Part shown: in pieces, positions 1 to 64,000 of the stretch
Numbering within the stretch: position 1 is the stretch's first letter
How the letters are laid out: every line of letters begins with the position of its first letter
Assembly (NCBI RefSeq): GCF_021917145.1
Contig: NC_061070.1
Span: 15,090,950-15,154,949, forward strand
DNA length: 64,000 nt
Direction: 5' to 3'
Source of the DNA: Hypomesus transpacificus
Taxonomy: Eukaryota > Chordata > Actinopteri > Osmeriformes > Osmeridae
The notes under the pieces: model-generated
Databases searched by the model: none
Seen by the model: the letters and a program-made list of their open reading frames with translations, nothing else
Told to the model about the DNA's origin: nothing
Program-made: the position numbers and the translations under genes

Positions 1-412
1 AGGTCATGAACATTTAGGGCAGCCTAGATTAGCTAAACAGGGACATTGCCATTCGTAAATCTGTTTCACACGTTAGAGCTCCATGTATTATCTTCCTTCT
101 CACCGTCCGATTCCTAGGCTGCGATTTAAAGGGATAGTTGACAGAAACGTGCCAACCAATTCCAACAAAATATAACAATGAAGGAAGGTAACCAACATCT
201 TATTACAAAACCTCAGTTTAATAATACATTTAAAGCAATGACATGTATAGTTCAGATTTGTAGCTCATGTTTTCAATAATAATTCAAAGGTTAACACAAA
301 ACAGATTAAAAATAGCAAAGTAAAAAACATACACAGTGAAGAAAACTGAAAGGCTAATTCTACTAAAAATAAAATATCATAAAGTTAAAGAAATAACGAC
401 ATTCAAGTTGTT
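1..412. other. 3' flank of kif11, no gene
   Basis: AT-rich DNA downstream of the kif11 stop codon (the gene runs leftward). It should contain the kif11 3' untranslated region. On the minus strand an ATTAAA-type hexamer is present near 217-222, but I cannot tell whether it is used for polyadenylation. At 126-144 the stretch TTAA followed by AGGGATAGTTGACAG resembles the end of the TTAA-flanked transposon found in kif11 intron 11. No other coding segment is recognisable. Confidence 0.6.
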
Positions 413-8319
<7,907 letters not shown>

Positions 8320-8675
8320 GTTTGCAGAACACAGCAACCCTGCAAACGAAGCGTCAACTGTAAAAGGCAAAAAAGGAAAACACGTTAGCTGAAACTAATT
8401 GCTTAGTCCAGAAACAAGAAACGGGCAAACTAAACTGTTGATTCATCCACTACTGTTGGCGTTCAGTTGCTACCACACCGTCCCAATTAAAAGCAGAAAG
8501 CCAGCTAGTTAATGGGCTAAGCTAGCTATATCTAGTTAGCTAGCATAGCTACAGTAGCTAGCTAGCTATCTTGTCGTTTGCTATGCGAATGTGTGGTAGC
8601 TAACGAATGCACTATATCACTTTCACTAACATCAGAGTCATTTTAATACAAATGTTCTGTATAAGGCTTCACTAC

Positions 8676-8861
8676 CTGATGAAATCCTCTCTTTTCGTCG
8701 TCTTTTATACACTTTCCGTGTAACAGTAATTTAAATCCGTCTTCAATCCTACTGGCGCTCTGTTATTCACGAACCAACTTCAAACTCAACTTCAAATTTC
8801 GCCCATCGACGAGAAGAGCCAATAGGTGAAAACCGGAAGAGATGTTCAGGAATTTCATTGG
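8676..8861 (-). promoter_or_regulatory. kif11: kif11 promoter with CHR/CDE-like and CCAAT boxes
   Basis: Read on the minus strand, two TTTGAA motifs (8784-8779 and 8796-8791) are present. The upstream one directly follows GGGCGAAA (8804-8797), giving a CDE/CHR-like tandem of the kind bound by the DREAM/MuvB and B-MYB-FOXM1 complexes at G2/M genes. An inverted CCAAT box (ATTGG at 8857-8861) lies further upstream, and a CCAAT in the other orientation sits at 8819-8823. NF-Y boxes upstream of a CHR are the usual layout for mitotic genes, which fits kif11. A splice donor CAG|GTAGTG at 8676 suggests an untranslated first exon, joined to the ATG exon through an acceptor near 8360. Start-site position is inferred. 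Confidence 0.55.
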
Positions 8862-9119
8862 CCGCAGCTTTGTACAAACTGAATCGCAAAGCACCACGGG
8901 AGCATGTACATTTTAAGTATTTATCCTCTAGATGGCAACATAATAAACGCTTACAAGACTCAGTTCTCTTTGATTACTCCTTTTCCGTCATCCTATTATT
9001 TTCACTGCATTGAGCAATGTGTTCATCTCGCAGATATTGAGCCTAGTCACTACATCTGTTCCTCTATTGATCATGTGGTATGTCTCCTATAGATTATGAA
9101 TCAGAGTAAAGAGCTGTAG

Positions 9120-9310
9120 TTCCTAGGTGTCAATAGCATATAGAAAGAGTGTTGGCAAGAAGGCCTTGGGTTTGATTCCCGCTTGGGGAACTGTTTGGTG
9201 CTTAGGTTTCTGTGTGAAGATGACATGTTCTCCCTCATGCTCACAAGGGGTTCCACCAGAAAGTATCACAACATAACAACAGGGTGAGCACTTTTTGTGA
9301 ATGGGCCCCA
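9120..9310 (+). mobile_element. tRNA-derived SINE relic
   Basis: On the plus strand GGGTTTGATTCCC is a good box B, followed by a body (GTTTCTGTGTGAAGATGACATG, then TTCTCCC) typical of common fish tRNA-headed SINEs. Box A is degraded. Limits are approximate. It lies just upstream of kif11 in the spacer leading to egr2. Confidence 0.55.
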
Positions 9311-12306
<2,996 letters not shown>

Positions 12307-12898
12307 ACACATACACTTTATATGCCCATTCATTTCTTCACTAACTCACCAATTCATTAACTTTTTCGTTCACTAGCTCACATGAAGCTGGAGCTGTTCA
12401 CTGATTGAACCAAAGTTAAACACCGGGTCTACAGCCAAAATCTGTTCACAAGAACACCTTGCAAAAGGAAGCAATAGTCCATAAAGAACCAATGTCTGAA
12501 AGGCAAACATATTGAAAACCCAAGCTGGGCAAATATGAATTGTCCAGATCTGGTCAGTGCGTGGGCATTTTTGGCATGAGCATTTTCCCGGTTATGTTCC
12601 AAATACGTAGTGAGAGGACGTGTTCAATTCACCGGATAAATCCATTTTTGGTGAGGTGTTACCGGAATTCCGAATGATAAGCAAATCCTACAGGTCTGCG
12701 CTTGTCAATTTGACGATATTGAAGTTTAATAATTGCCATGAGGCAAATGGGGAAAACAACAACTGTAAAAAGGCTAAGTAAATTGGTTGCTGTACTTTTT
12801 CATCTATTTAATTTAAAGTACTGTACTGTGCTTGCATGCCGTAATAAGTCACAAGGTCCAATCCAAATGCAATAGCAGTTCCCCTTCAATCACCAAGT

Positions 12899-12920
12899 CC
12901 TTGTATGGTCAATGACGTGG
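12899..12920 (+). promoter_or_regulatory. egr2: CArG-like and CRE-like motifs upstream of egr2
   Basis: CCTTGTATGG (12899-12908) differs by one base from the serum response element core CC(A/T)6GG. TGACGTGG (12913-12920) contains a cAMP-response half-site. EGR-family immediate-early genes are classically driven by SRF and CREB sites close to the promoter, and these lie about 165-190 bp upstream of the start codon. The assignment is inference from motif and position. Confidence 0.35.
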
Positions 12921-13085
12921 TATGGAGAGACTCCCTTTATGTTCTTAAAACAGGCAATTGAATGTCGAAATTGAGATAACACGACTCATGGGGAAGATTT
13001 TACCAAGCGTACAGTTGTAGTATTTCCATTTCATAACAATTTGATGACAAACGGACTATCAATACGGACACTCATCGGCTTCAAG

Positions 13086-14554
<1,469 letters not shown>

Positions 14555-15988
14555 AATCGACGCGATATTGACAGTCATTCAATGTCTCTTCAGAATCAAT
14601 TTACGAAATAGAGGACTGTCAATGGAATGTGTTAACACCACAGATGTGAAAAAACTATATTCATAGGCTCATTTGCACTGAAGTACATTCTTTAAGACTT
14701 TCCTTCAGGTGAGGACTCTCTCAACCACCATGTCCTTGCTGGGGCAGCAACCCAACTATGGGAGCAACCCAGAGGGGTATTTCTGATTTGGGATTTACTT
14801 AGCAACTAATTACTGAATACCAACTGCTTTTTTTAAAATTTTTATTATATATCAGTGCTCAGCATTCCAGGCATTTGGTGATTTGTATTTTCTCAGGGTT
14901 CACATCAAATTGTGGGCCATATAGGGTTTAGGGATTGCCTCCTGTGACAATGTCAGGAAGACCAGTTAGTCTTTTTGACAGATCTACATAGAGCAAGGGT
15001 CCTAAAGCCTAAACATGTAAGAGCCAGCTCCCTGCTTAGGGATCCTCACTAGGCTCTCAAGAACTACAAAGCTTGGGCCTGAATGTCTTGGTGTGGAGAG
15101 GTGATTGTCACTGATTGTGGCTGATTCATTGCTGCTCTTGACTTTTGTAGCCTTACCAAGAACTACATTCATTTCACACTAATTGATTAAGTGCTTAACA
15201 ATATTATTATTGGATGCAAATATCCTGAGCAATATTATTCAGACTAGCATGACAGCCACTTCAATGTAAAATACAGTAATTTGGTAACATAAAACAACAA
15301 TTAAATGATTCTGAATCCTTTGTTTATTTGACCATATGATGTTCTGCACTACAAATGTTATTTCCATACACACTATGTTAATGGTTTAAGCTTTAAATGG
15401 ACTGGTCCGCTGAGCTTATGCCATGAAACGTTTCGCTAAATGTTTTGTTTATTGTTAAAACACTGTGTCTTAAACAGCCAACATTGAAATAGCAACACCT
15501 GCTTAGTTTAAGGAAAAATAACAATTAAAGCATTGTGTAACTTTTAATATATGATTTTTGAGACTGCATATCCCAATGAATTGTGCCAAATGCTTTCATG
15601 TTAGATAACATAAGATCATAGAAACCCACCCTATTGCCTCAATGGCCATGGCCTGCATGATTTATCATTTATTAACTACAGATTACACATACTTTATAAG
15701 CAAACCAGACCACACTTCTGTACTGCTTCACCGTTTTCATTACACAGTGACTGATTCACAGTCCCTTCCACATCAAAAAGGGTTTCAGACAATTGTGAGC
15801 AAAGGCCCAACTAAGTGCTTTTTCATAGACACCTCCCACTCCGTTGCCCACACCAGGGTGACAGCCCACTATTACCATTATTAAGAGAACTCAATAGAAC
15901 TTACAAAAACTATGTGACAGAGTCCTGAAAATAAACTGATCACAAATCTCTTAACTAGTCTAATCATCCTGGCCTTGTAATCTAATCT
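14555..15988. other. convergent egr2-ado spacer (3' UTRs)
   Basis: About 1.4 kb between the stop codons of egr2 (plus) and ado (minus). It is AT-rich and should hold both 3' untranslated regions. An AATAAA at 15930-15935 is on the plus strand, and ATTAAA motifs occur near 15299 and 15524. No coding sequence is recognisable. Confidence 0.55.
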
Positions 15989-16750
15989 TCAGATGGAGAC
16001 CTCAGGGCCTGGATAGGGTTCCCCTCCACACCAGAAGTCTGCAGGCTGGGATATCTCCATCACCCACACTTCTTTCTGGTTTTGTGACTCTGTCTTTTTG
16101 GCCTCGGTGTCCACCACAGGGTCAAGAACTTTGTAGTAATGACAGTCCCTCTCGTCGTCTGGGTCATATGGGGGTGCCAAGATGTCAAGGAAAGCAGTCG
16201 GTCCATCTACGGCGTCGATTTGGTGAAGGTTGTCCCTGTCCGGACTCAACATACACGGTTCGCTCTCCTCGGTGTACTCTCCCGTCGACCTCAGCACAGA
16301 AAGCCTCAGTGCCCCTTTCTGGAACGGTGGGCTGAAAGGCGTGTCACTGCTGCTGGTCGCTGTTGGAAGTTTATCCACCCTATCGAAGCAGGTGATCCTG
16401 ACCTTGCCGTACATAACTTTCAACATGCCATGCATCCCCGGGTGGTCATGTAGCGGTATGGAGGCGCCGCTCTTTAGTAGAAACACTCCCATGCTAAAAG
16501 TGTCCGTTTCACATATGTGCATGTATGTGACCGGTGGGCTATGTGGTGGAGATATCGGGGAGCTGTCAACTTTTCTCGCAACGAGTTTTAGATCCTCAGC
16601 TCTAACTTCAGTCATGAGAGTCTTCAGTTTAGTTTGGTTTTCCAGGAAAGCTTTATTAGCCTCCCCCACAGCAAACGGATTTCTAAACGTAACAAGAGCC
16701 TGTCGGGCAATTTTCTTGACGAGGCAGGTCATGTTGTCTCTGGGCATCAT
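15989..16750 (-). CDS. ado: 2-aminoethanethiol (cysteamine) dioxygenase ADO
   Basis: Iron(II) thiol dioxygenase that oxidises cysteamine to hypotaurine and N-terminal cysteines of regulatory proteins to the sulfinic acid, acting as an oxygen sensor for the Cys N-degron pathway. It is a single uninterrupted 253-codon exon, as in other vertebrates. The three iron-binding histidines are visible: His101 and His103 in PLHDHPGMHG, and His176 in DNLHQID. The Cys203-Tyr205 pair in RDCHYYKV corresponds to the Cys-Tyr cross-link pair described for human ADO. A Ser/Thr-rich loop (about residues 128-140) is typical of the family's variable insertion. It lies tail-to-tail with egr2, the conserved vertebrate arrangement, so the ADO-EGR2 linkage supports both calls. 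Confidence 0.97.
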   Translation of the reverse strand: MMPRDNMTCLVKKIARQALVTFRNPFAVGEANKAFLENQTKLKTLMTEVRAEDLKLVARKVDSSPISPPHSPPVTYMHICETDTFSMGVFLLKSGASIPLHDHPGMHGMLKVMYGKVRITCFDRVDKLPTATSSSDTPFSPPFQKGALRLSVLRSTGEYTEESEPCMLSPDRDNLHQIDAVDGPTAFLDILAPPYDPDDERDCHYYKVLDPVVDTEAKKTESQNQKEVWVMEISQPADFWCGGEPYPGPEVSI

Positions 16751-17892
16751 AACGGATTGTGTAATTCCAGCAGTCCAATGCTACAAGCTCGAAGGTTGGC
16801 AAACGTGACTCATTCAATCACGCTGACTTCTGGGCTCGCGGTCAGCAAATGCTAGCTAACCAGCTAACCTTTCTGCACTTCCTCTTTAACCGACTGAAAA
16901 TGTTTGGTCTTTACCCTATATCATAAAAAATAGTACGATAACCACCATTAAGACTGATTATCAAGAAATCGGGTTTGATGTAACAACTATAGATCTCTCA
17001 TCGTCAAAACCCCATTTGAAGCTTTCTGTCAAACACGTCCGCAAAGAAAACATAGCTTACGCACCACGTACCCCATAGCAACATGGGAAATGTGGTTTGA
17101 TTCTGATATGCAAATAATGTATTTAAATCGAAAATGTTCAGATACAAATACTGCTGTCAACATTGACGTTATATATTTTTTTTAAGTAAAATTTTGCCAC
17201 AGTATGACTTGATATTGACGTTTTATTCAAATAAATAACAACTTTGCATTGCAATATTACTACAATAACCAAGATTCAGCGTCTTACGCCCCCGCTCTCT
17301 GAGCGAAATCAGGTTGTTGACCTTTTGGTCACCTACTGTGTCGTCTGAGCTACACTGGCGCATTAATTAAGAAAGGATCTCAGAACAGCAATGAAACATG
17401 TGGGAGTTGACAATTCGAGCATGTGTCATAATTCTTTACAGAAAGTGTTTTTATTCCAATATCCTCTTCTGATGAATGTATTCACGGACCCACCATCCAA
17501 GTAGCCTATTTCACATACATAATTTGAAATATGTTCAAATATGTGGTCACATGATATGAGAGTAAAATCACAATGACAGTACACAATAGGACACAGACAG
17601 ACTGAGAAGACCCCCTGTTTTCTCCTTTGTTTCATTGTGGTCTTTATCCCATCCAAACTAAACAAACAAACAAGATTAGTCACTGCAAGACTTTGTTTAT
17701 CCCAGGCCTTGTATATCCAGTAAACCCAGCCACCAGCATGTTTATCAGTTTCTTTGGAATTCCTAGAGAGCAGCAATAGTACTATAATCAGTTGTTTGTG
17801 TAGTAGAATAACATGTAGTTCCGTCCTCCATCGCAACCCTGCCCCCTCGCAGCACCCCCCTGACCCCCTCCAATAAAGTAAACACCTAGATA
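16751..17892. other. ado upstream spacer
   Basis: It contains the ado promoter and 5' leader (just above 16750) and then AT-rich sequence without a recognisable gene. At about 17280-17360, minus strand, TAGCTCAGACG matches box A and the following sequence is tRNA-like but without a good box B. It may be a decayed SINE head. Confidence 0.4.
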
Positions 17893-18216
17893 TTACAATG
17901 ACACTGAACAGATTGAATGCACTGTTCTAAATAAGACAAATCTGAGGGCTGTGATTCGTTTTTCAGCTGCTGCATCTCTCAGTTCATAGTTGCTGTCTGG
18001 GCTCCCTACCCACTCCACAGGGCATATACAGGAAACACGACTGTTCATGCTAGTGGTTCCCCAAGGATCCCTAGTGCTGAGTACAGTTAATAGCAAAACA
18101 GAGCACAGCTGTAACATTAGCATTGTGATCGGTGAGATATTTGAATTTGTTCCATGGGCTTTTTGATCGTCTAACCCCAAGTGACAGGTTCCTGCTGATG
18201 AACAGTCAGGAGACAA
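17893..18216 (-). CDS. hypothetical small ORF with signal-peptide-like segment
   Basis: An open frame on the minus strand. From an internal Met it reads MLMLQLCSVLLLTVL, a hydrophobic stretch resembling a secretion signal, followed within about 20 residues by a Cys-Ile-Cys motif. I recognise no family. The CxC spacing recalls CXC chemokines, but the rest of that fold is not visible in this frame and a GTAGGG donor sits shortly after. It may be an exon of an unrecognised small secreted protein or simply chance. Confidence 0.15.
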   Translation of the reverse strand: MSPDCSSAGTCHLGLDDQKAHGTNSNISPITMLMLQLCSVLLLTVLSTRDPWGTTSMNSRVSCICPVEWVGSPDSNYELRDAAAEKRITALRFVLFRTVHSICSVSL

Positions 18217-18417
18217 ACTTTTGTAAATATACCAGCGTGACAGAAGATCCTATTTGTCATGCCTAGCAAGTTCCGGAAACATGCTGGACACACTGTACAC
18301 AACTTCCAACAAAAATAAAATATCCAGCCCACAGAGAAAAATAAGGACTGTCTTTCTCTCCCTCTTTGACAGAAGGTCCCTGTTTTGGGACCAAATGCTC
18401 CGTGAGGATGAAAACCC

Positions 18418-18653
18418 TGTTACAAATGTGTGTCGTATCCCCTTAAGAAGTTAATTATCTCTGGCAAAGTCTTCCTCAAACATTCCTTCAAACGATTATT
18501 AACAAACACATTCATGTTGTTGTGCTGCAAAAAATCTTTCATTATTGGTCTCAAACTAGGCTCTGGTCCAATTTCACTGACTTCCTCCACCGAGCATTTA
18601 CATAAGCATTCCACAACACTTGACACTTGTGCTGTTATCCCTGTAATTACCAT
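18418..18653 (-). CDS. hypothetical small ORF, cysteine-containing
   Basis: An open frame on the minus strand containing VECLCKC, then a mixed charged region and ending CLRKTLPEIINFL before the stop. An acceptor-like TTACAG precedes it, so it could be a terminal exon. The Cys pair followed by a Cys-led amphipathic C-terminal helix is loosely chemokine-like, but no convincing first exon lies upstream. I do not assign a function. Confidence 0.15.
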
Positions 18654-18924
18654 AATGTGTCAGCATCCATCTTCCTGCTCTCACACAGTGTTCACTAAAG
18701 CCCATTGTATTTGCAGCCCAAGCGTGTTGACCAATATGTTGTGTCATCTTGCAGGGTATTATTAGAAAGCGAGAGGCAACAAGCCACTGCGTTGGTGCGA
18801 CGTGTGTGTTCGTTTGTCAGAAGCAAAAGAAGACACGATTCGGTCTTCTCACGTCTATAAATAAGGAGAGTAGCATCATTGGTGTTTGGTGAGTAACCGG
18901 CAACACATCCCCCTTTCCAAACAC

Positions 18925-19230
18925 ATGACACTCACAGGATTACTAAACACTGATGAATATGGACACTTCCTTTTTCATGTTGTTGACAAAATTCTTCAAG
19001 AATACCCACTGGTTTTGACTCTCCCAACAGTTCAGTGTATCCTTCAGGATATAGGGGGGGAATGGAGAATTGGGATGCAGGGTCATGAATATGGTGTAGA
19101 GTTCTGGAACGATCGTTCACATCTCATTCCTTCAGACCCAAACTGCTATCATCTGTCCTCTACAACAGATCTCCCATCTCTCACTGTAGCCTCTGAACCT
19201 CCTTCCTGGATGTACAATGGCAGTTTCTAG
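18925..19230 (+). CDS. hypothetical 101-aa ORF
   Basis: Open frame from ATG 18925 (MTLTGLLNTDEYGHF) to a stop at 19230. It shows no signal peptide, membrane segment or motif I recognise. It lies in the ado-znf365 spacer without clear splice partners. It could be a chance ORF or a remnant of an old repeat. Confidence 0.15.
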   Translation: MTLTGLLNTDEYGHFLFHVVDKILQEYPLVLTLPTVQCILQDIGGEWRIGMQGHEYGVEFWNDRSHLIPSDPNCYHLSSTTDLPSLTVASEPPSWMYNGSF

Positions 19231-19526
19231 CTGTTTCACACACTGACAAACCTCTCATTCATGCTCAGAACACTGAACTTACTAACCTTTCCATGGGAAC
19301 TGGGAAAAAGGGAAGGGGATTGTTCGTAGACATCTTGAGTTTGGTCTCGTCAATTGCAGTTCAAAGAAGCAAGACAAGAAAAACCCCTCATAACAGTCTG
19401 AATGGATAGGGGATCAACAATTAACATTCAATGATATCTTTGACGTCAGTGGATGGTTATGAAAAATGACTCAATCTCTTGTGGCGCAATATAATGCTGC
19501 GATGAGAATGTTGGAATCACAATGAT

Positions 19527-19715
19527 TTTACATTTAGTCATTTAGCAGACGCTCTTATCCAGAGCGACTTACAGTAAGTACAGGGACATTCCCCCCGAGG
19601 CAAGTAGGGTGAAGTGCCTTGCCCAAGGACACAAAGTCATTTGGCACGGCGGGGAATCGATCCACCAACCTTCTGATTACTAGCCTGACTCCCTCAGCGC
19701 TCAGCCATCTGACTC
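19527..19715 (-). mobile_element. tRNA-headed SINE, copy 1
   Basis: Read on the minus strand it begins GAGTCAGATGGCTGAG (box A-like) with box B-like GGATCGATTCCC, then a body, and ends with the tail TAAGAGCGTCTGCTAAATGA common in teleost repeats. It is flanked by the 7-bp direct repeat CAATGAT at 19520-19526 and 19716-19722, a target-site duplication. The copy at 46.5 kb is highly similar throughout. Confidence 0.8.
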
Positions 19716-19722
19716 CAATGAT

Positions 19723-21595
19723 GGTACAAAGTTGAGTGTTAAAAACATGGTAGAACTTTGTAAGTTTGGTAGAGCACTTTGTACCTTATTATTTACGAGA
19801 CCATACACTTTAGTCAAGTCAACTACATTGAGGTATTGATGACAGAAGTTAAAGTGGCAGGTGAGCTATTTCTGTAGAACTTGTTTGAACATACAGTACT
19901 ACTGCCACCTTGTGGCCATATATGAACATAGCAGGCTACATACATATTGTACCACAACACCACAAGAAGCTCTCTTGTAAGAGAGCCCACAGGTATATTC
20001 AATCATTATTTATTTCTGTACTCAACAAAGATGAGAGATGGGATAAGTCTGAACTTTAATCTTCATGATTCCACACAGACCAACACATTTGAACAAAAGT
20101 AGTTTAGTTGTTCACAGTATTGCATTTAGCACAGTGTTATACAGACTACAGTTTTTAAGTGAAGGCACAAAACTAGTGATTATTCTTGCAAATAAACCTA
20201 TATAGACATACAGGAATCAAGGACACAAAACTTGGCAGCAATAACATTAGTACATGAACTGTATCTCTAATAACATACAGCAATAAAGGTAGCCTTTGCT
20301 TGTAGTTCTTAATACTTCTCTGGTTCGTCTACCCACCAAATACACTTCCTTTCAGATTGTCCAATTCACACTCCTGACTAGGACCACCAGGTCCAAAGTG
20401 CTTTGACCATTAGTGCAACTCTCCGTTCCCAACAAAATACATCTGGTTCTCCTGCTACAAAAGTACACCTAATAGAATACATAACTTCATACATAATTTC
20501 ACAATGCTACCTAAGGAGCATGCATTTTCAGTATACAATAGCTGTGCACCAACATGCATCCTCTAATTAACGTTATTTTTAAACTATCCATTGGAAACAC
20601 GACTGTCACATGAAAACGCATACATACGAAAGATTGATTCAGTAACACCATCTTTGGTGAGATTGTAACTTAAAAAAAAAAGAAAGTATGTCGTTGACGG
20701 GTGAAAAGATCCCACTACCCAAAACTGATCAACTACAGTAGTTGCTACTATCGGTTACGTTATTCCCACAAAAATACGCTTTCACCAAGAGAAATACAAA
20801 TAAAATAGCTCTGTACCAAATATCAACAACCAGATACTAACAAAACAGTTACAACAAACACCAAAGATAATACATGAACATTGATTCTCCTTTTGAATAC
20901 ATTCTTATCTTGTAAACACAGATGATACGTTGCAGTGAAATAAAGGTGCATTACTTCAAAGTCTCTACATTCATATTTTTTATCATGAAAGGAATACCGT
21001 TCACTCTTCCATATTAGGGAACAAGGGAAATAGAAACCTGTTTTCAAATGAGTGCCTGTTACGGTAGAATAAAAGAGCTTGTTTGTGTGGGAGCCACCTC
21101 TTTGACCAGCCGGATGAAGCACACCGTGTAAAATGCTGAACTTCAGATGACATACTGGGAATCAAAGTCTGCAGTTCTACCCAGTGGAAAGAAAAACATG
21201 CCATAGAACCAAAACACTTTGCTCTAAATAGCAGAGGATGTCACCACCACATTTACACAGCGGAAGTGGGATCTACAATTCAGTGTAATAAGTATACGAG
21301 TGCATTGAATATAGCTTATTTGACCCAGAAGAGACGACTATTGTGTTGATTATAATTCATACACTCCTCATCCTCTGACAGGTATGGGCGAGGTCAGGCA
21401 ACTAGAACTGTACATTCCTCAGTTCTGAACCTTGAGCAAATACACATTAATGCATTTAAAAACTGGATTTATATTGTCAAGTAAAATGAAAGTTTATGAG
21501 GAAACCAAATGTACCGCAAATGTATTTGGCACCTCATGTTTCTTTGGCCCAGGTCTGCGTGGGTTATGACCTGTTATGGCTTAGGTGTCTAGGCT
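19723..21595. other. ado-znf365 spacer, distal part
   Basis: About 1.9 kb with no gene recognised. The part nearest 21595 should be the znf365 3' untranslated region. Sequence is AT-rich and of ordinary complexity. Confidence 0.5.
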
Positions 21596-23464
21596 TCATA
21601 GCCTGCTGGTCTGCGGTGCGGCCTCCAGAACTGGTCTCTGCTGTTGCCAGGCCTGCAGTGGCCTGAAGACTGGGCCAGTCTTTCTCTTGAAGGTTGAGGA
21701 AAGGAGCGTCCCAGCTGGGTGGAGTTTATTCTGCCGTCCTGGGGACATGGAGATGACAGCTGACCTCCTCCTGGCCTGGAACCAGAACACAAGTGGGTTT
21801 CATACAGTTGATTTAAACCAGCAACAAAGCAATAGCCAAGAAGTAATCAAATAAACAATTATGTAACGAGAGAGTAAATCCTTTTACTTGGTGAATCATT
21901 ACTAATGAATGAATGTGACACAAATCGGACTGGCAACACGGCCTCCTTATGAATAATTAACATACATCATGTCCTAACCTTTATGCTTGATCACCCTCAA
22001 ACACACCGTAACAGAAAGTAGTTTCAATACACACTTTCATGAATAGATGTGCGGTTTGTCAGGGAAACTAAAGAATTATTGAATTGTCAAGTCACCAACT
22101 TGCCTGCTTTTGCTGATTCTATGAGGTCTGTTTTCACCTGTCTGATTCTCCTGGAAAGAGGAAAACCGATCAGAACATCTGTGTTTCCTGAGAATCCATC
22201 GCATATTCCTGAAATCACCCTGTATATCAATCCAGTCTGCTAGTCAGATATAAGACGTGCTGTTACCATGTAATGGTTGCTATGTGAGGTGCTGGTGGAG
22301 CTCTGGTAGTACTCCAGTAGTCTCTCAGCCAGAGCAATGCGCTGCAGCAGGTTCTCAATGAAGTGCTGGATCCGGACCTTCCCACACTGCTCCTGCTGTG
22401 CTGCAGCCTCCAGGAACCTCTGGATGGTGAGAACCTCTCTGCAGGAACAACACAACCACAACACATGGATGAACAGACATTTGATTAAAACCCCATATAC
22501 TAGTACTAACACTACCACCAATACTATTGATAAAACATTCATTAGGGTGGTTTTCCTGGCTGCTTTAAACACTGAAAAATGTTGATTAAGGGGCTGTTAA
22601 GTTCTACACTAGTCGATCCAACTAGCCATTGTAAAATCCAGCACATGCATGATTTCCCATCAATCCCACTCACTGCTCCCTCCTCTCCAGCTCGTCCTCG
22701 GACGCGTTGAGCTGTTCTCTGAGCGTGGCTATCACCATGACAGCCACATCCACCTGTCTGCTCAGCGCCTGTTCCCGTGCCAACACTTCCTGCCTCTCCT
22801 GGGCCAGGTGCTGGGAGTGGGCGCGCTCACACAGGAGCTCTGTGTCCGTCTGGGCTAGCTCGGTGCTCACCCGGGTCAGCCTCCTCTGCATGGAGCTATC
22901 TGCAGCACGCAACACACTGGCCAGCCTCCGGCGCACCGACACCTCCCCACCACAGAAGCTCTGCCCTGGGGTCATGCCCTGTGGCTGGCTGACTGGGTCT
23001 GGAGCGAGGGGAGGTGTGGGGAAGTGGACATAGTGATCTGGACTGGTGGAACTTGACTTAATGAATGGAAGTTCCGAGGTCCTGCTTGTGTGCTCCTCTT
23101 GATCCTCATCCTCAGCTTGGGCCTCTTCGTCCGCCTGCGTGCCCACACTCTGAGTGCGGCGCCTCTCAGAGCCCGTGACACTAGCGTCTCTGGTGTCGCT
23201 CAGGGAGCGCACGTGCAAGGCCTTGTGGGCGGGGGGATGCCCCCTGCGTGCGGGGAGGGGGAGACTCAGTTCTTGAGGGGAATGATAAGAGTGGCTGTAC
23301 TCCAGATGAGCTCGGAGAGAGGCCAGGCTTCGAAACCTCTCCTGCTCTCCACACCGTGGGCACCTGAACGGGAGCACTGGGGTCACCGAAGCTCCCCCAC
23401 AGGCCTGCCTGTTGTCCGGGAAGAAGGAGGACAATGTCCCTCTGGAACATGGGTTTTGCTGCAT
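21596..23464 (-). CDS. znf365: zinc finger protein 365 (Talanin/DBZ-type)
   Basis: Centrosome- and replication-stress-associated coiled-coil protein with one N-terminal C2H2-like finger; in mammals it binds DISC1 and helps maintain telomere and centrosome integrity. Three coding exons join in phase: 23464-22674, 22438-22267 and 21775-21596, for about 380 residues (human isoform A 407). It starts MQQ as in human, followed by the finger LPFRCPRCG...RFRSLASLRAHLEYSHSY. The coiled coil contains ALSRQVDVAVMVIATLR (human ALNRQVDVAVEMIAVLR), and the second exon encodes RFLEAAAQQEQ and HFIENLLQRIALAE, both strongly conserved. The last exon is only weakly similar to the human tail and is chosen on phase and a good TTCCAG acceptor, so the C-terminus is less certain. 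A donor at 24086 suggests an untranslated first exon. Its position next to ado supports the call. Confidence 0.88.
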
Positions 23465-23605
23465 CTCTCACCTGAAACACAAACATTCTTTACATCTCTC
23501 ACCTGAAACACAAACATTCTTTACATCTCTCACCTGAAACACAGACATTCTTTACATCTCTCTCCTGAAACACAGACACTCTCACCTGAAACAGACATTC
23601 TTTAC
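23462..23605. repeat. 31-bp minisatellite across the znf365 start-exon acceptor
   Basis: A 31-bp unit starting CATCTCTCACCTGAAACACA repeats at 23462, 23493, 23524 and 23555, then in shortened form to about 23605. The first unit includes the complement of the znf365 start codon and its preceding TTTCAG acceptor; each full copy therefore repeats a potential acceptor and an ATG on the minus strand. Confidence 0.9.
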
Positions 23606-24661
23606 TGACAACAAAGCAGGCTGCAAGAACCTAGGTGGCCTCATTGCCCCTAAAGTTAGCTGTAGACCTCAAAACTAAACCATAATATGGAAAATAAACC
23701 ATAACAGTGTACATTGTGCCTTAAATATTGGAGTACAGAGTGGACTAGAATGGTCCTTAATTAATAGGCTAATACTTTATTGATCCCGGCGGCGAATTAT
23801 GACTCGCTAGCCAACCCTGGCTGAAACATTATAGTAACGTATGTTCAGAAGCTACCTACCAAGCTTTTCCATATTTTCACGAATAGCTAGTTAGCTATCA
23901 GGTTAGCCCTACAAAGCTAGCGTCGCAGTATCCAATCAAACTGGTGGCGGTGCCTCCCCCCTATTCTAATTAAAATCCCATGGCCTCCCTAGCTGGCAAG
24001 AACTGTGCGACATGCAGTTGTCAAACTTGTTAGCTAGCAACCAGTTCTTTCTTTATTGCCTACACACAACGAGTTCTCTACTGACCTTTTCGCTAGAAAG
24101 CTTCTGCTGAGCAGACGGCAAGGGTGTGGGGTTCTGGATTATCTGTCAGACAGGTGGATGGTGGTGGATAAGAATAGTCGAACTGGTCAACGACTGGTCT
24201 CGAGAAAGTGAGATAGCTGCACAGTAGATTACAAGTAAGCCTGGATCATTTTTATGTTGCTAAAATGTAACACCTCGAAAGGAATAACACTCATGGTATA
24301 ATAGTAGGTATAATACTTAAAACAACGAAATGATTAAAGGTACAGGAGTTGGATTTCATTGATTTACTGTTCGAGAGATGGCGCAAACAAATCAAGCGCA
24401 CCCAATATTCTCAGACGTAGTCATTGCAGCCAATCAAATGTATTGCTTTAATATGTCACACATTGTAACATCGGTTTATGTTTTCCGGCTCTCAGTAGGG
24501 GCGGATGTATCCTTTTCGAAGTATTTCATTGGTTCAAATGAGAAACCGGTTTACCCAGTATAACAAACCACGCATTCCTTGTCCACGTCCTTACAGCGTA
24601 TTGCCTACGACTGAAGCTTTCAGGGGAAGTTTGGTGTGATGTTTTGCTGTTTCCTCTTGGA
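23606..24661. promoter_or_regulatory. divergent promoter region of znf365 and the SLC22A15-like gene
   Basis: znf365 (minus) and the transporter gene (plus) diverge from this about 1 kb interval. A splice donor AAAAG|GTCAGT on the minus strand at 24086 marks a likely znf365 untranslated exon, leaving about 0.5 kb between the two transcription units. No TATA box is obvious on either side. Whether one bidirectional promoter serves both is inference from spacing. Confidence 0.4.
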
Positions 24662-27600
24662 ATGGATTTAGAGGAGGCATATGGAGTTGTAGGCGAATTC
24701 GGATCGTATCAGAAGCAGACGGTGGCAGTTCTTGTATTGCTACAGGTTTGTGGTTAATTAAACGATATTCAATTTTTACTAAGGGCATCAGATAGCGATT
24801 CGAGCTGGCAAAGCTAGCTATCGAGTATAGTTGATTTGAATGTGGTCTACCAAGCCGGAGGTTTAATGCAGCTTGTGCATAGATAAGATGTAATGTTGAA
24901 AGATTAGGCAAATATGTCATCAATGTGTCACACTGTGCCTGTAACTTGTTGCTTTGAGTGGTCTACAAAGACTGGTTAACATGTAGGGTTAAACAGTAAC
25001 GTGGACAAAATGACACGCTTGAGTTTCTTGCCACCTGATGTAGCCTATGTTAACTTATTGTTATGAGACTCAGCATTCTACCTCACCAGATGTGTGTATT
25101 TCCAGGTTTACATGGCATGCCAGTCCATGCTAATAGTTTTAATCGGAGCTGTGCCAGAGTACCACTTTGAAGGAGGAGCCGTCAGTCAGCCGGAGGTCGT
25201 CCAGTCCGTCACGTTTACAGAGGACGTCGACTCGATTGTCACTGAAGTGAGGGACTACACTTAGTAAATGCGTTGCTCCTCCCTAACCTTGACTGGATTG
25301 TTGTGTAGAGAACTGAATATTTTCACCTATCTAGACCGATTCTTTCAGAGGGGAGGACGTTTTTAGAGTATTCAAACATAGTTCTGTAGACCACACACTA
25401 CAGTCTACATTGACCCTACACAGACCCACATCATCACAATCTTGTAACAATCTGGTCTTTCAGTGGTTCCTCTTCAAGCAGCAGGCCTACAAGGTTAGCC
25501 TGGCGGGTTCATTGTTCTTTGCTGGGGTTCTGATTGGAAATGTCCTGTTCGGGCCCATCTCTGATCGGATCGGGAGGAAACCTGTTTTCCTAACGGGTGA
25601 GGACTAGACCTTTTTATCCTCTGCACTCAACCAATGCTATCCTCTGCACTTAACCAATGCTGCTGTTATGTGAACCACTTGTGTGTCCTGTTCTGATCAT
25701 TGCTCCAAACCATGCTCTTATGGTTTCTTCCCTTTAGCACTATTTTTTGGTTGTCCACAATATGTACTTCTTGTTTTTGACTACCCGCAATGCTGTGGGG
25801 CTATCTTGTTGTTATTATCAGTGACCTATGCACTTTGTGAAGCTCTCTCTTGGAAGTCGCTTTGGACAAAAGCGTCTGCTAAATGAATAAATGTAAATGT
25901 AATGTAAATTGTTCTTCTTTGTCTCAGGTCTGTTTTTCGAGGTGCTCTTTGGCTTTTGCTCAGCCTTTGCTCCCAGCTATGAGATGTTTGCCTTGTCCCG
26001 CCTGCTGGTGGGCCTGATGAATGGGGGCATGGCGCTGGTCTGCTTTGTCCTCACCCAGGAGTATGTGGGCAAGTCGTACTGGGCCATGACAGGTATACGA
26101 TACAAAGATTCACATGCAGGTGTATGCTCCAAAAAGTACAATCATAATTTGTAGGTTCACAATTGAACAGATTGGAGAGATGGTGTGCCAGCATGTTTGA
26201 TAATTGGAGGAAAAATGTATCAAACCTCTTTGGTCTTGATTCTGGTACGATTGACAGTTATGATGCATAAGGTTATGAATGTTCGTTATTCATTCTAAGT
26301 AGTTTATAGTAATTAATGAAACCGTCTACCAGCATTCTGTAGTAATACTGGCAAGTGTTGTTTCCGGTTTTCTTTGGTTGTTGTTTAATGTTTACCAGTG
26401 GATTTTTTGTGTTCTAGGGACCCTGAGTAACATGACATTTGCAGTGGGTATCGCCCTGTTTGGATTACTGGGCTACTATGTCAGACCATGGCGTACCTTA
26501 GCAACAGTGGCCAATGCTCCCGGAGTCTTGTTCTTCCTCCTGTGTGTGTAAGTCACTGTAGGGACCCTCAGGAATCTAATGATCAATTATATATTTTTCT
26601 GAATCTATATTTCAGATTCATGTGGATGCGGCCTGCTTACCCCACAGCCTGATTACTGCTTATGTTGGGGCACATTCAGCCGATATATATACCCTGTTGC
26701 TTTGCAAACAGGATGATTCATTCCCTTCTTTGGGTATGTTTATTTTAGTATTGTGGTGTCCCCGGTCATGACAGGAACCTTCCCGAGTCTCCTCGCTGGC
26801 TGTACTCGCAAGGTCAAACTGAGCGGGCGGAGGAGGTTCTACGTTTCATAGCAATTAGGAATGGAAGCAGTGCCAAGGTTCACCTTCGCCGCTGCCCTGG
26901 CACTGCCAAAATGGATAGCAACAACAATTCAGCCCCCAGCGTATTGAACCTAGTCACCCATCCAATCCTTTGCCGGAGGACTTTGGTACTCATGTATGTC
27001 TGGTAAGTACCACTGATGAAAAACTATTCTAGTTCCTTATTTCTTCTTTTTTTGGTTGTTTGACAGTCTTTCTGTCTTACGTTTCAGGTATGCGTGTAGT
27101 CTGGTGTACTACGGGCTGACCCTAAACGCCAGTGGTGGCTCAGGTAATCGCTACTTCACTGTGGCCATGTATGGGCTGGTGGAGCTGCCTGCATATCCTA
27201 TGTGTATGTACTTCATCAACAAGCCATGGTAAGGGTCTAACGTGTGGAACATCATACATGACCTGTGTGTTCCCACCATGGTACCCCAGAGCTTGGTACA
27301 ATGCCATCACAGCTGATCCATCTCGTTTTTGTGTGTTTTTAGGGCAGGACGAAGGAAAACCATGGCCGCCGCCTTAGTTCTGGCTGGCGTTGCTTGTCTG
27401 TGTACCACATTTATACCAGAGGATACAGGTAAGCACGCATCTGATATCCATCTATAGGTCCAAGCCCTCTGGGTTCAAGTATTCCACTATGTTGTATCAA
27501 ATATTTTCTTTTATCTGTAGGATTGCTGCTCAATCCTACCTCTCTAGCCTTGCTGGGGAAACTGATGGTCAGTGCAGCCTTCAACATTGTGTATGTGTTT

Positions 27601-28183
27601 ACCTCTGAGCTGTATCCCACGGTTATAAGGTGAGTGTGCCTTCGAAGAATGTTTGTGTCGGCGCATTGATGGTGTGGATTTTGGAGACAATGGTGTTTGT
27701 CTGTGTGTCTCAAATCTTTTTGATTCCCAGGAACGCTGGTCTGGGAGTGTGCTCCATGTCCTGCAGAGTGGGAGGGATCCTGGCACCTTTTGTTCCTTCT
27801 ATGGTATGTGGTGTCTGTGTGTGTGGCTGGGTGGATGTTTATTTTTAGAGACTGTTGATATTTATTGTGTGTGTGTGTGTCTGTGTGTTATAGCGAGCCG
27901 TCCACAGCTCCATGCCCTTCATTGTGTTCTGTCTGAGTGGGATCTCTGCTGGCGGTCTGAGTCTGCTGCTGCCAGAAACCCTCAACAAGCCTGGAGCTGA
28001 GACCCTGGATGAGCTGAGCAGCCCCGTCTACCAGCGCATCCTACAGATGCAGGTAAATACCCCCCCTCCGTCTGGGAGACAGCCGTGCCCATCGCCGGCC
28101 CTGACTCACCTCTCACCTCACTCACCTCCTCTGTTCTGCAGGGACGCTTGTTTGAGGAGTCCGACAAGAAGGTGGACAAGTGA
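24662..28183 (+). CDS. slc22a15-like: solute carrier family 22 member 15-like organic ion transporter
   Basis: Twelve-helix major facilitator transporter of the plasma membrane; mammalian SLC22A15 carries zwitterions such as ergothioneine and carnitine derivatives. Exons, all in phase: 24662-24745, 25106-25246, 25464-25596, 25928-26092, 26418-26547, 26775-27002, 27088-27228, 27343-27428, 27521-27629, 27731-27803, 27894-28052, 28142-28183; 496 residues (human SLC22A15 about 547). Visible landmarks are the MFS motif SDRIGRKP (about 108-115), [27 protein letters not shown], the segment [10 protein letters not shown], and [18 protein letters not shown] with the family's conserved late motif. Similarity to SLC22A15 exceeds that to the OCT, OAT or OCTN members I can compare. 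The first extracellular loop and the C-terminal tail are shorter than in human. Orthology versus a fish-specific paralogue is open. Confidence 0.9.
25616..25916 (+). mobile_element. interspersed repeat with the teleost SINE-type tail, in transporter intron 3
   Basis: It ends with GTCGCTTTGGACAAAAGCG, then TCTGCTAAATGAATAAATG, the same kind of tail as the SINEs at 19.5 and 46.5 kb, but its 5' part is unrelated to theirs. A 23-bp direct duplication (TATCCTCTGCACT...) at 25616-25661 precedes it. Left limit uncertain. Confidence 0.6.
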
Positions 28184-28292
28184 ACCAATCGGGTTGAGTC
28201 TGGCAAAATCATTCAATAGCACAGCAGATCTGATGACCAAGTAGGACAGTAAACCAAAAGCCTTCTCTCAGTGGTACGAGCCAAAGACTTCA

Positions 28293-28472
28293 GGACCAAT
28301 ACATCACGGTAACCAAGGGGACCAATACACCACGGTAACCAAGGGGACCAATACACCACGGTAACCAAGGGAACCAATACACCATGCCAACCAAGGGTAC
28401 CAATACACCATGGCAACCAAGGGGACCAATACGCCACGGTAACCAAGGGAACCAATACACCATGCCAACTTA
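28293..28472. repeat. 26-bp minisatellite in the transporter 3' region
   Basis: Seven copies of a 26-bp unit (GGACCAATACACCACGG...) in exact 26-bp register from 28293, about 110 bp downstream of the SLC22A15-like stop codon and therefore probably in its 3' untranslated region. Units differ at a few positions (GGTAACC versus GCCAACC), so the array is not freshly expanded. Confidence 0.9.
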
Positions 28473-31400
28473 GTAGTTGGTAGCACAATTAGGACCTAGC
28501 TATACCGTATGATAGCTGGAAAGCCTATTTGCAGGGAAAAGTGTTTACAGTATATTGTGGTTTTGTATGTGGACTGAATATTTGTGTGTGTTGTTGTGTG
28601 TGTGTTGTTGTACAGCGATTTACATGTGAAGTGCCTTCTGGAAAAAGTTATTTATCACATAATTTCATGTTGTTTAACAAATGTGCCAATTTTGAGATGT
28701 ATAATGTCAAATTTCCATTTAGTTGACCTTAAAGTATCACACGTGCAATCAAAGGTTTATCATTCTTGGCATTATCAACATTCTTTGTATATACATATAA
28801 CATACTGTATTATATAAGTTATATATTCTACCGTCTCGTAAATAGTACTTTTAGTCAACAAATTGCAGGAATTTAAAGTACTGACAGAAAAGTATGGATC
28901 TATTATAATTTTACACTCCTGATCCAGCTAAAGACACACATGCTGTCTTTATGCTCTGGATAGGATCTTCATTGCTCTTGGTCTAAGATGTGCAGGTGTA
29001 GAAAATGCATATTCGGTTGTCGAGTGGTATACTATGTTGACACCAGAGGGCGCTGTGGTAGTACTCACTGCCTGGGCTCTGAAGACCTGAACTGAACTTT
29101 TGTGGTACTGAACCAACCCTGTTCTTGGCCTTTTCCCCCGTGAGGTGATTGTGTCAGCATTGACGCAGACAAAGAGGCCCAGCTCAACCTTGACTCCCAG
29201 GAGCAGTCTTATCAAAGACAGTGGAGGAACCACATAGAGTTTTTTCCCCTCATCACTTATAATTATGCCTCATGGCACAATTGGCTCATGCACCCAGTTC
29301 AACAAGTAGGCAAAGGCGGGTTGAAGAGTTGAACTGTAATCATTGTTTTGGTTTATGTTCCTTCTCTGTGAGAGCCTGTCAGGGCAGAAAATCCCCAAGG
29401 AAGAGGTAAATAAACAAATTATCAACTAAACCTGTGTTCTTCAAATAAGACCCATAAAAACACGTTTGATGAAAGTGTTTTGTGAGGTGAGGATTTATAT
29501 AAGATCAATAACTTTTTGAGCTTTTGAGGAAACACAGCAAAACAATTAAAAAAAGAAATGCAATTAAATCAGTTTTATAATTATGCATTTAATTATCTTT
29601 ATGGACTTGTACCTATTGACCTGTCTCTGTGGGGTCAAAGCAGTTTACTGCAGTACCTTATCCGTGTTGACCTGTATGTAGGCAGACAGGAGACTAGTTA
29701 GGCAAGCTCCTGATGCAACAGATATCATCTATAGATGAATGAACTCTGGCACTACAGTAGGTTTGGCCCAAACAACATGTTACAATGCACCAGGGCTGGG
29801 CTCAGTCATTATTTTTGAGAGGCATGTCTGATGATTGAAGGCAAAGATTGCATAAAGGCAGGCCTAAAGGGAAGCTTTTCAACATGGGGAAATCTAGAAT
29901 ACTACTACTACACACAGAGGCAGTTGTCAACTGGGAGTGTGTTGGAGGATTTGTGGTGTGTGAACACACAAAGAAGACAGTCCATAAATCCTCCAGTCTG
30001 ACAGGACACACGGCAAGGTCACTGATCTTCACAGCCCAGCGTCCTGCTCCAACTCAATATCACCTAGGGGGACAGATGAGCGGTGTGTGTGTGTGTTTAC
30101 AACAGGCTTTACTCAAGAAGCTTCCTGGGCGCTCCATCCCAAGATGACAAGGAGAGAAAGTCATACAAACCACAACTTTTCCACGTCCTCCCCCCCTTCC
30201 CTCTCAGCGTAGCCGAGTCTGGGCTGCCCTTCCCTGGGCTGGGCCCAGCATGCACTGCTGCATGTTGGCAGACCTGTCATCTCCTGCTTTCGCACTCATC
30301 GTGGCTGCTGGTTGCTATAATATGGTATGTGTATTCTACGTTTCTGTGTGGGTGTGTGGAGGGAGCATCCGTCCGCTGTGCCGTTTTGCTCAACCTGAGA
30401 TGGAGGCCCTTCGTTTCCTGAGAGACAGAAAGCAGGAAAGGAGGTGAGGAGGTAAGAAGAGAAGCGGTAAGAATGAGAGATAGAGGAATGTTGAGGATGT
30501 AGAAAGAGGTCATAAAGGGGTGCAATTAAAAAGATAAAGGCAGAGGGATAGAGTGATGAATGGATTAGGAGGGAAAGGGCGTTTCACTGTTTCATCAGAT
30601 AGGGCTCTCTCAGACCAGTGCAAAGCCGACTGTAACCCAACCTGTTTAACAACAAGCCAATAGGGCCTCTAAAGGGCTCATACCCCATAATACTCCTTCC
30701 CTGACACAGGGAGATCGAAGTGGGAATATTTACTTTCCTCTGAACTGTTCCCTTGTCCTTTCGGAGCCACAAAGAAGACGTGCCATTTTCTAAGGGTGAC
30801 GGAGAGAGAGGGGCAATAATGAAATGAGCACATGGCTATGATGGACGACTTGCTACCCAAGCTTTAGGAAAAACTGATCTGGAATGATGGATGTGTGGTT
30901 TGAGTACAGAGAAGCCTGCAGAGGCCTTCAGAAGTCCTAATGGAGCTGGAGCTGTCATCCAACCTGAGATGAGGTGCTGGAAAGCAAGTGGAGAAGCGGT
31001 CATGCTTCTCAGTGAAGTGGATGACTCCAGGCTTCAACATCAAATGCTTTTAGTGTCACCCAGGCAATGACACTGTGTGTATAACATTTGCTCTGACCCC
31101 GGGAGATAAGGAGACTGAAATGACTCCTACTCTATAAACATTTATATTGCAGATGAGACATTATATTTATCACCCTAATTATCAGCTGACAAAAAAAAAC
31201 AAAAGTACAAAGGCTGGAAAGAGTGTGCATGTTTGTGCTGTGCGCATGTGTTTATGTTATGTACAGTACACAAATGTGTGTGCATGTGTGTTGAACTGCA
31301 TGATGATTGAACCCATGAAACGTGTCAGTATAGCTCTCTGGCCTCTGGTTGACCCTTTCTCCCTCTCTTCTTCTCTCCCTCTCTTTCTCCTCCCCTCCGT

Positions 31401-34400
31401 GGCTGTCTCCCTTCCTGGCTTGGTCTGGACAAGGCTGACATTCCCACCCTAGAAAGCAGCCGACTGAGGGAATTGTTTTAAATACGGCTCTCACTGTTAT
31501 ATCAGACTGCTCTCTCGTCTCACTCTCTCAGCCATCTGCCTGCTCGCTGCTCTGATTGCCTTCACGCCAGGTTGCCAGGGGAAAGCAAGTGAACCCTGGT
31601 ATTGAAGACTTCTCCAGACACACTCATCCACATACCGCAGCGGATGAGAATAACTGTCTGTCGGTGTGGTTGTGTGTGTATGTCATGGTGTCATGGTTGA
31701 AGGAGAGAAGGGAGCCAGGGGTTTTACCTGTCTGTCAAGGACACTGCTTTTTTTGCAAAAAGAGAAAAGGAGCCGGACAGCTTTCAAGGTACTTGTAGCT
31801 AATAGAGGGATATTTATTCTCCAGCAGTGAGGGAGGAAGGGTACAGGTTGAGGTCAGTGCACTCAGTGTCTACTAATGCTTTCAACGACGTTCACATCAC
31901 GCTGGTTCTCCCCCTAAAAAAATGTGAGCAAAGTCTTCAGTCAACGGAAGCTTACAGAAACTCCTGAGCAGTTGATAACTCACTTTCGCTTTTATCTTTT
32001 TGTCCTCTTTTCTGTTTCGCTTCTATCACTGAGGCCACGAATTATGAGACTTGTGGAAACGATTTTAACCCCAAAGAAAAGGGTACTGTTCAAACATGAC
32101 AACTTGGGTCAGACAAGGAACAACATGTTATGTTAAAAACGGTACACTGACCAAGTTAAACACCCTGTTTTCTGAGATAAGCTGGTAAAAACATTAGCAA
32201 ATTAGCTGTAGCAACAGCATTGGGTTTGTTAGCATTCCAAAGCCAGTTATGCCTGTGGATGGTTTGGACTGTGAAGCCTGACCAGAGCCGAGACGGTGAC
32301 ACATATCTCATCTTTAAACAAATACACCAAGGTCACAACCTTCTGTGTTTGGATTCCCTGGCCTGCCCCAGACAGACACACGCCCTACACAGACGCACGT
32401 ATGAACACAAAACCTATGGAGGAATGCGTGTCCCTTTCGCCTCAGCGCTGTCGCTGACCCCCAGCCACTGGTCGGCCCCAAAACACACACACACACGCCA
32501 CTCCAGTGAATAGACTGACCAAACAGAGCAGCTTGAGTCTCATTCACAGTGACTGTATTTGTGTTCTAAGGGATGTGTCTGTATGTGTGTGTGATGTAGG
32601 GAATAGGAGAGGGCATTTGGGGGTCATAAAGTCCTCCTGGAAGGGGGAAGTATTAGAGAGTCGAGGAAGGAAGGAGGTAGGGTGACACCTCATACCTGTC
32701 TTTGCCCTTGAATGTGGCTTGCTGCTTGGGACTGGTTTCACTCCCTTGGCCCTAGTCTCCCCTTTTTACTTGACGGGTGGGTGGAACTGCCTGCTGTGGC
32801 CTGACAGAGTTCACGGTTCGTCTGAACTTTTGAACTGGGGCTGGTATGTGACACACCATAGTACAGTCAGAGTGTGTATATCACCATGTGCAGCGCGGCA
32901 CAGTATCTCACAGCATAAACAAGCGTGTCACAGACACTAGGTGTTTATTTGCTCTGATGGATACAAAAGTTCATGAGGGCTCCCAGAGTTCATCCTCCCT
33001 ACTTTCAATTCTCCATCCTTCATTCTCTCCTCCACCCCCGTTCCTCTCTCCCTCACTTCTATCTGCCTCACTCTGCCTCTCTTCTTTCCTTTTTTTGTCC
33101 AATGGAGCTCAGAGCTCCTAGTTCTCCTGGCTGCAGAGGATTCAGGAAAACAAAAACAGCCGATGCTTGATTTAGCAGCGATTGTTTTAACTTCCCTGTG
33201 AACTCTGCCTGACCTGTAGGCACGGAACAAGTTTTTGCAGTTAGTGATTTGGCGATGAGGATTCAGCTTCCTCTCTCGTTTTGCTTCGCTGCGGGGCTGG
33301 GTGTTGTTCAAACTGGCAGACGGAACTAAACATTTGCTTACAGGTCTCTTGGGCAAACTCAAGTTAGACAAAAGCCTACGCCTGTATGGGCTTCTGTTTT
33401 TTTTTTTTTTACAAAGTAAACTTACTTTGTTCTTTTAAAGATTCCATTTTGATTGAGCAAAATGGCCCACAGGTAAATGATTAGGTTAGTGTCAAAGTTA
33501 TTTTTGGGCAATGAAAATCGTTATAAATTGGAATAGAAAATGGATACGTATAGGTTCATAGTTCAGAAAGATGGAACGGATTTGCTCTAAAAGCCAGACT
33601 TGTTTTGTAACATGGCATTGTCCCAATCATAACATGGTTGGTTTGCACCCCATTAGATTGCACCTGAAGTGAGATTTAGGAGGCTTGTTTGTGGCCTCTA
33701 CATTCTACAGTTGTTTTTTTTTTTATTAAGAAATATCATGTAGAAAATAATTTGTCCAAATCAGTTTGGTGCTTTGATGGATTTGTAAAAAAAAATCCTC
33801 TTGAATAAATGACAGATAGCCATCAAACAAATTTGCCTATTGCTATCTTTGCCTTTCAGTCAATAAAATATAATGTTTTAGAGTGATATGGGATGCTGGG
33901 TGTCATTGGCCTTTACTTGAATTGACCCCTTTGTCAAAAATGCTGACGTAAAGTGTGGAGATCAGTGTTGTGGCCTGAATGTAAACTGAAGTGGCTGTTC
34001 TGGCTTCTTTGTATGAAACGGCTCTATTGCAGCTCCTTGCACCTGGGCTCAGTCTCTCACACACACACACAGACACACACAGAAACACTATCTTATCATA
34101 TTTTAATCCTTACATTTTCCCATGACACCAGATGTGTTATACTAAATTCATTGTTAGGGGAGGTAGAATGGAGGAAGGAGGGAGAAAAGACGGTGCAGAG
34201 GGAGCGTTTGGAGGGAAACAGCCAGCGGCCTCTGTCAGTCAGGAGCTCCAGAGGAGGTTCCAGCTTGTCCTCAGAGTGGCTGACTGCTGGAATGCTGCAG
34301 CAACAGATGTTGTCAGACACAGCCAATAATTATCTCTCACCTTGGTAGAGCCCTGCCTCGCTTTGGCCCTTACTCCTTCTGTGCTAGCAGCTTGTGTGCT

Positions 34401-35967
34401 TTCCTATACCAGGTTACTGCAGGAGGATGCAATAGTCATATCTCTTTCAACACATCTTTTACTATCTCATCAAACTCTCTATCACACTCTTTCTCTCTTT
34501 ACCGAAGCTTCTATTGCTCTGCCTTTCCTTTCTCTCATCCTCTCTCAGAATCACTTTTCAAACTTTTTTCAACTTTTCCGTAAAGTAATCACATTTTAGG
34601 GATTGTAAATCAATTTGTCAATATCAGAAGTACAGTAGGTGTCTGATGGCTGGATGTTGTTTCTAAGCCCTCCTCAATATCTTATTTAGTTTTTAAGACT
34701 TCAGAGCGAATGCAGTTTCAAACACAGCCTAACAGGATTCTGACATTTTATCTTTTGGAGGTGGATAAACTGGTGACATAGATTTGAGGTCTGGTAAATT
34801 TTTCTCTAAATAGGTCTCTTTTACCTCATTATTATAATTAACTGTTCTCCCAATGACCTGGAAAAGCTATTTAGAGAAATCATTATTGATGTGTATCTTT
34901 TGTAAAGCCTATAATACCGCTGCCCTCTTTCCACAGAGAGTCTGTAAAAGGTTAGAAGGTCAGTTTTAATTTACATTTCCTTTGGGGGCTTTAAAGGTGC
35001 CCTTACCTAACTTTAGAAAGGATGGTTAAACACCCCTATCACAGTCACCATCTGCCCTCATTAACTCTCATTTCACAAATCTCTGTCCCTTATCGCGTTA
35101 AGGGAAAAGTCTTTGAACTAAAACCCTTTTAAGTAGAGAGGAATTAATGTTGTAGGAGAGCATGAACTCTTACAACCTCAAATGCTCTCTTACATTGTTC
35201 CATGGATGTCAACAATTCCCAAATACCCAAACCATAAAATATATCTCAAATTTGAACCTGTTCTTCCATGAATCACACTGACAAATTGCTTTTACTCCTC
35301 CTCTTTCCCCTCCCCTCCTTTACTCATCAGAGAACTATTTGAATGGGCACATGAAAGCCCCCCCCCTCCCAACCCCATCACTGCAATCTCACGGCCCTTC
35401 TTTATCACTGAACTTTTCTTGACCCCACAGCGGCCTCAGAGCAGCCTCTCTCCCTCGATCCTACATAATACCAATGGTCTGCTATAAGGTAATCTGATTG
35501 GCCATCAGAGGGGACGGACATGGTTGACCAGGAGGGCAAGAGTGCACCAGACATGCAAATGACATTAGGAGAGCTTTTATCCATCCTGCTATGGAGTGAA
35601 AAGTATCATCTCCTCTCACATGAGAACAGTAGCGAGGGGGGGAATGATCTGTTAAAAGTGATTGTTACCTCCTCTTTGTCTTGACCTGCTTACCCCTCTG
35701 CTACACCACAACACAAACCTGACTGCAAACGGCTTGGATCAGTCGAGTGTGTGTGCAAAAAAGAGAGGGAAAGAGAGACGGACGGAAAGAAAGTGAGATC
35801 ATTTGTGTAGGTGTTTTGAAGTCATTTCTTGGCATCATTGGAAATATCTGTGTTTTATTAATAACCTTTCACACATCTAACATATTATCCAAAGGGGACA
35901 CAAAAACTGCAAACAAAATAACTGCATAAAATGTCAATGGTTTACATAAACGTAATTGTCTCAGCAA
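28473..35967. other. intergenic spacer between transporter and cyp26a1
   Basis: About 7.5 kb downstream of both flanking genes. No exon resembling a known protein was found on either strand. Content is mixed, with short GT runs, a CT-rich stretch near 31360-31400, and polyT near 33400 and 33718. Conserved noncoding elements may be present but need alignment to be seen. Confidence 0.5.
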
Positions 35968-35973
35968 TTTATT
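35968..35973 (-). terminator. cyp26a1: candidate polyadenylation signal of cyp26a1
   Basis: AATAAA on the minus strand, 290 bp past the native cyp26a1 stop codon. Distance and hexamer are suitable, but usage is unproven. Confidence 0.4.
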
Positions 35974-36262
35974 GCAACATAAAGTACCTTTAAATGCATC
36001 CATTCAATTTCCATAAATATCTAGCGGTGGAAAAATATATACATGCAATCCGAAAAATACATGTGAAGTTATTCTCAAATATTAACATGAGTGCGTTAAT
36101 TTCTTCATTGCTGAATTCTAACTAAATTCCATATAGTTCCTTATAAAGTATCAGCACATGTCCCATTAGATGACACTTTAACTCAGATCATCTCAAGTCT
36201 AACCAAAATCTTGTTTCAATGTTAGGGCCTATGTCTGTACATGAGACACTATCCTCTAGGTC

Positions 36263-36701
36263 CTAAGGTTCTGGACAGCTGGTGAACTTGGTGGGCAGGT
36301 TGTCAGTGGGGTAGACAGTGGGGCCTGTTTTCATGGTTGGGGGTCCGTTCAACAGCCTCCAGTCACATCTGGAGACCAGCTCCACACAAAGACCTTTAGC
36401 AGGACTTTGGCGAACTCTTTCCCCACACAGGTTCTGGCCCCGCCTCCAAAAGGGATGTAGCCAAAACGGGCAGAGTCTTCTGGTGACTTGTTATCCAGGA
36501 AGCGCTCCGGCTGGAACTCCTCCTTGTTGGGCAGAGCTTCCAGGACATCATGGGTGTCACAGATGCTGTAGATGACGTTCCAACCCTGGGGAATCTGGTA
36601 GCCCTGAAACAGGTCAGTTGTAGAATTTGGGAATTATTTACTGTAAAAAACCATGGGGCTACATGATGGGCCAGAAAACTCGAATTGTCACGTTCAAGTT
36701 A

Positions 36702-36732
<31 letters not shown>

Positions 36733-38738
36733 CAGTTCATACAACATTATGTTATTTATTTTATTCAGGCAAGCTTACATTTAGCTCAAAGGTTTTGAGT
36801 GCAACTCTGAAGCCCCCGGGAACAGGCGGGTTGATCCTCAGGGTCTCTTTGATGACACAGCTGGTGTACTTGAGCTGCTCCAACCGCTCCATGTCCAAGG
36901 GCTTGTCCTCTCCCTGACTTCCCATAAGATACTGTCAAATACACAGGAGAGTGTGAGGTTCTAAAGGTGGACTCTCGTGGAGTATCCATGACACTGGGTC
37001 ACAACCACCACTCCTCCCTGTAGAAATGTAAACAATAGAAATAAAATAAACATGGCACCACAGAACCATTAGGAAAAATGATGAAACTCTCTAAAAAAGA
37101 AATAAATCCGTTTAAGGACTAGGGATCCATCTAGAACACGTTTAGAGCAGATATAATGTACCTAAAGAGGGTGCCATGACATGTGGATTGAAAAAAATGG
37201 ATTGATTCCAAAACATTTCTTAGGTGATAATCGGACAACTGTTGATAATAACAGAAACCTATTTATTCACCTTTTCCTGTAACTCCTGCCGAACTTTACG
37301 CACCACGTGTGCGTGCAACCCCAGGAACATGACCATAGAGGTGGCCGTGCTAGCTGTCGTTTCATGGCCACCAAATAACAATTCTGTTGCTGATTCCTTG
37401 ATTTCCTAAAGTGTTTTTTTTAAAGAAATTACGAATACAAAAATATATATGTTCCTGTAGATATACATAATTGTGCAAAATAGAATTTGACTGGATGAAA
37501 TAACTGTACCTGCATGCTCAGTCTCTCATCGTTCTTCTCACCATTCTCTATCAATAACTGAAGAGCATCCTTATAGTTGTTGTTTTCACACGTTTTGAGA
37601 AGCTTCTTCTTGATGTTCTGCTCTATTTTGGAGTGGATGATATTGCGTGCTCTCAACCCCTACAAATGGGGGAGACAATTGACAAATTGACAATTGAAGA
37701 CAAAGCCATAGATCAATTTCGCCAGCACGCACCGAGCACCTTCAAACATTCTGATAAATAATTTGACAAACAGCATACCCGATACAATCCGCTGAAAGGA
37801 ACATCGATGGGTAAAGAGAAAAGATTCTTTGTCATTTCTTCAAACGCCTCCACTAATTCTCGCTCGTCCGCCTTTGTTTGATCCGGCTCGAACCCCAGCA
37901 AAATCCTCATCGCAATTCGGAACATGAGTCGCTTCATCTCGGGGTAGACAAAGACACAGGTGTCGCTCTGTAGCCAGCCGTCCACCGCGCCTCTCACCTC
38001 CTCCTGGATTACAGGGATATACTGCTCCAGTGCTTCCCGGGAGAACGCTTTCAAGATAGCCTACACCAAAGGAAGAGAAAGAGAATGAGAGACAGCCATA
38101 CAAGTAGACCATGATCAACATAAAGGGTTTTATTTGTACACAAAACAGATAGATACCCTTTTTTTGCTCTTGTGATGCGCGCCGTGGGCGTTGGAGAGGG
38201 TGTGCGAACCGAGGATGATTCGCACCGAGGCTGGCCACTGCGCTGCAACTAGCTTGTGCTCTGACAGGAGAATCTGCTTGACATTCTCCGAGCCCATTAT
38301 CCGCACCGTGGGACACCCAAAGAGATGGGTTTTATATATGTACCCATATTTCTGACGTTTTATTCTCAGGAACTTTCTTCTCTGGAAAATATGGAAGATG
38401 GTTGTCCTATTTTAACGACAAAAATCACTGTTTTCAATGTAAAAGAATATAGGCTACATCATTCGTTTCAAATGTGTGATGGAAAATCTGAAGCTCCTGT
38501 CGATTTTGGGTCTTAATTGGAGGAGGAGGTGGTTTCTCCATCAGTTTACCTGAAGGACCATCTGCAGCGTCTCTCCCAGTAGCGGCAGTCCCATAGTACC
38601 CGGCGGCAGCGCACCACGACAGGTTGGGTCGCATCCACTGATGACGTACATCTCCCACAGTTTCACCGCCGCCGCTATCAGCAGAAGCGGCAATACGAGA
38701 GTACAGAGGGAAGTTACAAACAGCGTGTAAAAACTCAT
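36263..38738 (-). CDS. cyp26a1: retinoic acid 4-hydroxylase CYP26A1, with a frameshift in the last exon
   Basis: Endoplasmic reticulum cytochrome P450 that inactivates all-trans retinoic acid by 4-hydroxylation. Exons: 38738-38550, 38381-38157, 38060-37779, 37659-37510, 37405-37271, 36931-36779, 36603-36263, phase-checked except for the frame break below. An N-terminal membrane anchor (LFVTSLCTLVLPLLLIAAAV) is followed by the LPPGTMGLPLLGETL proline region, the I-helix GGHETTAS, the K-helix ETLR, and the heme loop FGGGARTCVG with Cys about 437. Near 36385, after KVLLKVFV, one base is missing relative to the family (VFVVEL expected). The frame as written hits TGA at 36351-36349, giving 462 residues. 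The native frame resumes at once after the break and runs to TAG at 36263, which would give about 491 residues (zebrafish 492). The lost segment includes the TMKTGPTVYP substrate-contact strand. Single-base sequencing or assembly error is the likeliest cause. Confidence 0.95.
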
Positions 38739-38848
38739 CTGGAGGTGGCGCAAACCAGTGGGGAAATAAAGAATTCAGGACCTTTGAAGGGGACGCAGGC
38801 TCTCAAATGTTACTCCTTGACTGGTATGTTTCCCACCCCATTCCGAGC

Positions 38849-38855
38849 TTTTATA
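38849..38855 (-). promoter_or_regulatory. cyp26a1: TATA box of cyp26a1
   Basis: TATAAAA on the minus strand, 111 bp upstream of the start codon, with the DR5 element about 50 bp further upstream. This TATA-RARE-Sp1 order is the known CYP26A1 promoter layout. Confidence 0.8.
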
Positions 38856-38907
38856 AGTCCGTTTTCCAGTCACTCTTGGCCCCATCTTACCTTGGTCAAG
38901 ACAAATT

Positions 38908-38924
38908 AGTTCACACAAAGTTCA
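38908..38924 (+). promoter_or_regulatory. cyp26a1: proximal DR5 retinoic acid response element of cyp26a1
   Basis: AGTTCA-CACAA-AGTTCA: two RAR/RXR half-sites as a direct repeat with a five-base spacer. It is nearly identical to the R1 element of mammalian CYP26A1 promoters and lies 53 bp from the TATA box, as expected for the element that makes the gene retinoic-acid inducible. Confidence 0.9.
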
Positions 38925-38956
38925 TCTTTAATTGGGATACTGGGCTCGCGCACCGT

Positions 38957-38966
38957 GCTCCGCCCC
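38957..38966. promoter_or_regulatory. cyp26a1: Sp1/GC box of the cyp26a1 promoter
   Basis: GCTCCGCCCC (GGGGCGGAGC on the minus strand), about 33 bp upstream of the proximal DR5. A GC-rich Sp1/Sp3 element next to R1 is known in mammalian CYP26A1. Confidence 0.65.
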
Positions 38967-39446
38967 TAGCGGACTAGCAGAAATGTTAACTGTTTCCTGG
39001 AGGAAGGCGGTATGATGCGCTATAGCTGTAGGCTTCTACTTCCACCCTACTACACCCCCTTAGCCTTCTAAATAACTTAACTTAATAAATACAAAACGAA
39101 AATATTAGATATTGGTCACATGAATAGAAGAATGCACATTGCTAATCTGTAAATTGTTGTGGATGTGTTTTGTCTTATGTAGGAAACACTGTAAGAGATA
39201 TTACAGTCGAAATTGACCAGTCCCTTTCAATATGATAGATAATATGCGAAAACAATATCCGCCATCTATGATAATGCCCACAGGCCAGTTATTTTAGTTT
39301 AATTGAACGGTAATAAATACATTTGTGGAGCAGTTGGTCTTCATGATATCTCTGTGATGCATCACGGTAAACCTTGTTTTTACACCAATGGGAGGACGGC
39401 GGGGGCTCGCTCTCTTGCTCATTTAATCGTGAGGGCGCTCGAGCTC

Positions 39447-39463
39447 TGACCTGTATGTGACCT
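39447..39463 (-). promoter_or_regulatory. cyp26a1: distal DR5 retinoic acid response element of cyp26a1
   Basis: On the minus strand AGGTCA-CATAC-AGGTCA: both half-sites are the exact consensus with a five-base spacer. It lies about 0.6 kb upstream of the TATA box. Mammalian and zebrafish cyp26a1 also use a second upstream element (R2) together with R1. A weaker DR5-like pair (TGACAT, five bases, TGAACT) follows at 39477-39493. Confidence 0.8.
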
Positions 39464-39499
39464 ACGACACGGACCATGACATCCGTGTGAACTTCAGTG

Positions 39500-41246
39500 C
39501 AAAACGTCGCCAAGTTCACTCTCTGGATAACAAGGCACCAAGGTCCTATGGTGCACATAATTAGAGGGGGTTTGTATTTGTCCTCACTCTTCCGGGCTAT
39601 TCTTCGACTGTCAATCATAGCAATCAAGTTTAGGGCACACTGGTGACCTGTGTCAAAGAAAGAGGTCAATAGCGTTTAAAGTGGGCCTCATCATGTGCTG
39701 AATATTTGTAGTAGGCCTATATTTTGTTCAAGAATATAGCTAACTGTAATACGTTTGTATATCGTCAAAATGGAAAGACAGTTTTTTTCCAAAGAAGTAC
39801 AATACGTACAGAAGTACAATGAATACAAATCATAATTTTAAGAATTTAAATTTAAGAACCAATTTACGTAAAGGAAAAAATATTTTACTATATATAGGCC
39901 TATTTTTTTTATTTTTTTTAACCTGTCATGACGTTAGCTTAGGCAACTTTTTGTTGCATTTTGTTACTGTCAAAATTATGCTTGGGGCAAGTACAATGGT
40001 GTACAACCGCTTGTGGATTTTTACGAAAAGCCTATGATTTTGGCTGCCATTTAAGATTACCTTTCCTTGCAGGGTAACTGCCTAATCTTAAAACAAATTG
40101 TGTTATTCAGAACATAAATATGTATTAGTCTATGAACATGAAAGAATTCAAAGGATAATTAGGCCTCTTCAAGAATAATTAGCCTAAATATGTGACACAT
40201 TTCACGTTCAAACCAACATATCATATAAAAAAAGATTTGATAACAGCTAGACTAACTAAATGGATTTAGTCCATTTTGACTGTTAAACCACGTTAACGTG
40301 ATGGTTAAATTATTCACAAGCAAAACTCACTAATATTCAGTTATTTACTTCTCACAACAACAATTTCACTACAGTACAAATAATAACAGCCAATTACAAA
40401 TAACATGTAGGCTATGAACAACAGGACAATTAGGCAATGTACAAACTCCATAAAGGAGAAAAAGTGCTATCTCCTTCCATGAAAACATTAATCAGATAAT
40501 TTCACAGCGCTTCAATTATACCTACATAATCCACAAGTGATTATGAATAACAATGAAGACAATAACAAATTAGTAATAATAATAATAATTATGCAAATAT
40601 GTCTAATAAAATAGCTGAATTATTATAAACTAAACTGTATTGGCGTTCATAGCCATTGCACTACAAAAATAGAAAAATTAAGCTATAGCATATCCTTTAA
40701 ATATGGCTGTATAATAAAGTAATCAATTCTAGCTTTAAAAAAATGTTATAGGGCTTATACAATGCTCTTTAAATAAAGCTTATGTAATGCTTCTTCATTT
40801 AATACATACCCTAATGGATAAGATTATATCACATTATACGCACACACTGAGCATAAACATTTAAAATGGCATTCCTGGATATATTGGTAAAGATCAAGTG
40901 CAAGATCTGTTTTGCATTGGACTTGTGTAGACTAACTAAGCAGACCTGAGCAGCCAAGACAGTGATATTAGTCCACTTCCTTGGACTTTTCTTGTTACGT
41001 TCCAGAGGTGGGCGTGCAGGTGTCCATAAGAGTTCAGCCACTTAAAACAATGATGCAGAAAAACGATGCGTCTCCTCAGGTCACCAAAGTATACGCCTGC
41101 ATTGGTTCCATTCAACAAGGATTTGTTGGTCCAATAATATTCCAAGCTCTTCTGGACAGTGATACTATAGTTATTGGTATTATACTCTGATTCAATAACT
41201 TAAATGTGTTGTAGAAGACAGGTGTGATACTCCCTGCCCGGTGCCT
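39500..41246. other. cyp26c1-cyp26a1 spacer
   Basis: AT-rich DNA between the cyp26c1 stop codon and the cyp26a1 upstream region. It should hold the cyp26c1 3' untranslated region and possible shared enhancers. No exon or repeat family is recognised; an everted pair of receptor half-sites (TGACCT ... AGGTCA) lies at about 39643-39667. Confidence 0.5.
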
Positions 41247-44200
41247 CTAAACTGCATCTGTGTGTGCGTAACTAAAATGCACGTGCAGCCCGTTGACAGG
41301 ATGGACAATTGGAACAGTTTGCATCTTGGGGAACGATTCTGTGGCCAGGCTCCACCTGCATGTGCTGAGCAGCTCGACCGCCAGGGTTTTTAATATCATC
41401 AGGGCTAGTTCCTTACCGACGCACCTCCTAACACCACCTCCAAATGGAACGTAATTGAAACGCCCTGTCTTGCCCTCGTCACGCTCACTCCCAAAGCGGT
41501 CGGGGTCGAATCTCTCCGGGTTGTGAAACACTGGGGCGGTGTCGTGGGTGTCTCGTATGCTGTACATCACGCTCCACCCTTTAGGGATCTGGTAACCCTG
41601 GTCAAGACAAACACAAATATACAATCAATGTTTTTCTATGAACTATTAGCTTTTTTTCAGTTACGTAATAAGTTATAGGAACAAATGATTAAACACAAAA
41701 TTTATGTTGACCCGTTTTATCCAAATCTAAGTCTATGGAATCCAATGTACCCATCCCAAATATCATATGGAGTTTAAATGGTACCTCCTAATTGACCCCA
41801 TTCTCATCTAGCTAACCCATTCCCTCTTCAGAGGGGTTTGTGTGTTTAGGAATCCGGTCACATGTAGAGATACAAGGTATGGGAGATGCATGTGAGCGCA
41901 CACTGACAATGGGTCTGTGAACACACCTCCAATTACTTTCAGAGAAAGACAGAAATGGTGTTATGTTTGTGCTGTGCGACTACCCCAGTCTAGAAGAAAG
42001 CCATTTGATTAAATGTGTTGGCTGAAATACAGGGTGAAGTAAGGTAAACCATTCAAGATGGGGCTATTTGCCATATACGATCTCAGTACAAGAGAGGCAT
42101 ACTTACATCCAATTCAAATGTCTTGAGCACGGTTCTGTATCCGCCGGATACCGGGGGGAGAACACGGAGCACCTCCTTGATTACACAGCTAACGTACTGC
42201 AGCTGACTCAGTTTTTCCATCGTTAGATAAGGTGTGTGGGACCGAGATGTAGGTTTCTCTTCATCGGAGGCGCCGTGAACATTCCCTTTCCCATTGAGCA
42301 ATGAGGTGGTCTCTGTGTCTGGGCTCCCGTGGGCATCTTGTGTGGTTTCCAAAGGGCCTTTTAAATCCCCCTCTTTGCCTGGGCAGCTGTGTGCTCTATG
42401 GGCCTCGTAACCCAGCCCCTCCGTCTCCAGCTCCTGTTGGGCTTTCTCCACAACCGCAGGGTGCTTCAGGAGCTGGAGGACAAGGGAGGTGGAGGCACTG
42501 GCAGTGGTAGAGTGAGCTGCAAATATCAACTCAACCGCTGTCTCCTAGAAAACGCAAACACACACACATACACACGTGTTAAGACTGTAGTATTCCGTCG
42601 TAAAATAAACAGTAATGGCCTATTTGCTTGTTAATATTTTCCCTAAGAAGCAACTGAGATAATAGCTACTATTAAACGGATTAACAACTCCTGTAAGTAA
42701 ACCAGCCCCCTCCTTCCCCCACACCGCCTGATGTGACCTACCTTCAACTCCTGGATACTGAGTTCATACCCAGTCTCCTTGGCACTGCTTAGCATGTAAT
42801 CAAATGCATCATAGTACTCTTCCGTGTGTTGCCTCTGCATCTTTTCCTCAATGATTTTCTCCATGCACTTGTGAAGGATTTCACGCGCTTTTATTCCCTA
42901 TGCAGAGATAAATCATAACAGGTTTTAGAAATAATACATTTGGGGCCCCAAGGGAAGGCATGACAGTACCAAAACGTACTGAAAAAAAAAAGTACCATTA
43001 ATTTAATAATTGGCGCAAGCTATATCCACACACTCCAAATTGTCAAATTTGAGGCTTTAATGAGACATAACATCTGCCTGTATTTAGATGTGATGTTACT
43101 ACTTTTTGTCATGCAAAAGCAAGATGAAGTCTAGAATTCATGAACAACAGAATCAAATCAAACATCTCGTTATATGCCCCCTTTATATCTAAATAAAATG
43201 TTACTTGTATAGACCTTTCTACACAGTGCCACAGGGGGCTTCACTGATGCCCACAGATCAGCACCTATAACCAACCTAAACGTCTATACTGGACTCACCT
43301 TGCGGAGTCCACTCATGGGTGCATCAAAAGGAAGAGAGAAAAGGTTGTTCATGAGTTGCTCGAATATTTGAGCAAGGTAAACAATGCGTGTCTCCTCCAT
43401 TTGTAGACCCAGCAGGACTTTTACAGCGATTCGAAATGTGAGAGATTTTGCTGCGGCGTAGACATCCACTGCGCCGGGCTCTGAGCACCACTTTGCAATT
43501 TCAGACTTGACAACATCTTGCAAGCGGGGCAGGTAAGACTCCAGCGCCCCGCGGCTAAACACTTTTGCCAAGATCTTAAAGAGAAGCATAATAAAAAGTT
43601 ATCACCAGGTACAAGACATGATGGTATAGAATAATACTGGAAACGAATTCACTCCAAACGTTCGCTAATTCTACATTCAAGGCCCATCTATTATGGTAAC
43701 GGACCAATTTGATTTATATTTGATAACGACAGAGCTTGTACGCAACCTTGCTGTTTTCTTCATTATTCTTTAACTCATAGTCTTTATGTTCTTACTTTTC
43801 TCTTTTTCTTGTGAAGATCTCCGATGGAGTTGACCAGCGTGTTTGGTCCTAGAATGATCCGGGTGCTCTGCGGCCATTGAGTGCACACCAAGTTGTGTTC
43901 CCCCAGCAGAATTTTTCGGATGTTCTCGGCGCCAGTCACCCGGACTAGGGGCTTTCCAAGAAGGTGAGTTTTAAAAACATTCCCGTGCTTCTTTCTCCTG
44001 GAGATGTGAAAGTTGGACCCCTGTCATGAACACAGATATGGATGTTTTTAATTTCAAGTGCTCTGAAACAAAGAAAGCCCCGTGGATTCCTAAACTAGGC
44101 CTACTCCATGTCTTGGCACATGCAGAAGCGGCGAGAAATTTAAACAAAAACGTCTGTTTTTACCACAAGTAATTTACACGCGCTCATCAAGTCTACACAT

Positions 44201-44629
44201 GTTACAGTTTCATGAGTTCCAAGAACAATCTCTATTTCATCACAAGTTGAATTATTAATTGGATATTTAATCCAACATGTGGCACAAGACAAACAACGCT
44301 GATCTTTGTGAGAATACATCACCTTGCCAAATGTTAAGTGATTAAGGAGCAAATGATGATTGAACAAGACATATTTTGGAAGCCTTGTAAAAACAAACTC
44401 AGTGAAATTAAGTTCTTTAACATACCTGAAAGAGCCAATGGAAAGTTTCCCCCACTAGAGGCCACCCCATGGAGCCCTTGGGCAGCGGCAAATTGCACTC
44501 CTTGTCCCGCGTAATGGTCCAGCGGAGAGCCCACAGTTGCTTGGTGACGGCCAGCAGCAGCAGGGCTGAGAATACTGATGTGAGCGCAGTGGCCAGCGCT
44601 GACACGACGCTGAGCTCCGGGAGAAACAT
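41247..44629 (-). CDS. cyp26c1: retinoic acid hydroxylase CYP26C1, complete
   Basis: Microsomal P450 that clears all-trans and 9-cis retinoic acid; in fish embryos it acts with cyp26a1 and cyp26b1 in the hindbrain. Six exons join in phase: 44629-44426, 44020-43796, 43574-43299, 42897-42742, 42544-42107, 41597-41247; 549 residues (zebrafish 554). An N-terminal anchor ([18 protein letters not shown]) is followed by [19 protein letters not shown], the I-helix AAHSTTAS, the K-helix EVLR, and the heme loop [10 protein letters not shown]. Exon 5 holds a CYP26C1-type hydrophilic insertion of about 60 residues ([16 protein letters not shown]... to SRSHTPYL) at the place where cyp26a1 has an intron between its exons 5 and 6. 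No frame breaks were found. It lies head-to-tail upstream of cyp26a1 on the same strand, the conserved vertebrate order. Confidence 0.97.
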
Positions 44630-45319
44630 CTCCGAACATCCACGTGCTTATTGATTGGCAAATTCTGGCGCGTACACGCTGTTTGTCTCACTGCCCAGAA
44701 GACACAATTCAATTTCATATTTATCAGAAAACGAAAGAAATGCAAAGAAAGAATGAAACCAAAATATCAAAATTCCCCAGCTACAACACGTCAACTCTTC
44801 TAATAAATAACAAGCGTGACTCATGAGGAATAATTTTACACATGTCTTAACTCAGATTATTTCACCGGGGTAATACAGGCAAAACGAAAAGGGATTTTAA
44901 CTCTGTAAAATGTTCGTCTTTATTCCGCCCCCCATACTTACTCCTGAATGACAAGAAACTGACAAGTATTCCAAGTAGTTTTACAGGTTACATGCGCCGG
45001 CTTGTCTATTTATGTGCCTTTATAGGTACAGTTGAGGGGGCTCAATAGCCCCTAGGCAGCCCCACATTTTATAGTGCATGGTAATAAATCAGGTAAAAGC
45101 GGGGGCATCTCACAGAGATTTAAATACAGTACAGTTGGCCAGCTTTAGAGGTGCGAGAGCCATATAAAGGCGGAGGCTGGCTTACTGTCATTCCTATTTA
45201 AAAAAGTTTAATCTTTGCCTAAAATGCACTTGGTTTAAACCGTATATCTCCACACAAGTGCAAGGAAGTGAACTAGATAATCAGAATATAAGAGAGAGAG
45301 ACCTCAGTTACAAACTTAC

Positions 45320-45446
45320 CTAGTTCTGAAATACAGAAGCAAATCTTTGACAGCAGCGAGAAATGTGTCCTTTAAAAAAAGTTCTCTTTCCAAACGTCGC
45401 CGTCTATTTCTACTCACTGAACTTTACGGGCAGCGCTTTATAAATA
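45320..45446 (-). promoter_or_regulatory. cyp26c1: cyp26c1 promoter and untranslated first exon
   Basis: On the minus strand TATTTATAAAG (about 45446-45436, TATAAA at 45442-45437) is a good TATA box. About 90 bp downstream of the predicted start is a strong splice donor, AACTAG|GTAAGT, at 45320. This suggests a short 5' untranslated exon (about 45410-45320) spliced to the ATG exon, with a possible acceptor GGGCAG near 44691. No DR5 element was found within about 300 bp. Confidence 0.5.
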
Positions 45447-46532
45447 TTGGGACACAACATGATCCACCTTCACAGATGACGTATTACGTTTTCTGAATAA
45501 CTAAAGAGCTTGATAAATCGCCAGGATTGGAGAAAACTTTGTGATCTTACAGCAGCACTCGGAGGTTGAGTGAGTGCCAGCGGGGGCGGCTTTCAGAGAG
45601 TGTGTATGGGGATCGAATGGCAACTGATGGAGGAGACAGGTAACCAATCGCTGGAAACGCAAAGCTTGACTGACTCCTCTGTTAGCTCAGTGTTCAGTAA
45701 GCACAGAGCTCTGCTTTTCTATTGCCTCAATTAAAACCTAAATTACTATGTTATAACCTGTAGGCTATATGACCTATATGTAAAAACGATATATGGAAAA
45801 TTATTTATTTTGAACGACGGTGTCCTGATCATATTTTGGCAAGTGTGTAAATCTGCAATGTGTGTGCCCTTTTTACAAAGCGCTAAACTATTTCAGATTT
45901 TTTTCAATTGTGTTGCCGTTAAAAATGTAATAGTTGGCCTACAATTAATCATCGAACATTCCATGGTGGTCTTATTAATGTTGAAGGTAATGTGTGATTC
46001 GTGGGTCTAAATGTTCTTGTCAATCGGTATGGGACAACTAAAACAACATTAGTAAAACGAATAATTCATTTAACGTATCCGAATACTTGGGAGAATGTCG
46101 AGCTGTTTGTGTATACATTCCTGAGTTCCTCTTATATTCACTGATGTTGAGTGATGCCTCTCGGTGGAAGCGCGTGCCCCGGAGACGCCGATTACCCGGT
46201 GGCCCCGGGTCCAGGTGAGTTCCTTTTCCGTTCACAGAACATACTGAACACCTGTTCGACACAGCGGCGACTAGATTTCTTATGACTGTCTCTTTTGGAG
46301 CGCTGACAGACTCGATGTAGCCTTGCAGTGTCGGCCTAGGTCTCCGGCTATAAGCTATAGGCAATATGACTCTGATCAAATGAAACCGAATAAGCATTTA
46401 CATATTTATGAGACATGGGAAATTATGTTACTCATCTGTCCATAAGATAACCAACAATTAATGACTTGAATGTCATAAATTCTGAACAAATATGCAAATG
46501 TTAATACTCAATTTCGTTTCCTAATTTACACT

Positions 46533-46710
46533 TACATTTAGTAGACGCTCTTATCCAGAGCGACTTACAGTAAGTACAGGGACAATCCCCCGAGGAAAGT
46601 AGGGTGAAGTGCCTTGCCCAAGGACACAACGTCATTTTGCACGGCCGGGAATCGAACAGGCAACCTTCAGATTACTAGCCCAATTCCCTAACCACTCAGC
46701 CACCTGACTC
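46533..46710 (-). mobile_element. tRNA-headed SINE, copy 2
   Basis: On the minus strand it begins GAGTCAGGTGGCTGAGTGG (box A), with box B GTTCGATTCCC, a body shared with the copy at 19.5 kb, and the tail GATAAGAGCGTCTACTAAAT. It is flanked by the 7-bp direct repeat CCTAATT at 46520-46526 and 46711-46717. A nine-base deletion in the tail distinguishes it from copy 1. Confidence 0.85.
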
Positions 46711-46894
46711 CCTAATTCAGTGCAAAGTAAAAAAGAAAAGTAATTGCAATTGAAAGATCATTTTTACAACAAGCCCAAAGCACAAAGACACATGCAGATC
46801 TCCAAAACAAAATATATTTTTTGGGGGGCATTTGTTTTCTTTTTGGGACATATATACAATGCTGAGAAATAGGAAACTTAAGAGGTTGAAATGC

Positions 46895-46986
46895 AAGAGA
46901 AGGGCCTGCTGGATTTGAACCCCAGCCCTTGCAGTAAGGCTTTGGCCTGCATGGTACACTCACTTTACCACTGAGCCAGTGGGGCA
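46895..46986 (-). mobile_element. second type of tRNA-derived SINE head
   Basis: On the minus strand GGTGCCCCACTGGCTCAGTGG contains a good box A (TGGCTCAGTGG), and about 45 bases later GGTTCAAATCC is a perfect box B. It resembles a tRNA pseudogene or SINE head but has no clear intact cloverleaf. It differs from the SINE immediately to its left, so two elements are nested or adjacent here. Confidence 0.6.
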
Positions 46987-46989
46987 CCC

Positions 46990-49900
46990 CCCAATTTGCA
47001 TAAATGTGACAATATAATCTGTAAATCTTTTATAATGTGTGACCTGCTCTCAGGCTCCTTTCTCTCATTCCCCACCAGCATCGCTGCTTCCCAACAGTTG
47101 TGTTTTTCCTCTGCTGCCTATGAATGAAGATGAAGCAGAATTGAGACCCAGGCAGGCAGGTAAACAGACAGGGAGAAGTTGCCAGGAGCCGGGATTTACA
47201 CTAATCTGTCCCATGGGATAGTGGGGAATGGTGTGTACTGATCCCCCTCCGCATGGTATAATGGATAGTGGTGTGTACTGAGCCTCTTCTCTGCATAGGC
47301 CCTGGTGAAAGTTGGGATAAGCTCAAGTCCCATTTAAACACACATTATCTTACCCACCATGGCATTTATCATTCACAGACCCCAAATGAAGGACATAGAT
47401 AAGTAAGTTAATGTTTACACAGCGATGGCACGGCGTCAGGGAAAACACATCCAAATATCATGATGGTGTGACATGATGATGTGGGTCTAACTCTTTTTTT
47501 GTGGAAGCAAACCGAATAGCCTGATAGCTTGTTTGTTAGGTCGTCTGCACTAAGACGCAGTTGCACTTTGAAGTGTGAGAGGCAGCTCTGGTTCAGCCTC
47601 GTCCTCGCCCAGTGGGAGTGTGTGTTAGAGAGGAAAGGTGGATCGAGAAATAGAGGGGAGGGGGGGGGGGAATAATGTCAGAAAGGGTGAGAGGGCAAGG
47701 AGGTGAAGAGTAAGAGATCGAGAGAGAGTGAAAGATCTAGGGGGGGAAAAATAGGGTTGAGGAGAGGATGGGAGCAGAGCAGAAACATTCCCCAGTCTCG
47801 ATATTCAGCAGATCCCATTATTAATTTTAACAGCCGAGACAGAGACAGGGAATACCTCAGGAGAAGGCATCAGCCCAGACTGGGGGAGACATGTAGGAGC
47901 ATGCCAGACCCGAGCACAGGGCTGCTATCCCAGACAAACACACACGCATACACACACACAGGTACATGTTCCAGCTCCCTCCGTGTTGGCATGATGTGTC
48001 AACCTGGAACATGTGTATTTTACCACTAAAAAGTTAAGCTATTTTCTTACAGAGGCACACAATAGAGACAAAAGTCCTGTAATTATCTTTCAGTGGTTTA
48101 GTTTTCAAGGAATGACTCAAGGTGAACAATGTGAAAGGCTTAGAATGTCATGCAAGCCAAAGCAGTTGAGTAACAGAAGTCTGTAATCACCAGAGAATTG
48201 AACTTAGGAACAGTTGTCCGGTGTTAGTCATCATTAGGATGTTTTGGTTATGAGGGCCGGCTCCAGCGAGGAGTTAACTCTACCAGTCATGCCAGCGAGA
48301 GGGTGTGAAGTGCAGCGTAAACATTGGGAGAGAGAGATAGTGAACTATACCACCAATTAGCCTGCAGGTGAGCTGCATGACATGTGTCTGCAACCTTCCC
48401 TTTGATCTAAATGGAGCTGCGTGTCAGCTATGCTTGAGAACACCGTGTGTGTCTGTGCAAAGTTCAAATCGATCTTGAGCACTGGATGCCTGTGAGTTAT
48501 GGGTGCATGGTTAGTGATGATCTGAACACACTCTGACAACAGGTAAACACCTCTCTGGCCCTGTGCAGTGTGAGTAGCAAGGGCCTTCTTGGGATATGGA
48601 ATTGAAATGTTAATGCTTATGATCACACTTATAATGTCTTCGATCAGCAAGCATGCACTCACACAAACACACACACACGTGCGCACGCACACACACAAAC
48701 CTCTACAGACACAGTTTCCTGTCACTGCAGCAAGACCCGTTCCATCTAGTAGAGCAGCTTTTTAATTTGGGTTTCTTCCTTCCTTCCAGTCAGTCAGACA
48801 GAGTGTAAATGAGTTCACAGGGTGTTGAACACTCCAGTCTGCTCCCTCTGAGAATGTGCTTTCATGAGGACGGCAGGGGCTGTCTGTCATCTCACATCAC
48901 AGACAGGGAGGCAGTGGAAAAGACAGGGGGGAGGCTCAACACCGGGCAAAAGAAAATCACCTTGATGGAAGGAGTTGCCATGGAGTGAATGATGAGCTGA
49001 AGCCTGAGTCTCACATCACTCAAGGTTTATTTACAGTAATTCTGCAATGCGATAATGCTGCCATGTTCAATTCATGCCTCTGGAATATTCTCTGCCGTTG
49101 AAAGCCAAATTAAAATTCGAGTACGAGGTGTGTGACCTGATTTGTAGAGTCTGTGAGGTGCTTGAATCCTTTATTGCCTCCTGTCAGCTAGAGTGTCCAC
49201 AGATGATGTTTAAGTTTGATGGGCTACAAACTAGACACCTCCTGTGTCGCACAGAGTACTGCAGTTATGTGATTGGCAGGTACTGAATGCGGTCCTCTTG
49301 TGTGTCTGACGATGGTTTAGCTTGCCAAGCTAAAGCTCAAACTCAGAGACATCTGGCCTTGGTCATTCAAGGCTATCTAGTTTCAAGAGTGTGGCAATTC
49401 ACCGTCCTTACTCGTAAGGACCGATGCTTTTAAACCCACGCAAACCAATGCACTTTTTAAAGAGAGGGGCCGAGGAGCTGAGCGCAGCGGGCGAGGTCAG
49501 CTCAACCCAGGGGTGAACTCAGAATCAGCCGTCTGACGTCTGGAGTCAAGCTGCAGAGGAAACCAGGGACGATATTTTAGACCACTTTTCCGGGGAAATC
49601 GAACCCCCTTCCGTCAACACCAGCGAGCTGTAGTTCAGGGATAAGAGAACGTTTATTTTGCTCTGAAAACAACCACCTCAAGGCTACATCAAGACAGAAA
49701 AGAAAGGAAAACACAATCCAAAACATGATCAACTATTTTCTGGATAAGTTACTTATCTCAATAGATTGATTATCAGTGCCACTCGGCAACTTGACAATCC
49801 CGTGTGACAGGGTTAACAATTTCATTGAGTGAATTTTTGTCTATTTGAAAATAAGTCAGATAAAAAAGGCCAGGGGTCAGGTGTTGGAGTGGAGAATCAG

Positions 49901-50990
49901 TGGGCTAGATAAGACTTCAGCTGTCTTGTTGGGACAAGAGGTATCTGTTGGCCTAACTAGGCCTGACAAACTAGAGTCTCTCCACACTGCTGAAACTGTG
50001 TATGTTGGACACCATCTCTCATCACGCGTCGTGACCCCCCCTTTCCCTCTCAGTAACCCCCTATCCCCCTTCAACCCCTCCATCACCTCACCACCTCTTA
50101 TAACCCTCCTCTACCTCCTCCCTCCCCATCCTCCTTCCTGAACCTCTCCCTTCATCCCCTCTCTCACCCCTTCACCTCCACAGCTTTCCACCTCCTCCTC
50201 CATCCCTTCCCCACCCTCCTTCCCCTTGTCCTTCCTCCCCTTCCCTCCCCTTCCCTCCCCGGGCCTCCCCACCTCGTCTCTTTGATTCCCAGACCCTTTC
50301 CCCCTCGTCTGAGGCTGCTGCCTGTCATCAGCACTCCCCTGAGGGGAGGGAGGGTGGGGAGAGGAGGAGGAGGGCTCGAGGAGAGGGGGAGGGAGGGTTG
50401 GGGAGAGGGGGAGGGAGGGGCCGCGTTAGGCTGACCCCGGGGCAGGAGCAGGGCAAGGGGGGTAACGCCTGACTACCGGACCCCCACTTCCTTATCTTTC
50501 AGGAGGGCCGCCGCAGAGCGCTGCCCAGGGTATCAGGTTTGGGCCAGGGTGCAGTGTCATGACCCTGTAGAAACGCTTGGTGAACAAGGACTACTGTTCT
50601 GTTGGTCTGGTCTGGGATTAGTAGTCAGTCCTTTGATGAAAAGCAGCTCAAAAAAGAATAAGAATCTGTTTGGTTTTCTTGCCTTGAAAACAGGGAGAAC
50701 TTTAAAAAAGTATTATTTTCATAACAATATTACAGAAACAATAATCATAGTTTAATCAAGAGTGGTATTGTATTACTATTATTAATATTATTATTGAATT
50801 TAAATACTCACTGTAATCATCTCCACCATGATAATTATGTATTTCCCAGGTATTACAACGTTTTTGACAACCAATCCTTATTTATCCAATGTCAGTGTTG
50901 TCTGATGCTGATTCAGCAGTTTATGGGAGTATTTTAAGTGTGTATTTTTAAGTGTCACCAAAATATGTCTTACCTGAAGGCTTACCTAGT
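46990..50990. other. gene-free DNA upstream of cyp26c1, proximal part
   Basis: No protein-coding similarity found on either strand. The content includes a short G run (about 47663), CA microsatellites (about 47938-47963 and 48660-48700), and a strongly strand-asymmetric CCCTCC-rich then GGGAGG-rich stretch at about 50030-50420 that could pair as a long imperfect hairpin. In mammals EXOC6 lies on this side of CYP26C1; no exon of it is visible here. Confidence 0.5.
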
Positions 50991-50994
<4 letters not shown>

Positions 50995-51026
<32 letters not shown>

Positions 51027-51033
51027 AATGTGT

Positions 51034-51074
<41 letters not shown>

Positions 51075-51134
51075 TGGGTGTGTGTGTGTGTGTGTGTGTG
51101 GGTGTGTGGGTGTGTGTGTGTGTGTGTGTGTGTG
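50995..51134. repeat. (GT)n microsatellite
   Basis: About 140 bp of GT dinucleotides with a few GGG and AT interruptions; potential Z-DNA-forming alternating purine-pyrimidine tract. Confidence 0.95.
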
Positions 51135-51670
51135 ATGGGAGCAGGACATGGTTTTCCGCTCCCTGAGCGTTGGAGATTGTGTCTTGTTTACGTTCTTATT
51201 GAATCAACAAAAAAGGAGGAAGTCCTTTTATGAAAAGGAAGAGTAGGCATTAGGCCGTGCTGTCATGGAAACCCATTACCTGTGGAAAGCCCACCTCAGG
51301 CAACGATTAGGGGTCAGCAATGCCTCAGCTCCAAACAGACAGACACACACAGAGGAGAGGAAAGGGCAAGACAATGGCCCAAAAGGCATCTTCAATTGAG
51401 GAGTCTCTTTCAAAGGGGGTGTCTTTCCCCAAAAAGCTATAATCCATTAAGACCCTAAGCCCCCTTAAATGCACACACTCTAACAAAGCATGATGAGGCC
51501 TTTTTTTTGTCAGACAGGAAAGGGCAGTATGCTTCTCATTGGTGGAGGAGTGGTGTGGCGGGGTGCCAAAGGTCCCCTGACAGCTGATAAGGCTGATGAT
51601 TATAACAAGGCTCCTGAGTGAAATAACCCATTCTCCTTCTTCAGAGGGGAAAAAAGACGGGGCTTGGAGT

Positions 51671-51788
<118 letters not shown>

Positions 51789-52550
51789 GAGCTAGCTGGG
51801 ACCTCAGCCAGTCACCACATAGAGGCCTATCATTATTATGACATCACTGCTACTCTGACGCACGGAGATGGAGAGCTGTAACCCCAGTATAGGGTAATCA
51901 CACACATACATACAAATACGCATATTATGTTAGTTACCTACAATCTGCACTATACACAGTCTTGCTGGTGTTTACCTGTATAAAGTTTACAAGCTCAGTT
52001 GTGACGTGTCTATGGTGCCACAAGGCAGGGAGGTTTGCATGCGGTTTTTGTATATGGGTGAGTGTGTGTGTGTGTGTTTCTTTAGCCTGGGGGAGCATGA
52101 TTACTGTGGTATTCAGAGAGAGAGCGGAGGACACAGGTACCATCTCCATCAGTGCTTTTCAAACATCTGCTTCAGCCCAGGCATCTGTTCAACTCCCGTT
52201 AACATTACCTCCAGCCAAACAGCAATTACATGACTGGCTGCAGGGCTGATGTGTGTGTGTGTGTCAGGGTGTGTAAGTGTGTCACGTGGCGTGAGTTTGT
52301 TAGTGTGTTGGCTTGTGTGTGCTTGCTTGCTTGTGTAGGTGTGTGTGTGTGTTTTGGAGTAGGCGGGACATCGGCACATTCGCAGACGAGAGGCGGAATG
52401 TTGGACCCATCCTTCCCCGTCTGGAATGCGTTCACCTCCGGCCCGGCCCGGACTCTTCTACTTATATCTCCATCGACCTACAGACAACCTGACACAATAA
52501 GAGGAAATCAAAACAAACGAAAATGTTAACAGACTGTACATGTTGGATAA

Positions 52551-52686
52551 AGTAGGGAGGGAGGGAGAGAGAGAGAGAGGGAGGGAGGGAGGGGGGAGGG
52601 AGGGAGGGAGGGGGGGAGGGAGGGAGGGATGGAGGGAGGGAGGGAGGGAGGGAGGGAAAGAGAGAGAGAGAGAGAGGGAGGGAGGG
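52551..52686. repeat. (GGGA)n tetranucleotide array
   Basis: About 135 bp of GGGA and GGGGGA units interrupted by GA runs; purely purine on the plus strand over most of its length. Confidence 0.95.
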
Positions 52687-52830
52687 ACAGTAGATTTATA
52701 GAAAGAGAAAGAGAGATAGAAAAAGAGGGAGGGAGAACCTCACACCTACTCTCCCAGCAGCTCAGTCCTGCTCCTCCCCAATACATTTATCATTTACAGT
52801 AGGAAGCTACCTGCCACTCCTGAGTTATGT

Positions 52831-53290
52831 ATGCCCAGTCCTCCAGCCCTCCCAGTCCTCCTTATCCTCCAGCCCTTCCAGTTCTCCTGTCCTCCTTGTC
52901 CTCCTGTCACCCAGTCCTACTGTTCTCCAGCCATCCCAGTCCTCCCAGTCCTCCCAGTCCTCCTGTCCTCCTGTCCTCCTAGTCCTCCCAGTCCTCCCAG
53001 TCCTCCTGTCCTCCTGTCCTCCTAGTCCTCCTAGTCTTCCTAGTCCTCCTGGTCCTCCTGTCCTCCTAGTCCTCCCAGTCCTCCTGTCCTCCTGTCCTCC
53101 TGGTCCTCCTGTCCTCCCAGTCCTCCCAGTCCTCCTGTCCTCCCAGTCCTCCTGTCCTCCTAGTCCTCCCAGTCCTCCCAGTCCTCCCAGTCCTCCTGTC
53201 CTCCTGTCCTCCTAGTCCTCCTAGTCTTCCTAGTCCTCCTGGTCCTCCTGTCCTCCCAGTCCTCCCAGAATTTCCTCCAGTCCTCCCAGC
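52831..53290. repeat. 9-bp CCT-rich minisatellite
   Basis: About 460 bp of degenerate tandem 9-mers of the type CAGTCCTCC, with AGTCCTCCT and GTCCTCCTG variants and higher-order repeats (one block of several units recurs). Long open frames here are only low-complexity by-products of the nine-base period. Confidence 0.95.
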
Positions 53291-56200
53291 CCTCACACTT
53301 CCACAACCTCGCCCTCAGACTTACCCACCCCCACCTTCACTCCCCAGTGTCCCCTGAAAAAAACTCCTGCCTTCCTACCCTACCCCCTTCCTTTAACTTT
53401 TCCAGCTAGCTCTAACCCTCCCCTGCCTGAAATAGCCCTCAGCCATAGCTTCCTACCTCCTTGGCCTTCTCCCCCCCCAGCCCCGGCTCCATACACATGG
53501 TAATCCCAGCTGAGAGCATCAATCGTGAGTTGGCTTGGAGGAAGGCTGGAGAAGGGCCCACGAGCTGAAGGGATAAATCACTGCTCTTTCCCCCTCAACT
53601 CAGAACCCAGTGTCTGGAATGTATATCTGATAGAACCTGTGATTGAGCACACACACACACACACACACACACCACACACACACACACACACACCACACAC
53701 ATGCACAAATACACTCTCCATTCTGTCCTTCCACAAACCTCAGACCCACCATCGCCCACCGCCTGCCCCTGTAAACCTCCATCCATCAAAGTGAGGCGCA
53801 CTAATCTAGCTACCGTTTGTGTGTGTATGTGTGTGTACATGTCTGTGCGCATATGTGTGTGTTTTGAGGAAATCGGATATTTATTACAATATAGTATAAA
53901 TAAATACTTCCACGTTCTCTGGGTAGGCTGTCTTTCCAAGAATTGGGCTTCATTTCATCCTCAGAGAAGGAGACCACGCTGTCACAGGGGAGCACAATCA
54001 GACAGGGGAGCACAATCAGACACAGCACAGCTTGACACAACATTACACAGTATCCTTTCAGACACAAAGACGCTTCATAACACAGTATCCTACAGATCAG
54101 GGTGAGATCCCATCTGATTCCCTGGGATCCCTTGTCTCAGGTGTGGGTGTTCTACCCCCTGTAGGTCGATACTGAAAGGTGTAATTACTTTGTCTGCTTC
54201 AGAAGCCGCTAATAACCCAGCTGGCCATGTGAAATAGTACACTGGGTCGTGATGAATTAGGCAGCTTCACTTCTCCCAGTCTTTTGAAGCCACCATGGTG
54301 TGGTTAGCCACAACAGCACTTTGGTTGAATACCCAGCCTCCAGTGAGTCTGGGAACACGTACAACTGATGTCACTCAGTAACAAAGGCCCAGCAGATGCG
54401 TTACGAAGAAAAAGAGAGGCGTATATCGAACTTCCCACAAAGAGACGAGGCTGCAATATCGTCTGTCACAGTTGACTTCTCGACAAACTAGAACGGAGGA
54501 AGTGGTACGAGATCTCACTGAAGGACATTGATATGAAACAAGGTTGAAACAGAGAGATGCAGCCACAGATACAGCCACCATACATGTGTGTGGTCAATAC
54601 CTTAACGCAATCTCAGAGAGCCAGGAAACACCAGACTGTGGGCCGCACTAAATTGACACATATAGATGAGCTCCTAAAAAGAAATGCAGGGAACAATGCA
54701 GGAGCAGCAGGCATGGGTACCCCCCAGCGCCAGCCCCTATGCACCCCCAGCCCTCACCCCCTATCCCCTAATCCCCTTCCATGGTAATTATACAGGGGGA
54801 ACCTCACTCTCCTAGCGCCCATCAATATGAAAGAGAGGAGGAAGGAAGTTTCGAAATAATGGCTGATTGAATGACAGAGTAATAGGTCGGAGATACTTAA
54901 TTAGTGAATGTTGTCTTAATCTAATGGTATTGGGAGCCTGGCGGTGGGGTTGGTGTGGGGGGTGGGTGGGGGCATGGTGAGGAGGGAGGGGGCAGGAGGA
55001 CTGGGGGGCGGTCTCTGTCTCACCCTCAGTGTCTTTGCTCATCCATTGTGTGGCTGTGTAATGTCGTTATAACTCCCATGTGATGAATTGACTGTCAGAG
55101 AGGGTTCAGGACACTATTCCATTTGGACACACACAGACAGTACAGGAGGGCTATGAAAGGGATGGCTTGGGTGGAAATCTAGGCTGGTCATTGTGTGTGT
55201 GTGACTGTGTGTGACTGTGTGTGACTGTGTGCGTCTCCACCCTTAAAACACACCAACGCTATTATGGAAGTTATTATAGCTAATGATATCTTAGAAAAAC
55301 GATTTCACCCTAACTTTAGAAAGGTTTGAGTTTCTCTGTCTCCCTCTTTGTCAATTTAGCTGACTCAACTTGAATGGTTTTCCAGACTAAAGCAAAAGTG
55401 AAGACCACCTGCAGCCCTCCATTGACACAGAGCCATAAGGGCACAAGCAGAGCACCTCAAGACATCGACCTCAAACTGACCATCACAGGCGTGTACGTGT
55501 GACCTTCGAACCCACCGCGAGCGTGCACGTAACCCTTGGCTACGAGGGGCTGAGTAAAAAGAGAAGCCCTTAGCAAACAACTTATATTTCAAAAGAAGAT
55601 CTGCTGACATGGGCACAGCCTTTCTTGGGCCCTGTGAAAAGCTTTTAAACCCGAGGGACAATTGCAACAAAGATACATTTCGCTCTTGGGAACATTCTCT
55701 CCCTGAAGGGGTCAATCATACACTTTCATTCAATGCATTCTTTCCTCTTCTTTTTTTCTCCTTCTCTTTTTTGGAGTTGCTTGAGAAAACAAAGACGAAA
55801 GAGCAGTGGAAAGAGGCGAAGGAGGAACGAAAGAGAGAGAGACACATAGACACAGACGGAGAGAGGGAGAAGAAGAAAAAATGTGCGGAGCTTTCTTAAC
55901 GGCCACCAGTTAGGCTTGACAGGTAGCTTTCATCATTGTGGGCCGCGTCAGTCAGGATGATTTATGGGGATCGTGGGGAAGAGTAGGAGCTCCCTGTTTG
56001 AGAAATATGACTACTATCTGCTAATTTGTTTAGCATTGATCCACTTAGAGAGACAGAGGATAGGGGTGTGGGGTTGATCTAGGGGCCATGAGGCAGTGGC
56101 ATTGCTGCTATGACAGGTCCATCCATCCTCCATGCCCCAGCAGCGCCACTCAAATCCCAGTGTGAAGCAACAGCAGCCCCTCCTTTGAGCTGGAATGGAC

Positions 56201-56553
56201 CCTTGATTGACATGCTTTCAGTCAGGCTGGTGGGGGACCGGACAGGCTATGTGTGTGTGTGTCCTACCTCTGCTACCTCATAGCCAGCTGGGGTCCTCTA
56301 CTGCCAATCACTCCAACAATTGCCTACAGGGGGGCCACACAAACTCCCACCTCCTTTCTCTCACCCCTCCTCACTCTCCACACCTAACCCTACCCCCACA
56401 CACGCACACACACGTGCACGCGCGCACACACACACTCTTAAACCATGGGCCAGACAAAGCACCACCTTCTCTTCCTGTTGTATTGTCAGATCTCAGTCAT
56501 TATCTGAAAATGACACTGCTTCTATTGAAGACACAACACCTGTGGGTTGTGTG
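53291..56553. other. gene-free, repeat-rich DNA
   Basis: No gene recognised. A CA array lies at 53649-53702. A short tandem duplication (ACAGGGGAGCACAATCAG) lies at about 53976-54021. A DR5-like pair, CGACCT-CAAAC-TGACCA, is at 55466-55482 but neither half-site is consensus. Confidence 0.5.
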
Positions 56554-56587
56554 TATGAGAGACAGAGACAGAGACAGAGACAGAGAC

Positions 56588-56684
<97 letters not shown>

Positions 56685-56705
56685 GAGAGAAAGAGAGAGA
56701 GAGAG
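56554..56705. repeat. (GA)n/(GACA)n microsatellite
   Basis: About 150 bp starting with GACAGA units and passing into GAGA and GAAAGA units. It gives rise to long artefactual open frames on both strands. Confidence 0.95.
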
Positions 56706-57826
56706 TTACACAAGATAAAAGACGAGGTGTCACAAATAGACAGATGAAATGCTGTGAGTACAGAGGGAGTTGTGTGAGGGTGGGGCGGCTGAAGCATCCG
56801 CTGCCTTTGAAACCCAAGCTTGAGCAGACTTCACTTGTGATTAGCTCTGTCTGTGTTTGTCTTGTTTGTGCCAGGTCTGTCTCCAGCCTGGGAGAGCTGA
56901 ACTGGGCAGCCTGCTACAACACTTTTTCCTACCCAGTACACACACACACTCACATTCACACTCACTTACACACACACACACACACACTCAAACACACTCA
57001 CACACTGTGTAATTGTCTCTTTCCCTTGGTAGGGAACTCTCTAATGGGATTAGGTGACACCAGTGTGGTGGGCTGAATTGTTCAGTGAACCGTTACAGAA
57101 GCTGCTACAAATCATTCCCAACCACTACCTCTCCTCGGGTCAGACACAGATTCACAGGGGACCATGTCCCACAGTCAGGTTAAAGAGGAAGAACAAAGGA
57201 GGTGTAGGACTGAGAAGAAAAAAGGTAGATTCAGCCTCGATATTTAACATGGTTCAGCAGTGAGCATCCCACCTTTTTAATCTCTATCTGGGGAAGACAG
57301 ACAAGCAGACAGACACAAAGCCAGCTCACTTTTGACCGGCTGCCAGAGTTTCCACAGACAACCACAGATAGAAAATATTCAGAGTTCAAAAACACATCCT
57401 ACGCATTTTTCAGGCACTTGGAAAAACAAGCCTCCAACTCCCTGCTCACCTTCACGTTTTAATTGCACTAATTACAAGTAATTACACAACGTATCCTTAC
57501 ACAACCCCAGGGCTTCTCAGTTGATTCAGGAGATTCCATCCTTAAGGGAGAGCTAAGTTCTTGTCCTGTGGTTTGACATGAACACACATTTTTCTTATAT
57601 GCCTTATGGACACAAAAATGCACTATACCACTTGAAAACGGTCTATTAAAAGCGCTTAAATATCAACTGATGAAATTGAAATGGTCCCTTAATTCCCTAA
57701 ACTAAGGAATCAGTCTGACTTATCAGTTGCTTAAACCAACAGTAGTTGTCAGGGTCCTGCTGTTGTTATGTCTGCTCTACGGCAGCACAGCAGTCCTTCC
57801 TCAGCACGCTGGTGGAGGGGTGTACC

Positions 57827-57852
57827 GGGGGGGGGGGGGGGGGGGGGGGGGG
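57827..57852. repeat. 26-base poly(G) run
   Basis: Uninterrupted G homopolymer. The true length is uncertain because polymerases slip on such tracts. Confidence 0.9.
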
Positions 57853-58817
57853 TGGTGATAAAATTGTTTATACAACAAACCATCAATTAGCAACAAGTGA
57901 CAAATTGCTGATTTTGATGATTAACTATCTCTAGTTGCTTAAATAGTTTGGGTTTGTCCTGTTCGTAAGTTTGTGTGAACGTGAGGGAATAAATCAAACT
58001 CATACCCATGATGTATGTCCTTATTTCCCTTGGATCTTGCTGTGACTGTCTTTGATGGAAGGCATGAGGACACAGATACATTCCCGCCACAGGGACCAGG
58101 GACAGATGTCCATGCAGGCCCCATGCACATACGAGACTTAAAATGGGTATGACACATTCCACACTCCTTTTCCCTGAATCATACCTTGAATACTTCACTG
58201 GCGCACCTGAAGCTATTGTTTAGCAACCAAATGTTTGAGTGCTTAGGTCATGTTTATGGCAAAACAAGAAAGAAAGTAATTTCTTTGTTTGTTGAATCAG
58301 TCATAGACACAATCAGGTTAGATAATGCGCTGTTGAGTGGCTTTGCCATAACAAGACGAAAAATGTGAGGGATTCCTTTTCCAAGAGAAGGTGAGATTTG
58401 TTCATACCTGTTCCTATTGCAGAAGACACATACTTCCTGTGTGAGATGTATTTTGAAAACAGGAACATTGTAGAATGTTACACACACACACATTGTAGAT
58501 ACACAAAAGCATGTTGAAACAATGTGCAAAGTTCTTTGAGAACAAATATGTAGTTGAGAGTAATAAAACAGACTTCTCCGCAGTGAAAATCTTGGGATGG
58601 TTTGCATTACAGACAGTGTTCCTTGATTGTTCACTTACTGCTGATCGAGCTGGAAAGCCTAATTGGAAACTAGCTGGGAACTAGCGTGTATGTTTGCTAA
58701 AAGCAGCATGGTAGGAATGATGGTATATTGGAAAGACGTGGAGAATGTTAGCCAACTTCTCCTGATGAGGGTGTTCTCCTATCAGCACCTCTATCTGGCA
58801 ATACGCAATTAAGCTAG

Positions 58818-58830
58818 GGGTCAGAGGTCA
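58818..58830 (+). promoter_or_regulatory. DR1 nuclear receptor half-site pair
   Basis: GGGTCA-G-AGGTCA, a direct repeat with one-base spacing of the kind bound by RXR with PPAR or by HNF4 and COUP-TF. It is about 14 kb upstream of cyp26c1. Such a motif can arise by chance in a window this size, so its significance is unknown. Confidence 0.3.
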
Positions 58831-59440
58831 GGCTGGATTTAAACCAGGGTCTTAATGGTCACCAAACAAACCTTCCCAAACCCCAGATTAGTGGAAGGAA
58901 ACCCCACTGATGACGGATTTGTCTCCTCCTTCTGTGAGTGTGTGTGTGTGTGAGTGTGTGTGTGTGAGTGTGTGTGTGTGTGTGGCAGCAATGTGTTCAC
59001 GTGTGTTAGCAATGTTAATAATATGCCATGCACACCAAGATGAAAGGCTATAATTTGATCGTTTTAAGAATAGAGTGCACTATGAGTTCACTTCCCTCAA
59101 TCCTGCCTTAAAGCTCCCCTTGGTAAGATGTCTTGTTTATGGTTTGAATGTAGTTATGATGTGTAATTATGGATTTGTTCGATTTAAGTGCCTCATAGGC
59201 TTTCGTTTTCTGCTTTTACCTTGTATGTAACACTGTATAAAAACATTCACGGAGAACATTTTTGTTCTCGTTGCCATTTTTATACATGTAGTGTATCCTG
59301 TGGGAGGTTGAAAAAGTCACTTTAAGGATTTGGTGGTTTTCTGAGATTCTATATTAACGCATCAACATAAATCTTTTTTAATACGTGACATAGCAGATCG
59401 TCAGAACTGACTTAATACCTGACATGTTGCTGAGTTGCCA

Positions 59441-59489
59441 GGGTTGGGGTTGGGGCTGGGGTTGGGGCTGGGGCTGGGGTTGGGGCTGG
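59441..59489 (+). repeat. GGGGTT/GGGGCT hexamer array
   Basis: Eight or more runs of three to four G separated by two-base TT or CT spacers, an ideal intramolecular G-quadruplex sequence on the plus strand. Confidence 0.9.
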
Positions 59490-59755
59490 TTGGAGGCAGA
59501 GGCTGGGGCTGTGGGCCCCAGATCATTAAGTGTGTGACAGGTCAAGGCCTCACGCAGGGCTCCCTAATAAGAAGGCCCCCCTGAGTTGGACAGACCGTGG
59601 AGAGAGAGAAAGTCCGCCTGTCAATTACAATCCCCTTCTGCTGTTCCGCACCACTAACTTTCTCTGTTAATATAGAGAACAGGCAGCGTAACCGTAGTAA
59701 CATGTTCTGAAGCCCGCTCAGGGCCCAGCTGGGGTCCAGGGATCCAGGGGAGGGA

Positions 59756-59868
59756 GTGGGGGCCGGAGGGGCAGTGGGGGGGAGTGGGGGCCGGAGGGGC
59801 AGTGGGGGGGAGTGGGGGCCGGAGGGGCAGTGGGGGGGAGTGGGGGCCGGAGGGGCAGTGGGGGGGGG
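59756..59868 (+). repeat. 28-bp G-rich minisatellite, four copies
   Basis: Four copies in exact 28-bp register (starting 59756, 59784, 59812, 59840) of a unit beginning GTGGGGGCCGGAGGGG and containing a further run of seven G. Copies are nearly identical, which suggests recent expansion. Confidence 0.9.
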
Positions 59869-60506
59869 ACTAGTCTTGGAATCTAATGTCCAAGGTGAGG
59901 CTGTAGGGGTTGGCCTCGGTCTAGGAGATGTCTATGGGTCTAGCCCCGGGTCTGAGGCTGGGGAAAAAGAGGGAAGAGGCTGGACGGTATGGGAGGGCTG
60001 GGAGGTAGGAGTTGAGAGGACGAGAAGACCTTTTGTCCATAAATCCCACCCAAACTAAGTGTAAAAAAAAAAAAGACTTCAAACAGATTAGAACCCCAAT
60101 AATAAGTGTGTGTACATTTTCAGTATTTCAATGGCTTAAAACTTGGGTAAATGTATACTGTCTGCACCCCAGTCAGACAACAAAGCTTTGCAAAGGCCCT
60201 GTGTCTTTGAAACATAAGCTCAGATCACTGAGGTATTCTTGCTAAATCTTTAAGGTAAATCTTTAAGGTAAGTATGTTGTCTAAAATAGTGGTATGTAGT
60301 CACGCTATTATCCCTAAGACAACAAGCCATGAGGCTAAGCTTGGAGAGATCTCAACTCTCACAGTGATCTTTGTCAACACAGAGGGGGCTAGAGATGTGG
60401 AACTGGTGGGGGTACGGGTTCCCCTCCTGCCAGGCCTGTTGGACTGTGCTCTTCTCTGTCGCAAAGAGGCTCCATCCAATCAAGACCCGGCCATGCCCTG
60501 GGGGGA

Positions 60507-60521
60507 GGGGGGGGGGGGGGG
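60507..60521. repeat. 15-base poly(G) run
   Basis: G homopolymer preceded by GGGGGGA. Length uncertain. Confidence 0.85.
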
Positions 60522-61056
60522 CGACACCCACATTCAGACGTACTAATTCTTATTCCACATCAGCCCTGATCATGATCTACCACCAATGACCTCATACTTA
60601 ATTGAAACAGATGAGGAGTTGTCTTGTTTAATGTTTGTTTGACTCTCCCCCCGACGGCTCTGTTCATTAGTAATGAAAGGAAAAATCAGAACGTTCCAAG
60701 ACGATACGAGTTCACCACCAAGGAGAGGCAGACAGACAGAAACGTTTATCGTTAAACACAACTGATACGTTTCTGCAAACATGGCAGGACTTGAAATACG
60801 ACTTGGCTATACTGTGTGCTTCATTTTGGAGCAATCTCAAAGATCAGGTCCTTGTGTTGTAATAATGGCCACGTCTATGGAGCATAGCAAATGTGGACAA
60901 TCAAACACTTTGAGGGACTTAAGTAACGTGTACCTGCTTGGTTTGGAGGCCTGAGGGTTGCCAGGTTTTGGGTATAGTGACCTCTACAAACCCCCACTGA
61001 GAGCCACTTTCTTTACTTCTCCTTCATGTCACCTCCTTGAATCATCTCCTCTATGT

Positions 61057-61057
<1 letters not shown>

Positions 61058-61090
<33 letters not shown>
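61058..61090. repeat. 33-base poly(C) run
   Basis: Uninterrupted C homopolymer, the longest in the window. Length uncertain. Confidence 0.9.
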
Positions 61091-62094
61091 TTTCCTTCTC
61101 TGTAACAGCTGCAGTATGGGAGAGACAGCTCCGTGCACTCTAACACTTGTCTATGGCAGGATAATCTCTTCTCCGGTCCAGTTTGTTTGTTAGTTGCTCA
61201 GTTGATAAATACAGTAGCCGTAGCTTGACCACTTTAGCATGCTGTGTTTTTACAGGGTGAGGTTACGGGCAGGTCAGATCAGAAGCCTCTCTTTCTTCTC
61301 TCTCTCCTTTTATTTTCAGGACTGTAAGAACCTGGGATTTGATTCAAAGTCCTAACACACACACACAGGGGTTTTAGGGAGCTACACAAATAGACACTAG
61401 AGATTTATCTATCTGTGGTGGGGCACCTGCGATCAATGTCGGAATTCAGCCTGAAGTTTCGTGTTTATCTGTTTCTTGCCTCCCAGAACACGAAGCAAGA
61501 AAGAGAGAGTGGAAAGAGAAAAAGACAAGGACATTACTAGAAAGCACACTTTCTAATGGGCGGAGGATTTGACTGTCGTCGGACAAACCGAACCCAATGT
61601 AAATCAACACATCACGGAATCCCCCCCCCCAACCCCTAACACACACACATACACACACACACATGCACACACCCAGCCTCGCCCCGCTGGTCTCACCCAT
61701 CCACGCCCCCAGCTTTGGTTCGGTAATACGGAGGGAGGGCGGAGGGAGGAGAGGGGTAGGGGGCTGCTGTCTGAGCTGATACAGTAGGTTGCGCCCTTAT
61801 CGCTCCCCACCACGCCACACGAGCTGAGAGCGCCAATAGAGCGGGGTAAATCCGTAGAGGGGCATCGAAAAACCATATCAAAGGTTTTTAATTTGAATGC
61901 TCCCTGGAGCTTACGAGTGTGTGTGTGAAGTGCCTCTGGTCGGTTGTGTTACAGTATAATCCAGCTCAGACGCACAGTAATTAGATCTATGTGAAGCCTT
62001 GGGTCCCCACATACACAAACACGCATACACACACATCCACACACACATGCATACACACACACATACATACACACACCTCACCAGACCTGTCTCA

Positions 62095-62111
62095 AGGTCA
62101 GCAACAGGTCA
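62095..62111 (+). promoter_or_regulatory. perfect DR5 retinoic acid response element, distal to cyp26c1
   Basis: AGGTCA-GCAAC-AGGTCA: both half-sites are the exact consensus with the five-base spacing preferred by RAR/RXR. It lies about 17 kb upstream of cyp26c1, just after a CA microsatellite, in gene-free DNA. It may be a distal retinoic acid enhancer of the CYP26 pair or of a gene beyond the window; function is inference. Confidence 0.5.
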
Positions 62112-64000
62112 GGATTTAAGCTGAAGAGATTCTGCATGCCATTTAAAAATGTTACTTGTGTCCCAAATTTGAATTGGGACTAATCGGCTTACTAATTTAT
62201 GGAATTGGGGTTCTATAGGGATATGCAGCAGTCTGATGACTAGTAAAAAGACCCTGTGTCAGGGGAAGAGAGGTAGAATTACAGTGCTTTGTTCCTCTGA
62301 GGTTCCGCACGTCCAACTCAGGTCACCAGGAGGAAAAGTGCCACAACTCATCCATCCCATTGGCAGGTGTAGTCATCCAACATTCTGACCTGTGGGGATT
62401 CAGGCATCCGGGGCTGATTAGGCCATGTCCTGGCGCCGTCATTAGTCCACAGTGGAGACACTCATCTTCATGGGCAGACACAGTGCTGCTAATTGCCTCA
62501 ATTTGGAGGAAGGCCTGTGACAGTTCAATGGCGATGAAGGGCACACACAAGGTCAATTGTCTTGCCTCTGAATAGTAAACTAATTTCTGATGTGTTATGA
62601 TTGACTAAATAGGCATTAATGAACCAGGAACGGTCATTATTTTCAAGTTCAGAGAGTACTCTCTCCAGACGGGCTCTATTCCTCCTCGCTGCACCATCGT
62701 CATTTAAGAAATCATAGCATTTTAACTTTCGTCATTTGCACGTCACTTAAGTTACAGTACTAACATTTGGGGAGTGACTTTACATAAAAGCAGTTGCCAA
62801 CAATTGGACCGTCTCAGATAAATGACTTTCTGGAAAGCCTTGTGTGTAAAATAACGCGAAAATCATGGAACTCATGGAAGACAACAATTAGTGTGGAGCG
62901 TTGTGTGGGAAGAGGGGAGAGAGAGAGGGGAAGGCCAGTGTGTGTGTGTGAGAGCGGGCAGGTCGGCAGGATGGGGCTGCTGGTGTGAATGGGTTTGACA
63001 GAAGGAGGCTGTGTGCAGTCTGCTCAGGACACACCAGTGGTGGCACGTTTAACCGTGGAACCTGCTAGCCAATCACCTTCCCCCCATTTGGCCTGTCACC
63101 CCACATCAGTGGGGTCAAGGGGCGCCACACAGTTAATGAGGCCTCGCTTCCAACGCACCCTTCAACTCCCACCAAGCCCCGGCTTAAAGTTGGTTGCACA
63201 GGAAAAACGTCAAACTCACAATCAAACTAACAGTCCTCCTCTGCTTCTGTCTACCTCCAAATGTTATCTTTCCACACAGACCGATTTACTTTGAAACTTT
63301 GAGGTTCTGTAAAAATAATATCAGTTTTGTTCGACAATTAAGTCCACAATACCCCGCTGTAACTGTTCACCCTTGTAATCAGATCATGCTTGATGAGGAG
63401 TCACGAACAAAGCCATGCAAATTCTAATTAAATCTGCAGCGTTGGTACAGGCTTGTTTGATCGCCAGGCTCTTTCATGCACCCTAATCACTCCTGACAGA
63501 CCCTTCCAACAGATTCTGTGACAAACTTCTCAATTTTACTGGGGGATTTTTGAACTTTGCTTGCTCCTCCGGGTCTGTCAAACAATTCAAATCAATGACC
63601 CAATTGACCACTGGTCCCCTTGTTGATAACCTCAATGAGCTCTATGTGCCATTCTTTGTCTGGGGCGAAATGCCGATAGCATTTTCTGGTAATTAAATGT
63701 CCGTTTCGCGCTCAATACAAACACTGGATGGCTGGTTCACATCAAAACCCCCGGAGCATAGTGAAGGGCTGGTGGGGGGGCAGAGATGCAGGTGCAGAGG
63801 GGTTGGGAAGGGGGAGTTAGGAGGCATGACGGGACTTTCCCACATTCTGACGCAGGACTCATTAGGTCACCATAATAAGGAAGCAGTTTTTTGTTTTTAT
63901 TAAAAATCTCATTCATTCGCCAACAATGACAGGCCACTGACCTCATTGATGCCCTAGCTACTCCCTTGTTATCTGAATATCCCGTGTAGAATGGAACGTC

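Follow-up and report, generated by a model that had tools for sequence, protein, structure and literature searches.

Background

The zebrafish is reported with one cyp26a1, located on Dre12 with Pde6c as a conserved neighbour, and with a cyp26c1 located on Dre17 next to Tbc1d12 (PMC3769385). The Dre12 and Dre17 regions are described as paralogons of the teleost genome duplication that went through a reciprocal loss, cyp26a1 having disappeared from Dre17 and cyp26c1 from Dre12; in medaka the two genes are likewise placed on separate chromosomes, cyp26a1 on Ola19 and cyp26c1 on Ola15 (PMC3769385). For the mangrove killifish, one each of CYP26A1, B1 and C1 is described (PMC5751882). Regarding regulation, Cyp26a1 is presented with a response element close to its start site, further ones lying some 2 kb off (PMC7151129). 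Regarding structure, the cyanobacterial CYP120A1 (2ve3) has been used as the template of a CYP26A1 model (PMC6274249).

We analysed a stretch of 64,000 nucleotides of the Hypomesus transpacificus genome, hereafter the window, which contains a cyp26a1 gene with a broken reading frame. The contig that holds it is called C11, where the window occupies 15090950-15154949, and a second contig, carrying a paralogous region, is called C13. With a probability of about 0.8, we consider that an ancient duplication left two cyp26a1 copies, of which the window carries the second, and that the frame of this copy was broken very recently.

Results and discussion

Gene model and position of the frame break

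The window cyp26a1 spans positions 36263..38738 on the minus strand. Its gene model comprises seven exons (38738-38550, 38381-38157, 38060-37779 and 37659-37510 for exons 1 to 4; 37405-37271, 36931-36779 and 36603-36263 for exons 5 to 7) of 189, 225, 282, 150, 135, 153 and 341 bases, respectively, separated by six AG/GT introns that are all in phase 0. The gene is recognised by Pfam p450, exon 7 alone giving a match of 85 residues with an E-value of 2.6e-19. The protein carries an FGGGxRxCVGKE haem-cysteine loop, an ETLR sequence (ExxR) and a GGHETT in the I-helix, which we take as motifs of a CYP26A1-type P450.

The spliced coding sequence is 1475 nt long and indivisible by 3. The initial frame stays open for 451 codons, up to a GTG at 36387-36385. 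This is the last good codon of the frame break (36383..36387, minus strand), in which bases 36384-36383 are surplus. Reading on through this point, exon 7 gives KVLLKVFV, then WSWSPDVTGGC, and then a TGA (36349..36351, minus strand) that closes the shifted frame within the last exon. The family frame picks up at 36382 in the neighbouring frame, with ELVSRCDWRLLNGPPTMKTGPTVYPTDNLPTKFTSCPEP, and continues to the TAG at 36263. This C-terminal segment (36263..36382, minus strand) amounts to 39 codons plus the stop, and 27 of its 39 residues are identical to those of the intact copy on C13, which leads us to reject a chance resumption of the family frame. The C13 copy aligns over the break with no further gap adjoining it, and the break lies outside any homopolymer longer than 3 bases. 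The window copy, in this one assembly, is devoid of a single open frame through the C-terminal strand and contains a disabling lesion.

These results agree with most of the original prediction, which had named the gene as cyp26a1, placed the break after KVLLKVFV and the stop at TGA 36351-36349 with correct coordinates, seen the family sequence resume in the neighbouring frame up to TAG 36263, described the remaining six exons as clean and anticipated that the shifted frame loses the TMKTGPTVYP strand. It had mentioned neither the adjoining cyp26c1 nor the duplication of the block, and its main argument on the origin of the break failed, as detailed below.

A second cyp26a1 and two cyp26c1-cyp26a1 tandems

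The genome (437 Mb, 376 contigs) was searched with 501 bases around exon 7. Two places were matched: the window and C13:11543366-11543687, the latter at 75% identity over query bases 95-418. On C13, the cyp26a1 gene is complete: its seven exons (189, 225, 282, 150, 135, 153 and 339 bases) encode 490 amino acids in an unbroken frame. The lethality of cyp26a1 loss in zebrafish had been put forward as the main ground for regarding the break as an artefact or a heterozygous null allele. This ground does not hold in a genome with an intact C13 copy, thanks to which even a homozygous break of the window copy could be tolerated.

An intact cyp26c1 of six exons and 549 amino acids is found upstream of the window cyp26a1, on the same strand (41247..44629, minus). 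On C13, a complete cyp26c1 of 553 amino acids (C13:11535182-11537781) similarly lies upstream of cyp26a1, so that the cyp26c1-cyp26a1 tandem is present on both contigs. Among the four tandem genes the window cyp26a1 is the sole broken one; the three others total 4785 coding bases, stops included, with zero frame breaks. The names A1 and C1 are our own assignment, guided by gene order. Protein identity is 363/489 within the A1 pair and 355/540 within the C1 pair, against 197 to 221 of 486 or 487 between A1 and C1 proteins. In particular, the window A1 is nearer to the C13 A1 than to either C1 (218/487 and 197/486).

In a relative rate comparison of the two cyp26c1 genes, the C13 copy displays 31 unique changes and the window copy 14 (chi-square 6.4). 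Judged from these sequences, the C13 cyp26c1 seems to evolve faster.

Age and collinearity of the duplicated block

The NG86 method yielded a dN of 0.166 for the A1 pair and 0.257 for the C1 pair and no finite dS for either. Between the two A1 copies, 268 of 489 third positions differ. We then ran a nucleotide comparison between the two contigs, using 164 kb from C11 and 160 kb from C13 (of which 7500 bases are N) and accepting E-values up to 1e-5. Among the 37 blastn matches, 18 belong to one collinear set in opposite orientation, running from window position 36283 to 63745. The set touches all 13 exons of both genes as well as the promoter of cyp26a1, a block upstream of it and two blocks of non-coding sequence. 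Two others are cross-matches between A1 and C1, while the remaining 17 resemble repeats, either dispersed or simple. On C13, at about 11590150 and 11602650, we observed N runs of exactly 2500 and 5000 bases, which may be assembly gaps of rounded size.

A frame-by-frame comparison of the same 164 kb and 160 kb matched no protein-coding pair beyond the cyp26 genes; the matches that it returned outside them correspond to the non-coding block and to repeat-like families from several places of C11. The two regions behave as collinear paralogons of old divergence, as expected for ohnologs, their common content being cyp26a1, cyp26c1 and the non-coding blocks. The window and C13 cyp26 pairs are old and most likely stem from the teleost genome duplication. 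This age, like the paralogon assignment discussed below, draws on the saturation of synonymous sites, on synteny in the vicinity and on a single paper.

Response elements and conserved non-coding blocks

Two DR5 retinoic-acid response elements were found ahead of the window cyp26a1, a layout similar to that described for Cyp26a1 (PMC7151129). The proximal one (AGTTCA-5-AGTTCA, 38908..38924, plus strand) falls in a 32-base block, 38903-38934, which is identical in both copies and matched by blastn. The distal one (AGGTCA-5-AGGTCA, 39447..39463, minus strand) falls in the upstream block 39440-39523, 81% identical between copies. Both are aligned with C13 counterparts, for a number of DR5 expected by chance of 0.003 and 0 on average (300 shuffles each). 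The window cyp26a1 would produce an RA-inducible retinoic-acid hydroxylase alongside the C13 copy. The cyp26c1-cyp26a1 intergenic stretch measures 2508 bases in the window versus 3426 on C13, where it holds two extra DR5 without a counterpart in the window; the DR5 set of the window copy may therefore be reduced.

The larger conserved non-coding element (63311..63745) shows 79% identity over 452 columns with an exoc6 intron on C13. A second one (62533..62660, 76% over 128) corresponds to another exoc6 intron and is collinear with the first. Both blocks sit between C13 exoc6 exons at offsets 54251, 56043, 56808 and 57685, the gene being called by Pfam EXOC6_Sec15_N and Sec15_C. The idea of a shared protein-coding gene at 62.5-63.7 kb of the window was dropped, as the match is at the DNA level, open on both strands and located in exoc6 introns. 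No exoc6 exon was matched on C11 when forward frames of at least 30 codons were compared with the 164 kb, a search from which shorter exons could escape, and the frames of the C13 exoc6 stretch gave three hits on C11, all on the larger non-coding block. The exoc6 exons seem to have been lost from the compared part of C11 while the intronic elements were kept, and the two blocks fit long-range cyp26 enhancers that outlasted their host gene.

Paralogon assignment

A TBC-domain exon (RabGAP-TBC, E-value 3.6e-7) is located 4 kb beyond the right-hand end of the window, at positions 3982-4371 of the flanking C11 stretch, and no counterpart of it was matched in the compared C13 stretch. We infer that it belongs to tbc1d12. 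Because of this neighbour, a single exon with an inferred gene name, the window probably represents the Dre17-type paralogon and its cyp26a1 the copy lost by zebrafish and medaka.

Elsewhere in the window we noted an EGR N-terminal domain with zinc fingers (13538-14551, plus strand), a PCO_ADO dioxygenase (15992-16780, minus strand), an FBX41-type zinc finger (22673-23467, minus strand) and a kinesin motor (6112-6450 and 7103-7318, minus strand), presumably egr2, ado, znf365 and kif11. Two minisatellites were also observed, at 28293-28462 (26-base unit, 6.5 copies) and 23462-23582 (31-base unit, 3.9 copies).

Constraint on the window copy

Using both C1 proteins as outgroups, we counted 16 unique amino-acid changes in the window A1 and 13 in the C13 A1 (chi-square 0.31), equal rates for the two copies. 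Of the 184 sites at which the three intact genes do not vary, the window A1 keeps 167, and one of its 17 misses is the break; for the reverse control, the C13 A1 keeps 167 of 180. Identity between the A1 copies is 27/39 past the break and 336/450 ahead of it, a difference without significance (Fisher P 0.45). The corresponding region of the C1 pair, in which both genes are intact, has diverged more than the rest (20/40 vs 334/497, P 0.036). The dN of the A1 pair is nominally higher past the break (0.274 v 0.157, over 39 and 450 codons, respectively).

Overall, one lesion was found in 1475 nt, and neither a clear relaxation of constraint nor further lesions, as a pseudogene would be expected to accumulate, accompany it. 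The window cyp26a1 shows no clear decay beyond the break; it would have been fully constrained until very recently, and perhaps still is. With constraint kept, we rejected an old pseudogene, in line with the original prediction, which had held a true pseudogene to be the less likely option.

Predicted effect of the break

The C-terminal part of P450 enzymes is needed both for the fold and for substrate contact, and a stop codon in the last exon is not expected to trigger nonsense-mediated decay. Since the TGA lies in the last exon, the window cyp26a1 message should escape this decay. It would give a protein of 462 residues in which the last 40 of about 491 are swapped for 11 unrelated ones; this product would keep the haem-cysteine loop and lose the C-terminal strand near the substrate. 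Given the requirement of P450s for their C-terminal part, it would almost surely be inactive. CYP120A1 (2ve3) aligns with residues 42-484 of the intact 490-residue copy, most of the lost part included.

Sequencing error or recent loss

The odds between an indel and a null allele given here are a matter of judgement and were not computed. That the second cyp26a1 works fully and the break is an indel from assembly or sequencing stands at slightly better than even. The window copy is otherwise well kept, in its coding sequence and splice borders as in its promoter and upstream element, and one lesion without a second is the pattern expected from an error. Against it, the 4785 coding bases of the three other CYP26 genes are unbroken, a sample that bounds the error rate only loosely, and no homopolymer tract of more than 3 bases is present at the break. 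A real and very young null of the window cyp26a1, either segregating or fixed, has a chance just short of even, the intact duplicate having removed the objection to a real loss. A null allele segregating in the population and tolerated via the C13 copy is, taken by itself, unlikely: this duplicate is intact and has the same two response elements, and relaxed constraint has left no clear trace, as for a very young allele, but the exon-7 query matched the paralog alone besides the window and no second haplotype. That the gene is a fixed, very young pseudogene, the first step of a loss already completed in zebrafish and medaka, we regard as rather improbable. It would be redundant with the C13 copy and probably belongs to the paralogon from which cyp26a1 is reported to have been lost; however, this would mean observing a copy that had survived from the teleost duplication onwards just shortly after its first lesion, and a second lesion and a rate increase are both absent.

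Two further explanations of the break were weighed. A functional shifted frame, by programmed frameshifting or through a shortened working enzyme, is very improbable. The last-exon stop would presumably leave the message stable, but the family frame past the break is still conserved (27/39), the C13 copy needs no shift and the alignment with CYP120A1 (2ve3) extends across the segment that is lost, up to residue 484/490; programmed frameshifting was rejected on these grounds. A misread structure, with the break inside an unrecognised intron, has a negligible probability: homology with the C13 copy is continuous on either side of the break without extra sequence, and the C13 exon 7 is unbroken. 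The continuity of this alignment with the intact copy led us to reject a hidden intron.

Significance and comparison with known systems

The survival of all four duplicates is more interesting than the break itself. Ohnolog loss is usually observed long afterwards. If the break is real, it would document a late and repeated loss of the duplicate of a key developmental enzyme, with its main response elements still present and probably in the paralogon that has already lost it in other teleosts; even if it is a base-call error, a genome with two cyp26a1 and two cyp26c1 provides a test of divided retinoic-acid clearance. It is possible, yet doubtful, that all four tandem products survived from the teleost duplication to the present and that the window displays the first inactivating step of the cyp26a1 loss seen in zebrafish and medaka, at a time when coding constraint and response elements are still fresh. 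Among the listed open-access papers on duplicated, paralogous or pseudogenised cyp26a1 in fishes, no title or abstract start describes a teleost with two copies each of cyp26a1 and cyp26c1, which weakly suggests that such a set of four genes is unreported.

Compared with the described systems, the window cyp26a1 shares with the zebrafish and medaka genes (Dre12, Ola19) a CYP26A1-type, retinoic-acid-degrading product and a location in one of the paralogons that arose from the teleost duplication; it differs from these single genes in being a second copy, beside cyp26c1 and probably in the other paralogon, where both species are reported to lack cyp26a1 (PMC3769385). The mangrove killifish CYP26A1 likewise has seven exons and a similar length (1467 nt), but one A1 and one C1 are described there (PMC5751882), whereas the Hypomesus genome has two of each. 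With giraffe, the zebrafish cyp26a1 null, the likeness would reside in the loss of CYP26A1 function (PMC7151129). The difference is that zebrafish is reported without a second cyp26a1 (PMC3769385), whereas the Hypomesus genome has an intact one; zebrafish lethality is thus a poor ground for dismissing broken genes in other fishes. Finally, CYP120A1 (2ve3) is the nearest solved relative by sequence, and the last part of its fold would be missing from the shifted-frame product.
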